64,000 nucleotides of DNA from the NCBI RefSeq assembly GCF_009728835.1, contig NZ_CP033455.1, forward strand, positions 372,001-436,000. The letters run 5' to 3'. The position numbers were made by a program, and so were the translations under genes. Shown piece after piece: positions 1-64,000 of this stretch. Numbering within the stretch: the first letter of the stretch is position 1; each line of letters starts with the position of its first letter. The notes below the pieces were generated by a model that had not been told where the DNA came from, ran no database searches, and saw nothing but the letters and a program-made list of their open reading frames with translations. This DNA comes from Ehrlichia ruminantium. Lineage in GTDB: Bacteria; Pseudomonadota; Alphaproteobacteria; Rickettsiales; Anaplasmataceae.

Positions 1-264
1 TTTAACGATTTTATGCATTTTTTGATATTTTTTCTGATCCCATTTGTATTTTTTAACATTATTGAAATAATAAAACCTTGGCCAATTTCTAGTATGCAGA
101 TATTGTATAATAATTGTTGTTCAATAATATCTGAAGGGTTGATATTAGCTATATATACATTGATAGTTATGTATCTTGCTGCTTTTATATGTTTTGATTT
201 GACTATTAACAATGCATTAGTTTTTAATAAGTACATTTTTACTTTGGTGAAGGTTATTAAGTAA
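1..264 (+). CDS. PgpA-like phosphatidylglycerophosphatase, C-terminal part (cut by window edge)
   Basis: The frame is open from base 1, so the 5' end lies outside the window. The first internal ATG is at 13 and the stop is at 262-264. The piece is hydrophobic with two membrane segments and contains IIEIIKPWPI, which resembles the conserved F(D)I.KPWPI stretch of PgpA, the enzyme that dephosphorylates phosphatidylglycerophosphate in phospholipid synthesis. In PgpA this stretch is followed by a Gly-rich loop with two acidic metal ligands (GGxGIMxDD). Here the equivalent region reads NNCCSIISEG, so the acidic pair looks lost or strongly changed. Assignment rests on one motif plus hydrophobicity. 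It sits 4 bp upstream of dsbB. Confidence 0.5.
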   Translation, partial: FNDFMHFLIFFLIPFVFFNIIEIIKPWPISSMQILYNNCCSIISEGLILAIYTLIVMYLAAFICFDLTINNALVFNKYIFTLVKVIK

Positions 265-268
265 AGTT

Positions 269-748
269 ATGAAAATAATGAATAACTATAGTATTATCTT
301 GCTTTTTATAGCTAGTGTTATTGCTTTATCTGTAGCATATGTTTCTCAATACTTATTCTTAATGCTTCCATGTAAATTGTGTATATATGAGCGAGTACCA
401 TACTTTATTACAATAGGTTTATTTTTAATACATTTGTTAAAGCCTTCTAAGGTCATTTTTTTCTGTATGTGTTTGTGTTATGTATGTAATGTGTTAATTT
501 CTGGTTACCATGTTGCGTTAGAACATAGTTGGGTTTCAGATATTTTTGGGTGTACGGATTCTATAGAATCTGGTACATTTGATGATATTAAAAACGCTTT
601 ATTGAATAAAAGTATTACAGTATCTTGTAATCATCCTAGTTTCCTATTTATGGGGTTATCTATGGCTGCTTGTAATTTTATATATTGTTTGTTGTGTTTA
701 GTGTTAAGTATTCATTTATTTTTTAAACAATATGTTAAGGATAAATAG
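269..748 (+). CDS. dsbB: DsbB-family disulfide bond formation protein
   Basis: Inner-membrane quinone-linked oxidase that re-oxidises the periplasmic thiol oxidase DsbA. The 159-aa protein has four predicted membrane helices. Its first periplasmic loop carries the PCKLCxYER motif (Cys35, Cys38), which is the DsbB active-site pair next to the quinone-binding Arg. A second Cys pair (Cys95, Cys120) in the later loop matches the DsbA-interacting pair. It starts 4 bp after the PgpA-like gene and its last 17 bases overlap coq7, so the three are probably co-transcribed. Linkage to a ubiquinone biosynthesis gene is consistent with its electron acceptor, but that link is inference. Confidence 0.88.
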   Translation: MKIMNNYSIILLFIASVIALSVAYVSQYLFLMLPCKLCIYERVPYFITIGLFLIHLLKPSKVIFFCMCLCYVCNVLISGYHVALEHSWVSDIFGCTDSIESGTFDDIKNALLNKSITVSCNHPSFLFMGLSMAACNFIYCLLCLVLSIHLFFKQYVKDK

Positions 749-1244
749 TGTTTTAGATCAAATGATTAGAGTGAATCATGCTGGAGAGTATGGTGCAGTT
801 TGTATATATCATGGTCAAGAATTAGTCTTTCGTAAAAAGTTGATTGGTGAAAAAATTTTAGAAATGAAAAGACAAGAACAGAAGCACTTTTCTTACTTTG
901 ATTCTATTATGAGAGAGAAAAAAATACGTCCTACAGCTTTTATACCGATATGGCATGTTATGGGGGTCATGTTAGGTGTTACAACAGCTATGTTAGGAGA
1001 AGGTGCAGCTATGGCATGTACTGTTGCTGTTGAGGATGTAATAAGTGAACATTATCAAGATCAAATATCAATTTTAGATGATAGTGAATTGAGAAGGAAA
1101 ATAGTACAGTTTCGTGATGAAGAATTAGAACATCATAATATTGCTGCATGTCATAATTCTGCTAATGGTAAGGATTATAAGGTGTTATCATATTTAATAA
1201 AGAAAACATGTAAAATTGCTATTGCTGTTTCTAAGGTAATATGA
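732..1244 (+). CDS. coq7: Demethoxyubiquinone hydroxylase (Coq7 family)
   Basis: Di-iron mono-oxygenase of ubiquinone biosynthesis that hydroxylates demethoxyubiquinone at the membrane surface. The 170-aa protein has the family's ligand layout: Glu19 in VNHAGEYGA, E49QKH52, Glu101 and Glu107 in EDVISEH, and E131LEH134. The N-terminal sequence DQMIRVNHAGE is typical of the family. The start ATG at 732 lies inside dsbB (17-bp overlap), which suggests translational coupling. Length agrees with short alphaproteobacterial Coq7 proteins. No separate promoter is visible. Confidence 0.93.
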   Translation: MLRINSVLDQMIRVNHAGEYGAVCIYHGQELVFRKKLIGEKILEMKRQEQKHFSYFDSIMREKKIRPTAFIPIWHVMGVMLGVTTAMLGEGAAMACTVAVEDVISEHYQDQISILDDSELRRKIVQFRDEELEHHNIAACHNSANGKDYKVLSYLIKKTCKIAIAVSKVI

Positions 1245-2075
1245 CACAAAAAAACAGTAAGTAGTGTTTTATTAGAAGGTAACTTATACTTATTGTGAAG
1301 GGTTTATATAGTCTTTTATACTATATAGTATGTTTTGTATGAAAGAAGAACATCAAGGTTGGTTCTACCTATCTGATAGTAAGGAAATATGTATTTAGTT
1401 ATATATGGGTCTGATGAGTATTTACTGATTGTTTTATTATTGTAAAATTAATTTTATTATAATGGAATGGACTATTGTATAGAAACAGGCCTTAAGGATG
1501 TTATAATACAAGGTATGTAAATGAAGTCAGGTATCAGTTTAATATATCTGCTATAAATTATTGATATCATTTATTTTTAAATATGTGTTACACAGAAACT
1601 ATTTAAATAAGTTATTGAATTATTGTGTATATGATTTGTAATATTGTAAGTTGTTATGGTATTAAGAGGTTGTGTTATTAATTTTTGTCTCCTTATATTT
1701 CTCTATGATATTCTTGTGTGTCTTTAATAATAAAGATGTGTTCATTGTTTGTAAGCGTATGAATATCAATTAAATATTTAGTTAGTTGTTATGTTTCAGA
1801 ATAACGTGTTATATTGATTTGCTGATATAACTTAAATTTATATGCATAATGTATGCAGTAAGATGCAGTGAAATATAGAAAACCTAACCTTTTATCACAA
1901 TACTTTAATAATATGAGTATATGAAAGATTATATAGGTTTATATAGGAGTAAGAAGATATTTGGAAAATACAATTGTCGGTTTATCATTTGTTCTAAAGA
2001 CTACTCCCTAAATAATATGTAAGTATATAATTTATACTATACATTATTCTAATATTGCTTAATCATATGTATGTA
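1245..2075. other. Non-coding spacer
   Basis: About 830 bases between coq7 and the 141-bp array. No open frame of note, RNA gene or strong hairpin was seen on either strand. Confidence 0.5.
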
Positions 2076-2738
2076 TTTACACATGAGTAACTTGTATGAC
2101 TGTTTGTTGATAAATATGATGAGCTGATGTCAATGTTTGTATGAGTTGTTGTTGGATTCTGAATGTTATTCTGATGATGTTGTTAGTAGGATTAACATAT
2201 CTGCATTTGCTATATATTTAAACATGAGTAACTTGTATGACTGTTTGTTGATAAGTACGATGAGTTGGTGTCAATATTTGTATAAATTATTGTTGGATTC
2301 TGAATGTTATTCTGATGATGTTGTTAGTAAGATTAACATATCTGCATTTGCTATATATTTAAACATGAGTAACTTGTATGACTATTTGTTGATAAATATG
2401 ATGAGTTGATGTCAATATTTGTATAAATTATTGTTTGATTCTGAATGTTATTTTGATGATGTTGTTAGTAGGATTAACATATCTGCATTTGCTATATATT
2501 TAAACATGAGTAACTTGTATGACTGTTTGTTGATAAGTACGATGAATTAATGTCAATGTTTGTATGAGTTGTTGTTGAGTTCTGAATGTTATTCTGATGA
2601 TGTTGTTAGTAGGATTAACATATCTGCAACTGCTATGTATTTAAACGTGAGTAACTTGTGTGGCTATTTGTTGATAAGTACGATGAGTTGATGTCAATAT
2701 TTGTATAAATTATTGTTTGATTCTGAATGTTGTGACTA
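2076..2738. repeat. 141-bp direct tandem array at the 3' end of mnmA (about 4.7 units)
   Basis: The anchor ACATGAGTAACTTG (with one variant) recurs at 2081, 2222, 2363, 2504 and 2645, giving an exact 141-bp period (47 codons). Units are about 95% alike. The last, shortened unit runs straight into the mnmA stop codon. The unit segment TAGTAGGATTAACATATC matches the mnmA end CTAGTATTAGCATATC, so the array appears to have grown from the gene's 3' boundary. Because the period is divisible by three, some units stay open and give a spurious 90-aa frame (2137-2409). Confidence 0.93.
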
Positions 2739-2741
2739 GTA

Positions 2742-3851
2742 TTAGCATATCCATCCTCCACCTAACATTCTATCTTGATCATATATTACACATGCTTGTC
2801 CAGGAGTTACAGTACAATAGCTATCTTGTAATAGTACGGTTGCTGTGTTGTTATTATTTGGGTAAATAATAGCAGTGCTCCCTGTATGAGATGACCTTAA
2901 CTTGACTTTAACTGTTAACCCGTTGTGTGGAATTTGCTCTTTTGCTAACCAATTGAGCTCTTTTATATGTAGTTTATTTTGTAGTAATGCAGATTTTGGT
3001 CCTACTGTGACTTCATTAGTATCAGGATTGAGTTTTATTACATATAGTGGTTCTCTAGAAGACAATCCGATGCCTCTTCTTTGTCCAATTGTGAAGTTAA
3101 CTATACCATTATGATGACTTAATATGTTACCTTCAGTGTCTATTATATTACCTTTTTTTATTGTCTGTGGTCTTAATTCAGCGATTGTTTTTTTATATGT
3201 GTCTGTAACAAAACATATATTCTGACTATCTGGTTTATTTGCAACTTGTAGATTAAGATACTTGGCTAACTTTCTTATATCTTCTTTATGAAAGTTACCT
3301 AATGGAAATCTTAATAACTTTAATTGTTCAACTGTGGTTGCAAATAGGAAATAGCTTTGATCTTTTTTAACATCTTTGCTTGAATATACGTATATGTCAT
3401 CACCTTGTTCTATTTTTCTAATGTAATGTCCTGTGACTAACACATCAGCACCTAGTGATTTTGTTGTATTAAGTAAATCTCGGAATTTAATAACTTGATT
3501 GCATTTTACGCATGGTATAGGAGTTTTACCTTGTGTGTATGTATCTATAAAATCTTCTATGACTTCTTCTCTAAATACCTTTTCATAATTAAGGGTATAA
3601 TGAGGAAACCCCATACTTGATGCTACTTGTTTTGCATCTTTTGTATCTAAACTGCCACAACATGCACCTTTTGCATTGTTATGATTATTATTATATAGCT
3701 GTAAAGTTATGCCAATGACTTTATACCCTAACTTATGTAGCAGTGCTGCTGCTACTGAACTGTCGACTCCTCCAGACATTGCAACAACTACAGTTGTTAA
3801 TGGAGGTTCCTTGTCTTTGACTAGTGGATCTATTTTAAAGTCATCTAACAT
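2742..3851 (-). CDS. mnmA: tRNA-specific 2-thiouridylase MnmA
   Basis: Adenylates and thiolates U34 of the tRNAs for Glu, Gln and Lys, producing the 2-thio part of the modified wobble base. The 369-aa protein starts with a PP-loop ATP pyrophosphatase motif, SGGVDSS, at residues 26-32. Cys117 in the [11 protein letters not shown] context is the expected nucleophile, and Cys213 in DSQNICFV is the partner that carries the persulfide. The C-terminal half with [10 protein letters not shown] is typical of MnmA. It stands alone on the minus strand and its stop codon abuts the 141-bp repeat array, with no spacer and no evident terminator. Confidence 0.96.
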
Positions 3852-3939
3852 GATTGAATACAGTATATTTTGAGAATTATATCATGTAAATGCAATATGC
3901 AAAGTGTGTAATTATTTTGTGTAGTATCGAATGTATGAA

Positions 3940-4300
3940 ATTTATCAGTGTTTTTTATCTAAAAAAATAAGTTGTGTGTATTTATGTGCAGGTGTGAATT
4001 AGTAATGGCTTTTTTAGATGACTTTTATCAGTGTGAAATTACGTAATATTACTACTAATAGACAGGTGATTTAGTATATATGGGTGATGTGAGCTATAGT
4101 AAGTATGAATTAATGTTGATCTTGTTATATGGCTTTTATCAATGTGAAATAGCGTGATGTTTACCAATAGATATAGTGGTTTTAGTAATACTGTTAATTG
4201 TTTTTATAAGTTATATATAGTGATGCGAATATGAATTAGTGATGTCCTTTTTGAGTGAATTTCATCAGTGTAAAATTGCATAATGTTATCAATAAATGCA
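3940..4300. repeat. Strongly diverged tandem repeat of about 110-126 bp
   Basis: The phrase CTTTTATCAGTGTGAAAT and close variants recur near 4022, 4131 and 4256, with a weaker copy near 3942. Flanking text is also similar (GTGATTTAGTATATATGGGTGATG against GTGGTTTTAGTAATACTG). It looks like an old array now drifting apart. The remaining bases of the 3852-4629 spacer hold no supported gene. Confidence 0.6.
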
Positions 4301-4454
4301 GTGGTTTAATATACTTTAAATTATTTCTTGTGATACTGTTATATATATTGTCAATTTTTGTAGTGAGAAATTTTCTATATGTTATTGGTTCGAGTAGAAT
4401 ATTGTCAGGTAATTTAAATTATTTGTATTGTGACCAGAGCTATTGTTTATGTAA

Positions 4455-4565
4455 GTTTATATCTTGAAGTTAAATTGCAGTAGTAAATTTATAAAAGTAT
4501 ATATGGTGTAATGTACTAAATAGCGTTGGTATGTAATTTCAAGGTATATATTATGTTTTACTGTT
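4455..4565. repeat. Duplicated downstream flank, copy 1 (copy 2 at 6830-6935)
   Basis: The stretch beginning TTTATATCTTGAAGTTAAAT, with the following AGTAAATTTATAAAAGTATA and TAATTTCAAGG, is matched in order at 6830-6935. Both copies lie on the 3' side of a minus-strand family 1 gene. This suggests that a gene and its downstream flank were duplicated as one segment. Confidence 0.6.
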
Positions 4566-4629
4566 GAAGTTGTATTTGTTGTTTATGTAAATATTAAGTT
4601 GTGACTTAGTTTAAAAAATATTTAGATGT

Positions 4630-5754
4630 TTATCTACTTAAAGTACAAGTCTTACTACATGTTGTATTATCTAAGTATCTATGAGCATGTTGTTCAGAAT
4701 AATAGTCTGCTATTTTGTAACCTTCTGTTTTTTTTAAGTATGTTGTATGAGGTGGTGAGTTAAAATTAGATGTTCTTAGTATGATATTATTTCTGTTCTT
4801 TTTTACTGATATGATAAATTTATGACCATCTTTTGTATATTCATGTTTGCTGTTACTAAAATATTGTGATAAAAGCTTAGGTTTGTTGAATTTCATCTGA
4901 ACTTGACTATACGAAATAGAACTAAAAATATCATTTGGTTTTGATGATATTACAAAAGATAACTCAGAGTTGATAGTATATTTTACTTTGTTTGTTACAC
5001 TGCCTTCACTATCTATAGCTTTTATAGGGAAGTCATGCTTTATAGTTAGTCTAAGAGAATGTGGATTAATTACTGTAATCTCTACTTGAGACGGTGTATT
5101 TGTTAAGTGTACATTTTGATTTAATGCATGTTTGCTGATCATGCGATATATTACAAAATAGGACGATGATAAGTAAGCTCCTTGATTTAAATAAGTTATT
5201 AGTTCATGTATAAGATTTTTTTGAGGTACTTGTCCACATTGTTCAAATATGTGTTCAAGGTATGCAGCCATTTCGATTCTAGGTTTAAATTTATCATCAA
5301 TAGAGGTACTTTCTGTTAATTGAAGTATATATTGTCTATGACTATTTTCAATAGCATGAAATTTTTTAGGATTCTGAGTTCGTGCCTTTTCTATCTTATT
5401 TGTTGTTTGTTCTTTAGTATCATGAACTTTATATCCGTTAATTTGTAAATTAAAGCGTTGATTGTCTTGTTTTGTACATCCTCCATGTATAATATGATCA
5501 TTTAGTTTTTTAGGAACTATAATCTTTGGTACATGTTGAAATTTAAGGGTAGATAAGTAATCTGTAAATGTAATTTTAAAGTTTTGGTTAACTTTTTTAT
5601 TGTGATTATAGAATATTATTCTACTAATTATTAATGCAAATAAAAGTAAGAGCATATATGTAGTTATTATAATGAAAAAGTACTTGAATATATTTTGAGA
5701 TTTAAATAAAAGTATAAACATCCTGAACAACCTTATTACATATTTAATAACCAA
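4630..5754 (-). CDS. Family 1 membrane-anchored paralogue, subgroup A
   Basis: Function unknown. The 374-aa protein has one hydrophobic segment at about residues 26-48, preceded by about 24 extra residues not seen in its relatives, then a long polar domain. Subgroup A landmarks are ITFTDYLSTL at 61-70, FNLQINGYKV at 101-110, the helix RIEMAAYLEHIF at 159-170, and NLIHELITYLN at 180-190. A later strand-like stretch, LSFVISS followed by SISYSQVQMKF, is also shared. The basic N-terminus suggests an N-in orientation with the domain outside the inner membrane, but no cleavage site is evident. It is the first of the minus-strand members. Confidence 0.82.
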   Translation of the reverse strand: MVIKYVIRLFRMFILLFKSQNIFKYFFIIITTYMLLLLFALIISRIIFYNHNKKVNQNFKITFTDYLSTLKFQHVPKIIVPKKLNDHIIHGGCTKQDNQRFNLQINGYKVHDTKEQTTNKIEKARTQNPKKFHAIENSHRQYILQLTESTSIDDKFKPRIEMAAYLEHIFEQCGQVPQKNLIHELITYLNQGAYLSSSYFVIYRMISKHALNQNVHLTNTPSQVEITVINPHSLRLTIKHDFPIKAIDSEGSVTNKVKYTINSELSFVISSKPNDIFSSISYSQVQMKFNKPKLLSQYFSNSKHEYTKDGHKFIISVKKNRNNIILRTSNFNSPPHTTYLKKTEGYKIADYYSEQHAHRYLDNTTCSKTCTLSR

Positions 5755-6289
5755 TTAATAAATCTTTTTATAGTGTATTAATTATGTTAACATTTCAAGA
5801 TTAATTATATAAAAAATCATTAAATAATTAATAAAGTGATGCTATTTTGTACAATAGGGTGTTATATGGAGTTGATCTTAGTGTCGTTATTTTTCATTGT
5901 AGAAGATTATTAATAGTTTTGAGAATATTCTGTGTTATTTAAGATGATTTTATATTATTGGCTAGAATGTCTTATAGTAGTGTTGGAGTGCCTATTTATG
6001 TAGCCTTATGATGTAGAATATATACTTCTAGATTTGGATGAAGAAAGTGAAATAACAATGTTAATAGTAAAATTGATATATGACCTATCAATATCTGTAT
6101 TTGTTATAGTAATAACTTTATGATAATATCAAGTTTTCTTTATATTAAAATTTTCTGTTTAATATTACTACCTACTACAGTAATATTAATTCCTGCTTAT
6201 ATGTTTTGTATAAACAAATATGTACTAGTTATATTGTAGTAAAGTAGATTAAGTTGGTGTATAGACTTTAAGTGATAAGTATAGTTACA
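5755..6289. other. Non-coding spacer
   Basis: About 535 bases upstream of the 4630-5754 gene. The first 70 bases are nearly pure A+T and are the likely promoter side of that gene. No gene or relic could be recognised in the remainder. Confidence 0.45.
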
Positions 6290-6770
6290 TATTGTTAAGG
6301 TATGTTAACATAAAAAATCTGGTAATCAACGTACGAATCATATGAGAGATTATGTGTAGTAAATGTGTATCCTATATTCCGATAACTTAATATTGTTATG
6401 TATTGTTAGAATGTAGTTAATGTAAAGCATATGTTAGTGAATACCCAAATTATGGAGAAGTATATATAGCAAATGTGTATACTATACTGTTCCAGTGTAC
6501 TTAGTGTTATTGTATTTTGTTAAAGTGTAGTTCATGTAAAGCATGTGGTAGTGAATACCCAAATTATATAAGAAGTATATATAGCAAATGTGTATACTAT
6601 ACTGTTTCAGTGTACTTAGTGTTATTGTATTTTGTTAGAGTGTAGTTCATGTAAAGCATGTGGTAATGAATACCCAAATCATGTGAGAAATATATATAGC
6701 AAATGTGTGTACTATACTGTAGTGTTCCGGTGTACTTAGTGTTATTGTATTTTTGGTTGGTAACTTAGAA
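6290..6770. repeat. Tandem array of 114-122 bp units (about 4 copies)
   Basis: The phrase TGTAAAGCATGTGGTAGTGA and variants recur at 6421, 6535 and 6650, with a more diverged first unit near 6305. The companion phrase ATATATAGCAAATGTGTATAC keeps the same spacing. The last two units are nearly identical, while the first is degraded, and the final unit has a short insertion. The array stands in a spacer and does not touch a gene. Confidence 0.85.
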
Positions 6771-6829
6771 AATTATTCAATAGTGATGTGTCATGGTTCT
6801 GTTCTGTTGTTATGTGTTAATATTAATAT

Positions 6830-7429
6830 GAATTTATATTTTGAAGTTGAGCTGTAGGAGTAAATTTATAAAAATACATGTGACTTTTAATGTGTTAAGT
6901 AGTCTTAATATTATGATTTCAAGTCTAGTGGGTTTGGTATTGTGTAAAGTGTAGTATTTTATCATAGTGTAGATAGATAGTGATTCTGATATAGGCATGT
7001 AATTTTGTGAATAATATATAAATGTATTATCATGAATTGTTGAAATTGGTTTATGGTATTTACTGTAAATGATCAATTTTTGCTTTTTATGTAGAAAGTT
7101 GTAAATATTGGTATATTGCTTGTGTTTTTTTTCTGAATATATATTAATTTATATACATCATTATCAACTTATTGTGGTTGTAGTATACTTGTGATATTAA
7201 TCAAATATGTTTACTATAGATCAGAAATTCTTACTTATTATATAGAAATGGTTCTTAGTGTATGTCTAGTTAGTGTGTTTTGTGTGTATTGATTATATAA
7301 GTATGTACTGATCAGCTTATTGTGTGGTAATATATTTTTGATATTGGCCAAAATTATTTACTATAGTAAGAATTTTGCATTTTTATGTGGGGTATTGTAT
7401 CTTGTATAACTAAATAAAATATATATGTA
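6830..7429. repeat. Duplicated flank copy 2 followed by a diverged 146-bp duplication
   Basis: Bases 6830-6935 match 4455-4565 in order. Further on, CTTATTGTGGTTGTAGTATACTTGTGATATT (near 7171) is matched by CTTATTGTGTGGTAATATATTTTTGATATT (near 7317). TTTTATGTAGAAAGTTGTAAA near 7085 likewise resembles TTTTATGTGGGGTATTGTA near 7381. A 243-bp minus frame here (6834-7076) is not supported as a gene. Confidence 0.5.
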
Positions 7430-8500
7430 TTAATGTTGTCTTGTGCTTTTTTCTGGGTTAGATGAGATGCTAGTATTGTACATTGTAGGTATCTCCTGTG
7501 GGGATTGTTCTATGGGTGTGATATTTTGAATTGTAAAATCTGGTAAAGGATATATTAATTTAGTTAAGTTTTCTGATACTTGATGTAGCGTTGTTTTATG
7601 GAAAGCACGTGATATTGTTTTATTAGATCTGTAAAAGATATTTAAAAAAGACCTTATATTTGAATTGGATGTCTTAGTAAGATTTAGTACAACTTTTCCT
7701 TGTGAGTATTGCAGGGTTTGATTTTTATCTTCTGATAATGATATTGAAAAAGTTATTTCTGCTGTTATTGGATATATTTTAGGTTTTTTACCTGTTGTTA
7801 TTAATGATCTTTCAAATTTTACATCAATTGAAAATTGATTTGGTGTTTCGCTGTTGTAAATTATTTTAATTTGTGGGCGAAGTGCAGTATTTATTAGTTT
7901 ATATCTTGAATTGTTATGTACTGTATTATTTAGTATTTCAGATAATGCATTAGTGTAACTTATGGTATGAGTGTAATTTATCATGTGGTGTATTAATTTT
8001 AAATCTGGTGTATGTTTTGTTGATGTACTAAAAATTTTTTCAAGAGATGCTCCTAATATAGCTCTATCTGATAAACAAAAGTAGGAGTTATAGACCTGTG
8101 GTAGTGTTTCTAGGTATTGTATATGTTTTCTTATTGGTATATCATCTTCTGTACTTTGATGGTAGTTGTTTAATTGTGTTATCGCATTATCTTGTATAAC
8201 TTGCTGATTTATGTACAAACTTAACTTACCAGTATGAGGACTATTTGTCTTTTGTATTGTAGTATCTGCTGAAGATAATATTTTTGATAAATTGCTTTTT
8301 GATAGGCCTGGTATATGTTGGGTATCTGCTGGAATTTTTTTAGTATGTGTTTTGCTTAAGTATTTTCTATGAATAAATGATATAAGATAAAGAATTGTAC
8401 AAATAGTAACTAGTGTACTTAGTAAAGTAATTAATATCCATATTGTTAGCAAGCATATATGATTTGTGTTTTTATTAAACTGTAGAACTAGATCAAACAT
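7430..8500 (-). CDS. Family 1 membrane-anchored paralogue, subgroup B
   Basis: Function unknown. The 356-aa protein has a membrane segment at about residues 17-43 and the full subgroup B signature: LSKILSSADTT at 71-81, an IRKHIQYL helix at 123-130, RAILGASLEKIF at 146-157, and LIHHMINY at 169-176. A strand-rich part follows, with SIDVKFERSL and TLQYSQGKVVL. The C-terminal motif PLPDFTI is shared with other B members. It is the only B gene among the minus-strand A genes of 4.6-15.9 kb. The upstream sequence contains TATTTACTAAATATAG, an A+T-rich partial palindrome also seen before the 10296-11453 gene. Confidence 0.85.
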   Translation of the reverse strand: MFDLVLQFNKNTNHICLLTIWILITLLSTLVTICTILYLISFIHRKYLSKTHTKKIPADTQHIPGLSKSNLSKILSSADTTIQKTNSPHTGKLSLYINQQVIQDNAITQLNNYHQSTEDDIPIRKHIQYLETLPQVYNSYFCLSDRAILGASLEKIFSTSTKHTPDLKLIHHMINYTHTISYTNALSEILNNTVHNNSRYKLINTALRPQIKIIYNSETPNQFSIDVKFERSLITTGKKPKIYPITAEITFSISLSEDKNQTLQYSQGKVVLNLTKTSNSNIRSFLNIFYRSNKTISRAFHKTTLHQVSENLTKLIYPLPDFTIQNITPIEQSPQEIPTMYNTSISSNPEKSTRQH

Positions 8501-8791
8501 GTTAATGCTAAGATTAATGTTAAGTCTATAATTAAGTATTTACTAAATATAGTAAATTTGTTAATTATTGTGTCATTTTTTATTAAAATAGTCAATTAAT
8601 ATTATGCAAATTTGTGTTCAGTTATATTAATACAGTAGCATGTAAATATTGTGGTAGTAAAATTATTGTAAATATACTATGGTATTAGTTCTAATTGATA
8701 GTGCAATTAAAAAGTATATTTATTATTTTATAGATTGGTTGTTGTAGATTATTTATAATAGAGTACTTTAATAATAAATTTATAATTGTTA

Positions 8792-8959
8792 ATGAAATTT
8801 CTACAAATATAGTCAAAAATTATCGGCACGTTCCACAATGCAGCTAAAATAAATACACTTAACGTGTGTATATTGATAGTATTATGTTTGGGAGTTAGTT
8901 TATTTAATATTCTAATGAGCTATGGAATAGTGGATTATTTTTTAGTGTTATATACATAG
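8792..8959 (+). pseudogene. Possible fragment of a small membrane protein gene with an in-frame stop
   Basis: ATG at 8792 opens a frame that reads six codons, meets TAG at 8810, then stays open in the same frame to 8959. The later part encodes a basic stretch, SKIIGTFHNAAKIN, followed by a hydrophobic helix, VCILIVLCLGVSLFNIL. The local bases are less A+T-rich than the spacer around them. It may be a truncated duplicate of a gene located elsewhere. I do not recognise the parent, and chance cannot be excluded. Confidence 0.3.
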
Positions 8960-9001
8960 TAATCATAAATAATGAAATATCTTTTTGTTTATTTGTGTGA
9001 A

Positions 9002-9632
9002 GTCTTAATGTGATAAAAAATAAAAAGATCACTTATATAAAATTAATAATTAATATTATGTATGTTTAAATACTGCAAATCATGATCAAGTATCGTCTAT
9101 AGTTCTTGAATATGTCTTGATTTTTTAGTTATTGTAGCGCTACAAAGTTCTTGTGTTATTTCTTAATAGGTTACGGTGTAATATTGGCTGTAAGCATTGA
9201 TGATATTAAAGTCTTAATGTGATAAAAAACAAAAAGATCACTTATATAAAATTAATAATTAATATTATGTATGTTTAAATACTGCAAATCATGATCAAGT
9301 ATCGTCTATAGTTCTTGAATATGTCTTGATTTTTTAGTTATTGTAGCGCTACAAAGTTCTTGTATTATTTCTTAATAGGTTACGGTGTAATATTGGCTGG
9401 TAAGCATTGATGATATTAAGGTCTTAATGTGATAAAAAAACAAAAAGATCACTTATATAAAATTAATAATTAATATTATGTATGTTTAAATACTGCAAAT
9501 CATGATCAAGTATCGTCTTATAGTTCTTGAATATGTCTTGATTTTTTAGTTATTGTAGCACTACAAAGTTCTTGTATTATTTCTTAATAGGTTACGGTAT
9601 GATATTACTTAATAAACATTAGTAATATTAAT
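9002..9632. repeat. Three nearly identical 209-211 bp tandem copies
   Basis: GTCTTAATGTGATAAAAAA begins units at 9002, 9211 and 9421. The units differ only at a few positions, such as homopolymer length near 9440 and single bases, which implies recent duplication. Each carries TGTAGCGCTACA, a perfect 12-base palindrome, at 9133-9144 and 9342-9353. In the third unit (9553-9564) it is broken by one G to A change. No open frame runs through the unit. Confidence 0.95.
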
Positions 9633-9658
9633 ACAATGTGTATTTTTTGATTAATGGT

Positions 9659-9679
9659 GCCCTCCCTAATAGGGCTTTT
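9659..9679. terminator. Hairpin resembling a factor-independent terminator
   Basis: GCCCT at 9659-9663 pairs with AGGGC at 9671-9675 across a seven-base loop, followed on the plus strand by TTTTG. The stem is short but G+C-rich for this sequence. No plus-strand gene ends here, so it may be a leftover of a lost gene or may serve no transcript. Confidence 0.3.
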
Positions 9680-10295
9680 GTTATATACAATATTATAGTG
9701 AAGGTGAAACTAAAAATTTAATTACTATATTTTAAATTGATTTTGTAATTATTATGGTAGTGTTAGTCTAAGAATTGTATAGTAGTTTAATGAGGGTAAT
9801 AGCACATTTTATTGTTGTACTTATAAAGGTGGATTTTCTGTCTATAAAATGAAAAACTACTTAATTTAGATATTAGACATTTGTACCTGTGTTGTATTTA
9901 GAATATAAGTTATTATTTTGGTAATGTTATCCTTTGATGGGAAGTATTCATTATAAATTATGTAAATTTTGATATTTTTAGTTGTATATTTTATGCAAGA
10001 AACTATGGTTAGTTTTTTGTTGATATAAGAGTTTACTTTTATAAACATGTAGCTTTTGAAAAATTTAATCTATCAGCAGAGTTAACATCGTATATTTTAT
10101 CTTAAAATTCTTACAGTGGTATAAAATGTTTTGTTTATAATATATCATGCATAAACTCATAGTGATGTTATGATAAGTTTAACATAATAAGCATTAATAG
10201 GGAATGTGAGAAATATTCTATAGTCAGTATTAAGAAAAAGATCAATCTAATGTTTCTTAGTGTGTATATAAGATGCTTTATGGTAAGTTATGTAT
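9680..10295. other. Non-coding spacer
   Basis: About 615 bases with no supported gene. A 60-codon minus frame (9866-10048) is low-complexity and lacks a ribosome binding site, so it is not called. Confidence 0.45.
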
Positions 10296-11453
10296 TCACT
10301 TTTTTTTATGAGATGAGTTGCGAATAAAATGGGAAATACCATCCTTTTCAACTTGTAAATGTAATACTTGTCTTTGTTGTTCTTGGGGTATTGTTTTTGT
10401 TGTAGGGCTAGTGTTGTTTTGGGTAGATGTTCTATTTTTTGTAGTAGTATGTTCTTGTATTGTAGGTAACTGTACTGTTATCGGAGATGGAATCTTGTAT
10501 TGCATAATGTACTGGTTATGATGATTTTGTTCGCTGAAAATAAGTATAGGATAGTTATGATTTTCTTGTGCAGATTCTATTAAATTTTGAACAATATCAT
10601 ATCCTTCTATATTAATATAGCGTTTCATATGTTGGGGGAAAGATAGTGTAAAATACATATTAGTGTATGAAATGTGACTATTATATGTTTGATTTTGTTG
10701 TAAAATATAGAAAGAGCATGTAGTGCTGATATTATAGCGTATGTTTGGATTAATACGATTGTAAATTAATATATCTGTCAATACCCTTACTCCGAGTTTA
10801 TTAGGTGTGTTGGTTAGTAAAAATTCTGTTTTTTTGTCAGTTATTGTTATGTTATATGTTTGACTATCTTTTAATGTATTCATCAAGATACTGTATCCGA
10901 GCATTTCATATCCTGTCTTACAAAGCTGTATTACTAATTCATGTGTTATGCTTGGAGTAGGAGGAACAAACTTGTCAGATATAACTGTGCAAAAGATTGA
11001 AAATACTGCATCTAAAGATGTAGCTAAATTAATTTCATCTGTATATTTGTAAAGTTCTTGTACATTGGGTGTTGTATCTAATAGTTGTGATAGATAATGA
11101 ATATGTTTGTTTTTTATAGAGTGTAGTAGTTTTATATAATCATTGTCTTGGTAATGTCTTTGTGATTTTTTCTCGAGTGTAGTAAAGTCTACTCCATTAA
11201 TTAGAATATTTAAGTTGAGAAGATTGGTTCCTGTGTTTGTCTCTATAATATACTTACTTTTTTGGGATAGTATTTTCTTTATGTCATTCTTTGATAATGT
11301 ATTTAAGTATGCTTTGAATGTTGCGATACTAAATTTGTACCTGATATTTTGATTGGCCAGTGATAGTAATGTGTAAAATAATATAACGCTTAATGTAATG
11401 ATAATTGTTGATACTATTATAGTAGCAATGGTTATGTTAGTAATGTTATTCAT
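10296..11453 (-). CDS. Family 1 membrane-anchored paralogue, subgroup A, with Thr/Gln-rich tail
   Basis: Function unknown. The 385-aa protein has a long membrane segment at about residues 6-31, then NLNILINGVDF at 80-90, the helix INLATSLDAVFSIF at 141-154, and SITHELVIQLCKTGYEML from 168. A strand-like stretch, CSFYILQQNQ, leads to TLSFPQHMKRYI, which aligns with the equivalent region of the 11961 and 14762 genes. It ends with the QYKIPSP motif and then about 60 residues rich in Thr, Gln and Asn, closing on a basic SSHKKK. Upstream bases 11465-11550 repeat TTTACTAAATA and TTTAGTAAATA several times, a possible regulatory feature. Confidence 0.85.
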   Translation of the reverse strand: MNNITNITIATIIVSTIIITLSVILFYTLLSLANQNIRYKFSIATFKAYLNTLSKNDIKKILSQKSKYIIETNTGTNLLNLNILINGVDFTTLEKKSQRHYQDNDYIKLLHSIKNKHIHYLSQLLDTTPNVQELYKYTDEINLATSLDAVFSIFCTVISDKFVPPTPSITHELVIQLCKTGYEMLGYSILMNTLKDSQTYNITITDKKTEFLLTNTPNKLGVRVLTDILIYNRINPNIRYNISTTCSFYILQQNQTYNSHISYTNMYFTLSFPQHMKRYINIEGYDIVQNLIESAQENHNYPILIFSEQNHHNQYIMQYKIPSPITVQLPTIQEHTTTKNRTSTQNNTSPTTKTIPQEQQRQVLHLQVEKDGISHFIRNSSHKKK

Positions 11454-11960
11454 AATCTATATAGAAATATTTACTAAATATATTAGTAATTTTAGTAAAA
11501 TTATACATAATTTATCAAGATAGGTAAAGTATTTAGTAAATATTTATACTAAAGAGATGGGTTATAACTTTAACAAGTAAAAGTCACTTAAGTTTAATAG
11601 GTTTAAAAAGATAGTGTATTTATATAATATATTATATTGATAGCTCATGTTTTTTATCTTATTAGGAATTGATAGAAATTCTTTTATTATCATATAACTT
11701 AAAATGGTATTTCTATTTTTTTAATGGTGGATATTATAAGATTTATTTGATATTTATAACTACTGCTGGTTATTGATATGTAATTGTTTAACTTTTATGG
11801 TTATCACTTAAAGTGATAATACTATTATTTAATATTGTGTGGTATTGGTAAAACATTTATTGTTTGAAAATATATGTTTTACAATATCAAGTAGTTTTAT
11901 AAGGTGAAGTTATATTATTGTGATGATAAATATATTCCTTATTATTTAATCAGTGTATTT
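11454..11960. other. Spacer with repeated TTTACTAAATA/TTTAGTAAATA motifs
   Basis: Bases next to the 10296-11453 start carry several near-palindromic copies (about 11467-11480 and 11530-11545). The remainder is A+T-rich with no gene seen. Confidence 0.4.
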
Positions 11961-13010
11961 TTATAACTTTGTTGTATTAATAATAGGATTATCTATATTA
12001 CTTATATGTGTGTTATCTAGTATTCTAGGTGGAGGATTGTTTAATTGTGTTAAATCTAATGGTTTAGGATTTGGCATAGCATATTCAATTATATAATGGG
12101 AAGTCCTATTAATATTAGTTTGTCCTGTATAATTTAACGTAGCATAGCTTAAATCTGTAGGCAGAGGATTGGTTGCCATTTCTATAGCAGTTCTTTTTTT
12201 ATTAGTAATATGCTCTTTTATTTTGTTAGGAAGGGTCAGTGAAAACAATGTTTGAGTATATGATAGTTTGTTATTTTGTAGTAGTATACAAAAGGATAAT
12301 TTAGTGTTAAAAGTATACTTTTTTTTAGGATTTGTAATTTCACATATCGATATATTACTTGTAATTTCGAACACTGTTTCGTATTGACTAGATGGAATTA
12401 TGCGTATTTTTTTGCTATGATTTGATATATAATAAGTTGGTTGTTTATCTGGATTTAAAATATTATTTAGGATGTTATCTGTAAAACCTGTGTACCCTAT
12501 ATGGTATATTACTTCTTGTATTGTTTGTGGAGCAAGTATTAGATTTGATTTCAATTTTGTTATTGTTTTTTCAAAGGCTGCACCTAAGATTATTCTGTCT
12601 TTGTATGTGCGAAATAGCTCTTCAGGAGATGTGGTTTTAAAATGTTGTGAAAAGTATCTCAAATGTTTTGCTATGGTTGGATTAGACATATCTTGTGATT
12701 GATAATGTTCTAATTGTTGTGTTAGTTCCTCTTTAAATTGGGTATTGTTTGTTGAAGGTATATCAATAGATAAATTATTAATATTGCTAAGTGCTCTCTG
12801 TCCTGTAGTTACTTGATCTTTTATGTTATCTGGTGGATATAGCATATTTTGTATAACATCGTGTGAGAGGTGTTTGAAATGGGAACTGAAAATGATTTTT
12901 TTGGTGTTTTGCTCAGTGTATTTTATGTGCAGTAGTAGTAGAGCAGAGAATAGTACTAGTAATCCTAGTACTGCTATTACTAGTATTCCAATAGTTGTGG
13001 TATGATTCAT
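11961..13010 (-). CDS. Family 1 membrane-anchored paralogue, subgroup A
   Basis: Function unknown. The 349-aa protein has a membrane segment at about residues 7-28, then KIIFSSHFKHLSHDVI at 38-53, which matches KIIFNTHLTNLS of the 13361 gene. RIILGAAFEKTI at 139-150 is the point where subgroups A and B are most alike (B members read RAILGA or RAMIGA). LSFCILLQNNKLSYTQ leads into SLTLPNKIKEHI, and YAMPNPKPLDL is the Pro-containing motif before the tail. It bridges the two subgroups and supports a common origin. Confidence 0.86.
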   Translation of the reverse strand: MNHTTTIGILVIAVLGLLVLFSALLLLHIKYTEQNTKKIIFSSHFKHLSHDVIQNMLYPPDNIKDQVTTGQRALSNINNLSIDIPSTNNTQFKEELTQQLEHYQSQDMSNPTIAKHLRYFSQHFKTTSPEELFRTYKDRIILGAAFEKTITKLKSNLILAPQTIQEVIYHIGYTGFTDNILNNILNPDKQPTYYISNHSKKIRIIPSSQYETVFEITSNISICEITNPKKKYTFNTKLSFCILLQNNKLSYTQTLFSLTLPNKIKEHITNKKRTAIEMATNPLPTDLSYATLNYTGQTNINRTSHYIIEYAMPNPKPLDLTQLNNPPPRILDNTHISNIDNPIINTTKL

Positions 13011-13360
13011 TATATGTTACAAGTTTTTTATTTAATATAATTATATAAAATTATTTTAAATAATATTAAGATATTTATTTAAATTATTTATATATTGTGT
13101 ACTATATTGTTAATTTAATATTTTTAGTAGTTTTTATTATTTTTTTGGTATATATTATATTGGTGATTGCAGTATATTTGTAACCATATAATTAATTTAT
13201 GAGGGTGTGCTTATATTTTATTTAAATGTAGTGTTAAACAAGTATTATCAGTATTTCTAAGGATATATGATATTTACGTAGGACAGTTATTGGTTAGGAA
13301 AAGTATGAAGGTGAATAATATTTGGTGACATAAATTATTTATAATTATAAAGATACCCTT
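13011..13360. other. Non-coding spacer
   Basis: About 350 bases, very A+T-rich next to the 13010 start, where it probably acts as promoter. Nothing else is recognised. Confidence 0.4.
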
Positions 13361-14383
13361 TTAAATGGGGGTAGTATTGTGTGAGAATGTATGTAGGTTA
13401 TGTAGTGTTTGGTTATTTAATGAACTAAATGTGGGATTTGGTAGTTTATAACCGATATAACAATACTTGGAGTCTTGTTGATTTACACTAAGTTTATTGT
13501 CATTAAATATCATGGTAGCACAGTTATAGGTGCTATTTGTTTCTGTTATATCTGTAGGTTGTTTTGTCGTTATATAATCTGTGATGTTATTGGGGATGCC
13601 TATAATCAGCTTTATATCTGTGTATAGTGCTGAACTTAGGGTTGGTGTTATCTCTGTCAATGATAAGTTAAATGTAATACATGTTTTTATTTTGCTATTG
13701 TGAATATGGGTATTTTCAGCGGATATGAGTATATCTGTGTTAATCGATATCTGGATTTTGTGACTATTGATAACAGTAAAATGTATAACATTACTAGTAA
13801 TGTCTGTATTTTCAAGTTGATATCCTTGGCTATTTAATATTTGCTTTAAGAACTTGTATCCTAGCTTTTCATAACCTTGACTATGTAGATGGTTTACTAT
13901 TTCATATGTTATACTAGGATCAGGTTTAATCTTACTGTAATACTTAAAAAGTTCATCAAGCATTGCAGATGCAATAATTCTCTGGGAGTACATTTTGTAG
14001 CATTTATGAAAAGGTCTTATGTTTAATAGATCTGATATATATTGCGTATGTCTCATCAATTGTACACTTGATTGATTTTGTAGGGTATAATTTTTCAATT
14101 TTGCTTGTATAAATTCTTTGGCAATTATTCCCCCATTATGTAACCTAATTTGTAGATTAGTTAGATTCTCAAAAGAGTGAGTTGCTGTTAATGTATCTTG
14201 ATTTATGTCATCTGATGTAGAAAAAATAATAGATGTAGTCTTTTGTGATAAATTTGTTAGGTGTGTATTAAAGATTATTTTTTTGCTAGGTAAATATTTG
14301 TACCGTCTTATTATAAAATACATTATTACGATAAAAGATATGACTAGTGTTGCAATAACAAAAGTAGTAAATGAGCGGGTCAT
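13361..14383 (-). CDS. Family 1 membrane-anchored paralogue, subgroup A
   Basis: Function unknown. The 340-aa protein has a membrane segment at about residues 7-25 followed by a basic patch (RRYKYLPSKK). It then has KIIFNTHLTNLS, a helix with RIIASAMLDELFKYY, and SITYEIVNHLHSQGYEKL. It continues with a strand-like ITFNLSL and LIIGIPNNITDYI, then YKLPNPTFSSL, which is the conserved Pro motif near the end. The C-terminus is short, without the long tail of the 10296 gene. The order of blocks is the same as in the 11961 gene, although few residues are identical. Confidence 0.84.
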   Translation of the reverse strand: MTRSFTTFVIATLVISFIVIMYFIIRRYKYLPSKKIIFNTHLTNLSQKTTSIIFSTSDDINQDTLTATHSFENLTNLQIRLHNGGIIAKEFIQAKLKNYTLQNQSSVQLMRHTQYISDLLNIRPFHKCYKMYSQRIIASAMLDELFKYYSKIKPDPSITYEIVNHLHSQGYEKLGYKFLKQILNSQGYQLENTDITSNVIHFTVINSHKIQISINTDILISAENTHIHNSKIKTCITFNLSLTEITPTLSSALYTDIKLIIGIPNNITDYITTKQPTDITETNSTYNCATMIFNDNKLSVNQQDSKYCYIGYKLPNPTFSSLNNQTLHNLHTFSHNTTPI

Positions 14384-14761
14384 TATGTATGTTAATTTAA
14401 TGCTTTGTGTAAAAATGTTGTGTTATTATAGCATAAAGAATTGTTAATATATCATTTAATTTTATAATATATATTAATAAACAATTTTAGATTTTTGTGT
14501 AAGGTGTGATAAGCTAAGTCTATAGTTGGATAGGATAAGAAGTTAGGTTATTATTATGTGTCTAATTTTTACTATCCTGTTTAAATCTTAATATACTTTG
14601 TTTAGTATTTTAATATACCAGGATTCCATTTTTAGTATTATGTTGTGTGGTTTTAATAGAGTAACTATTTAATAAGGTAATAGTTATTTATAGAAAAATA
14701 CGAATTATATTATTATATCTTTTAAGTAGAATTATTTTTTACAAGAATCATGTGTTTTATA
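14384..14761. other. Non-coding spacer
   Basis: About 380 bases between two minus-strand family 1 genes. No relic or structured element was found. Confidence 0.4.
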
Positions 14762-15868
14762 CTAAAAAGGTAGAGAATTACTAATGTTTAAAGTTGATAT
14801 TTCATACTCAGAGTATGTAATGTCATTATTGGTCAATGATAGTAAATTGGAAGATTGTAATTTTGGAAAATCGTATAGAAAGTATGTTCTACCATTATAT
14901 GTATCTATTTCACTTAATATAGCATGAGTTTTATTTGATTTTTTTATAAAGTTTCTGCAATGTGTTTTTGTGGTATATCTTTTTAAATTATTAGGTATAC
15001 TGAGTTCAAAGCTTATATTGTTGTATAATATACTGTCGTCTTGTGACTCTGCATCTAAAGTAAATCTTAATGATGAAATTATATTTGACGTTTCTTGATC
15101 TAGGGTCAAATACTTTTGTTGTGTTTCTGATATGGGTAACTCTTCTGTAATAGTACATATCATAGTATTACTGTTTTGTGGTGTAAATAGTATCGTGTCT
15201 AATGATATTTGGATGTTACGATGCTTTTGTTCTATGAGGAATGGGTTGTCTTCTAAATTGAGTATATTACTTGATATTTGTTTAGGAACATTAAGGTAGT
15301 TGAGTTTATTACACCGTGTTATTATTTCATGTATAATTTTTGGATTAGGTTTAGGGTTAGGTATATTATTAGTTGTTTTATGTGTATATTCGGATATCAG
15401 ATCTTCAAGTACTAATGCTAAACTGATTCTATCAAAAAAAATCTCTCTAGTCTGTTTGTGTGTTATCTTGCATTTGTTTGATATGTATTCTATATGATAT
15501 AACATACGTTGTGGTATATCGTAGGCATTTCTGTAATTGTTATACTTGTTGAGTTTTGCTTCTATATCATTAGTGTCTATTTCATGACCATTTATTTCAA
15601 TATTGATCTTTTGAATATCTTTTAATGTTTGAAATCCTGTTTTTATTGAGTTACTTACTTTTTGGGGTATTAAGGTTTCTTGTAACCCTTTTACAGAAGG
15701 ACATCTTAAGTGTTTTTTAAAAAAATGACTATTATGAATATGATTAAGTACACTGTACAAGGCTATAATTGGTATTAACAGTATTGGCAATATAGAAAGT
15801 ATAGCAAACATTATGATTTTCAGAATGACAAAAGTGTTGGTTATTTTATTGTAACAAATTGATAGCAT
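14762..15868 (-). CDS. Family 1 membrane-anchored paralogue, subgroup A
   Basis: Function unknown. The 368-aa protein has a strongly hydrophobic segment at about residues 16-41, after a short N-terminus that may itself dip into the membrane. Family blocks follow in the usual order: INIEINGHEID, RISLALVLEDLISEY, PKIIHEIITRCNKLNY, SSLRFTLD, FELSIPNNLKRYT and YDFPKLQSSNLL. SIPNNLKRYT closely matches IPNNITDYI of the neighbouring 13361 gene, so the two are likely tandem duplicates. It is the last minus-strand member before the direction switches, and shares a 690-bp divergent spacer with the 16559 gene. Confidence 0.84.
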   Translation of the reverse strand: MLSICYNKITNTFVILKIIMFAILSILPILLIPIIALYSVLNHIHNSHFFKKHLRCPSVKGLQETLIPQKVSNSIKTGFQTLKDIQKINIEINGHEIDTNDIEAKLNKYNNYRNAYDIPQRMLYHIEYISNKCKITHKQTREIFFDRISLALVLEDLISEYTHKTTNNIPNPKPNPKIIHEIITRCNKLNYLNVPKQISSNILNLEDNPFLIEQKHRNIQISLDTILFTPQNSNTMICTITEELPISETQQKYLTLDQETSNIISSLRFTLDAESQDDSILYNNISFELSIPNNLKRYTTKTHCRNFIKKSNKTHAILSEIDTYNGRTYFLYDFPKLQSSNLLSLTNNDITYSEYEISTLNISNSLPF

Positions 15869-16558
15869 TTTTTATTGTACTAAATTGATATGATTCAATT
15901 ATATTAAAATAACGCAGTAAATAGTATATAAATTAAATATTAATATTAATTTCTTATTAAATAATCATAACTGATAGTGAATAAAATATCAATACAGTAC
16001 GTAATATCTTGTTATATAACTTTACAAATTATAGATAGGATTTTTACATCAATTAATTGTTTTTGCTTGAAAATATTTAAATTTAATAATATGTAGGTTA
16101 GTTAATAGTTTTATATAATAATTGATGTAATTGTTAAGACCCTACAGTTGAGGGTTTATTATGTATCTTAATAATACTGCCAATATGATAATAATATTTT
16201 AATCGATATCTATTTTGTTTACACGAGTTTGTACAACAACGATTTTTACAACTTAGCATATAAAAATTTATTGTTGTATTGTAAACGTATGAGCATGTGA
16301 CAATTTCTAATATTGGTATATTTGTATTCATATAGAGGATATGTTGTTTCTAGAGTACACTATTGGTTCATGGCTAGTGGTGTATATATACTAAGATGGT
16401 AATTATAGTATGAAAAATGTTTTTCAACTTTAGAGAATATAGGATATCAACTACTTAAATTGTTAATCAATATTATCAAATAAATCTTAATTAAGACTTT
16501 TATTTTTTATGCTATATCATATATAATTTTTTTAATAATTATTTAATGGAAGTAAACA
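15869..16558. other. Divergent intergenic region between subgroup A and B genes
   Basis: This 690-bp region separates two divergent genes and must hold both promoters. A short hairpin, ACCCT (16139-16143) and AGGGT (16151-16155), sits in the middle, followed by TTATT. A 65-codon minus frame (16134-16331) is Cys- and Asn-rich and is not accepted as a gene. Confidence 0.45.
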
Positions 16559-17497
16559 ATGGATGTAACAGTTTTAGAGATGGTAAAAAAATATGGTATG
16601 ATGGCTCTGGTATTAATAGTGATGGTTCTTGTATTAGCTGTGATAGTGATAGTGTGTATACGAAATGCAGGGAAGCTAGAATTATTGTCAAATAAATTAT
16701 CAGTAATGGTTAGTATAGCAGATACTACTATAAGAGAGGAAGAAGATTATAGTCAAAAAATCTGTTGTATTGTTGATGGTATTGAAATTAGAAAGGAATT
16801 TATGCAAAACTTGGCTTATTATAAAGAGGTGCCAGATGATATATTAGTCAAAAAACATCTAGAATATTTAAAAACTAGTGCGGGCTATAGTTCGCATGAT
16901 GAGAATAAGATGATAAGAAGAGCTATGATGGGTGCAGCTTTTGAAAAGATTGTGAGAAAAAATACTTTTAGTCCAAATCTTTGCTTAATACATCATGTGA
17001 TAAGTTATCTTTATTCTATAGGTTATGAAGATTTATTGGTGCATTTAGTAAATGAGGTACTAAAATATAAAAGATCTACATGGTGTAGTAATGTGAAGTA
17101 TGTATCAAATATTCGTCCTGGGAACGGTGTTACACTTACTATTAAATATGATAGTAGAGTATTGAGTAATCAGTGTTGTATTAAAGTAGACATGTACAGT
17201 GAGGATTTTTTGAATTGCAATAGTGAATTGGAGTTGAAAAGAACATCATTCTCAACCATGAAATTATTTATATCGCCTACACTAAGTGATGATCAATTTT
17301 TAACATATAGATCAAAAAAAGGTCTTACATCCTTAGTTTGGGATTTTTTACGTAGAAGGTTAGGACTTGTATCTCAAGTAAGATGTGAGAGTATTATACC
17401 AGAGTTCTTTGTAGACCACGTATTGATGCGCACACTTAATAATGTATGTTTGTCAGATGTTGTTAAATGTCAAGATGTTGGTATAGTGGAAACCTAA
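16559..17497 (+). CDS. Family 1 membrane-anchored paralogue, subgroup B
   Basis: Function unknown. The 312-aa protein begins with a membrane segment at about residues 13-35. The subgroup B blocks are clear: LSVMVSIADTTIREEEDYS, ILVKKHLEYLKTS, RRAMMGAAFEKIV, LCLIHHVISYLYSIGYEDLL, and a strand-rich part with LTIKYDSRVLSNQ. STMKLFISPT and LTYRSKKGLTSLV come next, and SIIPEFFV is near the end. It heads a run of four plus-strand B genes with similar spacing (422-458 bp gaps). The final 25 residues vary between the copies. Confidence 0.87.
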   Translation: MDVTVLEMVKKYGMMALVLIVMVLVLAVIVIVCIRNAGKLELLSNKLSVMVSIADTTIREEEDYSQKICCIVDGIEIRKEFMQNLAYYKEVPDDILVKKHLEYLKTSAGYSSHDENKMIRRAMMGAAFEKIVRKNTFSPNLCLIHHVISYLYSIGYEDLLVHLVNEVLKYKRSTWCSNVKYVSNIRPGNGVTLTIKYDSRVLSNQCCIKVDMYSEDFLNCNSELELKRTSFSTMKLFISPTLSDDQFLTYRSKKGLTSLVWDFLRRRLGLVSQVRCESIIPEFFVDHVLMRTLNNVCLSDVVKCQDVGIVET

Positions 17498-17919
17498 TAT
17501 ATGTAGGTATTAATCGGAATTTTAATAAAAAATATACGATATTTTTACTAATAATTATAGATTATTAATCAATATGAATATATTACTATTAAACTCAATA
17601 TTAACTTAATTGTAAATACCAAGTATTTACATAAATACAAAATGTAAATTTATAGTGTATTTATCATATTATAAAAACATTGTGTGTAAAGATCTGTATT
17701 ATTTTTAAGGAAAATATAAGTTATTCATGAATTCTATATAATAACATGAACTATACCAGATGAGCTAATATACATGTAAAAAATACTATACACAGCATAA
17801 AATTGTATACATTATTTAAGATTATTAATAAATATTGTTAAATAAATTTTTAAAGTAAATATCTTTTTATTACTTAATAAATATTATACAATATTAATAT
17901 TGTTTAATATAGGTAAATA
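17498..17919. other. Spacer with a perfect inverted repeat
   Basis: GTAAATAC at 17612-17619 and GTATTTAC at 17623-17630 form a perfect 8-base inverted repeat with a CAA centre, a shape typical of a dimeric regulator site. It lies about 290 bp before the next start. The rest is plain A+T-rich sequence. Confidence 0.4.
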
Positions 17920-18855
17920 ATGGGTGTGATAGGTACAAATAAAATATTGTATGGCTTGCTTATTTTTAGTGGGATCGTACTAATGATCGTTTTGATTGCT
18001 ATGATAGTATTACTAAGATTGCATAAGAAGAGAATGAAATTGTTGGGAGATGGATTATCATCAATAATTGATGGGGCAAATACTACTATTAAAGCCGAAA
18101 GGGATTATAGTAATAGCATTTGTTTGATGGTTAATGATGTTGACATGAGAAAACAATTTATGGAGATGTTTGATTATTATGAACAGAACCAAGATGATGT
18201 ATTAATAGAACAACATCTAGCATATTTACGGACTAATAAAGCATATAGTAGTAACAATGATAGTGATAATGTAAAAAGGGCTATAATGGGTGCAGCTTTT
18301 CAAAGTATGATTCAAAAAGTTAGTACGAAAACACTAGATTTATCTTTGATACATCATGTGATAAGCTACCTTTATTCTGAGGGTTATCAGGATTTGTTAG
18401 TAAAGTTTGTAAATCGTGTTATACAACATGAACTATCTACAATATATAAATTTATACGTATACCTGTCTATAGTTATCATGTTGATAGAGAGAGCATAAA
18501 GCTCACTATTAAGTATGATACTAAAATGCGACAAAATCAGGTTAGTTTGGAAGTGCTAGTTCAGAATAATGATTCTATATCAGAGTTGGGTAGTGAGCAT
18601 TGTATTCGATACTTATATTCAGATATAAATTTATCAGTATTACCTGTGGGACGTAATAATCAAGCGTTACAATATAAGTCATGCACAGGCATGAATTCTG
18701 TGGTTAAAGACAGTGCTTTTCTGTATAACATGATACATGGAACTAGAATTCCAACATTTTGTGTTGGTAAAGAAGAGACGCCTTCTAGGCGTGTGAGTAG
18801 TATGTTACGATCTAGTGTTGTTGACGATAGACATATTGCTGAAACTGCACTTTAA
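17920..18855 (+). CDS. Family 1 membrane-anchored paralogue, subgroup B
   Basis: Function unknown. The 311-aa protein has a membrane segment at about residues 10-32 and a basic stop-transfer patch (RLHKKRMK). It carries LSSIIDGANTTIKAERDYS, VLIEQHLAYLRTNKAYSS, KRAIMGAAFQSMI and LSLIHHVISYLYSEGYQDLL, then LTIKYDTKMRQNQVSLEVL and LSVLPVGRNNQALQYKS, with TRIPTFCV near the end. It is closest to the 16559 gene: the N-terminal third and the helix around LIHHVISYLYS are nearly the same. This points to a fairly recent tandem duplication. Confidence 0.87.
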   Translation: MGVIGTNKILYGLLIFSGIVLMIVLIAMIVLLRLHKKRMKLLGDGLSSIIDGANTTIKAERDYSNSICLMVNDVDMRKQFMEMFDYYEQNQDDVLIEQHLAYLRTNKAYSSNNDSDNVKRAIMGAAFQSMIQKVSTKTLDLSLIHHVISYLYSEGYQDLLVKFVNRVIQHELSTIYKFIRIPVYSYHVDRESIKLTIKYDTKMRQNQVSLEVLVQNNDSISELGSEHCIRYLYSDINLSVLPVGRNNQALQYKSCTGMNSVVKDSAFLYNMIHGTRIPTFCVGKEETPSRRVSSMLRSSVVDDRHIAETAL

Positions 18856-19307
18856 ATATTATTGTGTGATAATCAGCAAAGATTTTATATTAAAATTTTT
18901 TATGTTTATTTATAAAGTTTTGCTCAATATTATTTGTGTATTCCTTTTAAATATTTGCAAGATTGGTGTTGATTTAAGATAAATATGAATTGAGACTGTG
19001 CTTTTTTCTGTGTTATCAAAGCATATATATACAATTTATGTTTAATCATTGGATTATGTTGTACTTAGAAAAGTATAGTTTCTGAAAAACGAGTATAATT
19101 ATTAATTCATTTTATATAATAGCATAAGCTGTGTGAGATAAGGTTGTAATGCTATAAAGAATATTGTGCAATTTCATGTAGTTATAGGGCTTTAGGTATT
19201 ATTTGAGGCTCTTAGTAAATATTAAGGTTAATTTTTTAATAAAATATTTTACTTTTTTAATATACTATGCTATACAACATTAATTATTATTTATTAGAAC
19301 ACAAACA
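18856..19307. other. Non-coding spacer
   Basis: About 450 bases. The last 100 are A+T-rich with a CTTAGTAAATATTAAG near-palindrome at about 19208-19223. No gene is seen. Confidence 0.4.
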
Positions 19308-20291
19308 ATGGATGATTGGAAAATAGTATGTTTTACTATAGTGCTTGGTATCATGTTCCTAGCTCTTGTTATTTATTTAATAGTATATATTATATTGTAT
19401 GGTGAAGAATTAACCTTGTTAGGAACTAGGTTATTAGACATGGTTGATTCAGCAGATACTGCTATTCATGGAACGCAGAGTTGTTTAGCTAATGGTACAA
19501 CCTATTTTTTTATTAATGGTGAGGAGAAAAGTAAGCAGATCAGTTCTCAACTCAATGATTATCAAGAAAGGGGACAAGATGATTTATTAGTACTTAAGCA
19601 TCTTAACTATCTAAAAACTAGTCAAAGATATAATAGTCACAGTCAACATGCTAAGATGAGCAGGGCTATGATTGGTGCAGCTATTGAAAGTATTATTATG
19701 CAAGGTACACAGGTGACACCAAGTATGAGTTTAATACACCATACTATAAGTTATCTGTATTCTCCAGGTTATGAATGTTTATTAATAAATATGATAAATG
19801 ATGTAATACAATTGAAGCACAAAGCAATGGGGTATGAGCGTTTACAGTATCCTCTAGATATAAGTTGTCAAGTACTTAATGTAAGGTATGATACAACATT
19901 ACCAAATCAACTTTCTATTGATGTAAGTCTTAGCAAGCGTATACCAATGGTGAATGGGGTGTGTTGTAAAAGGTATAGTAGTCGATTATTTTCAACTATG
20001 AATTTATTAATATCACCTGCAGAAAATAATGATGAGGTTTTAGAATATTCATCAAAAAAAGGTATCCGCTTTTCAATTACTAAGTATGATGAAAGAGGTC
20101 AAGTAATACATCCTAAAGAGATTTATATACATTGTATACCAGACTTTGATCATTTACCTAATATAAAGCAGCAAGTAGATCGGAGGGGTGTAGTATATAC
20201 TGTGGCGAATCAAGTGACTCATGGGGAAAGATCTCCTCTTTTAGTTAGTGATGTAGAAGGAACAAGTACTGGATCTGGTCTGTATATGTGA
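19308..20291 (+). CDS. Family 1 membrane-anchored paralogue, subgroup B
   Basis: Function unknown. The 327-aa protein has a membrane segment at about residues 6-30. Blocks include LLDMVDSADTAIHGTQS, LLVLKHLNYLKTSQRYNSHS, SRAMIGAAIESIIM, MSLIHHTISYLYSPGYECLL and LNVRYDTTLPNQLSIDVSL. These are followed by STMNLLISPAENNDEVLEYS and CIPDFDHLP. The tail after the IPDF motif is longer than in its plus-strand neighbours and contains GERSPLLVSD and a Ser/Thr-rich end. Its NLLISPAENND-VLEYSSKKG stretch resembles the corresponding ISP-LTYRSKKG stretch of the 16559 gene. Confidence 0.87.
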   Translation: MDDWKIVCFTIVLGIMFLALVIYLIVYIILYGEELTLLGTRLLDMVDSADTAIHGTQSCLANGTTYFFINGEEKSKQISSQLNDYQERGQDDLLVLKHLNYLKTSQRYNSHSQHAKMSRAMIGAAIESIIMQGTQVTPSMSLIHHTISYLYSPGYECLLINMINDVIQLKHKAMGYERLQYPLDISCQVLNVRYDTTLPNQLSIDVSLSKRIPMVNGVCCKRYSSRLFSTMNLLISPAENNDEVLEYSSKKGIRFSITKYDERGQVIHPKEIYIHCIPDFDHLPNIKQQVDRRGVVYTVANQVTHGERSPLLVSDVEGTSTGSGLYM

Positions 20292-20749
20292 TAAAATGTG
20301 GCCGATATAAATACTTATATAGCTGCCAATGAAAACTTTATGCTAAGAATTAGTATAGTTATTACTCTTATATTTATAAAAATTTATTTCAATATCAAGG
20401 TATGTAGTGCTGTTATGGTATGAAATATTGATTCTAATACTTAACATGAATTGCATTTTTATTTTTAACTATTTTACATGTGGTGGTATGTAGCTTATAA
20501 TAGTAATCGGTTCATGTTTTATATGGAATCTACAAACTTTTAGAATGTTTAAAGTATGTCCGTAATAAATATATTAAATATTAGAAAATAGTTATAGTAT
20601 AAAAGTATTATATTGTTTTTGTTTTATTAATATAGAGTATAAGTATTATCCTAAATATTACAAGATAGAAATATTCTTTTATGATCTATTAATTTATTAA
20701 TATTTATGTTATTATAGATACTTGTTATCATATTTGCTAATAAGTAAGA
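20292..20749. other. Non-coding spacer
   Basis: About 460 bases between two plus-strand family 1 genes. No supported feature apart from the A+T-rich sequence directly before the next start. Confidence 0.4.
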
Positions 20750-21697
20750 ATGAGTTGTATAGGCTGTATATTATTATACTGCATTATGGTTATCCTGATT
20801 TTATTGGTTGTTGCTGTTTTTTTAAAATCCTATATTTTTCAAAGGCAAGGTAAATCACATTGTTCATTGCAAAGTAAGTTATCAAAAATAGTTAGTTCGG
20901 CGGATACTACTATGGGTGATATACAAATTTCTTATCAGGATAGGATTTCTTTTTATGTTAATGATATTAAGGTTGGGAAACAACTGATAGATAGATTTTA
21001 TTATTATAAAAGAAGACCAGATCATAAATTGATGGAAAAGCATTTAAAATATGTAAAAGCTAGTAAGAGTTATAAATATAATAGTGAGCATGATAAAATT
21101 ACGAGGGCTACAATGGGAGCAGCTCTTGAAAGTCTTATTGCAGAAAATGTAGAAAATAAGCCCAATATATGTTTAATACATCATACTATAAGCTATCTGT
21201 ATGCTCAAGGTTATAAGAATTTGTTACTAAATATAATAGACAATTTAGTACAACAAGAAGAGTATATGGCAGTAGCGCAATCTTTACCATATTATTATAA
21301 TGATAGAACTTCTACAGTAATGACTGTTAGAATATTGCCACACCTACTTTCTATTAATATAGAGCTTGATGATTTAGCGAAAAAGAAATCTATGAATGAA
21401 GAATATGACTATGCAGTTTACTCAAACATCGAGTTTTTTATATTGCCTACAAAATATAACAGCAAGATTTTACAGTATTGTTCAGTAGAAGGTCTTATGT
21501 CTATAATTACTAATTTTATGGGATGTCCTCGTGGGATACATAATGTTGTACAATGTAGTATGCCAATTTTTATTGTGAAAGAACGTAAACTTTCTAAAAG
21601 ACAAGTATCTGATAGTATGCTTCCTGTACTTGATGTTGTTGGAAGAACAAATGTACAATATTTAGGAATGACGGGAAATAACCTATCAGTTATGTAA
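20750..21697 (+). CDS. Family 1 membrane-anchored paralogue, subgroup B
   Basis: Function unknown. The 315-aa protein opens with a Cys-containing hydrophobic segment at about residues 4-27 (SCIGCILLYCIMVILILLVV). Because the Cys residues lie inside the hydrophobic run, a lipoprotein signal is not clear. Blocks are LSKIVSSADTTMGDIQ, LMEKHLKYVKASKSYK, TRATMGAALESLIA, ICLIHHTISYLYAQGYKNLL, SIEFFILPTKYNSKILQYC and SMPIFIVKERKLSKRQVSDS. The last piece resembles the end of the 17920 gene (SRRVSSML). It is the last of the four plus-strand B genes and converges on the 22210 gene. Confidence 0.87.
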   Translation: MSCIGCILLYCIMVILILLVVAVFLKSYIFQRQGKSHCSLQSKLSKIVSSADTTMGDIQISYQDRISFYVNDIKVGKQLIDRFYYYKRRPDHKLMEKHLKYVKASKSYKYNSEHDKITRATMGAALESLIAENVENKPNICLIHHTISYLYAQGYKNLLLNIIDNLVQQEEYMAVAQSLPYYYNDRTSTVMTVRILPHLLSINIELDDLAKKKSMNEEYDYAVYSNIEFFILPTKYNSKILQYCSVEGLMSIITNFMGCPRGIHNVVQCSMPIFIVKERKLSKRQVSDSMLPVLDVVGRTNVQYLGMTGNNLSVM

Positions 21698-22209
21698 TAC
21701 TGTTACTTTTAGTTAATATAAGTTGTTTACTGCTATTGAATTCTAGAGAAGTAATGACAATTTAGTTAATTTGTAATAAAATGCCTGTTTCAACAATATA
21801 GATAGATTTTTTTTAGTAATATATACTAATAGATAATATTATCTACTAGTTGTGAAATAGTTGTATAATCTGTCAAAATATGTAGGAAATACTTGGTCAC
21901 TTAAATTATACAGAGTTGATTAGTTATGAGACAATAGTAGCCTTTTATAAGATTTATGTGTTAAATTTGTATGTTATCAAGTATGTTTATAATATGTCAT
22001 TAGTTTGTTAGTAGCAAATTTAGCAAGTATGTACATATTGTTTTTTCTGTTTAAATATTGGTATTAATTGACTATAAAAATAACTTAATTTATTACCTTG
22101 ATTTGTTGTTGCAGATTTAGCATATAATTGCGCTCACAGAATAAAGTATACATATGTTTACTCTCTCTGTTTTTGAATATTGGCGTAGATTATTTATCGA
22201 AAATATAAC
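21698..22209. other. Convergent spacer with a diverged duplication
   Basis: TAGCAAATTTAGCAAGTATG...TTTAAATATTGGTATTAATTGAC (about 22012-22072) is echoed by TTGCAGATTTAGCATATAAT...TTTGAATATTGGCGTAGATT (about 22109-22191). The similarity is partial. No gene or strong terminator is seen between the two converging genes. Confidence 0.4.
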
Positions 22210-23526
22210 TTATTTTGTTAAATTTGTTCTATTATGCTGAGTTATTAGTTTGAATTTAATATGTAATTTGGTAAATGGACTAACATTACCTTTTTGTGCT
22301 CTTTCTTGTGGTTGACTTGGAGTATTAGCATTTGCATAAGAAGATGTACTGCATATACTTGATTCAGAATGGGATTTAGCCTTTAACTTTACTGGTTGTA
22401 TTTGATCTAAGTTTGGTGTGGACTGAGATTTAGATATTGGTTGTTTTGAGGTGGTGCTGATAGAGTAGGTACTAGATGATGAGCGTGAATTAGATCTAAA
22501 TCTTGAAGATTCTGAGTTTTCTGTTGTTTGCAGGTCTGATATAGTGTCAGAACATGAAGCTTGAGAATCAGAAGTTTTGTGAACATTATGTTGGAAGGGT
22601 AATTTTGTTGTTGATAGATTTGATGTAGTAGAAGGATGTAAATTTTGTGCTTTATTGAAAGCTTGCCGAAAGTCAGATAAGTGTTTTTGTATTTGTTTTG
22701 GATGTCTTAATGCATGTAATGTGAAGCTTGATAAGTTGCATGTTATTTCTGATGAGTTTGTTTCGATTGTTTCTTGTATTTTAAATTTTGGTGTTGGTAT
22801 ATAAGTTTTTCTAGTAAAACATGCAGTAATTTTATGGAAAAAGTTCGTTATAGCTGTTTTGCAATTTATTTTAATAATATTCCACTTGCTTAAAATTTTA
22901 TGTGAATGTACTTTGTGTGGTACGTTTATTGTTAACTTGATGTTATCATAATCAAAAGTGTGGTCAGGATTAGCTAGAATGGAAAAATCTATTTGTGTAC
23001 CTATAGATAAAGAGGGGTCAGAATTATTATTTAAATGTATAGTTTCGCAAAATGAAATATGTACTAAATTGCTGCATTCGAAATTAAGGTGAAGAAAGTG
23101 ATGACATTTTTTTGTCATAATTGAAGAATCTGGAATACACTCTGTAATTTTATCGAGTAGTTTATGAGTGATTGTAACATACCCTGTACTGCATAAACCT
23201 GATGGATTTAATATATTTATCAGTTCATCTAAGATCATAACGTTAGGCATTATGTTACTGGCTGCAAAACATAGCCTTGATAGTGCTTGTAAGAGAATAG
23301 CGCGTGTTTGATCTTTAAATTCTAAAGTTGGATTTGAATATTTTTTTAAATCCTCTTCTAGTTCTTTATTTATGTCAACGGCTATACCATTTACATGTGT
23401 TAATGAGAACTTATTACTTAATTGGTATAGAGTATTCCTTGAAGTTATTTCTTGGTGTGTTGTTCTTCGTATAAACTTAGAGAGATTTAGGTGTTGTGCA
23501 CATGATAAAATATCTGGAATATTCAT
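22210..23526 (-). CDS. Divergent family 1 member without membrane anchor, Ser/Thr-rich tail
   Basis: Function unknown. The 438-aa protein lacks the N-terminal membrane helix of its relatives but keeps the order of subgroup A blocks. These are HVNGIAVDINKELEEDLKKY, RAILLQALSRLCFAAS, MPNVMILDELINILNPSG, TQIDFSILANPDHTFDYDNI and LTINVPHKVHSH. After about residue 290 it becomes a low-complexity tail rich in Ser, Thr, Gln and Asn (for example SSRFRSNSRSSSSTYS), ending with basic residues. A soluble protein with a disordered tail could be cytoplasmic or secreted, which is not decided by the sequence. It lies 45 bp downstream of the 23572 gene on the same strand, a likely operon. Confidence 0.82.
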   Translation of the reverse strand: MNIPDILSCAQHLNLSKFIRRTTHQEITSRNTLYQLSNKFSLTHVNGIAVDINKELEEDLKKYSNPTLEFKDQTRAILLQALSRLCFAASNIMPNVMILDELINILNPSGLCSTGYVTITHKLLDKITECIPDSSIMTKKCHHFLHLNFECSNLVHISFCETIHLNNNSDPSLSIGTQIDFSILANPDHTFDYDNIKLTINVPHKVHSHKILSKWNIIKINCKTAITNFFHKITACFTRKTYIPTPKFKIQETIETNSSEITCNLSSFTLHALRHPKQIQKHLSDFRQAFNKAQNLHPSTTSNLSTTKLPFQHNVHKTSDSQASCSDTISDLQTTENSESSRFRSNSRSSSSTYSISTTSKQPISKSQSTPNLDQIQPVKLKAKSHSESSICSTSSYANANTPSQPQERAQKGNVSPFTKLHIKFKLITQHNRTNLTK

Positions 23527-23571
23527 ATGTTTAACTTATTGATAAGTATAGCAATTGTATTTGTTTAATCA

Positions 23572-24573
23572 CTATGTTGATCGGCCCTCTCCTTGTCCTT
23601 CTGCTGAAAAACCAGTGACTTCTGATAAGTATGTTGTAGATCTAGGTAATACCTGATGTGGTTTTGGGGTATGTTGTGGTTCATTGACCTCAGTTTCTTG
23701 TTCCATAATTCGTAATCTTTGGAATGTCATTACAGTATTGCATACCATACCTCGTTGGTTGGTGAATATTGTTGATGTATTCTCAATGGTGGATTGGATA
23801 TGGTGAAGTGTGACCGCATGTCTGCCAGCAATTAGTACACCGTCTTTTATTTTCCTAACACAATGCTTGATTCTAGACCAGAGATTTGATGTGATCATTG
23901 GTAGAGGTCTCACTAACTCTCTTTGAAGTGTTTGTGGTAGTGTTAGTGATACACAAGGATTGCGATATACCGCAATTCCAGAAACATAGGTACTAACCTT
24001 AAATGATAAACGTGCCTTTATACCATCATATAAATTCTGCTCTTGCTCTGTATTTTTGATATGTGCATCTTCGGTATACACTACATCTATAGTATCTTCT
24101 GATAGTATTGTAATGTTAGTCTGAAAATTATTAAGTACTGCAAAAAGATTTGAATGACGATTACTTGGTATATTCTGTATATCATTAACCATATCTGCCA
24201 GTACAGATGTATATAATGAACCATGTAAACATGCTTGGTGTGCGATAGTTATTATCTCATCTTTAAGTGTTGGCTTTATTTTTAATCCAGATTGCTCAAG
24301 AGTTACTGTGTCTAGTATCTTGTGTAAAGCTTCGCGGAAGTTAATGTTATTTATATTCTTTATATGATGTTGTTTTAAATATTGTTCAATTTTATTACTA
24401 AAGTCTATATGTTTGCCATTCACTAATATATTACTTCTAGGAAAGTCCAACCATGCTTGGTGTCCACTAGAACATTCTTTATATTGCGTGTTTCTTATCT
24501 TCTCTAATTTAAATGTTTGTAGTGCTTTTACACACTTAGGTATAGTAAATATGTTGCGGAGTCTATGTATCAT
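23572..24573 (-). CDS. Divergent family 1 member without membrane anchor
   Basis: Function unknown. The 333-aa protein starts MIHRLRNIFTIPKCV with no membrane helix. Subgroup A blocks can still be followed: NILVNGKHIDFSNKIEQYL, FREALHKILDTVTLEQ, PTLKDEIITIAHQACLHGSL, KARLSFKVSTYVSGIAVY and VSLTLPQTLQREL. The last pair matches LSFCILLQNNKLSY and FSLTLPNKIKEHI of the 11961 gene. It is the upstream gene of a probable two-gene operon with the 22210 gene. Both lost the anchor, so the loss probably happened before they duplicated. Confidence 0.82.
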   Translation of the reverse strand: MIHRLRNIFTIPKCVKALQTFKLEKIRNTQYKECSSGHQAWLDFPRSNILVNGKHIDFSNKIEQYLKQHHIKNINNINFREALHKILDTVTLEQSGLKIKPTLKDEIITIAHQACLHGSLYTSVLADMVNDIQNIPSNRHSNLFAVLNNFQTNITILSEDTIDVVYTEDAHIKNTEQEQNLYDGIKARLSFKVSTYVSGIAVYRNPCVSLTLPQTLQRELVRPLPMITSNLWSRIKHCVRKIKDGVLIAGRHAVTLHHIQSTIENTSTIFTNQRGMVCNTVMTFQRLRIMEQETEVNEPQHTPKPHQVLPRSTTYLSEVTGFSAEGQGEGRST

Positions 24574-24910
24574 AACAACTCTGTATAATATGTATTAAAG
24601 CGTGTAATTATATTACATAATAATAATTATAATATATTATAACAATTTAATTTTTAATAATTGATGAATATGTTGGATATTAATGTATATTGTTTAGTGT
24701 GAGATTGTTACTAAATAGTCTGTTTAGGCCATATTTATTGTATTCTAATAATATAGTATATTTTGATGTAACACTTGTAAGTATATGTTAAATAAGTTGA
24801 ATTGTTATTAATATTTGTAAAGATGTATTGTATAGAAAGTTAATAATTATAATATGTGTAACAGGTAAATACAGCTTATAATTGGTAGAAAATTATAAAC
24901 GTAAATTTAA
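24574..24910. other. Non-coding spacer
   Basis: About 340 bases between the 23572 gene start and the uvrD stop. Very A+T-rich, with nothing recognised. Confidence 0.4.
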
Positions 24911-26830
24911 TTAATAATGACTTGATACGTTTTTAATGACTTGTACATGTTCTACAGGTAGTTCCTTTATAAAACGTGATATCTCCATTTGTTGACGCCA
25001 ATTGTTTATATCTCTTACTGCTACGCATGATATGAATAACTGTTCCCGTGCTCTTGTAATTCCAACATATGCTAGTCTTCTTTCTTCTTCTAAAGCTTCT
25101 CCTGTTCTATCTTGTAAAGATTTCTCATGTGGAAACACTCCTTCTTCCCATCCTGGTAAAAAAACTACAGGAAATTCTAGGCCTTTTGCTGCATGTAGTG
25201 TCATGATACATGTATAATTGTTATCATAGTTTAATGTTTCTACTTCTGTCACAAGACTAATGTGTTCTAAAAATGCATTTATATCATTGAAGTTTAATAG
25301 TGCGGAAAACAATTCTTTTATATTTTCTATACGTGCTAGTCCACTTTCTCCTTCATTTTCTAGCATATCTATATATCCTGAATCGTATGCTATCATTTTT
25401 ACAGTGTTTGATATTGAGTCTGATAACAAAGATTCTTTCCAAGAATTGATTTTGTTTAATAAGTTATTTAATGTTCGAGATGTCTTATCTGGTAACTGAT
25501 TGTTTTCAATTAATATTTTTGTAGCATCCAAAAAATGAGTATTGTATTGTTTGGCACATGAATATATTTTGTTGAAAGTAGATGCTCCAACATTCCGTTT
25601 TGGCTTGTTAATGATTCTTTCAAAAGCAATGTCGTGTTGAGGATTTACAGTAATTTTTAAATATGCAATTATATCACGAATTTCTTGTCGATCATAAAAT
25701 TTTGTGCTACCAATTATTTTATAGGGTATATTGTACTTAATGCAGTATTCCTCAAATATTCGAGTTTGGAATCCTGCTCTGACCAGAATTGCAGTTTCTT
25801 TAAATTGATAGTCGTGTAGGTTCTTTATATACTCACATATGTACTGAGCTTCTAATCTGCTGTCCCAGAACTTCATCAAACTAACTTTATTTCCCTCTTT
25901 ATTTGTTGTCCATAATTTTTTTCCTAACCTGGATTTATTATTATTTATTATAGCTGTAGCAACTTCTAAGATGTTTGATGTTGATCTATAGTTACATTCT
26001 AAGCGTATAGTTTTTGCATTAGGAAAATCGTCTGAGAATTTTAATATATTCCCAACTTCTGCTCCTCGCCAGCTATATATTGATTGGTCATCATCTCCAA
26101 CACAGCATAAGTTTTTATGTTTTTGTGCTAGTAATCTCAGCCATAGATATTGAATGGTATTGATGTCTTGATATTCGTCGACCATAATATATTTAAACTG
26201 CTCTTGATAATGTAATAGAATACTATGCTGTTTAGTAAATATTTCGATGTTGTGTAGCAGTAAATCACCAAAATCGGCACAGTTAAGAAATTTTAATCTG
26301 TCTTGATAAATGTGGTAGGTGCTTAATGCTATTGTATTAATTGGTTTACCTAGTTCTGTATCACTTATATTTGTAGGTAACAACCCTCTATCTTTCCATC
26401 TTTGTATTTTGTTTAAGATGATTTTATGAGCATCTGATGCATATTCAGGGTGCATGTCACTGACTATTGTTTTGATTACTTGTAGTTGATCATCTGTACT
26501 AATAATAGTGAAATCATTTTTTAGCCCAACTATTTCAGCATGTTGTCGAAGAATTTTTGCTGCTATTGCATGAAATGTGCCGAGCCATATGTTAGATGCA
26601 AAAGTTATCTCATTTATTCTTGAAAGCATTTCATTAGCAGCTTTATTAGTGAATGTTACAGCTAAGATTTGATTGGGAAGTGCGAAATTATTATTGAGAA
26701 TATAAGCTATTCTTGAAGTAATAGTTCTGGTTTTACCTGTTCCTGCCCCAGCTAATATTAAAATTGGTCCATTGATATTGATAACAGCTTCCTTCTGATC
26801 CTCATTAAGAGCAGTAATATAGTCTTCCAT
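24911..26830 (-). CDS. uvrD: UvrD/PcrA-type DNA helicase
   Basis: Superfamily 1A 3'-5' helicase acting in nucleotide excision and mismatch repair. The 639-aa protein has the helicase motifs in order: AGAGTGKT (27-34), LAVTFTNKAANEM, VDEYQDIN, GDDDQSIYSWRGA, LECNYRS, TLHAAKGLEFPVVFLPG, and EERRLAYVGITRARE. It is about 80 residues shorter than the E. coli protein and lacks most of the C-terminal extension, as is common in reduced genomes. It sits alone between family 1 genes. Shared sequence stretches upstream (26840-26930 and 27040-27117) hint that its promoter region was partly duplicated. Confidence 0.95.
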   Translation of the reverse strand: MEDYITALNEDQKEAVININGPILILAGAGTGKTRTITSRIAYILNNNFALPNQILAVTFTNKAANEMLSRINEITFASNIWLGTFHAIAAKILRQHAEIVGLKNDFTIISTDDQLQVIKTIVSDMHPEYASDAHKIILNKIQRWKDRGLLPTNISDTELGKPINTIALSTYHIYQDRLKFLNCADFGDLLLHNIEIFTKQHSILLHYQEQFKYIMVDEYQDINTIQYLWLRLLAQKHKNLCCVGDDDQSIYSWRGAEVGNILKFSDDFPNAKTIRLECNYRSTSNILEVATAIINNNKSRLGKKLWTTNKEGNKVSLMKFWDSRLEAQYICEYIKNLHDYQFKETAILVRAGFQTRIFEEYCIKYNIPYKIIGSTKFYDRQEIRDIIAYLKITVNPQHDIAFERIINKPKRNVGASTFNKIYSCAKQYNTHFLDATKILIENNQLPDKTSRTLNNLLNKINSWKESLLSDSISNTVKMIAYDSGYIDMLENEGESGLARIENIKELFSALLNFNDINAFLEHISLVTEVETLNYDNNYTCIMTLHAAKGLEFPVVFLPGWEEGVFPHEKSLQDRTGEALEEERRLAYVGITRAREQLFISCVAVRDINNWRQQMEISRFIKELPVEHVQVIKNVSSHY

Positions 26831-27429
26831 AACGTAATAAGTTCATCATTATTGTTACCATGTAGTATGTTATATTTTAATAATACAGTCAAAAGAAGAT
26901 CTTATATTTGAATTGAGTAGTAGATATTTATTATATGTAACAACTGGAGTCTATGTAATAGATGTGAAATGTTTATTAGGGTTAAAAAGATTGTTAAGTA
27001 TAAACTTTATAAGAGAGCCTATTAGTATAATGGTTATTTATGATATTATCATTACCATGTAATTTGAATAATGTGGTAAAAGAAAGATCTAATTTGAATT
27101 GAATGACAATATTGTTTTTGTGTATAAACAATTAAGGTTTGTATTCAATCATTATTGGGATTTTAGCTTATAGTGTATAAGCCATTTATATTACTATTTA
27201 GTGGGTTTTTTTCAACCTTACTTTTGTAAATTAAGTGTATTAGAAATTGTGAATAGTTAACTAGATAGTAGTATTCCAATATTTTTTACTAGATATTTAG
27301 ATAGTTTTTCTACGTAACTGTCTTTAATTTGACTTTATTAAGTGTGTTATTACAGTTTTTTATTAGATTGACTATTGTATCTTGTAATACTAAGTGACAC
27401 TTTAATAATACAAAAGTAAGGTTTTATAT
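26831..27429. repeat. Spacer with two diverged copies of the uvrD upstream region
   Basis: ATCATTATTGTTACCATGTA...GTCAAAAGAAGATCTTATATTTGAATTGAGT (26845-26922) is matched by ATTATCATTACCATGTAATT...GTAAAAGAAAGATCTAATTTGAATTGAAT (27044-27103). The copies are about 190 bp apart. The remainder shows no gene. Confidence 0.5.
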
Positions 27430-28494
27430 TTATGTCATTGAATGAAGAGGTGTGTCTCTATTGTATAGTATAGTAGCAGTTGTTATTGTATCAAGCTTAG
27501 GTATATTGTCATGCATTTGTTCTGCAGAGTGTGTATAAACAGTAAAATTTGGTAGAACGGATGTATTGCTAGTTTCTTGTTGTTCAGTGTTTAATACTGT
27601 TATATTTGATATACTTGGTATAGATGGTATTTCTTCTGGTTCTGTTATTGGAGTATATCGCATTTCAGTGTTAGATCGTTGAGTATTTGGTATTTGTTCA
27701 TTTAATGTGTTGTAATGGATATACGATACTTTACCTTCTGAGTAATCCAATAATTTAGGATCATCTGTTGATTGTGATACTAGTAAACGCATATCTCCAG
27801 TAAATGTAGAGTGAAATGTATTATTTTGTGCTGTGAGTAACTTTTTGTAAAACTTTGCATCGATAGAAAATTGTTGTGGTGAATTAGTTGTATAATGTAG
27901 TGTAATTTGTGGTGATAAGCTAAGGTTTTCTACTGTGTATTTTTCTTTGTTAGGTATTCCTTGATTTATCATATGCGATAGTAAATGCATATAACTTTTA
28001 GTATACATATGGTTTATCATGTGATGTATTAATCCTGTGTCAGGTGTATTATCTGGATCATGTTTTAACAGAATACTTTCAATGGATGCTCCTAATATAG
28101 CTCTGTTAATGTTGTCAGGGCTATTATCAGTTCTATTTTTTTGTAAATATTCTATATGTTTTTTAACTAATGGGTGATTTTCTCCATCTTTTTTTAATGC
28201 CTCATATTTTGATTTTATTACTGGAGCAGTAATTATAGTTCCATCAATATTCAGGATGACCTTATGGTTATAGGGGCTGTTTATTTCCTGTAGTTTAGTA
28301 TCTGCGGAATTAAACATTTCTGATAAATTATCTTCTGATAAATTAGGAATAGTTGTGGTAGGTATTTCATTATTGATTGTATATGCACTTCTTTTTGATA
28401 AAATACATTTAATCATGATAGCAATTAATATACTAGCTGTCATGAACATTCCTAACGCAGTAGCTACTAGGATTGAAATTTCCAAATTACCCAT
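27430..28494 (-). CDS. Family 1 membrane-anchored paralogue, subgroup B
   Basis: Function unknown. The 354-aa protein has a membrane segment at about residues 7-32. It carries LSEMFNSADTKLQEINSPY, VKKHIEYLQKNRTDNSPDN, RAILGASIESILL, DTGLIHHMINHMYTKSYMHLL, and SIDAKFYKKLLTAQ. MRLLVSQSTDDPKLLDYSEG and VLPNFTVYTHSAEQM follow. It is very close to the 28794 gene, with the same NSPYN/DSLYS and NFTV/SFTV.AHSA motifs, and both are near the 7430 gene in the N-terminal third. A Thr- and Glu-rich insert separates the YSEG and PNFTV motifs. Confidence 0.87.
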   Translation of the reverse strand: MGNLEISILVATALGMFMTASILIAIMIKCILSKRSAYTINNEIPTTTIPNLSEDNLSEMFNSADTKLQEINSPYNHKVILNIDGTIITAPVIKSKYEALKKDGENHPLVKKHIEYLQKNRTDNSPDNINRAILGASIESILLKHDPDNTPDTGLIHHMINHMYTKSYMHLLSHMINQGIPNKEKYTVENLSLSPQITLHYTTNSPQQFSIDAKFYKKLLTAQNNTFHSTFTGDMRLLVSQSTDDPKLLDYSEGKVSYIHYNTLNEQIPNTQRSNTEMRYTPITEPEEIPSIPSISNITVLNTEQQETSNTSVLPNFTVYTHSAEQMHDNIPKLDTITTATILYNRDTPLHSMT

Positions 28495-28793
28495 TTCTTT
28501 TTCTTTTTTAAAGTTAATATATTAATAATTATATTAATATAAAGGTTAATAAACTAATATATTCTCAGTAAAAAACTTATGTTTTTATTTTTTGTAATAT
28601 TTTATTAATAAATTTAAAATAATACTTGATGTAGTTAGAATTATTACCTCTTATTAATTACTTAATTAATACTAAGGTAGATATATTTATAAGAATTATG
28701 ACATTGATTATAATATAGTATATGATATTTCCTAATTTTTACACAAAAGTTTTCTTTAAATTATAGTCACCTTTTGTGATAGTAAATTTACTA

Positions 28794-29765
28794 TTATGTA
28801 ATTGCTCTAACTTCTGTTTCTTTACTGTTTGTAATTGTGTCAAATACAGGTATATTAACGGTTTGTTGTGCAGAGTGAGCATTAACTGTGAAGCTTGGTA
28901 TAGTAAATTTTAGCATGGACTTGTGACCCCATAATTCTACATTGTCTAATACATTGTTACTATGTATTAGTACTTCTCCTTGTGAATATTGCAAAACTTC
29001 GGGTGTATCTTTTAATTGTGATATTGAAAAATGTATATGCCCGGTAAACGAATAAGGCATATATGCCCTATCTTTTCTTATTATCTTTTGATCGAATTCT
29101 ATGTCAACAGCAAATTCTTCTTGTGTTCTACTATAATATTGTAATGTAATTGCTGGTTTAGAGGTATGTATTTCTTTTATTGGATGTTTTTCTTTAATAG
29201 GTATTGCCTGATTTATTATATCAGATAGTAAGTTGATGTAACTGCTGCTGTAAATATAGTTTATCATATGATGTATTAAAGGCATGTTGGGTACCTTATC
29301 CTTGTCTAAAAACTCTGTTAAAAAGATGCTATGAAGTGATGCTCCTAATATAGCTCTGCTATGATTGTCAGGGTCATTATCGTTTCTACTTTTATTTAAA
29401 TATTCTATATGTTGTTTAGTCAAGTAATGATCTAGTGATTGTATTTTTTGTTCATCATATGTTGATTCTATTCTTGTTTCGTCAATAGTAGACTTATCAA
29501 CTAGTATATTCACTTTAGAATATAGACTGTCTAGCTTGTGTAATTTGGTATTTGCTGAGTCGAACATTTGTGATAAATCATTTTCTGATAAACCTGGTAT
29601 ATTTTTACTGGATGTGACTTGATTTTTTGTTTTACTAAATATAATGTGCCGTATTAATACAGTAATTAAAGCTACTAGTATACCATATATTATACATCCC
29701 AGTAAGAATGCTAATGCTATATTTGATGGGTGCATTTCCTTATCCTTTGTAAGTAATAATGACAA
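28794..29765 (-). CDS. Family 1 membrane-anchored paralogue, subgroup B
   Basis: Function unknown. The 323-aa protein has a membrane segment at about residues 15-39. It has LSQMFDSANTKLHKLDSLYS, LTKQHIEYLNKSRNDNDPDN, SRAILGASLHSIFL, MPLIHHMINYIYSSSYINLL, FAVDIEFDQKI, FSISQLKDTPEVLQYSQGEV and TIPSFTVNAHSAQQT. The start could be MSLLLTKDKEMHPSN at 29765 or the internal ATG of MHPSN at 29732, which is preceded by a purine-rich AAGGATAAGGAA. The latter would put the hydrophobic segment at about residue 5, as in its neighbours. It is the outermost intact copy on this side. Confidence 0.86.
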   Translation of the reverse strand: MSLLLTKDKEMHPSNIALAFLLGCIIYGILVALITVLIRHIIFSKTKNQVTSSKNIPGLSENDLSQMFDSANTKLHKLDSLYSKVNILVDKSTIDETRIESTYDEQKIQSLDHYLTKQHIEYLNKSRNDNDPDNHSRAILGASLHSIFLTEFLDKDKVPNMPLIHHMINYIYSSSYINLLSDIINQAIPIKEKHPIKEIHTSKPAITLQYYSRTQEEFAVDIEFDQKIIRKDRAYMPYSFTGHIHFSISQLKDTPEVLQYSQGEVLIHSNNVLDNVELWGHKSMLKFTIPSFTVNAHSAQQTVNIPVFDTITNSKETEVRAIT

Positions 29766-30016
29766 CCATGAATATTAGCATAAAAATTAATAAATTAGTA
29801 GATATTTTTAGGATTTTTACTTATTATCTATTTTTTATAATACTTTTAATTAATAATTTAAGAATAATATATGAAGTTTTATTTCATAGAGGTGAGAATG
29901 TTATTGGTACTTATAATTTTGCATATCTAGCTGTAGGTTTTAATAGGATAAGTGGTTGTAATACTAAGGATTATTGTAAATCAATTGATATGGTGGATAT
30001 AATGTTAAAATATTGA
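29759..30016 (+). CDS. Possible small membrane protein, unrecognised
   Basis: An 85-codon frame with one hydrophobic segment (YYLFFIILLI) and a Cys-containing C-terminal half. It starts 7 bp inside the divergent 28794-29765 gene if that gene uses its outermost start. I see no family resemblance and no clear ribosome binding site. A+T-rich sequence produces hydrophobic frames by chance, so this is a weak call. Confidence 0.25.
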   Translation: MTTMNISIKINKLVDIFRIFTYYLFFIILLINNLRIIYEVLFHRGENVIGTYNFAYLAVGFNRISGCNTKDYCKSIDMVDIMLKY

Positions 30017-30509
30017 TTCTTTAAAAAAAGAAGTGTACTACTGGTACTTTTTTTATCATACATTTGTATGTTGCTATTATCAAGTGATGGTTAGGGTTTG
30101 ATTTCTCCATTATTAGGTATATAGCTAAATTATTGTATGATATATAAAGTAAAGATAATGTGATTGGGTATGGAACTTGTAGATAAGTATGCAATTTGAT
30201 GATGTATTTATGCAGTAAAAATGATTTTTATATGATAGTAAAATTATAAAATGGATATTGAAATAGTAGTAAAAATAATGTTTAGGAATCAACTAAATTA
30301 AGGAGAAAAAATTTATTAATATTGTTCTCAAATGGTAAGTGTTTATGTGAGCAGTTTCGATAGAGTATAACCAATTGTTATAGTCAGTATGTTTGTAAAT
30401 GCATTTCTGTTTTATCAAGGGTTTAATTAAAATAAAAGCAGTGAGCACTTACTTTATAATGTACAATGGCTGATTATTATAGTTAGTCGTTATTGCTTTA
30501 TTGTTGAAG
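30017..30509. other. Non-coding spacer
   Basis: Nearly 500 bases without a gene. GTAC pairs across TACTG at about 30033-30045, flanked by a run of A before and a run of T after, giving a weak bidirectional terminator-like hairpin. Confidence 0.35.
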
Positions 30510-30810
30510 ATACAGTAACAATAACTGTGTCAAATATCAGTGCTTTGTCAAAATATCTCTAGTGTTAGTATAGATAGTAAAATTTTGTAGGTATTATTTA
30601 TTAATTCTTGAGTAGTCGAAGATGATATATAATAAATTAAAATAGGTGAATGTAATTTTCCATCTGAGTTTTGGAATATTAGATAATTTCACTATTATCT
30701 GTTTCTAAATTAATATTAAAAATATGAATATTCCTAAAGATGGCTGATTTTAGGTTTTTTCTCTTGTTTATCTAATAAGTCTAATAGAATCGACATTATA
30801 AAGAAATAAC
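30510..30810 (-). pseudogene. Decayed C-terminal part of a family 1 subgroup B gene
   Basis: On the minus strand this stretch resembles the 3' halves of the 27430 and 28794 genes in the right order. The plus-strand text TAACTGTGTCAAATATCAG matches TAATTGTGTCAAATACAGG of the 28794 gene end. GTATAGATAGTAAAATTTTG matches GTATAAACAGTAAAATTTGG of the 27430 gene. TTTTCCATCTGAGT matches TTACCTTCTGAGT, the YSEGK codons. Translated, IPKL and SDGKL lie in different frames where intact genes read DPKLLDYSEGKV, so a frameshift has occurred. The N-terminal half was not found in the following 800 bases. Confidence 0.55.
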
Positions 30811-31652
30811 GGTTTAGTAATAACAGTATTTATATTCTGTATTTTCCATTCTGTATCAGACTTATATAACATTTAAGATGGTCAGTTATGTAGTGACTGG
30901 TGTCAAAATATCTTATGATATAGAAATATACTTTTATACAATATGCTAATGTTATGTGTAGGAAGCTTTTGCCAAGTGCTATTTGGTTATTGATATTGCA
31001 AGGTGTTTTTTTGTTTCTAGCGTTGCAGGCTTATTATATATTGCTAAATATCATGTAGTTTTGTACTAATAAATTAAAACATAGTTGATAGTATTAATAT
31101 CTTGTGTAATAAAAAGTAATTATTTATAAACATATATATTTAGTTAGTAGTCTTGTCTTGAGTGACATTATAGTTTTGTATTGTGTTCATAATGAAAATT
31201 AATTCAGCCGAGCAAGAGAGCACTATATAGTTTTGATGCTCATCTTGTGATTAAATATGTAGGTTATAATATATAAAAGATTATTGTGCTATAATTTTAT
31301 ATGTATTGCTTTGTTATAGACTTATTAATTTTTGGAAAATACTTTAGGATGGGCATTTAAATTGTGATGAACATAATAAGGTAAAATTATTTGTCTTTTA
31401 TTCATGTACAAGGTAGTTATGTACACCTATTGGTATATACTAAAAAATCATTATTAGTATTTCAAAGATTCTTTGTTTTTGTTAGCGTAAATATGTATCG
31501 TTTGTTAAATGGTATACAATTATATTAGTTTTGTTGATAATGAGTTACATATTATTTTGTTGTATTCTATTATTTGTTTTGTAAACAATTACTTGACCTA
31601 GGTGTATCTGGTAATTAAGATGTATGGTATGTTTTAATGTTAATTAGTTTAA
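30811..31652. other. Non-coding region upstream of gyrA
   Basis: About 840 bases with no supported gene. It must contain the gyrA promoter, but no clear -35/-10 pair stands out from the A+T-rich background. Confidence 0.4.
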
Positions 31653-34349
31653 ATGAGTGATCTCAACAATGTCATACCAGTTTCTATAGAACAAGAATTA
31701 GAAGATTCATATCTATCTTACGCAATGAGTGTGATAATCAGTAGGGCAATACCTGACATACGTGATGGGTTAAAGCCTGTGCATAGGAGGATTTTATATT
31801 CTATGTATAAATCTGGTTATGATTACAGTAAGCCTTATAAGAAAGCAGCACGTGTTGTTGGGGATGTGATGGGTAAGTATCATCCACATGCTGATGCAGC
31901 TATTTATGATTCTTTAGTAAGGATGGCTCAGGATTTTTCTTTATTACTGCCATTGATTGATAGCCAAGGAAATTTTGGATCAATAGATGGTGATCCACCA
32001 GCTTCTATGCGTTATACAGAGGCAAGGTTAGCAAAAGCGGCACACTTTTTATTAAATGATATAGATGAAGATACTGTTGATTTTCGTCCTAATTATGATG
32101 GTAATGAATCTGAGCCAGTAGTTCTACCAGCGGAGTTTCCCAATATATTAGTTAATGGAGCAGGTGGAGTTGCAGTTGGTATGTCAACTAATATCCCTTC
32201 CCATAATTTAGGTGAGGTAGTAGATGCCTGTATAGCATATATTGAGAATCCTGATATTACTTTTGATGAACTAATTCAAATTGTACATGGTCCTGATTTC
32301 CCTACAGGAGGCACTATATTAGGTGATGCTGGTATACGTTCTGCATTTATGACTGGAAAAGGTACTATAATTGTTCAAGGAAAAACACATATAGAAGATT
32401 TACCATCTGGAAAACAAGCAATAATTATTGATGAGATCCCTTACCAGGTTAATAAAGCGAAACTTATTGAACGTATTCATGAATTAGTAAAAGAGAAAAG
32501 AATAGAAGGTATATTGGATTTACGTGATGAATCTAACAAAATGGGGATACGTGTCGCTATAGAGTTAAAAAAACAAGTATCTCATCAGGTAGTATTGAAT
32601 CAAATTTTAGGGCTAACTCCTTTAAGGACAAGTTTTAGTATTAATACTCTTGTATTGGATAATAACAAACCAAAAGTGATGTCATTACTTGATATCATAT
32701 CAACGTTTATTGAGTATAGAAAAGAAGTTCTAACACGCCGTACACAATTTAGATTAAGAAAGGTTCGTGAGAAGGCTCACTTATATATAGGCATGTACAT
32801 TGCTGTATTAAATATTGATCAAGTTATATCTATTATTAGGTCATCTCGTGACACGGCAGAAGCTACTAAGAGGTTGTTGGAGTGTAAATGGAGTGCTTTA
32901 ACATCTGTTAAAGAGATGATAGAACTTGTTGCAGATAGTAAAAGTATAGTGGTGAATGATGTTTGTCAGCTTACAGGTGTTCAAGTCAAATCTATATTAG
33001 AGATGAAATTGCAACGTCTGACAAGTCTGGAAAAAGAAAAGTTAGAACTTGATTTGAAGTCTATGGTATCCATGATAAAACAGTATACTGAACTTCTTGG
33101 TAATAAAGAATCTTTGCTTAAACTAGTAAAAAATGGGCTAGAAGAGATAAAAACAAAATTAGCTGTCCCTAGAAAAACTACTATAGATTATTCACATTTT
33201 GAAACTGACGTTGAAGATCTTATACCAAAAGAAGATATGGTTGTTACTGTAACTATGAGTGGTTATATTAAGCGGGTTAAACTTTCTAATTACCGTGCTC
33301 AAAGAAGAGGTGGTAAAGGAAGGATTGGACAGGCTATCAGGGAGGAAGATGTAATAACTAATCTTTTTGTTGTGAATACTCATACTAGTGTACTTTTCTT
33401 TTCTAATATTGGTAGAGTATATAAGTTGAAGGTATATAAACTTCCATTGGGTGATCCTACATCTCGTGGTAGGTCTTTAGTTAATATTTTCCCTCTCAGT
33501 GAAAATGAAGTAATCACTAGTGTCATGCCATTACCTGAGAACCAGGAAGATACAGAACAACTGAATATTTTATTTGCAACTGCATCAGGCAATTTAAGAC
33601 GTAATGCATTATCAGATTTTCAATATGTGCCGAGTAATGGAAAAATAGCTATGGTACTAGATGAAGGTGATACCTTGATATCTGTTAAAGTATGTACAGC
33701 AGAGAATCATGTTCTCATATCCACAAAGTTAGGAAAAAGCATTCGATTTTCTGTTAGTAATATCCGTCAGTTTAAGGGTAGAATTTCTGATGGGGTACGA
33801 GCAATTAGATTATCTTCAAAAGAAGATCAAGTAATATCTATGTCGGTATTGATTGCTATGGAGGTAAGCTCTGAGACAAAAGATCTATATTTAAAAGTTC
33901 CTTTAGAAAAACGTCTTCTTGTAAAAGAGGATGGAGTTATAAATCAGAGTGTAGCTAATATGTTAGTTGATCTCGGGCTTAGTCAAGATATGTTTATGTC
34001 TATGGTACAGAATGAAGAATTTATTTTAACAGTTACTGAAAATGGTTTTGGCAAAAGAACTTCTGCATATGAATACCGTACTACATTAAGAGGTGGAGTA
34101 GGTGTTGTCAATATTTTAACAACTAGAAGAAATGGTAATGTTATAAGTAGTTTCTCAGTTGAATCTAATGATCATATAATGTTAATTACAAATAAAGGGA
34201 AGCTAATACGTATTGCAGTTAACGATATTAGAATTGTTGGTAGAAGTACTCAAGGTGTAACTTTATTTAAAACTGATAAGCAAGAAAAGGTTGTATCGGT
34301 AGCAAAAGTAATTGACCATAAAGATGAGTCTGGCATTGATGATGTATAA
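31653..34349 (+). CDS. gyrA: DNA gyrase subunit A
   Basis: Breakage-reunion subunit of DNA gyrase, which introduces negative supercoils with GyrB. The 898-aa protein has the winged-helix and tower region, with the catalytic Tyr121 in MRYTEARLAK. The C-terminal beta-pinwheel carries the GyrA-box-like QRRGGKGR at about residue 550. The quinolone pocket reads HPHADAAIYD at residues 77-86: Ala80 and Ala82 replace the Gly81 and Ser83 of E. coli. Ala at position 83 is known from Ehrlichia species and linked to natural fluoroquinolone resistance. The nth gene follows 19 bp downstream, so the two are probably co-transcribed. Confidence 0.98.
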   Translation: MSDLNNVIPVSIEQELEDSYLSYAMSVIISRAIPDIRDGLKPVHRRILYSMYKSGYDYSKPYKKAARVVGDVMGKYHPHADAAIYDSLVRMAQDFSLLLPLIDSQGNFGSIDGDPPASMRYTEARLAKAAHFLLNDIDEDTVDFRPNYDGNESEPVVLPAEFPNILVNGAGGVAVGMSTNIPSHNLGEVVDACIAYIENPDITFDELIQIVHGPDFPTGGTILGDAGIRSAFMTGKGTIIVQGKTHIEDLPSGKQAIIIDEIPYQVNKAKLIERIHELVKEKRIEGILDLRDESNKMGIRVAIELKKQVSHQVVLNQILGLTPLRTSFSINTLVLDNNKPKVMSLLDIISTFIEYRKEVLTRRTQFRLRKVREKAHLYIGMYIAVLNIDQVISIIRSSRDTAEATKRLLECKWSALTSVKEMIELVADSKSIVVNDVCQLTGVQVKSILEMKLQRLTSLEKEKLELDLKSMVSMIKQYTELLGNKESLLKLVKNGLEEIKTKLAVPRKTTIDYSHFETDVEDLIPKEDMVVTVTMSGYIKRVKLSNYRAQRRGGKGRIGQAIREEDVITNLFVVNTHTSVLFFSNIGRVYKLKVYKLPLGDPTSRGRSLVNIFPLSENEVITSVMPLPENQEDTEQLNILFATASGNLRRNALSDFQYVPSNGKIAMVLDEGDTLISVKVCTAENHVLISTKLGKSIRFSVSNIRQFKGRISDGVRAIRLSSKEDQVISMSVLIAMEVSSETKDLYLKVPLEKRLLVKEDGVINQSVANMLVDLGLSQDMFMSMVQNEEFILTVTENGFGKRTSAYEYRTTLRGGVGVVNILTTRRNGNVISSFSVESNDHIMLITNKGKLIRIAVNDIRIVGRSTQGVTLFKTDKQEKVVSVAKVIDHKDESGIDDV

Positions 34350-34368
34350 ATTCTGATAATTTTGAGCG

Positions 34369-35001
34369 ATGGATGAGAACAAAATAAATTTGTTATTTAG
34401 TAAGTTTCAAGAACATAATCATTATCCTAAAATAGAGCTTAAGTATTCTAATGAGTTTACATTGTTAGTGGCAATAGTTTTATCTGCACGTACTACTGAT
34501 GTTAGTGTTAATAAGATTACAAGTAAATTATTTAAAATTGCTGATACTCCACAGAAAATGTTGAATCTCGGAGAGGAAGGGTTAAAAAAATATATTAATA
34601 CAATAGGATTATATAATGCAAAATCTAAAAATATAATTGCGCTCAGTAATATTATTATAAACCAATACAATGGTATGGTACCTTTAGAGTTTGAAGCACT
34701 TGTTGCATTACCGGGTGTAGGTAGAAAAAGTGCTAATGTGTTTTTAAATACATGGTTAAATTTACCGACTATTGCCGTTGATACTCATGTATTTAGGGTT
34801 AGTAATAGAGTAGGTCTTGTAAAAGAGAATAATGTGTTAAAAACAGAAAGTGCATTAGTTAATGTAATACCAGAACAATGGTTATTGTATGCACATCACT
34901 GGTTGGTATTGCATGGTAGATATATATGTAAATCGAGAAAACCGCTATGTGGTAAATGTATAGTACAAGATTTGTGTGAATATGAAAGTAAAAGTATCTA
35001 G
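34369..35001 (+). CDS. nth: Endonuclease III (DNA glycosylase/AP lyase)
   Basis: Base excision repair enzyme that removes oxidised pyrimidines and cuts the abasic site. The 210-aa protein aligns from end to end with E. coli Nth. The helix-hairpin-helix LPGVGRKSA includes Lys120, VDTHVFRV includes Asp138, and the 4Fe-4S loop is Cys187, Cys194, Cys197 and Cys203 (C-x6-C-x2-C-x5-C). One difference from many relatives is LSARTTD where LSAQ(A/T)TD is usual, in the region that contacts the flipped base. It follows gyrA closely and no promoter is visible between them. Confidence 0.97.
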   Translation: MDENKINLLFSKFQEHNHYPKIELKYSNEFTLLVAIVLSARTTDVSVNKITSKLFKIADTPQKMLNLGEEGLKKYINTIGLYNAKSKNIIALSNIIINQYNGMVPLEFEALVALPGVGRKSANVFLNTWLNLPTIAVDTHVFRVSNRVGLVKENNVLKTESALVNVIPEQWLLYAHHWLVLHGRYICKSRKPLCGKCIVQDLCEYESKSI

Positions 35002-36440
35002 AAATTTTTTTAACGGTATTTATTATTGTGTAGGTGTTATTGTATTATGGTATTAGAAAAGAATATTAAAAGATGTATAAAATCGATATAGACATAGCAT
35101 GTGCAAGTCTTTTTTTTTTTTTTTTAAGGTGTATAATACCACAAAAATAATCTGTTCTTGAACTATGACATTGATCTAGTTCTTATGTAACAGAAATAAT
35201 GAAAAATATTTATAAAAAGTTATTTAAGATGCCTTATTGAATAATATACATTTATTGTGTTACTGTGAATATGTTATATAGTGAGTAAAAAATAAATATG
35301 TGCTATTTTTGTATATGTAAGGTTTATATTATCTAATAAAAGTTAATTCCTTAATACTTACTGTGATATAATATATATTGCTACTCTAATGATAATGTAT
35401 GACTATTGTTTAGTTGAATAATAATATAAAACTAGCAAATGTAGTTTTACTAGGTTGTTAAAAGGATTTGTTGCATGTAATAATCAATAATAAACTACAT
35501 TATTTTAAATAGTTGTTAGCTACTGTTTAATGTTTTAAGAATAATTATGTGTGAACACAAGGTGTTAGTTGTATAGTTAAACGTGTTATGTTAAATTTTA
35601 GACATAAAATTTCAATATAGTTTTACAATTTATTTGTTAATATTATTTAGTAATGTATGTGTATAAAAACTCTATAAGCTAGTTCTAGTCTATGGATTTA
35701 GTAATTATAAAAGTAAGTTGTTGGTGACGTTGAATTATAATGGTTTATATGATTTTGTGTTAACGTTCTATATAGTTTTTTTAAACTATAGAAAAGTAGG
35801 AACTGATTGTGATATATGTGGTTTATATAAGTGTTAGAGGAATATTTAATAATGATTAATATCTTATTGATCGCTTAAGTACTGTAGAATGTAATACTAT
35901 ACAGGACTTATTGTGGTTACGTGTAGGATGCATATAACATGAATGTAAACTAGGGAAGGCTATGATTTTTAATATTTACTACAATGAATCTGATAATGAG
36001 GCAATTTTGCAACAAAGGTAGTACTGTAAAAAGTTTATGTCTTTAATGCTTTGCTTGTAGTTAATTATTGTATGTTATTATCAGCTAAAAGTATATTCTA
36101 GCGATTTTAAAATTGAGATTTGGCATCAATATGCAGTGATATTTGATAGGTAATATTTTTTTATTGTAATGTATTTAATGCTTGCAGATATATGTGGAAT
36201 TGGGTTAATACCAAATAAGAAATTACTATTAGAAATAAAAAAATGCTGAGTTTATCATAAGTTATACCTATTCATATTAATATCTAAGTGTAGTCATGAT
36301 TTATGATTAAATGTTATTAATTAGTTAATTAATATATTTACTATTAATGGTCTATTTGTGGGGACATGTGCCTAAAATGATTGACTATATAAATTTATTT
36401 TTTTACAGTACTGTTATCTAGGGAATTGTTTGGATGTTTT
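35002..36440. other. Long non-coding spacer with a 16-T run
   Basis: About 1.4 kb without a supported gene. It includes a run of 16 T at 35110-35125. It also has a perfect small hairpin, TATAGTTT (35771-35778) and AAACTATA (35783-35790), around TTTT. No relic of a known gene could be traced. Confidence 0.5.
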
Positions 36441-37043
36441 ATGAAATTAAACATAGTTGGGACTATCGTAAAGTTAAAATGGATAGGGTTATTCATGCTT
36501 GTGTTGTTAGTCACATCTGCAGGAATATTTTCTTGGGTAAATTTTCAAAATCAAAAGGTGTCGCAGAGTGTAGGTGACATAATGTATAACATATTAATGA
36601 ATGATGTTAACAAGGATGAAATGATCAAGGTTTTAAGTGATGTTATTAAGAATGACAAGTCTAATTATCAATATTTTGCTAAGTTTAAGTTAGCTAGTAT
36701 TTATACTGAAGATAAAATAGAGGAAGCACAGGTAATATATGCTGAATTGGCTGATAATGAAAAATTGATTCCTGAATTAAGAGAGCTTGCACGTTATTTG
36801 GAAATTATAACATTGCTTAAGACTAATAATACCGATTTATTAAAGGATAGAATCCAGAAATTGTTATCTCAAAAATCTAATGTGTATAAATCTTCCAATA
36901 AGGAAATAGCAGCAATATCAATGATTAAGGATAATAATTTAGATAATGCTGTTAGTATAATAAAAGAAATAATCAGTACTCCGGATTCTGATGCTATGGT
37001 ATATAAGAATGCTATAGATTTGTTGCAAATTTATGATAATTAA
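36441..37043 (+). CDS. Membrane-anchored TPR-like protein
   Basis: The 200-aa protein has one N-terminal membrane helix (about residues 13-32, WIGLFMLVLLVTSAGIFSWV). After it comes a helical domain rich in charged residues, with helix pairs such as YQYFAKFKLASIYTEDKIEEAQVIYAELAD that fit tetratricopeptide-like repeats. Short anchored TPR proteins of this form in alphaproteobacteria are thought to act as periplasmic scaffolds or assembly factors. A specific role cannot be assigned. The frame extends upstream to a TTG at 36426, but the ATG at 36441 (MKLNIVG) is the more likely start. htpG follows 74 bp downstream. Confidence 0.75.
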   Translation: MKLNIVGTIVKLKWIGLFMLVLLVTSAGIFSWVNFQNQKVSQSVGDIMYNILMNDVNKDEMIKVLSDVIKNDKSNYQYFAKFKLASIYTEDKIEEAQVIYAELADNEKLIPELRELARYLEIITLLKTNNTDLLKDRIQKLLSQKSNVYKSSNKEIAAISMIKDNNLDNAVSIIKEIISTPDSDAMVYKNAIDLLQIYDN

Positions 37044-37117
37044 TATGGGAAAAGGTCTTGAAAATTATTAATGTAGTTATTACTTATCTTTACTAATAAT
37101 AGTTTAAGAGGGTTGAA

Positions 37118-39031
37118 ATGCAAAGTACTGTAAATTCTGAAACTTTGAAGTTTGATGCTGAAGTCGGTAAGGTATTAAAACTTGTTATCCACTCTCTTTA
37201 TACTAATAAGGATATTTTTCTGAGGGAACTGATATCTAATGCTTCAGATGCATGTGATAAGCTACGTTATGAATCTTTGTCTAATCAAGATTTGATGGGT
37301 GGGGATTCTGAATTAAAGATCGTTATAAGTGTAGATAGGGATAAAAATAGATTGTGTATTTCCGATAATGGTATCGGAATGAATAGAGAAGACCTTATTA
37401 ATAATTTAGGGACCATAGCACATTCTGGTACTCAAAAATTCTTGGATGCAATGAATAATTGTGCTTCTTCTCAGCAAGGTGTTGTTGAATTGATAGGGAA
37501 GTTTGGGGTAGGTTTTTATTCAGCGTTTATGGTTGCGAGTGAGGTGATAGTTGAATCGCGTAAGGCTGGTGAATTGGTAGCTTATCAATGGAAGTCTTCT
37601 GGTGATGGGGAGTTTGTCATTTCTCAATTAGAAGGTGATCAGGTGTCTCGTGGTACTAGAATTACTTTAGCGTTAAAACCTGAGGAGTGTGAGTTTGTTG
37701 ATAAGTTTCGTATTGAACATATTGTAACTACGTATTCTTATCATATTAATTATCCAGTTTATTTTCTTAATGATAAAGGGGAAGAAGAGAAGCTAAACAG
37801 TGAGGCTGCTATATGGACAAAGTCAAAAGATGCTATATCTGCTGAGGAACACCAGAACTTCTTTCGTACAGTAGCACATGTAGGTGGTGAACCTTGGATG
37901 ATATTGCACAATAAGAATGAAGGTGTAATAGAATATACTAATTTATTATATATACCTTCTATTAAGCCATTTGATTTATTTCATCCTGATAGAAAGTGCT
38001 CAGTGAAATTATATGTAAATAAAGTATTTATTACTGAAGATAATGTACAGATTATACCACAGTATTTAAGGTTTTTAAAGGGTATTATAGATTCTTCAGA
38101 TTTGCCTTTAAATATTAGTCGTGAAACTCTACAAAATAATAAGGTTATTGAGAAAATAAAGCGTTCAATAGTTAAGAGAGTATTGGCTGAGTTAAAAAAG
38201 AAAGCTGAGAATGATATAGAAAATTATGCAAAATTTTGGGATAACTTTGGTTCAGTTTTAAAAGAAGGATTGTGTGAGTCAATGAATACAGAATTTCGTG
38301 AAGAATTGATATCTGTATGCCGGTTTTATAGTACGTATAGTAATGACTCATTAGTTAGTTTAGAGGATTATATCGAACGCATGAAACCAGAGCAGAATAA
38401 TATCTATTATTTGACTGGTAATGATTTAGATTCTATAAGGAAAAGTCCACAGTTGGAAGGATTTGTAAGTCGTGGTATAGAAGTTTTACTTTTGGTTGAT
38501 CCTGTTGATGATTTTTGGACAAATGTTGTAACTGATTATCAAAAGGTACCTTTAAGGTCTGTAGTACGTGCAGATGAAGATTTGGAAAAGTTTGCAGATG
38601 TTGAAGAAGATGATGGACCTAAAGGGAATAAGAGTGAAGATACTGAATCTAAGGAAAAAGTAGATAAGTTTATTAGCTATGCAGCTCAGGTTCTTAATAA
38701 TCTAGTAAGTAATGTTCGTGTTTCAAAAAAATTAACAGATAGTCCTGTATGTTTGGCTGTTGCAGATGGTTCTATGGATATTAGAATGGAAAGATTCTTA
38801 AGAGAACAGAAGCAGCTAAACTATAAAAGTACAAAAATTTTGGAAGTGAATGTAAAACATCCTATTGTGAGTAAGATGATAGATGAATATGCTGCAAATG
38901 GAGAGAATAACGTATTATGTAACATGTTACATCTGTTGTTGGGTCAGGCATGTATTCTTGAAGGGGAAGAGTTACAGGATGTAAGTGATTTTGCTGAAAG
39001 GATGAATAGTGTACTAAGTAAAGTTCACTAG
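37118..39031 (+). CDS. htpG: HtpG, Hsp90-family chaperone
   Basis: ATP-dependent cytosolic chaperone acting as a dimer with DnaK. The 637-aa protein shows the GHKL ATPase motifs: [29 protein letters not shown] and [11 protein letters not shown]. The middle domain has [14 protein letters not shown], and a C-terminal dimerisation domain completes the protein. Length matches the family. A short acidic linker ([19 protein letters not shown], about residues 498-516) precedes the last domain. Upstream the sequence GAGGGTTGAAATG gives a recognisable ribosome binding site. Downstream lies a large inverted repeat that may end transcription. Confidence 0.98.
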
Positions 39032-39188
39032 ATAATAAAACATTATAATCAATAGGTTTGTGCTTATTTTTCTTGTTAAAACGAGATATATGATTCTTGT
39101 GTGTGTAGAAACTAATTGTTACTTTTTATAAAATGTGTATAATTAATTAACAATTCGTTTGAAATGTTTGACATTTTGTATTAATGGA

Positions 39189-39257
39189 GGCCTTGTCTTA
39201 CCTGTAAGATAAAGTGTGTGTTACCTAATGGTTATGCATTGATAGTAAGACAAGGCC
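39189..39257. terminator. Perfect 13-bp inverted repeat between convergent htpG and purB
   Basis: GGCCTTGTCTTAC (39189-39201) pairs exactly with GTAAGACAAGGCC (39245-39257) over a 43-base interior. CTTA and TAAG inside the interior can extend local pairing. The stem is unusually G+C-rich for this sequence and sits between the ends of two converging genes. A bidirectional terminator or RNA-stabilising hairpin is the simplest reading, although there is no long T tract. The rest of 39032-39563 shows nothing else. Confidence 0.5.
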
Positions 39258-39563
39258 ATATTTATTAACATAATCAGTTAATAATACTAGTATTGTAATT
39301 AAAAAATAGTAAACAGTCAATAGTAATTATTTAATAATTTTAATATAAATTATATTTTTTATAATTTTAGTTAATCCTTCTTACTATTATTTAATAAGTT
39401 TATTAATAAATAACTGATATTTACCGATGCTTAGTTAAAAAACTTATCACTTTTTTTAGTTATTTTAATATGAAAATACATTAAATTAGATTGTATAAAA
39501 AGTAGTTTTACTATGTCATATATATATAAATATTATTATATGATATGTAGAAATTCAAAAAAT

Positions 39564-40862
39564 TTATTCGTTGAACACTTTGTTAAATATTTTATCTATA
39601 TGTTGAGTATAATAATTAAAATTGAATAATGATTCTAATTCTTTATTATCGATATACTTTGTTACTTGGAGATCGTTTTTTAATTCTTCTAAAAAATTAC
39701 TGTTATTATTCCATACTTGCATTGCTCTAGTTTGAATAATTTCATATGCTTTTTCTCTTGTGAATCCGTGTTTCACTAATTCAAGTAGTACTCTTTGAGA
39801 AAATACTAGACCTTTTAATAGGTCTAAATTTTTTTGCATATTATTTGGATATAGAATCATGTTATCAAGTAAGTTTGCTAGCCTAGCTAATGCAAAATCC
39901 ATCGTGATACACGCATCTGGTGCAATGTATCTTTCAACAGAGGAATGGGATATATCTCTTTCATGCCATAAGGCAACATTTTCTAATGCGGGAATTACAT
40001 AGCTGCGTATCATTCTAGCGAGACCTGTCAAATTTTCACTTAGTATAGGATTTTTTTTATGAGGCATTGCTGAACTACCTTTTTGTCCTAATGAAAAGTA
40101 TTCCATAGCTTCCATAAGTTCAGTTTTTTGTAGATGGCGAATTTCTATTGCAAGGTTTTCTATTGAAGATGCAATAACTCCTAAGGTTGAAAAAAACATT
40201 GCATGTCGATCTCTTGGTATTACTTGTGAGGATATAGATTCGGATTTTAAGTTTAAGGAATTTGCTACATATTCTTCAACAAATGGATCGATATTAGCGA
40301 AGTTGCCCATAGCTCCTGAGATTTTGCAAACTGATATTTCATCTTTTGCAATTTTTAATCTATTATAATTACGTTTAAATTCTGCATAAAATCTTGCAAG
40401 TTTTAATCCAAATGTTATAGGTTCTGCATGTATACCATGACTTCTCCCAATGCATGGCATGTATTTTGTTTCTATAGATTTTTTCTTTAGGATGTTTAAT
40501 ATTACTTCTATATTATGTAATAATATGTCACAAGATTGTTTGAGTTGAATAGAAAGACAGGTATCTAGTACATCGGAACTTGTCATGCCATAGTGTAAAT
40601 ATCTGATGTCTGAATTAGTAGATTCTGCTATATATGTTAAAAATGCTATTACATCATGTTTTACTGTCGATTCAATTTCATTAATTCGTTCTATGTCAAA
40701 ATTTTCAATTTTATTTTTTAAATTGTCTAATATGTAGCTTGGAATAATACCTAATTTTACTTGTGCTTCACATGCATAATATTCTATATCCATCCATATT
40801 TTAAATTTGTTATTTTCTTCCCAGATTGCTGACATTTCAGGTCTACTATAGCGTTTGATCAT
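39564..40862 (-). CDS. purB: Adenylosuccinate lyase
   Basis: Catalyses two fumarate-releasing steps of purine synthesis: SAICAR to AICAR, and adenylosuccinate to AMP. The 432-aa protein belongs to the fumarase/aspartase superfamily. It has TSSDVLD at 94-100, the GRSHGIHAEPITFG block around His142, and the signature loop GSSAMPHKKNP at 262-272 with the catalytic Ser. Length is that of the shorter bacterial type. It is monocistronic, converges on htpG and is divergent from the tRNA-Gly gene. Confidence 0.97.
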   Translation of the reverse strand: MIKRYSRPEMSAIWEENNKFKIWMDIEYYACEAQVKLGIIPSYILDNLKNKIENFDIERINEIESTVKHDVIAFLTYIAESTNSDIRYLHYGMTSSDVLDTCLSIQLKQSCDILLHNIEVILNILKKKSIETKYMPCIGRSHGIHAEPITFGLKLARFYAEFKRNYNRLKIAKDEISVCKISGAMGNFANIDPFVEEYVANSLNLKSESISSQVIPRDRHAMFFSTLGVIASSIENLAIEIRHLQKTELMEAMEYFSLGQKGSSAMPHKKNPILSENLTGLARMIRSYVIPALENVALWHERDISHSSVERYIAPDACITMDFALARLANLLDNMILYPNNMQKNLDLLKGLVFSQRVLLELVKHGFTREKAYEIIQTRAMQVWNNNSNFLEELKNDLQVTKYIDNKELESLFNFNYYTQHIDKIFNKVFNE

Positions 40863-41169
40863 TTCGTGTCTCCAGTGTGTAAAAGTTATTTTGCAGATGT
40901 TAAATGTTATTGCTTGTGTAAAAAATATATAGCATGCTACATGTACAGCATCACTGTAATTGTTGACTAAATTGATGCATAATCTGGTAACCTTTTTTCT
41001 TACTTAATAATAACGTTGAGCCTGCAAGTACTAAGAGTGTTTATAATTTTTGCATACTTTGCAATAGATTTATTTTTTATAATTTAGATCTTAAAGAATG
41101 AGCGATAATTTTCTTGCACTAAGATGGTTATTGTTTTACAATCTACCCTCAGGTACAAACCTAAAGTAT

Positions 41170-41245
41170 GCGGGAATGGCTCAGTTGGTAGAGCGCTACC
41201 TTGCCAAGGTAGAGGTCGAGGGTTCGAACCCCTTTTCCCGCTCCA
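41170..41245 (+). tRNA. tRNA-Gly (anticodon GCC)
   Basis: A complete cloverleaf can be drawn. The acceptor stem is GCGGGAA with TTCCCGC. The D arm contains GGCTCAGTTGGTAGAGC. The anticodon stem-loop CTACCTTGCCAAGGTAG places GCC in the loop. The T arm is GAGGGTTCGAACCCCTT. The discriminator base T at 41242 is followed by an encoded CCA (41243-41245). Confidence 0.97.
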
Positions 41246-41609
41246 TTTCTCTTTATTCTTCATGTGTATAGTCTTATTAATATTTATGTTAAGTGTATTA
41301 TATTAACTATACTTATACTGGTTTTGTTAATTGTTTATTACATAGTTTTGATATTTATACCAGCAGTTGTACCATAAGAAATGGTCATGTTTTTTTAATA
41401 CCTATGATGTTATTAAATAATAATATTTTTTCTAATATAGGTAAAATACTAATATAAGTTTAATGAAATGTTATATTTATTAACCATAATAAGTAATTTT
41501 TCTTTATTTTTCTAATAAAAATTAATAAAATAAATTAAATTAAATAGTATTTATATTAACTTATATTAGTTAAATTTCTAAATATTAATTTTACCATAAA
41601 ACTATTATA
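41246..41609. other. Spacer upstream of the first family 2 gene
   Basis: About 360 bases, increasingly A+T-rich toward 41609. No gene is seen. The final 100 bases are the likely promoter region. Confidence 0.4.
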
Positions 41610-42455
41610 ATGGGTATAGCTATGTTGTTACGTAATGACTATGTTAAAGATCAGTTTATTATATATAAAAAATTTACTTATCTTCCTTCAATCATATCTC
41701 GTTTTTTTCGTAAACCGAAAGATAAAACAGTATCTTCTGTTTCTAGTACTATAAATCAGGATGATATTGAACGTGACCTAAAAGAGCAGATTATTGCATT
41801 TTTTGCTGTTACCCTTCATGTTTTAATGTTCAACACGTTGTTTTTCTTTCTATTATTTGATACCTTGTCTAGGTCTTATGAAGGGATATTTGATAAGATA
41901 GGAATTAACCTAACATCAAATAGACTGCTTAATTGTTTGATTTCTTCAGTTGTTATGTCAGGTTTGTGTTTATTTTTTGGATATGTGATACATTATGTTG
42001 TTAAGCGTGATTCTCAACATAAAGGCTTGGCAAGATTTGTGTCTACAGTGAATGATGAAAATGAGCTACTATGTACTGGGGTGAGTACATTTTTTGGTCT
42101 GTTGGTATTACATGTTAACAAAAAATTATTGGATTTTGTAACTGCAAGTAAGGTATCAAATAATAGTGCAAGAGATGTGACCCCTGAGGAAAGAGAAGAG
42201 ATTCAGCGGCAGATAATGAGACTATATACAACACAATACTCCACGGATGATGATGATGATGATGATAAGTTTATTACACTGCCTAGGCGAGAGATGAAGA
42301 CAGATGTTTCAACTGCTGATTCTGATTCTTGTGCTGACGCTGCTACTGATGCTCCTGCTGGTACTGCTACTGATGTTGCTGTTAGTAATGATTTGTATAA
42401 CGTAGTGACTGGTGCTACAAATTTTCAGGAGTCATTGTCAGTCAATCGTTGTTAA
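41610..42455 (+). CDS. Family 2 membrane protein with acidic tail
   Basis: Function unknown. The 281-aa protein has two central hydrophobic segments at about residues 69-89 and 107-128, and a shorter one after the signature ENELLCTGVSTFFGLLVLHV. The same layout appears in the 43478 and 44776 genes. ATG at 41622 would align its start (MLLRNDYVKDQF) with MPIVDEYVRRKL and MAIVDDDIRDKF, so that start is a real alternative. The C-terminal 75 residues differ from its relatives: seven consecutive Asp encoded by a GAT repeat (42245-42265), then an Ala/Asp/Thr-rich stretch. Confidence 0.82.
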   Translation: MGIAMLLRNDYVKDQFIIYKKFTYLPSIISRFFRKPKDKTVSSVSSTINQDDIERDLKEQIIAFFAVTLHVLMFNTLFFFLLFDTLSRSYEGIFDKIGINLTSNRLLNCLISSVVMSGLCLFFGYVIHYVVKRDSQHKGLARFVSTVNDENELLCTGVSTFFGLLVLHVNKKLLDFVTASKVSNNSARDVTPEEREEIQRQIMRLYTTQYSTDDDDDDDKFITLPRREMKTDVSTADSDSCADAATDAPAGTATDVAVSNDLYNVVTGATNFQESLSVNRC

Positions 42456-42520
42456 TATAGTATATATATAAGGATGTAGTAATATATAGATGTAATGTAC
42501 TTTTTGCTATATTGTTGAAT

Positions 42521-42559
42521 GTGAAGAAAGATTATTTTGTAGAAATAATCTTTCTTCAC
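42521..42559. terminator. Perfect 17-bp hairpin after the first family 2 gene
   Basis: GTGAAGAAAGATTATTT (42521-42537) and AAATAATCTTTCTTCAC (42543-42559) are exact reverse complements around the loop TGTAG. It lies 65 bp after the stop at 42455. A T tract is missing, so termination is probable but not certain. Confidence 0.6.
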
Positions 42560-43477
42560 CTACAATGTATGAAATAAGATGATTTATTATATGTAGTAAT
42601 CTTAAATATTGTAGCACGTACTATTAATAAGAAGGTTTTATCTTAGAATTATAATATAGTATTGATTCTAATATAACCATAAAAAATATTAGGTAAAGTT
42701 GTATTGTAAAATGTATATTATGTATATAAAGTGTAACTTATCTTCTTATAAGGTGTGTGATTATAGATATTGATAAATTCTTATAAGAGTAAGTTATTAA
42801 TTTATACTGTTAAAAATGTATGTGATGTTTAGTAAAAATGTCAGTGTTATATATTCAATAGTATTAAAGCTGCAATAAGTATTCCAATTTTATATAGTTT
42901 AGTATGTTATAAATGTAATTTAAAATATATAGATATATTAACAGTTGTGATAATTTAGAGTAATGTATGTTTTGATGTGAAACTATGAATTTTGATAGAT
43001 TGTTGTTTTTCTAGTTGCCTCATGTTCAATTAGGGTGATTTGTTGAGTATATAGAACTAATATAATCTTCATGTTACGTTTGATACGTGAATAGTCACCA
43101 GCATTGTTCAAAACTTTAATTACTTAGTTGTTGTTAGGTTATAGAGTATTTTTCTGAACTATTGCTTGACTTCTTTACAGAAGAGTTATCATGTATAATT
43201 AAGAATATGATATATAGTAAAACATACTATTTATTAAGGTGTGCTCAATTAAATTAAGATGATTTAATGTACAAAATGCTTATTGTATAATAAAGCATAT
43301 TATTATGTTGTCTATTATAAAAATATACTCTGATAATTTTCTTAAAGTTGTAAGAAATAATAATCAATCTATAAAAATATGGCTTATATTTATTAATTTA
43401 TTAATTAAAAGTATTGATAAATAAACCTTATTATGTTAATATTAGTGTTGTTAATTTAGTAGATAATAATATCTCTT
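42560..43477. other. Non-coding spacer
   Basis: About 920 bases. Two loosely similar phrases (TCAATTAGGGTGATTTGTTGAGTATATAG near 43026 and TCAATTAAATTAAGATGATTTAATGTACA near 43249) hint at an old duplication. No gene is supported. Confidence 0.4.
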
Positions 43478-44536
43478 ATGCCTATTGTTGATGAGTATGT
43501 CAGAAGAAAATTGATATCATATAAAGCACTAAGTTTATTGTTTCCTGAGGCTAAAAAAGTACGCGATAGTATATTAAATGAGCACTTATTTATAGCAACT
43601 CATAAAAATTATTCCTTCCCTATAAATTATATAAATTATGTTTCTCGAGAACGTAATTTTAAGGATCAAATTATTAGTGGAATAAGAGTGAGTATGCACA
43701 TTTTTGTTTGTAATACTCTATTTTTTATGATGGTGTGCCTGTGTATTCCTAAATTTTGGAGAACTTTTACTTATAGTAATGTCGGGAGCAGTATTGCTGT
43801 GCATATGTTGCTTTTTCCAATGTTGTTATCTTGCATGTCTGTTATTCTAGGATGTATAATCCATGCTATTGTTTTAAAATCACAGGGTAAGCCTATTTCT
43901 AATTTTCTTGCTACAGAGAAAATGGAAGATCAGCTGTTATGTACTGGTGTGTTCACATTTTTATTTACTGTATTTGTTAGAATTGATAAATTCTTAAGTT
44001 CTTTTAGTATGGATGAAGTAGATAATTCGGTGTACATGGAAAGGGCGTGGGTACAAATGTCACATTTAAAAGATTTGAGCATTAAGTTATATCTTAATGT
44101 TTATTCATTTATGGTATTATATTATGAAAAGCATGAAATGAATATGCATGTTCAACAATATCTTGATAAAATGAAAGATAATATAAAAGATATTGTACAA
44201 GACTTACATTGTAAGCGGCAAATGATTTGTTCTTTAATTGATACATATAAAACAAATTCTCAGTTGTATATAGGTAAAGAACTGTGTAGAAAACTTGACG
44301 ACTTTAGATCTAGTATGTTACATAGTGCTTTCTTATTATATTGTGATGGATTGTACATAATGTATCATCAACCTGGTAGTTATTTGGTTGCCCGTGTGTT
44401 GGAGAGTATTAGAAATATAGCTGATGCTGAAGGGTATGAAGAAGTAGCTAGATTACACGATAAAGATGGTCTGTGTAGCTCAGTAAAAGTAAAAAGTGTA
44501 GCAGTAGAAGAAAGAAGTCCCATCGATTCTGTTTAA
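43478..44536 (+). CDS. Family 2 membrane protein with helical C-terminal domain
   Basis: Function unknown. The 352-aa protein starts MPIVDEYVRRKLISYKAL and has hydrophobic segments at about residues 73-93 and 107-131, then MEDQLLCTGVFTFLFTVFV. Flanking signatures shared with the 44776 gene are CNTLFFMMV (against SNVLFFFLF), PKFWRTF (against AKFWQTV) and LSCMSVILGCIIHAIVLK (against SSCMCVLIGYVAHTIVLK). The C-terminal 170 residues are polar and probably helical, with MKDNIKDIVQDLHCKRQM. The tail differs completely from that of the 41610 gene, which suggests a common membrane module with exchangeable tails. Confidence 0.84.
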   Translation: MPIVDEYVRRKLISYKALSLLFPEAKKVRDSILNEHLFIATHKNYSFPINYINYVSRERNFKDQIISGIRVSMHIFVCNTLFFMMVCLCIPKFWRTFTYSNVGSSIAVHMLLFPMLLSCMSVILGCIIHAIVLKSQGKPISNFLATEKMEDQLLCTGVFTFLFTVFVRIDKFLSSFSMDEVDNSVYMERAWVQMSHLKDLSIKLYLNVYSFMVLYYEKHEMNMHVQQYLDKMKDNIKDIVQDLHCKRQMICSLIDTYKTNSQLYIGKELCRKLDDFRSSMLHSAFLLYCDGLYIMYHQPGSYLVARVLESIRNIADAEGYEEVARLHDKDGLCSSVKVKSVAVEERSPIDSV

Positions 44537-44765
44537 ATGCAGTATATGTTGAGAGGTCTTTTATTTATTGGATAACAGTAATTTAGGTATCTTATAACTC
44601 ATAAGATGTTATATTGAGAAATAAGTAACTGTATATTTTTTTATATAAAAGATTTACTAATTTTAATTGATAAATCTAAAGTATTAAGAAAATAATCAAT
44701 ATATTAGTAATATGATATGAAAATATGTTAATATTTGATTATGTAGTTGAATAGTCAGGTAATAT

Positions 44766-44770
44766 GGAGG
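44766..44770 (+). promoter_or_regulatory. Ribosome binding site deciding the start at 44776
   Basis: GGAGG at 44766-44770 lies five bases before the ATG at 44776. An ATG at 44764 overlaps this site and would leave the start without one, and the downstream start also gives the better alignment with the paralogues. Confidence 0.7.
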
Positions 44771-44775
44771 GTATT

Positions 44776-45888
44776 ATGGCTATTGTTGATGATGACATTA
44801 GGGATAAATTTTTATTATATAAGATGTTAGTCTTAATTCCTTCAGTAATTACTTTAATTAATATTATCTTGCGTAATAAACATAATAAATTTTATGTCGC
44901 TAGTAACTACATTACATATGTTTATGCTAATCGTAGTACTAAAAGTAAAGTGATAAGTATTATAGCAGTTACTATTAATGTTTTTATTTCTAATGTTCTA
45001 TTTTTCTTTCTGTTTTTTAATTGTGCTGCTAAATTTTGGCAGACAGTATTTAATAATACGATAAAAATTAATACGCTTATTCCATTACTTGATTTATTTA
45101 TTGGAGCAGTAATTTCCTCATGCATGTGCGTTCTTATTGGGTATGTTGCACATACAATTGTGTTAAAGAAACATAATTTGTCTTTTAAGGATTTTGTAGT
45201 AAGAGGAGAGCTAGAGGATGAGCTATTGTGTACAGGAATATTTGCATTACTTTTTGTGATGTCTTTACGTATTTGTGCAAAGTTGCTGTATTTATTTAGA
45301 AAATTAGTATTTGGTAAGTTGAAATTGGATGTGTATGTATCATTGGAGTCTGTGAAGTTAAAAATTTTAATAGTAAGAAATGTGCGTGATAAGATCAAGA
45401 TCATGTTATCAGATTTTAATGATATATGTCGTGATTTTAAAGAATTGTCAAAATTAATGGGACCTTCTTTTGTTGCCAAATTAAATACACAAAGAAATGC
45501 TATTGCAGAGGAATGTAAACATTACGAAGATCGGTTTAAATTTTTAGAAGATGTATGTGATAGTTATAATAAGAAGTTTATACGTCAATCTCATGTGCTT
45601 GTTAAATGTGCTAATAATATTCTTATGGATTTAAGAAGTTGTGAAACCCATCTGCATAATATTATGGTAGATATAGTAGATAGTTTAAAAACACGTAGAA
45701 GTAAAAAATGTAATTTGTGTAAAAGTTGTAAAATATTGTTAGAGAACGAAAGAGAATTAAATGTGCTAATTCATAAAATTGAGACTTTACTTGATGAACC
45801 TATGGTGAGTTCAGTAAGAATAGATGTTATCGTTGGATGTGCTTCAGGTAATACTCCATGTTTGGTAGATAAATGCTACTATGGCTAA
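44776..45888 (+). CDS. Family 2 membrane protein with Cys-containing C-terminal domain
   Basis: Function unknown. With the start at 44776 the protein has 370 residues. Hydrophobic segments lie at about 60-80 and 92-125, then ELEDELLCTGIFALLFVMSL. The C-terminal 180 residues are charged and predicted helical with coiled-coil character (IRDKIKIMLSDF-like repeats). They include a cluster CNLCKSCKILLEN with three Cys residues that could bind metal or form disulfides. It lies 240 bp after the 43478 gene in the same direction and is closest to it. Confidence 0.85.
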   Translation: MAIVDDDIRDKFLLYKMLVLIPSVITLINIILRNKHNKFYVASNYITYVYANRSTKSKVISIIAVTINVFISNVLFFFLFFNCAAKFWQTVFNNTIKINTLIPLLDLFIGAVISSCMCVLIGYVAHTIVLKKHNLSFKDFVVRGELEDELLCTGIFALLFVMSLRICAKLLYLFRKLVFGKLKLDVYVSLESVKLKILIVRNVRDKIKIMLSDFNDICRDFKELSKLMGPSFVAKLNTQRNAIAEECKHYEDRFKFLEDVCDSYNKKFIRQSHVLVKCANNILMDLRSCETHLHNIMVDIVDSLKTRRSKKCNLCKSCKILLENERELNVLIHKIETLLDEPMVSSVRIDVIVGCASGNTPCLVDKCYYG

Positions 45889-46699
45889 ACTCTAAAATTC
45901 TATATTCATTTAAAGTTCATCAGTTATGTGATTAATTTTTCAGTAATAATAAGTAGGAGCACAACTTTCATTATGTAGGGTATGTTTTAGAAATAATAAA
46001 TTTATTAATACATTTGTAAAATATGAGGATAGAATGAAAAAGACCCATATAGTGAGTTGTGGTATTTCCTACTAGCAGGAGTGTTATTGTGTATTAAGTT
46101 TAATAATATATAATGATAACCCATATGTATAGTGCATACATATAGAGTAGTTAGTACTATTTAAGTATGTTATGATATAAAAATATTATGTTTAAGTCTT
46201 GGTTTATTAATAAAATTCTTTCTATGTAACTTGTTAGTGTAGTGAAGCTTAAGAAAATATGGTGAGATTGTTTCTCATGATCAATGTTACGTGTTAACGT
46301 GTTATAAATTTAGTACATTATTTCTTATTTTATTGTGTATTAGTTTTATAGTAAGATGTAGCACACATTAAAGTTTTTGTATTCTCTTAAACATGCATAT
46401 TGTTAATGTATTGCAGTAGTCAGTGACAAAGTAATACACAAATTCCTAGAAGTATTAATGATATTACTCAGTTAGGATAATGCTATATATCATCTTATAC
46501 CATATATTACTATTAAGTACAATAAGTAAGTATTAGAATGTTGTATTACTTGAATTATAAGATTGATAGTTTTTAACTATGATGTTTAATAATATGTTTT
46601 AATTATTCTTTATCAAATAATAGTGTGGTACTTACCTTCCTTATGTGTTATTGGTAAGTGTGTATGAGTTTTACACACATCCTTCAACTACTAACACAT
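45889..46699. other. Non-coding spacer
   Basis: About 810 bases between a plus-strand family 2 gene and the minus-strand large membrane genes. No gene, relic or strong hairpin is recognised. Confidence 0.4.
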
Positions 46700-46905
46700 A
46701 GAAAAAAAGGGGAATAGGAGAATAAAGAAGGAGATCTATAATCTCTACCTGTTAGGATTATGGTCATATGCACATGTATTTTGCTGACTTCAGCTGCTAT
46801 ACTACTGCACACTATGTAAGCTTATACACTGGAACATCTAGCCTATCTGATTACGCTTAAGTAATCAGTTATAAACAAAGTCAAACAATGACAATACTAA
46901 AATTT
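46700..46905 (-). pseudogene. Decayed fragment of a third large membrane paralogue
   Basis: The minus strand here matches the 47047-49572 gene around its residues 555-610. The nucleotide match between 46765-46900 and 47761-47904 is evident (CATATGCACATGTATTTTGC against CATATGCATCTGTATCTCAC; both end GGTAATACTAA or ACAATACTAA). Translation gives LVLSLFDFV (parent LVLPLFDLV), then a frameshift, two stops, and YIVCSSIAAEVSKIHVHM (parent DIVASNMANEASEIQMHM). No other part of the gene was found. Confidence 0.75.
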
Positions 46906-47046
46906 AAGGCTAAATGAACCATAATAACAACAAAATTATTACTATTAGTGAAGCAAAATTCTATTTCTTCCGCATATATGTAAGTTTTTAACGCAGAAAA
47001 AATAATAGCAACATAAATTTTTGCATATATAGCTTAGATGTGCTTA

Positions 47047-49572
47047 TTACGTATGCCTCCTTGGTTGTTGGTCTTGTGGTAGTGTGACGGTAGTACTTAT
47101 GTCTATACCAACTAAACTTACACTACTACGACGCCTAGCTGTAGTACTTTGCACTGTGGGATGTACCACTGCAGAAGATAAAGGACCTGAGCCTTCTTCT
47201 GGTGGTCGGTCTTCATGTGTTCCACTGGTGTCATCTTGATTCCCTATACCTATGCTACGACGTGATGGTTGTAATAATATGCTGGATTCACCACAAACAC
47301 GTACTTCTGATAACTCTACATTATCACTATCATAAGACCTAGGAATTATTCTGTCTATACTGCTTCGACGTCTAGTATGTCTATGTGATCTATGTGAAGC
47401 AGATCTTCTTGTACGCATTGTTGCAAGACATTGTTGTACTGGTACACAACAACTACTGCTTGTACTTTGTTCACCTTCTGGTTCTTGTTGTTGTGATGGA
47501 GCATTTAAGTCAGACCTACTCTGTTGTGACTGTCTTTGTTGTTCATGTAGTATCTGTTCTGCTTCTGCGTCTGTAACTTCTGTTATTCTTGGAGATGCAT
47601 AGCACTGTTCCATATTCTGTATTTCTTCTTCAAGATATTGTATCATTTGTGATATGGTAAGACTGCGCTGTTGTCTAATACGTGCTCTTTCAGCTAATAA
47701 CATGAGAGGCAATGGACTTCCAGGTTGTACATTTCTATCTATTAAGTGTTGAATTACAGCCATATGCATCTGTATCTCACTGGCTTCATTTGCCATATTA
47801 CTGGCAACTATGTCAGATTGTACACTGAACAACACATCTATTGCACCTGTGATACTTAAGTAACGTAATTGATCACCAACAAGGTCAAATAATGGTAATA
47901 CTAACAGTGAAGACGCAAGACGAGAAATAGAAGCTACACAGTACCTTGTTAACCTGGATGAGTATGCTATATGTCTGCGATTCCAAAATAATGCCATTAA
48001 TAATGAAAATGGCCTGAGCGCTTTTATGCAGACAGTAAATGGAGTACTATTAATATACAGATTAAGATATTCTAACCCTAATGTTGAGAAGGTGGTAGCA
48101 TATACAATAGGTAGGGATACTACTGCTCTTTCTTGCCTACGATGAGTGTTGCTTGCAAGAGTATTCATCAATGATACACACTTAAGTGGTTCCTCAAGAA
48201 ATGAAGCTGGTAAAAAGAACCTAAAAATACTGTGCTTAAGAATAGTATCTTTTGTAGGGTTAGTTAGCATGTCTGCAGGCTGCATAACAACGTTACCAAT
48301 CCACCGGAATACGACTGCGCCTAAAAGATGATAATGTTGAATAACAGTTAATGAGCTTTGCTGTATTCTATTTTGCAACCTATAGTTTATAAATTGTGAT
48401 CTAGCTGCTGAACAGAAGTACGCTGGTAATGCACAAAGTAATTGAGTGCTAGAAAGTATAGTTGTCCATATTCCAGGTATACCATTAAATATTCCCCAGT
48501 TTTCTGGAAAATACTCAGATGAATGTCCAGGAGCAGGAATAATAGTAGCATTATTTGAAGTGCTATTAGTACTATTATTGTAAACATCAGTAAAATTATT
48601 AGTATTATTAATGTACAGTTCATAGAGAGTACGATTTCTAACAATTACTGTTGAGTTATTATCTGTTAGATTAAGTATGTTTAATATATCATTTCGTGCT
48701 CTGTTAACGGCATGTTCTGAGTACTCACGTACTATCCAAACTGCCCCAATACCTATTATGTATGCGAATGAAAGACTAAGACTGCAAGCACTAACAGCGG
48801 AGGATGCATTAATTATTCTGTTCATGTGTGGATGTTGGGTGGCAAATTCTTGCCTCAAATCTGACAAGACAGAATATCTATACCCTGGTGTAGCAGCAGT
48901 CAAAGATAAGGAGATAGCAGTTATAAATTCTGTAGAAATTTCTTCTTGTGCATTAGATAATGGAAGGCTATTATCATTACTTCTAACAAGTACTGCACGT
49001 GCTAAAGCTCTGAGTAGTGCAGTTTGTGGGGTAATAAGACTTACTCTGCTAGAAATGCTTTGTGCTTCAGTGTATAATACTCCTTCATTGCTAGGGTTTA
49101 TATAACCTGCTACGAATTGTAGATAGTGATCAAGATTCCTTGGGTCAAACCTTCCTGGATATGGTGTTAATGGAGATGTATTATCTTCAGGACGAAATAC
49201 AGATTCTTGAGCTCTTGTAGGATCATTTTGGAGTTGATACAAAAGGAATCTGTTCAAGTCCAAGTACATTTTATGGAATAAAGATAGTTCTATAGACTTA
49301 ATAATCTCATTTTCAATTATGTTGGATACTATAACTAAGTCTTCAAGTGAAAGATGATTGTCAATAAAATAGTCACGTATTTCTTCAGTTACAAGAAGAG
49401 ATGACTCATATACAGTATTTTGCCGATTAAGTAACCTTGTGTTAAATTGATTAATAATATAGCGTAAGGGGTTTCTAAAAAATTGGATAGACCTAGGTGT
49501 GTGGTCTGAAATTAATGATCTGATACGCCTAAGAAGTGATTCCTGTGCTCTGTTTAATCTTATTCTTGCCAT
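47047..49572 (-). CDS. Large multi-span membrane protein, paralogue of the 50262-52703 gene
   Basis: Function unknown. The 841-aa protein starts with about 250 polar, mainly helical residues (first motif LNRAQESLLRRIRSL). A hydrophobic segment follows at 257-281, then an Asn-rich loop at 301-345 holding about eight N-x-S/T triplets. Several further hydrophobic stretches reach to about residue 570. The C-terminal part is polar: ITEVTDAEAEQILHEQQRQ, SRSDLNAP, and basic Arg/Ser/His clusters near residue 720 (RRSASHRSHRHTRRRSS). All these blocks except the basic cluster recur in the 50262 gene. A strong ribosome binding site (AAGGAGGT, eight bases before the ATG) and a promoter at 49680-49708 are visible. 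Confidence 0.85.
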   Translation of the reverse strand: MARIRLNRAQESLLRRIRSLISDHTPRSIQFFRNPLRYIINQFNTRLLNRQNTVYESSLLVTEEIRDYFIDNHLSLEDLVIVSNIIENEIIKSIELSLFHKMYLDLNRFLLYQLQNDPTRAQESVFRPEDNTSPLTPYPGRFDPRNLDHYLQFVAGYINPSNEGVLYTEAQSISSRVSLITPQTALLRALARAVLVRSNDNSLPLSNAQEEISTEFITAISLSLTAATPGYRYSVLSDLRQEFATQHPHMNRIINASSAVSACSLSLSFAYIIGIGAVWIVREYSEHAVNRARNDILNILNLTDNNSTVIVRNRTLYELYINNTNNFTDVYNNSTNSTSNNATIIPAPGHSSEYFPENWGIFNGIPGIWTTILSSTQLLCALPAYFCSAARSQFINYRLQNRIQQSSLTVIQHYHLLGAVVFRWIGNVVMQPADMLTNPTKDTILKHSIFRFFLPASFLEEPLKCVSLMNTLASNTHRRQERAVVSLPIVYATTFSTLGLEYLNLYINSTPFTVCIKALRPFSLLMALFWNRRHIAYSSRLTRYCVASISRLASSLLVLPLFDLVGDQLRYLSITGAIDVLFSVQSDIVASNMANEASEIQMHMAVIQHLIDRNVQPGSPLPLMLLAERARIRQQRSLTISQMIQYLEEEIQNMEQCYASPRITEVTDAEAEQILHEQQRQSQQSRSDLNAPSQQQEPEGEQSTSSSCCVPVQQCLATMRTRRSASHRSHRHTRRRSSIDRIIPRSYDSDNVELSEVRVCGESSILLQPSRRSIGIGNQDDTSGTHEDRPPEEGSGPLSSAVVHPTVQSTTARRRSSVSLVGIDISTTVTLPQDQQPRRHT

Positions 49573-49679
49573 GCATGTTACCTCCTTATAGAAAAAGCAC
49601 TTGACATGGTTGACCTTATTAAGGAGATGATACAGTAAGATATTAACTATTCCTTAACAAGGATTGCATAACCAGAGTA

Positions 49680-49708
49680 ATCTTATATTAAAAAATTGAC
49701 CTGGTCAA
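49680..49708 (-). promoter_or_regulatory. Sigma70-like promoter with overlapping palindrome
   Basis: Read on the minus strand, TTGACC (49708-49703), a 17-base spacer, and TAAGAT (49685-49680) precede the 49572 start by about 110 bases. The -35 box is half of TTGACCAGGTCAA, a perfect inverted repeat around one base (49696-49708). A repressor or activator could bind here. The paralogous gene has the same TTGACC box and spacing. Confidence 0.5.
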
Positions 49709-50261
49709 CGAAAATTTTCGTATTCTTATAACTTTATTATTGTAGTGTAATTGAATAATCGTGTGTTAATATATATTTTTTTAGTATAACATTATTATTT
49801 ATTTATAATTATTAGTATGTATAAGTTATCAAATTTACTTGATATAAATCTAATAAAGTAAGTCTATCAGAGAAATATTATCGAAACGATTAAATATAAA
49901 GTATAGGAATAATTCATTTTAAACTTACTAGTTTATTATGTGCTTTTAAACAAGAATCTAAGGGTAATTTCCTTATAGATTATTGCTATGAGTAGTATAT
50001 ATGACGTTTATTAATGTTATAGCAAATCGTAAAATCTATTATTATCACCCCTATTTTATTAGATAAATTAATTACTCAATTGTTGTATATCAATATTAAT
50101 AAAATATATTTTTATAATATATGATAAAAAACTTAGATATAAAGACTTATTACAACGTTATATACCTGAGATTTTAATTTAGCTATATTAAATTAGCAAT
50201 TCCAGTGTCCTCAGTTAATATTTATATAAATGTATGTATTTTTAGGTATAATCAAGTACCT
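49709..50261. other. Non-coding spacer
   Basis: About 550 bases between the two large paralogues. No gene, repeat or strong hairpin is seen. Confidence 0.4.
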
Positions 50262-52703
50262 TTACTTTTTTTGAGATGTACTCTTTATATTTTTTAATTG
50301 TTGTACACTAGATATATCTACACTTGTACTTGGTTCATATGTGCTATGTACTACTACTTCTAATTCTGGGTATAGGGAAGTATTGTCTGGGACAATAGGT
50401 ATTGTTACGCTAGAACTTGAGCTTGGAGATCTAGCACTAGTAGATATGCGAGATTCTACATGTAATTGTAATAAAGACAGACCTTCTTCCGGTAAAGTGG
50501 AATCTATGCCTGTCGTATCCACATTATCATATAATGAAACAGGACATAAACTTTTTACTCTTGGTTTTATTTGTGATGATAGATCAAGTTCTTCTTCTGT
50601 TAGTGGTGCATTTAAGTCAGATTTGCGTTGCCTAACTATTACTCTTTCAGATGCTATTCCTTGTGCTGCTTGTTCTTGTATTATCTGTTGTGCTTCATCT
50701 TCTGTTATTTCTGTGATGGATGCAGAGCTTGATTGTTGTGTAGTTGTATGTTGAATTTGTTCTTCTAATAATGCTGCAGCCTCTGCAATAGTCATGTAAT
50801 CCCTGTGTTTCCTAAATCCTTGTTCTACATAAGGTAAGAGAAATATAATAGTTGAACGACTTGATATAGCTGAGTCCACCATACTACTGATAATTGTTAA
50901 GTGTATCTCTGCAGTATTTATAGTTACTATAGTATTTCCGAGCATCATATCAGAAATTGCGCTGCAGATTTGTAATCCTGCAGCAGTTAGGCTTTCATAA
51001 TGTGTCTTACCGCGGAATAAGTCAAAGACTGGTAAGAACATACCTGTTGTTCCAAGTCGTAACATACTAGCACACGCAGCTTGCCTTATGTAAGGAGAAT
51101 ACATTATGTGCCTACGGTTCATTAGTAATGGTGCAACTAATGCTACTGGCCTCATCACTTTTGTGATAATGGTTAAAACTTGGGTTGTAACTTGCCAGTC
51201 AGTTGGTAAGCTTACACTGGTGTATTCTAATGCCAACGATAATATACAACTAACATAAATTTGTATAAGACTTACATTAAATTGACTATGACTACCACGG
51301 AAACTTGTTGTAATAGTAGACTTTGCTATGGATTGGATTTTCAGAGATTCTTCTAGAAATGTTGCTGGTACAACATACCTGAGTATAGACCATTTAAAAA
51401 AGGTATCATTTGTTGTACTAGTTACTATTCTTCCAGGTTGCATACTGGTAACGCAAGCCCAACGCCATGCCATTGATGCGAGTAGAGTGTGTTGTGCAAA
51501 CCTTTCTCGTGGTGTAATCTCTAATGACCTATAGTTACGTAATATAAAATTTCTTCTTACTGGTGAGAGAAAAGCTCTTGGTAATACACATAATAACATG
51601 CCCGTACGTAAGACAAATGGTATCCATTCAACCATGCCATTAAACCACCCACTGTGTTCTGGGAAGTATTGAGATACATGTTCTGGAGCATAAATAGTAA
51701 TGTTAGTGCCATTAGTATTATAAGCATTAATACTATTATTACTTACAGCATTCTCATAAATAGTACGATTGTTAAGAATAGTTATAGTATAATTTGTCTG
51801 GTTGTGTAATGCTTGTACTATGTTATGTTGTGCTTGATTAACAGCATAGTTAGCATGAACACGTGCTATAAAAATTCCAAGTGCAGCCCCTAGGGATGCA
51901 TATAAAGCTGGAGTGGTACAGCTAGTATTGAAACTATTAGAAACATTAAGAAGCCAGTTTGTTATTGGATGAGTGCGTGCAAACTCTGCTGAAAGATTTG
52001 ATACTATATCTTCTCTAAATGCTCTTGTAAATGCAGTGATATTTAAGGAAGTAGTAGTACAGTATTCTATGTGATGTTCATTTTGAAGTGTTGTGATGTT
52101 ATCGCCATTAACAATTGCACATATAGCACGTGATATTCCTCTTAGCAAAATAGTTCGTGGAGTTAATAAGCATGTTAATGAAAGTAATTTTTTTGCTTCC
52201 TGATATAGTGTATTACTATTACTCTCATTTAGTTTATCTAATAGGAGACCTATATACGATTCTAGATTTCCCACGTCAAAACTATTGGTAACAGTTAGTG
52301 TAGAAAATATCTCTTCAGTATTACCAAGAGCTGTTTGAGCTAATCTAAAATTCTCTCTAGTTTCTGTAGCAACTTGCCTATCTAATTGTAGACATAGCAT
52401 GTTAAGTAGAGATGTAGCCCCAATTTGATCTTGAAGTTGTTCATCGATTCTAGATACTAATGTGCTAAAATCTTCAAATGAGGGCGAATTCATAATAATA
52501 TGATCTCGTACTCCTTCAGTTACAACAGTACATGCTTCATGTACAATGTTTTGTCTACCGAATAGAAACCTATCTATTGTTAATGATATATAGCTGAGAC
52601 AATTTCGAAGGATAGATGGGTTCCTAGGTGTATGAGTTCTTGTTAATGAATTAACAAAACTAAGTAAAGCTTTCTGACTATTAGTTAATTTGACTTTATG
52701 CAT
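50262..52703 (-). CDS. Large multi-span membrane protein, paralogue of the 47047-49572 gene
   Basis: Function unknown. The 813-aa protein repeats the whole layout of its neighbour. LTNSQKALLSFVNSL is at the start, then FLFGRQNIVHEACTVVTEGVRD. A first hydrophobic segment and an Asn-rich loop with N-x-S/T triplets (NQTNYT, NNRT, NGTNIT) come next, then the matching block HVSQYFPEHSGWFNGM. FLEESLKIQSIAKS, MNRRHIMYSPYIRQAACAS and LPVFDLF continue the alignment. ITEITEDEAQQIIQEQAAQ and RKSDLNAPLTEEELDLS are shared in the tail, but the Arg-rich cluster is absent and the end is Ser-rich. The ribosome binding site is CAGGAGTGTT before the ATG at 52703. Confidence 0.85.
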   Translation of the reverse strand: MHKVKLTNSQKALLSFVNSLTRTHTPRNPSILRNCLSYISLTIDRFLFGRQNIVHEACTVVTEGVRDHIIMNSPSFEDFSTLVSRIDEQLQDQIGATSLLNMLCLQLDRQVATETRENFRLAQTALGNTEEIFSTLTVTNSFDVGNLESYIGLLLDKLNESNSNTLYQEAKKLLSLTCLLTPRTILLRGISRAICAIVNGDNITTLQNEHHIEYCTTTSLNITAFTRAFREDIVSNLSAEFARTHPITNWLLNVSNSFNTSCTTPALYASLGAALGIFIARVHANYAVNQAQHNIVQALHNQTNYTITILNNRTIYENAVSNNSINAYNTNGTNITIYAPEHVSQYFPEHSGWFNGMVEWIPFVLRTGMLLCVLPRAFLSPVRRNFILRNYRSLEITPRERFAQHTLLASMAWRWACVTSMQPGRIVTSTTNDTFFKWSILRYVVPATFLEESLKIQSIAKSTITTSFRGSHSQFNVSLIQIYVSCILSLALEYTSVSLPTDWQVTTQVLTIITKVMRPVALVAPLLMNRRHIMYSPYIRQAACASMLRLGTTGMFLPVFDLFRGKTHYESLTAAGLQICSAISDMMLGNTIVTINTAEIHLTIISSMVDSAISSRSTIIFLLPYVEQGFRKHRDYMTIAEAAALLEEQIQHTTTQQSSSASITEITEDEAQQIIQEQAAQGIASERVIVRQRKSDLNAPLTEEELDLSSQIKPRVKSLCPVSLYDNVDTTGIDSTLPEEGLSLLQLHVESRISTSARSPSSSSSVTIPIVPDNTSLYPELEVVVHSTYEPSTSVDISSVQQLKNIKSTSQKK

Positions 52704-52797
52704 AACACTCCTGTATAAATCAACACACAGTTAGTAAACACTATTATAAGGAATATTGTGTTGAAAGTAACCTTATGGAACTTTAGGTAACATCTGT

Positions 52798-52826
52798 ATT
52801 GTTACTTTAAAACTTGGTTAGGTCAA
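52798..52826 (-). promoter_or_regulatory. Sigma70-like promoter of the 50262-52703 gene
   Basis: On the minus strand, TTGACC (52826-52821), a 17-base spacer and AACAAT (52803-52798) lie about 95 bases before the ATG. Box sequence, spacing and leader length agree with the promoter proposed for its paralogue, but the palindrome is not kept. Confidence 0.4.
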
Positions 52827-53124
52827 TTAAAAATTTGTATTTTTTGCATAATTTATAGTTTCTATACGTGAAATTATTTGTATATGGGTGTAGGTATTCT
52901 AACGTATAGTTGTATCTATGACATAGGTGTATTAATTAACGCGTTGTCAAATAATTCAGGTTTATTATTGTCGATACAAATAGGAAATGTATTATCTATG
53001 TATAATTAGTGGTATTACATAAGGTTTTAATTGTCATCTGTTATTTGATAAATCATGTATATTCTGTATTTCTAATTTAAGAATATAAATAGTATTTATT
53101 TCAATATATTTTTTAGTTATATTG
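52827..53124. other. Non-coding spacer
   Basis: About 300 bases before the birA stop. Nothing recognised. Confidence 0.4.
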
Positions 53125-53886
53125 TTACTTAATATCAAATATTTCACCTGAAGTAATATGTATAGTTTGTCCTTCTTTTTCTATCACAATACTACCGTTC
53201 AGATCTAATGTCACGAAATTCCCTATATAAATGTTGTTACAACTTTGAATGGTAATTTGATCATTAAAATAGTGACATGTATCCTTAAGCCATAAATTAC
53301 GTATATTTGAAAAACCGTGATTTAGGTAATCCTTTCTAAACTTATCAAAGTTATGTATTATTTTTTCTAGTAGCTCCAAATTTGATAAACTGAAATTTGA
53401 CATATTATCCTGTATAGTTGTTGCGTATTCTGGGGCATCATACATGTTAACTCCAATTCCAATTACTACCCATTCTTGAGGTTTATTATGGTCTATACTA
53501 CTTTCTAACAGTATTCCTGATATTTTTTTGTTGTTTACTAATATATCATTAGGCCATTTATATTGTACTTTTGTAATTGTATTATTTCCCTGATCAAATA
53601 TTTGTTTAAGTGTTGTACCAACAGATAATGCGGAAATGAATGGTAAAGGAAATACTTCTGGTGACTTTCTTATTATAATACTAAAGTATAAATTTCCTTT
53701 TGGGGAATACCATGTCCGGTTGTTTCTGCCTTTTCCTTTGATTTGCTTATCAGATACAATAATTGTGCCATCATTACCACCATATTGTGCAAGCTTTATT
53801 GCTTCATAGTTTGTATTGTATAAGATTTCGTGATGTTCTATAGAATATCCGGTTGGTAATTTTATATGTTGTGAAGTTGTTTTCAT
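53125..53886 (-). CDS. birA: Biotin-protein ligase (catalytic domain only)
   Basis: Activates biotin to biotinyl-AMP and attaches it to the biotin carrier domain of carboxylases. The 253-aa protein holds GKGRNNRTW at 51-59 (the biotinyl-AMP loop, normally GRGRxxR), NLYFSI, YKWPNDIL with KWPND at 110-114, KISGILLES and IGIGVNM. A small C-terminal beta domain is present. The DNA-binding N-terminal domain of E. coli BirA is absent, so it should act as enzyme only. The first G-R of the loop is G-K here. The GST-like gene lies 71 bp upstream on the same strand. Confidence 0.95.
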   Translation of the reverse strand: MKTTSQHIKLPTGYSIEHHEILYNTNYEAIKLAQYGGNDGTIIVSDKQIKGKGRNNRTWYSPKGNLYFSIIIRKSPEVFPLPFISALSVGTTLKQIFDQGNNTITKVQYKWPNDILVNNKKISGILLESSIDHNKPQEWVVIGIGVNMYDAPEYATTIQDNMSNFSLSNLELLEKIIHNFDKFRKDYLNHGFSNIRNLWLKDTCHYFNDQITIQSCNNIYIGNFVTLDLNGSIVIEKEGQTIHITSGEIFDIK

Positions 53887-53957
53887 ATAGTATAGGTTAT
53901 AGTTTTTATGTATGAATAATATTTTATTATCTAGTCTTGTAGTATAATAAGTATATA

Positions 53958-54623
53958 CTAAAAATCTAATTGTTGGTAATGTACAGGAGGTGTAATACCT
54001 GTTACTTTATCAGTTAGTATGTCACTAAATGATGGCCTAGATTTTACTAAAGAATACCATTCTTTTAGTGTTGGGATTAAATGCCAAGGTAAAATATTTA
54101 CATAATCTAATACTGAGATATGTGCTGCAAGAGTAATGTCTGCTAATGTAAATTCGTTACATGCAATCCAGCTTGTAGTTTTTAATAATTTTTCTATATA
54201 TCTAATGTGTGGTAATAAATTTTGTCTTGCGGCTTGTATAAACCTAGAATCTGGACTTGCGTTTTTTATATAATATTTTGATATTTTCTCGTTTATTATG
54301 TATTTTGTCACTTCATTATAAAACTTGTAATCAATCCAGAATATTAACTTTCGTACAATGGCCCTAATATATAATGAACTGCTTAACATAGGTATACTAT
54401 CACATAACTCTTCAATATATTCGCAAATTGCTTGGCTATCTGCAATGACATATTGTCCGCTAATTAGTACAGGAACTTGGCAAACGGGGTTGATTTTAAT
54501 AAAATCTTCACGCTTTTTCCAAGGATTCTCTTCTATCTGATGAAAATTAAACTTTTTTTCTTTCAAAAAAATACGTACTTTCCTAGAAAATGGACAAAGT
54601 GGAAAATGATATAATGTATCCAT
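53958..54623 (-). CDS. Glutathione S-transferase family protein
   Basis: The 221-aa protein has an N-terminal thioredoxin-like domain with the glutaredoxin-type motif FPLCPFSRKV (Cys10, Ser13). NPVCQVPVLI contains the cis-Pro, and IADSQAICEYIEE is the Ser/Asp that grips glutathione's gamma-glutamyl end. A helical C-terminal domain with FTLADITLAAHISVLDYV follows. The substrate is unknown. Related alphaproteobacterial genes act in stress defence, but that is not shown here. It is upstream of birA on the same strand, with 71 bp between them. Confidence 0.9.
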   Translation of the reverse strand: MDTLYHFPLCPFSRKVRIFLKEKKFNFHQIEENPWKKREDFIKINPVCQVPVLISGQYVIADSQAICEYIEELCDSIPMLSSSLYIRAIVRKLIFWIDYKFYNEVTKYIINEKISKYYIKNASPDSRFIQAARQNLLPHIRYIEKLLKTTSWIACNEFTLADITLAAHISVLDYVNILPWHLIPTLKEWYSLVKSRPSFSDILTDKVTGITPPVHYQQLDF

Positions 54624-55214
54624 AGTGAATTTGGTGCATACAAATAGTTTATGTGTATAACAAACTTTGCAATCCTATGCAATAGTAATATTTTATGGTT
54701 TCTCTAAGATTTTTAATATGTGTTGTAAAAATAAAGTTTTATATATGATATCAAATATGTTGAATTAAGAAATATTTACTTGTGTAATATAAAATTTGAT
54801 TTTTTTAATAATTCTTGCCTTTGAACATATTAAAGGTATCGTGTATTAACTGTAAATGATAATAGGTGTAGTAGTTTTATAATTGTTTATTGGGTTACAT
54901 GCTAACCTCTAAAGTGTGATATTATGTACATAATATTTTGTATAAAAAATGTTGTTTTTCTATTTGTTAGTATGTGAGTGTATATTAATGTAACTGTATT
55001 GGTATTGTTAAGCAAATATATATGTATTTGATAACAATCTGATAGTGATAAGGTCTTAATTGTTATAGAGTAGCTTTTTTCGTTATGATTTTACTAAAAA
55101 TTACTATTGGTATTTGTTATTATTGAGATAGGAAATACAATGGTGTTTTCCTAAGAATATAGAGAATTAGTTTCGATAGGTATATTATATAGAGCTTTAT
55201 TTTGTTGTAGTATA
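54624..55214. other. Non-coding spacer
   Basis: About 590 bases with no supported gene. ATTATGTACATAAT near 54921 is a short palindrome, but A+T-rich palindromes are expected by chance here. Confidence 0.4.
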
Positions 55215-55763
55215 TTATTTATTTTTCCAAAAATTTATTAATTGTAGATGTTGTGTGTTAATGTAGTCTTGTAAGAAGCGATGTAATATAATGACATTTT
55301 CTTTAGGAATACAAACATCTTTGCATACTGCATACTTAATCCGCAAGGTAGTATTTAGCTCCTTATTATTTTGTTGATTATCCTTTAGCACAAATGACAT
55401 AGGAAACATTACATTATCTTTATAAACGTTGCTATGGAATATATTATTGTTTGTAGTGTCTGTGTGCTGTAGAGGTTGTGGCCAATGTATCTGTACATCT
55501 TTAAAAGTACCTTCTTGCCATTGGAAAACTGTTGGTAAACCAAGATCTCCTGGTGATTTATAATAAATATGCCACCCACGTTGAATTCTGAATTCAACAC
55601 CTATGTTCATAGTTTTACTTTTCATATCCAATGATCCTACTATTAATTTTATTTTCACAGGATCGGAAACTTCTGCAGAATATCCATTGTGATATATGAA
55701 TAATGTCACTAAAACTATAAATATCAGCCTAAACATGATATGCCTAAGATTATATACTATCAT
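55215..55763 (-). CDS. Periplasmic DsbD alpha-domain-like protein
   Basis: The 182-aa protein has a signal peptide (FRLIFIVLVTLFIYHNGYSA, cleavage near residue 30) followed by one domain like the N-terminal alpha domain of DsbD. Supporting motifs are WHIYYKSPGDLGLPT, a WPQP block, and YAVCKDVCIP with Cys147 and Cys151. In DsbD this domain receives electrons from the membrane domain and reduces DsbC or CcmG. The membrane and thioredoxin domains are absent here and would need to be separate genes. Translation may start at the second Met (55736), which gives a more usual signal peptide. Confidence 0.85.
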   Translation of the reverse strand: MIVYNLRHIMFRLIFIVLVTLFIYHNGYSAEVSDPVKIKLIVGSLDMKSKTMNIGVEFRIQRGWHIYYKSPGDLGLPTVFQWQEGTFKDVQIHWPQPLQHTDTTNNNIFHSNVYKDNVMFPMSFVLKDNQQNNKELNTTLRIKYAVCKDVCIPKENVIILHRFLQDYINTQHLQLINFWKNK

Positions 55764-55954
55764 GATAGCTCATATTCTTATATTCTTCAAGACTCAAAAA
55801 GAGATTTTATTGTTGATTGTCAAATTAGTTTAAGATTTTGATATTTCTTACTCTAGTATAGATATGATTTAGTGATTGGTTTTATATATTATGTATTGTG
55901 TTACGTCTTGTGACAACAATTATATTATATATTGCATTGATATAGATAGATATG

Positions 55955-56146
55955 TTAAATGTAATGTTTGTTAAGAACATATGAAATCGTTTCTGCTAAA
56001 TTTTTATAGTACTTCTGAAGTTTTAGTGTATTGGGATGTTTGAGATAAGAAAGGTAAGTTTTATATTGTTGTGTTACTTGCAAGAAAGCTAAAAAAAGAT
56101 TAACATATGTGCTAGTATACTTGGTATATTTTGAAAATTTGTTCAT
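55955..56146 (-). CDS. Possible small protein, unrecognised
   Basis: A 63-codon frame with a balanced composition (Lys, Tyr, Thr and Leu), GTAAGGT five bases before its ATG, and no membrane helix. It is divergent from the FbpC-like gene. It could be a real small helical protein, but there is no family resemblance and the spacing leaves only 64 bp for two promoters. Confidence 0.35.
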   Translation of the reverse strand: MNKFSKYTKYTSTYVNLFLAFLQVTQQYKTYLSYLKHPNTLKLQKYYKNLAETISYVLNKHYI

Positions 56147-56210
56147 ACCTTACGTGAGGTGCAGTTATGCGCCTGTTTCGTATGTATTAATTTCCTGAAG
56201 GTCTATTATA

Positions 56211-57233
56211 ATGGTGGGTTTACAGTTGGAAAATGTTTCTTATAAATATAAAAAAGGTCAGTTTTTATTAAATGATGTTAATATAATTTGTAAGAAAGGA
56301 GAAGTGATTTGTCTTCTTGGTCCTTCTGGATGTGGTAAGTCTACTGTGTTAAAGCTAATTGCTGGATTAGAAAATCTCAGTCAAGGTTCTATATATATTA
56401 ATGATAGGGTTATTGTTAATAATGATTTTTATGTTCCTACTGAAAAACGAAATGTTGGGTTAATCTTTCAACATCCTTCACTGTTTCCACATCAGACAGT
56501 TATTGAGAATGTAATGTTTGCTATTAAAGAACCACCTAAGACACAAAAATTTCAGGTTGCATTGGATATATTACAATCTGTAAATATGGTCGCTTATAAA
56601 GATATGTATCCGGATATGTTATCTGGCGGTCAACAGCAACTAGTTACAATTGCTAGGGCGATTGCTCAAAAGCCTGCAATCATATTGTTGGATGAGCCAT
56701 TTTCTAATCTTGATACAGTATTACGTTTTAATATTAGAAAAAATGTATTGTCACTATTAAAATCTAAAGGTATTACTGTATTACTTGTTACTCATGATCC
56801 AGAAGAGGCGTTAGAAGTTTCAGATGTAATATATGTTATGCGTGATGGACATGTAGTACAGCATGGTACGCCATATGAAATTTATTATAATCCGAAAGAT
56901 CACATGCTTGCTAGGTTTTTTGGGGAGGTAAATCATTTTGTTGGTGTAGTAAAAAATTCTTCTATAACATTACCAATAGGAGAAATACCAGCACAATCCT
57001 TTAATAATGGTGAAGAAGTAGTAGTTTGTATAAGACCTGAAGCTATTATTTATGATCCTAATTGTGGAGTTAAAGGTATAGTGGAGCATATAAAATTTTT
57101 TAATAATATGGTATCTGTATGTGTAAAAGGGCACTCATATTGGATGAGGTTTAATAATGTAATGTTACCACAAATTGGTGATACTATATTTATCTTGCTT
57201 GACTTAAATAAAATTTTATTATTTAAGATATAG
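56211..57233 (+). CDS. Iron-type ABC transporter ATP-binding protein (FbpC/AfuC-like)
   Basis: ATPase subunit expected to power a ferric-iron (or related) binding-protein-dependent importer. The 340-aa protein has Walker A GPSGCGKST at 37-45, the Q-loop FQHPSLFP, the signature LSGGQQQ at 137-143, Walker B IILLDEPFSNLD, and the H-loop VTHDPEEAL. A C-terminal TOBE-type domain from about residue 240 includes VCIRPEAI. This length and order match the FbpC group. No permease or binding-protein gene is nearby, so the partners must be elsewhere. tatA follows within 36 bp. Confidence 0.9.
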   Translation: MVGLQLENVSYKYKKGQFLLNDVNIICKKGEVICLLGPSGCGKSTVLKLIAGLENLSQGSIYINDRVIVNNDFYVPTEKRNVGLIFQHPSLFPHQTVIENVMFAIKEPPKTQKFQVALDILQSVNMVAYKDMYPDMLSGGQQQLVTIARAIAQKPAIILLDEPFSNLDTVLRFNIRKNVLSLLKSKGITVLLVTHDPEEALEVSDVIYVMRDGHVVQHGTPYEIYYNPKDHMLARFFGEVNHFVGVVKNSSITLPIGEIPAQSFNNGEEVVVCIRPEAIIYDPNCGVKGIVEHIKFFNNMVSVCVKGHSYWMRFNNVMLPQIGDTIFILLDLNKILLFKI

Positions 57234-57268
57234 TTTTATTATTTTATAACTTGTATGGGAGTTTTATT

Positions 57269-57439
57269 ATGACATTGGGTCCTTGGCAAATTTTTTTAAT
57301 TTTAGTAATAATCTTAGTTCTCTTTGGAGCAGGTAAATTACCAGATGTTATGAGTGATTTAGGCAAAGGTATTCGTAACTTAAAACAGGAGTTGAAAGAT
57401 AATAAGTTTACATCAACGGAAGATGAATCAAAACTTTAA
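57269..57439 (+). CDS. tatA: Twin-arginine translocase subunit TatA
   Basis: Pore-forming component of the Tat system, which exports folded proteins. The 56-aa protein has the family layout: MTLGPWQIFLILVIILVLFGAGKLP with the conserved FGAGKLP hinge, then the amphipathic helix with DLGKGIRNLKQEL, then a short charged tail. The start at 57269 is chosen because GGGAG ends eight bases before it and because TatA proteins begin just before the membrane helix. A TTG 18 bases upstream would also keep the frame. It follows the FbpC-like gene closely. Confidence 0.93.
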   Translation: MTLGPWQIFLILVIILVLFGAGKLPDVMSDLGKGIRNLKQELKDNKFTSTEDESKL

Positions 57440-57658
57440 TTTTATAGAGCACTGTTTTTATATCTCAATATCATAGTATATATTTATCATGTTAGTTTTG
57501 TACTACTCAGTTCATATTTTATTTTACTTTTTATTGAGAATGTACTGTAAAATCTGCATATAAGTTTTAAAAGTTATATGTTATGAGCTTGTATTAAATA
57601 AGCTCTATGGTCGTTTGGTGTGTTAATTAGTTTTTGCTAGTTGTGTGGGGGAAATAGC

Positions 57659-58246
57659 ATGGATATTGATAAATTAATTGGTATGTTTGCAAAATTACCC
57701 AACCTAGGGTCATCTTCTTCCAGAAGAATAGTACTTTATTTACTTCGTAATAAAGAAGAAGTGATGTTACCTTTAGCATCAGGTATTCAAGATTTAGCAC
57801 TTGAAGCTAAGGAATGTTCTATATGTTTTAATATAGATATGAAATCTCCATGCAGTATTTGTTCTGATGTTAAACGTGATCAGAAGTTGTTATGTATAGT
57901 TGAAGAGTTGGGAGACTTATGGGCCTTTGAGAAAGGGAAAATATATCAAGGAGTATATCATGTTTTAGGGGGTACTTTATCTGCTATTTATGGAATAGGG
58001 CCAGATCAATTGAATTTTAGCAATATTATTACTAGGATACAAAAATCCGGTATAGAAGAAGTTATAATAGGTATTAGTAATACTATGGATGGGCAAGTTA
58101 CTACGCATTATATAACACAAATGATAAAAGAATTGGGAGTTAAAGTCACTAGATTAGCATGTGGTATACCTATGGGAGGGGAAATAGATTATTTAGATGA
58201 AGGTACATTAAGTGCTGCATTGTCTTCTAGGTATGTTATTTCTTAA
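57659..58246 (+). CDS. recR: Recombination protein RecR
   Basis: Works with RecO and RecF to load RecA on gapped DNA. The 195-aa protein starts with a helix-hairpin-helix region ([19 protein letters not shown]). A four-Cys zinc finger follows (Cys53, Cys56, Cys65, Cys68), then a TOPRIM domain with [15 protein letters not shown] and [16 protein letters not shown]. The C-terminal [25 protein letters not shown] is diagnostic. The ATG at 57659 follows GGGGGAAATAGC, a fair ribosome binding site, and is preferred over the TTG at 57641. Confidence 0.95.
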
Positions 58247-58257
58247 ATAAGCAATAA

Positions 58258-58925
58258 ATTTGTAGGAATTTTTTTCAATTTTCTATGTGGAATTTAGTAT
58301 AGTATGGCTTATTCAATGTAATCAATGGACTGAGTCCTACTGTTTGCTTATCTAGGTATTGGTATGGTTTATCTTTAAGTTGATAAGGAGTTTTTATCCA
58401 TAAAGTTGGGTTTGAGTGGTTATGGGTAAATAACTTATTGTGTAGCTAAGTTTATATTTATGATGTAATCTGTTTAAAGTTAGATCGTTATTTTTGAAAG
58501 TACGAGGATAAAGTCTGCATTGTTGTGGGATTTTCTGTTAATTTCCTGTATGAAATTTAGTATAATATAGTTTGTTAAATATGGTTAATGAGTTGGGTAT
58601 TGGTTTTTGTATGTCTTAACATTAGTATAGTATATCTCTGAGTTTATAAAGGAATTTTATATGTAGAATTAAATTATTGTATATAAATAACTTATGATGT
58701 AAGTAAGTATTATAGTAGTAGTGTAACCTATTAAAATCGGGTCATTGTTTTTTGAATATTTCAGTACGAGGTATGTATTAATTTATAGTGTATAAAAGCA
58801 CTATAGCTGTAATAAAGTGTATGCATAAAATACAAAATGATAATTATGTTATAGTTAATCGTAAAAAAAAAAGATAATGTAGTCTGTTAAATGTTTTAAA
58901 TAAGGAGTTTTATTATTATTGACAT
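58258..58925. repeat. Diverged duplication of about 270 bp downstream of recR
   Basis: TGTGGAATTTAGTATAGTATGGCTT near 58285 is matched by TATGAAATTTAGTATAATATAGTTT near 58549. GATAAGGAGTTTTTATCC near 58382 is matched by TATAAAGGAATTTTATATG near 58645, and TTTTTGAAAGTACGAG near 58491 by TTTTTGAATATTTCAGTACGAG near 58749. A partial third copy lies near 58880-58920. The rest of 58247-59110 holds no gene. Confidence 0.6.
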
Positions 58926-59110
58926 CACTCATCTATATTAGTACTGTATTTATTTACATCATAATAACCAATCGCATTAGAACGTTTAAGACTTAGCTTT
59001 AAGTAAATAGTATACTCATAAATAAGATTCAGATTGAATATCATTTATATGTTATTGTAATAGCTAATGCTTATGTACTAAATATTAGAACTGTACCGTA
59101 TTTGTAGCAA

Positions 59111-60001
59111 CTATGTTTCACTTGATTTTTTCGAATTTTGTGTAGTTGATAAACAATTTACGAAATTATCAGCAATATTTTGCATAATATCAAAATATGA
59201 TTCTGTGTGTGAAATATTTCCTATAGGATCCAGTATTTGAAATATTACTTTATGTTGAGAAAATAAGTTTCTGATTTTCTCATTTTGAGATTCAGAAAAA
59301 ATACATGATATATTGTTTTCAGTAATAATCTTTTGTATGTGTACTAGTTTCTTAACGCTGATGTTTGTATCGTGACTTGAAGAAAGAGATGTTGTGAAGT
59401 TAAGACCAAAATATTTTTCAAAATATTGGTATGCATCGTGGACAACAACATAAGGTTTTGTTTTGATAGGATTAAGTTGTTGTTTAATTTTTTTTGCTTG
59501 TTCTGTTATTTTTAATATAGTTGCATGTGCGTTCTTATTGTAGGTTTCTGCATTTTGTGGATCTATTTGACATAGTACTGATCTTATATGCTCAACTATT
59601 TTTTTTGCGTTATCTGGACTTAACCATATATGTAAATCATTTGATGTTGTGTGAACTTTATATGAGAAGTGAGGGTCATATCTTGATGGTAGTAATGTTA
59701 CAACATCGGATAGTTTTACTAAGGTTTTATCTTGTATTTTGCTTACAAAGGTTTCTAGATGATCGTCTACATAAAAGATTACATCACTATTCTTTATTTT
59801 CCTTTTGTCTGAGGGTCTTAACATGTAATCATGTATTGAAATTTGTTGATTAATTAGTAGGACTGGTTTGGTTACACTTTCTGTTACTGCATTAACTAGA
59901 GAATATATTGGGTTTATGGTTGCTATAATTTTTGGTACAGAATATCCTGTAATAGGATATAGTGATATATAAAGGAATAAGATAAAAGTTATATGTTTCA
60001 T
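59111..60001 (-). CDS. znuA: Zinc/manganese ABC transporter substrate-binding protein (ZnuA-like)
   Basis: Periplasmic metal-binding protein of a cluster A-I importer. With the start at 60001 the protein has 296 residues and a clear signal peptide (MKHITFILFLYISLYPITGYS). Longer frames to 60127 would bury this signal. Metal-ligand candidates are His in ISIHDYMLRPSD, His in DLHIWLSPDN, His in VVVHDAYQYFEKYFGL, and Asp in ILDPIG. The His-rich loop typical of many zinc-specific ZnuA proteins is absent, so zinc or manganese cannot be told apart with certainty. The ATPase gene is divergent and its start overlaps this start. Confidence 0.88.
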   Translation of the reverse strand: MKHITFILFLYISLYPITGYSVPKIIATINPIYSLVNAVTESVTKPVLLINQQISIHDYMLRPSDKRKIKNSDVIFYVDDHLETFVSKIQDKTLVKLSDVVTLLPSRYDPHFSYKVHTTSNDLHIWLSPDNAKKIVEHIRSVLCQIDPQNAETYNKNAHATILKITEQAKKIKQQLNPIKTKPYVVVHDAYQYFEKYFGLNFTTSLSSSHDTNISVKKLVHIQKIITENNISCIFSESQNEKIRNLFSQHKVIFQILDPIGNISHTESYFDIMQNIADNFVNCLSTTQNSKKSSET

Positions 60002-60721
60002 AGTTTGCTCGGTAAAAATGAGATTTTTCCACATCGTGATAAATGCGTCAATGACTATATTATAAATGTTAAGAATTTGTCGTTTGCTTATGCTAAAAAA
60101 AGAGTGATTGATAACATTAGTTTTCAAGTAAGGTTTGGTGAAATTGTTACAATCTTAGGACCAAATGGTGGAGGTAAAACAACATTGATTCGAATTCTGG
60201 TTGGGATATATAAAAATTATCTAGGAATAGTGGAGTATGCTAGAAATTTTGTGATAGGATATTTACCACAGAATTTTAGTGTAAATTCTCTTATTCCAAT
60301 GACTGTTGAATACTTTTTAGTATCTAGTTATACAAAATGTAGGAAAAAGCTAAGTTTAAATAACGTATTAAAAGATGTAGATGTTGTGAAAATCTTAAAC
60401 AAGCAAATGTCAGAAATATCTCATGGAGAATTACAATTAGTTTTGCTTGCAAGATGTCTAATGCTTAATCCTGATATCATAATTTTGGATGAACCTGTAA
60501 GTTGTATGGATGTTAATGCAAAAGATAGTTTTTATAAATTAATCAATAAGTTAATATTAAGATATAACTTGAGTGTGATTATGACTTCTCATGATTTGCA
60601 TTTTGTTATGGCAACTTCCTACCGTGTTATATGTATTAATAAAAGTATTTACTGTGAAGGATCTCCTAATGAAATTGTGAAAAATGAAAAATTTTTAAAA
60701 ATGTTTTCATCTTATGTTTAG
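59993..60721 (+). CDS. znuC: Zinc-type ABC transporter ATP-binding protein (ZnuC-like)
   Basis: ATPase subunit for the metal importer that uses the ZnuA-like protein. The 242-aa protein has Walker A GPNGGGKTT at 56-64, the Q-loop YLPQNF, a changed signature ISHGELQ (usual LSGGQ), Walker B IIILDEPVSCMD, and the H-loop TSHDLHFVM. The C-terminal motif KSIYCEGSPNEI agrees with ZnuC. The ATG at 59993 lies inside the divergent znuA by nine bases. A TTG at 60005 is the only other plausible start. The stop overlaps ubiB by eight bases. The permease gene is not in the window. Confidence 0.9.
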   Translation: MFHSLLGKNEIFPHRDKCVNDYIINVKNLSFAYAKKRVIDNISFQVRFGEIVTILGPNGGGKTTLIRILVGIYKNYLGIVEYARNFVIGYLPQNFSVNSLIPMTVEYFLVSSYTKCRKKLSLNNVLKDVDVVKILNKQMSEISHGELQLVLLARCLMLNPDIIILDEPVSCMDVNAKDSFYKLINKLILRYNLSVIMTSHDLHFVMATSYRVICINKSIYCEGSPNEIVKNEKFLKMFSSYV

Positions 60722-62156
60722 TATATTCTCTTATATAGGTTCAATATTAGGTATATTAGTTGTTTTAATACGGTATAATATATTACCTTATACTTACCTG
60801 TTTGCTAACAGATCCATCAGATGTAAGTCTAAGGGAGAAAAAATTTCAATGGCATTGCAAAGATTGGGACCAATTTTTATTAAGTTTGGTCAGTCTATTG
60901 CCTCTAGAGGTGATATTATAGGGGAAGAAGTTGCAAATCATCTTTTATGTTTATGTGATAAATTACCAGCTTTTTCTTATTCTGATGTTGTAAGGATTAT
61001 TGAAGAAGATTTTAAATGTGCAATAAGTGAAGTATTTTGTGAATTTGAGGAAATTCCAGTTGCTGCTGCATCAATTTCACAAGTGCATAAAGCAAAAGAT
61101 ATTGATGGAAATGTAAGAGCTGTGAAAATTTTGAGACCAAAGATTGGTCAGATTTTTGAAAATAATATCAAATTGATGTTCTGGATAGCAAAAATAGCAC
61201 AATATTTTGAGGGGTTACGGCGTTTTCAGTTGTTAGAACTTGTACAAACATTTAGTGAAATATGTAAAATGGAAATAGATTTACGTTTTGAAGCAGCAAA
61301 TGCTGATGAATTGAGACATAACATGAAAGATGATCCAACATGTTATATCCCTCAGGTAGATTGGAGCAGAACTACAAAACGGATATTAACATTAGAGTGG
61401 GTAGATGCTGTTCCTATATATAGTTTTTATAATTTAAAAAATAATGAAACTCTAGTAAAAAATTTGATATTTTGTTTTTGTAATCAAGTTTATAGAGATA
61501 GGTTATTTCATGCAGATATGCATCCAGGAAATCTTATGGTAGATGCAAATGGCAAGATTGTAATAATAGATTTTGGTATTGTCGGAAGATTGGATAAAGC
61601 TACGTGTATGTATGTGACAGAAATACTTGTGGGATTTATAAAGAGAGATTATCAATATGTTGCTGATGTTCATTATAGAGCAGGATATGTTGATGCAAAA
61701 TATAGTAATTTTATAACAGCTTGTCGTGCTATAGGTGAGCCTATTGTGGGTAAAGATACTAAAGATATTTCTATAGCTGCATTATTAAGTCAGTTGTTCA
61801 AAGTTACTAGTGATTTTAATATGAAATTACAGCCACAACTTTTCTTGTTACAAAAAACTACAGTGTTAGTAGAAGGTGTATGTAGACAATTGTCTCTTAA
61901 TGTTAATATGTGGGAAGTAGCTGAGTTATGGATGGAAAAATATACGATTGATAAGAATAAATATCTTAAAAAATTGAGAAAATCTTGTTTATATCAGACA
62001 GTGCATGATGTTACGTTTTTTATGAAAAAAGTTGATAAGAGTCTAGATTTAATCAACAGTTATTATGAGGCGAATAATTCTAGATTTATTATAAATAAAG
62101 ATATTGTGTGGGTAATAATAGTTATTGTGTTGGTTATTAAGATAATTATTGGATAA
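60714..62156 (+). CDS. ubiB: UbiB/ABC1-family ubiquinone biosynthesis protein
   Basis: Atypical protein-kinase-like ATPase required for ubiquinone synthesis. The 480-aa protein has the family's KFGQ motif at 57-60 (LGPIFIKFGQSIASR), the Ala-rich nucleotide loop AAASISQVHKA around 118-127, and Lys138 in AVKILRPK. HADMHPGNLMVD and VIIDFGIVGRLD (the DFG motif) follow, with a membrane helix at the C-terminus (about 460-479). The C-terminal anchor is shorter than the two helices of E. coli UbiB. It overlaps znuC by eight bases, so the two are translated together. Its stop codon lies in the first unit of the 125-bp array. Confidence 0.94.
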   Translation: MFSIFSYIGSILGILVVLIRYNILPYTYLFANRSIRCKSKGEKISMALQRLGPIFIKFGQSIASRGDIIGEEVANHLLCLCDKLPAFSYSDVVRIIEEDFKCAISEVFCEFEEIPVAAASISQVHKAKDIDGNVRAVKILRPKIGQIFENNIKLMFWIAKIAQYFEGLRRFQLLELVQTFSEICKMEIDLRFEAANADELRHNMKDDPTCYIPQVDWSRTTKRILTLEWVDAVPIYSFYNLKNNETLVKNLIFCFCNQVYRDRLFHADMHPGNLMVDANGKIVIIDFGIVGRLDKATCMYVTEILVGFIKRDYQYVADVHYRAGYVDAKYSNFITACRAIGEPIVGKDTKDISIAALLSQLFKVTSDFNMKLQPQLFLLQKTTVLVEGVCRQLSLNVNMWEVAELWMEKYTIDKNKYLKKLRKSCLYQTVHDVTFFMKKVDKSLDLINSYYEANNSRFIINKDIVWVIIVIVLVIKIIIG

Positions 62157-63100
62157 AAAGGGTGAATTAAATTCCAGTTATTAATTGGTTTGTAAGTGTA
62201 TTAGTACTTGTCTATGGTAAGGACTTTCGATAGTTTAGCCTATAGATGGTTCTTACTTGGTGTTAGGATGATTTTTAGATAAAAGATGAATTTTGTTCCT
62301 ATTGTTAGTTGATGTATAAGTGTATTAGTACTTGTCTATGGTAGGGGCTTTCGATAGTTTATCCTATAGATGGTTCTTACTTGGTGTTAGGATGATTTTT
62401 GGATAAAAGATGAATTTTGTTCCTATTGTTAATTGGCTTATAAGTATATTGGTACTTATTTGTGGTAGTAACTTTCGATAGTTTAGCCTATAGATAATTC
62501 TTACTTGGTGTTGGGGGTAATTTTTGGATAAAAGATGAATTTTGTTCCTATTGTTAATTGATGTGTAAATGTATTGGTACTTGTCTATAGTAGCGGTTTT
62601 TGGTAGTTTATCCTATAGATAGTTCTTACTTGGTGTTAGAATGATTTTTGGATAAAAGATGAATTTTGTTCCTATTGTTAGTTGATGTATAAGTGTATTA
62701 GTACTTGTCTATGGTAGGGACTTTCGATAGTTTAGCCTATAGATAGTTCTTACTTGGTGTTGGGGGTAATTTTTGGATAAAAGATGAATTTTGTTCCTAT
62801 TGTTAATTGATGTATAAATATATTGGTATTTGTCTATGGTAGGGACTTTCGATAGTTTAGCCTATAGATAGTTCTTACTTGGTGTTGGGGGTAATTTTTG
62901 GATAAAAGATGAATTTTATTCCTATTGTTAATTGATGTATAAGTGTATTTGTACTTGTCTATGGTAGGGACTTTCGATAGTTTAGCCTATAGATAGTTCT
63001 TACTTGGTGTTAGGGTGATTTTTGGATAAGAGATGAATTTTGTTCCTATTGTTAATTGGCTTATAAGTATATTGGTACTTATTTGTGGTAGTAACTTTCA
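62152..63100. repeat. 124-126 bp tandem array made of copies of the next gene's 5' end
   Basis: The phrase GATAAAAGATGAATTTTG (variants included) begins units at 62152, 62278, 62402, 62527, 62651, 62776, 62901 and 63025. The last unit is the true start of the MFS gene. Each unit carries the gene's ATG region, roughly its first 40 codons in decayed form, and the sequence upstream of the start. The first unit overlaps the ubiB stop and is the most diverged. In most units the frame stops after seven or eight codons. In the 62402 unit it runs for 23 codons. Confidence 0.95.
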
Positions 63101-64000
63101 GATAACTTACTCTATAATAAATCCTTACATTGCTCAAGATTTAAGTTTAAGTCTTACATACATTGCACTAGCAGCATCAATGCATATGTGGTGTTTTTCT
63201 ATTTTTCAGCTATTTAGTGGATTGATGCTGGATTATTATGGTGTGAAAAAAATATTGCCAATATCAATGTTGAGTATATTGATTGGTACTTTTTTATTTT
63301 CTTATTCTGATTATAGGATATGTTTTTTTGTATCACAAATTTTTCTGTCTTTTGGAGCATCTTTTGGTTTTATAGGTGCTGGGTATATTAGCTATAAGTT
63401 TTTTTCGTATTTGAAATCAGGGGTCATGTTTGGACTTGTACAAGCAATATATAGTATTTCTTCTTTATTAATGGAGCATCTCTATACATTTTTGACTTCG
63501 TATGGAATATCATGGAGGTACTTAATACAGTATATAGAGTATGCTGAAATAATTGTACTTATTTTAACGTTATTGTTAACAGATTGTAAGTTATCAGTGA
63601 ATTTAAAGAGAAGTAATATTAATATATCGAAATTACTATCAGAGGTATTTTATGATGTTCTTGAGATAGTACTACTAAGAGATATGTGGTTTTTTACGAT
63701 AGTCGGTAGTTTAATGTTTGGTATTTTTCTCTCAGTAGCAGTGTTGTGGGGACAAAAGTTGTTAATAGCTTTGAATTTGAACACGTATTATTTGGCACTT
63801 ATACATTCTGTTATTTGGATAGGATTTGCTATAGGATCTCCTTTAGTGAATTTAATTTCTCATGTTTTGAAAAATAGAAAGTATGTTTTGATGAGTTTTT
63901 GTATTTTGCAATGTGTGAGTTTAACGTTACTGTTGTTTAGTAGTAATTCGTATGTTTTATGTGTTTTGATGTTTATATTTGGATTTGCATCTGGAGGACA
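63033..64000 (+). CDS. Major facilitator superfamily transporter (3' end outside window)
   Basis: The frame from ATG 63033 is open to the window edge (322 codons). It encodes at least eight hydrophobic helices. GLMLDYYGVKKIL between helices 2 and 3 fits the MFS loop motif G-x-x-x-D-x-x-G-x-[RK]. ISYKFFSYLKSGVMFGLVQ and SYGISWRYL fit the helix 4-5 region, with a long cytoplasmic loop rich in Lys/Ser at about residues 185-205. The substrate is unknown. The start is fixed by the array: the same ATG region is copied in every upstream unit, and this is the only copy that continues. Confidence 0.85.
   Translation, partial: MNFVPIVNWLISILVLICGSNFQITYSIINPYIAQDLSLSLTYIALAASMHMWCFSIFQLFSGLMLDYYGVKKILPISMLSILIGTFLFSYSDYRICFFVSQIFLSFGASFGFIGAGYISYKFFSYLKSGVMFGLVQAIYSISSLLMEHLYTFLTSYGISWRYLIQYIEYAEIIVLILTLLLTDCKLSVNLKRSNINISKLLSEVFYDVLEIVLLRDMWFFTIVGSLMFGIFLSVAVLWGQKLLIALNLNTYYLALIHSVIWIGFAIGSPLVNLISHVLKNRKYVLMSFCILQCVSLTLLLFSSNSYVLCVLMFIFGFASGG

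Follow-up and report, generated by a model that had tools for sequence, protein, structure and literature searches.

An Array Built from the ubiB Stop/MFS Start Junction Is Probably a Nearly Neutral Spacer in an Ehrlichia Genome

Between a ubiB-type gene and the gene for an MFS transporter, the window (the whole stretch of DNA analysed, 64,000 nucleotides, from a heartwater-type Ehrlichia) carries eight tandem units, the last of which contains the start of the transporter gene itself. The repeated element is the junction of the two genes, namely the ubiB stop, 3 nt and the MFS start, rather than the gene start alone, and we think it likely that this junction-duplication array amounts to a nearly neutral 876-nt spacer in the znuC-ubiB-MFS row. 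Most likely it adds another example to the growth of spacers by repeats already known from these bacteria, and the locus shows how their unusually long non-coding regions can arise, through duplication across a tight junction.

Results

The initial annotation had placed a tandem array at the start of the MFS gene, and the array is real. TRF returned a period of 124 (7.4 copies) or 249 (3.8 copies) with 88% matches and a score of ∼1400, well above chance. The genes and units of the locus are as follows, in window numbering.

59993–60721, forward strand: ABC transporter ATPase gene (ZnuC-like), first in the co-directional row; its 3′ end overlaps the ubiB start by 8 nt
60714–62156, forward strand: ubiB-type gene (ABC1 kinase-like), intact, 480 aa; it ends within the array, which covers its stop and final ∼20 bp
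62137–63104, forward strand: tandem array of eight units of 124–125 bp, counting the MFS gene's own start (TRF)
62151–62275, forward strand: unit 1, holding the real ubiB stop; the most diverged unit, without ATG (GTGAATTAA)
62276–62400, forward strand: unit 2, degenerate junction copy with ATG and TGA at codon 9 (8-codon frame)
62401–62525, forward strand: unit 3, sharing 69 identical bp with the gene head; open frame of 23 codons (MNFVPIVNWLISILVLICGSNFR), repeat-type tail
62526–62649, forward strand: unit 4, degenerate junction copy, TGA at codon 9
62650–62774, forward strand: unit 5, degenerate junction copy, TGA at codon 9
62775–62899, forward strand: unit 6, degenerate junction copy, TGA at codon 9
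62900–63023, forward strand: unit 7, degenerate junction copy, TGA at codon 9
63024–63104, forward strand: unit 8, functional MFS start (ATG at 63033); its close homology with units 1–7 stops about here
63033–64000, forward strand: MFS transporter gene, intact, 401 aa, continuing past the window to 64238 (window numbering)

The first ∼20 bp of the array are the last ∼20 bp of ubiB, including its stop (62154–62156). Units 2–7 are 82–96% alike, corresponding to 4–18% divergence; no two units are the same, and the longest exact repeat inside the array measures 88 bp. A search of the unit against its own genome gave eight matches, all eight within this array. An ATG region had been ascribed to every unit, which holds for seven of the eight: units 2–8 share GATGAATTT, ATG included, and keep this region well, whereas unit 1 has GGGTGAATTAA instead and lacks the ATG. 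Only unit 8 runs on into the intact MFS frame, as the initial annotation had stated. The upstream units are non-coding, with the conserved TGG of codon 9 replaced by TGA in units 2 and 4–7 and one base missing at codon 23 (a frameshift) in all of units 1–7. The middle units are fragments of the ubiB tail and MFS head lying beside two intact genes, truncated gene fragments of the kind described for E. ruminantium arrays.

The units do derive from the start of the MFS gene, and their number sets the distance between ubiB and this gene. The original description of the unit as the MFS start plus the sequence before it is accurate for the MFS start, but it overlooked the ubiB tail and stop that are also present. 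A copy of the ubiB tail, stop codon included, closes every unit. From ATG to ATG, a unit is best divided into ∼95 bp from the MFS start and ∼30 bp from the ubiB tail (alignment score of 140, compared to 98 for an all-MFS unit); upstream of its last 12 nt, the ubiB part has a score that 15 of 2000 shuffles attained. Such a chimeric unit, with the end of ubiB joined to the beginning of the MFS gene, speaks for a duplicated operon junction rather than for a growing leader.

Both ubiB and the MFS gene are intact and constrained; they have remained whole because the first unit preserves the ubiB end and the last preserves the MFS start. The MFS product matches Pfam MFS_1 (E = 5.8e-29), and the gene is under purifying selection (dN 0.12 and dS 0.67 against Welgevonden), which makes it probable that the gene is expressed. 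Expression probably occurs via read-through, which would come from upstream, or from an unrecognised start. The order znuC-ubiB-MFS is preserved in seven of seven Ehrlichia genomes, and the reading frame of the MFS gene head is conserved across the genus.

To place the array among its relatives, we compared the same boundary in one genome per species, with a dS of ∼0.6 between the window and Welgevonden. DNA identity to Welgevonden over ubiB, znuC and the MFS gene is 82–88% (dS 0.5–0.67), and the host lineage differs, to judge from these sequences, from reference E. ruminantium. The ubiB-MFS spacer measures 876 nt in the window and 224 nt in Welgevonden, 783 nt in the E. canis-like and 806 nt in the E. 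minasensis-like genome, and 293–354 nt in the chaffeensis-, muris- and HF-like genomes. The outgroup genomes, which by their relatedness we take to be Neoehrlichia- and Anaplasma-like genera, have spacers of 37, 44 and 67 nt. Such short outgroup spacers argue that the tight junction is ancestral and that the spacer has grown by duplication.

Welgevonden carries two copies of a 221-bp unit over the ubiB/MFS junction, compared to eight copies of 125 bp in the window. The arms of its array are longer (68 bp of the ubiB end and 143 bp of the MFS start), and its two copies differ at 1 of 66 head positions. In the E. minasensis-like genome (L020, ∼4433–4995), the ubiB 3′ end and the adjoining spacer are tandemly duplicated at an offset of ∼300 bp with 81% identity over 273 bp; at the matching place in the E. 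canis-like genome (L019) lies the corresponding ∼300-bp tandem duplication, likewise of the ubiB 3′ end and adjoining spacer and more decayed than the E. minasensis copy. A search of the chaffeensis-, muris- and HF-like spacers for a signal of origin by junction duplication found none. Tandem duplication has thus enlarged the spacer at this boundary in at least two, probably three, separate ways. These comparisons, with Welgevonden, with E. canis/minasensis and with the outgroups, give the process a direction.

One base is missing at the same codon in Welgevonden copy 1 and in all upstream units of the window, and the chance of two independent single-base losses falling within 1 nt of each other is ∼3.5%. 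Either the array is old and common to both lineages, or the missing base is a coincidence without explanation; an ancient array under constant turnover and parallel duplication are both possible origins. Counting against a single old event are the different unit lengths and the near-identity of the Welgevonden copies (1/66) despite a dS of 0.5–0.67 between the lineages.

We surveyed long-unit arrays in 468 kb of the window's genome, sampled in 20-kb stretches, and in 475 kb of Welgevonden, with genes defined as long open frames and not by annotation. The window's genome yielded 47 arrays (∼1 per 10 kb), 7 within genes and 40 in non-coding DNA. Six of the non-coding arrays overlap a gene 3′ end, and one, the ubiB/MFS array, clearly overlaps a gene start. 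Among the 32 arrays found in Welgevonden, a genome in which repeats make up 6.3% (PMC3287509), 24 are non-coding; 4 of these overlap a 3′ end and 2 a 5′ end, at the MFS ortholog and at argH. The rarity of gene-start capture (1/40, and 2/24 in Welgevonden with one at this same locus) suggests that the junction may favor it, while the argH array indicates that gene starts are captured at other loci too. Two further 5′-end candidates were set aside: an array at a 150-aa ORF that lies almost entirely within the array (L038), and one at a 113-aa ORF (W 66945–67286) with no match in the compared Welgevonden stretch. Elsewhere in the window, arrays at 2070–2731, 6403–6753 and 9000–9606 have periods of 141, 115 and 209 bp and are clear of open frames of at least 100 codons.

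Median values in the survey were 169–173 for the period and 91–93% for the match. The ubiB/MFS array, at 88%, falls in the lowest quarter of this genome's arrays (median 91%), which together with the divergence of its units suggests that turnover is slow rather than rapid. The active copy-number variation that the initial annotation had proposed therefore remains so far unsupported.

A length-variable leader is the strongest competing explanation, and we regard it as unlikely. Transcription would start upstream of the array, and fast changes in unit number would set the MFS level through leader length and short frames, in a phase-like manner. The array sits between two genes, in sense orientation, and no terminator-like site was found in it, which allows this; its position is the sole positive evidence for a leader. 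Numerous short ATG frames also lie in the array upstream of the gene, expansion and contraction of E. ruminantium arrays is documented (PMC10710844), and the expression of M. tuberculosis lpdA is set by promoter repeat copy number (PMC12817950). However, the diverged units, with a match below the genome median, argue against fast change in unit number. The short upstream frames predicted earlier do exist, reaching up to 24 codons, but none enters the MFS gene in frame, and their coverage is no greater than chance (the ATG-frame coverage of a unit was reached by 138 of 500 shuffles); a translated relay of short frames across the array was rejected on the same count. Relatives, moreover, have spacers of 224–806 nt without this array while the MFS gene is conserved, so that no particular leader is needed.

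We scanned the array for expression signals with a promoter consensus, which gives weak evidence in this organism. Neither the array nor the sequence immediately ahead of it has a promoter-like site on the coding strand, and the promoter supposed to precede a variable leader is so far unsupported. One site was counted on the opposite strand, compared to 7.4±3.3 in shuffles, although the repeats lower the effective sample. The array has no match to a known RNA or riboswitch in Rfam, even at E = 1, and the RNA fold of a unit is ordinary (z = −0.38).

The scan bears equally on the reading that every unit carries an MFS promoter and that unit number acts as dose, as in the M. tuberculosis promoter repeats and the senX3/regX3 MIRUs. 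The senX3-regX3 repeat spacer does show promoter activity (PMC4213456), and with the tight outgroup arrangement lost, a promoter of its own could be useful to the MFS gene. The empty coding strand and the single site on the other strand nevertheless leave this explanation improbable, within the limits of a weak scan.

Sequence has also passed between the array and the gene head. For 69 bp (62408/63031) unit 3 is identical to the gene head, after which it turns into repeat-type sequence, whereas the other units retain older states found in Welgevonden and E. canis. These 69 identical bases indicate at least one exchange, more simply with the gene as donor and the array as recipient, since the head of the gene must remain functional. 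The frame of unit 3 (62410–62481) is open for 23 codons and equals the first membrane segment of the transporter; it is probably a by-product of the exchange.

It could be argued that the units serve as gene-conversion templates which overwrite the gene head, so that their TGA and frameshift would switch the gene off and back on. The 69 bases common to unit 3 and the gene head, with the switch to repeat type after them, do record at least one exchange, but transfer from the gene to unit 3 is simpler, the gene head is intact with its frame conserved across the genus, and a single event is no programme; we hold this explanation to be very improbable. A wrong unit number or order through short-read assembly has just as little to recommend it, even if the genome is the Omatjenne assembly, whose reads averaged 160 bp and whose authors caution that units are missing from some of its tandem repeats (PMC7343930), given that all units differ, that even the longest exact repeat inside the array, at 88 bp, would fit within such a read, and that the Welgevonden genome independently has a duplication of the ubiB/MFS junction.

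Discussion

Duplication of the junction, followed by nearly neutral growth of the spacer, is the explanation we favor. The make-up of the units, the intact flanks, the duplications at the same boundary elsewhere, the tight outgroup junction, and the exchange between units 3 and 8 are established by the sequences; the amplification mechanism, the neutrality of the array and the expression of the MFS gene by read-through are what we infer. In the ancestor, ubiB and the MFS gene would have stood almost end to end, separated only by 3 nt between stop codon and start codon. A short tandem duplication across this junction, taking in ∼30 bp of ubiB tail and ∼95 bp of MFS start, would have been tolerated, leaving the copies between the first and the last free to decay. 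Repeated unequal recombination or replication slippage may then have raised the number of units to eight, and recombination would have swapped sequence among the units and the gene head.

The array resembles the E. ruminantium arrays, as described in papers that cite the original accounts (Collins et al. 2005; Frutos et al. 2006), in genus, size class and frequency, and in its head-to-tail units of ∼100–400 bp at high identity (here a period of 124–125 and 88%). According to the same papers, those arrays lie in or beside non-coding DNA and some contain gene fragments, as is the case here. Nearly all other arrays surveyed are clear of gene starts, whereas the ubiB/MFS array spans a co-directional stop/start junction. 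A parallel outside this locus is the duplication at the start of an argH-like gene in Welgevonden (L060:14304–14707), where a 202-bp unit present twice comprises the upstream region and first codons and, as here, only the last copy is the gene. In contrast to the ubiB/MFS array, it has two copies only, and no upstream gene end is seen in its unit.

MIRUs carry small frames at stop/start junctions and are dispersed over many genome loci. The ubiB/MFS units, too, span stop and start between co-directional genes, and the M. tuberculosis senX3-regX3 MIRUs are likewise tandem units between two co-directional operon genes, in a spacer whose unit make-up varies between strains (PMC4213456). Unlike MIRUs, however, the ubiB/MFS unit is confined to one locus and is built from its own two flanking genes. 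The M. tuberculosis promoter tandem repeats of variable copy number (dop, lpdA, cysG) are also direct repeats before a gene start, so that a change in copy number alters the sequence ahead of the gene; there the repeat carries the promoter (PMC12817950), whereas the consensus scan found none in the ubiB/MFS array. Work on M. tuberculosis shows that regulatory roles for such repeats do occur (lpdA; senX3-regX3); a switch-like role of the array is possible but unsupported by the present results.

Duplication recurring at one boundary, in at least two and probably three lineages, could reflect a hotspot or a selected spacer. It seems improbable that the array actively regulates the MFS gene, via unit number or stop-carrying conversion in subpopulations, and that the boundary was re-duplicated since a variable spacer was selected. 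If unit number altered expression, the array would offer an easy route to variation for a bacterium that has few regulators.

Two further arrays were observed near these genes and in a relative. Beyond the window, at 64249–65002 (window numbering; L018:6249–7002) and ∼10 nt past the MFS stop, lies a second array with a 125-bp period and ∼6 copies. The equal period suggested kinship with the upstream array, which was rejected because the sequences are unrelated; on its two sides the MFS gene thus has 125-bp arrays of different sequence. In the E. canis-like genome, a 142-bp array of 5.5 copies (L019:110–890) has a unit whose translation (13 protein letters, not shown) resembles the C terminus of recR, and is another array built from a gene end.
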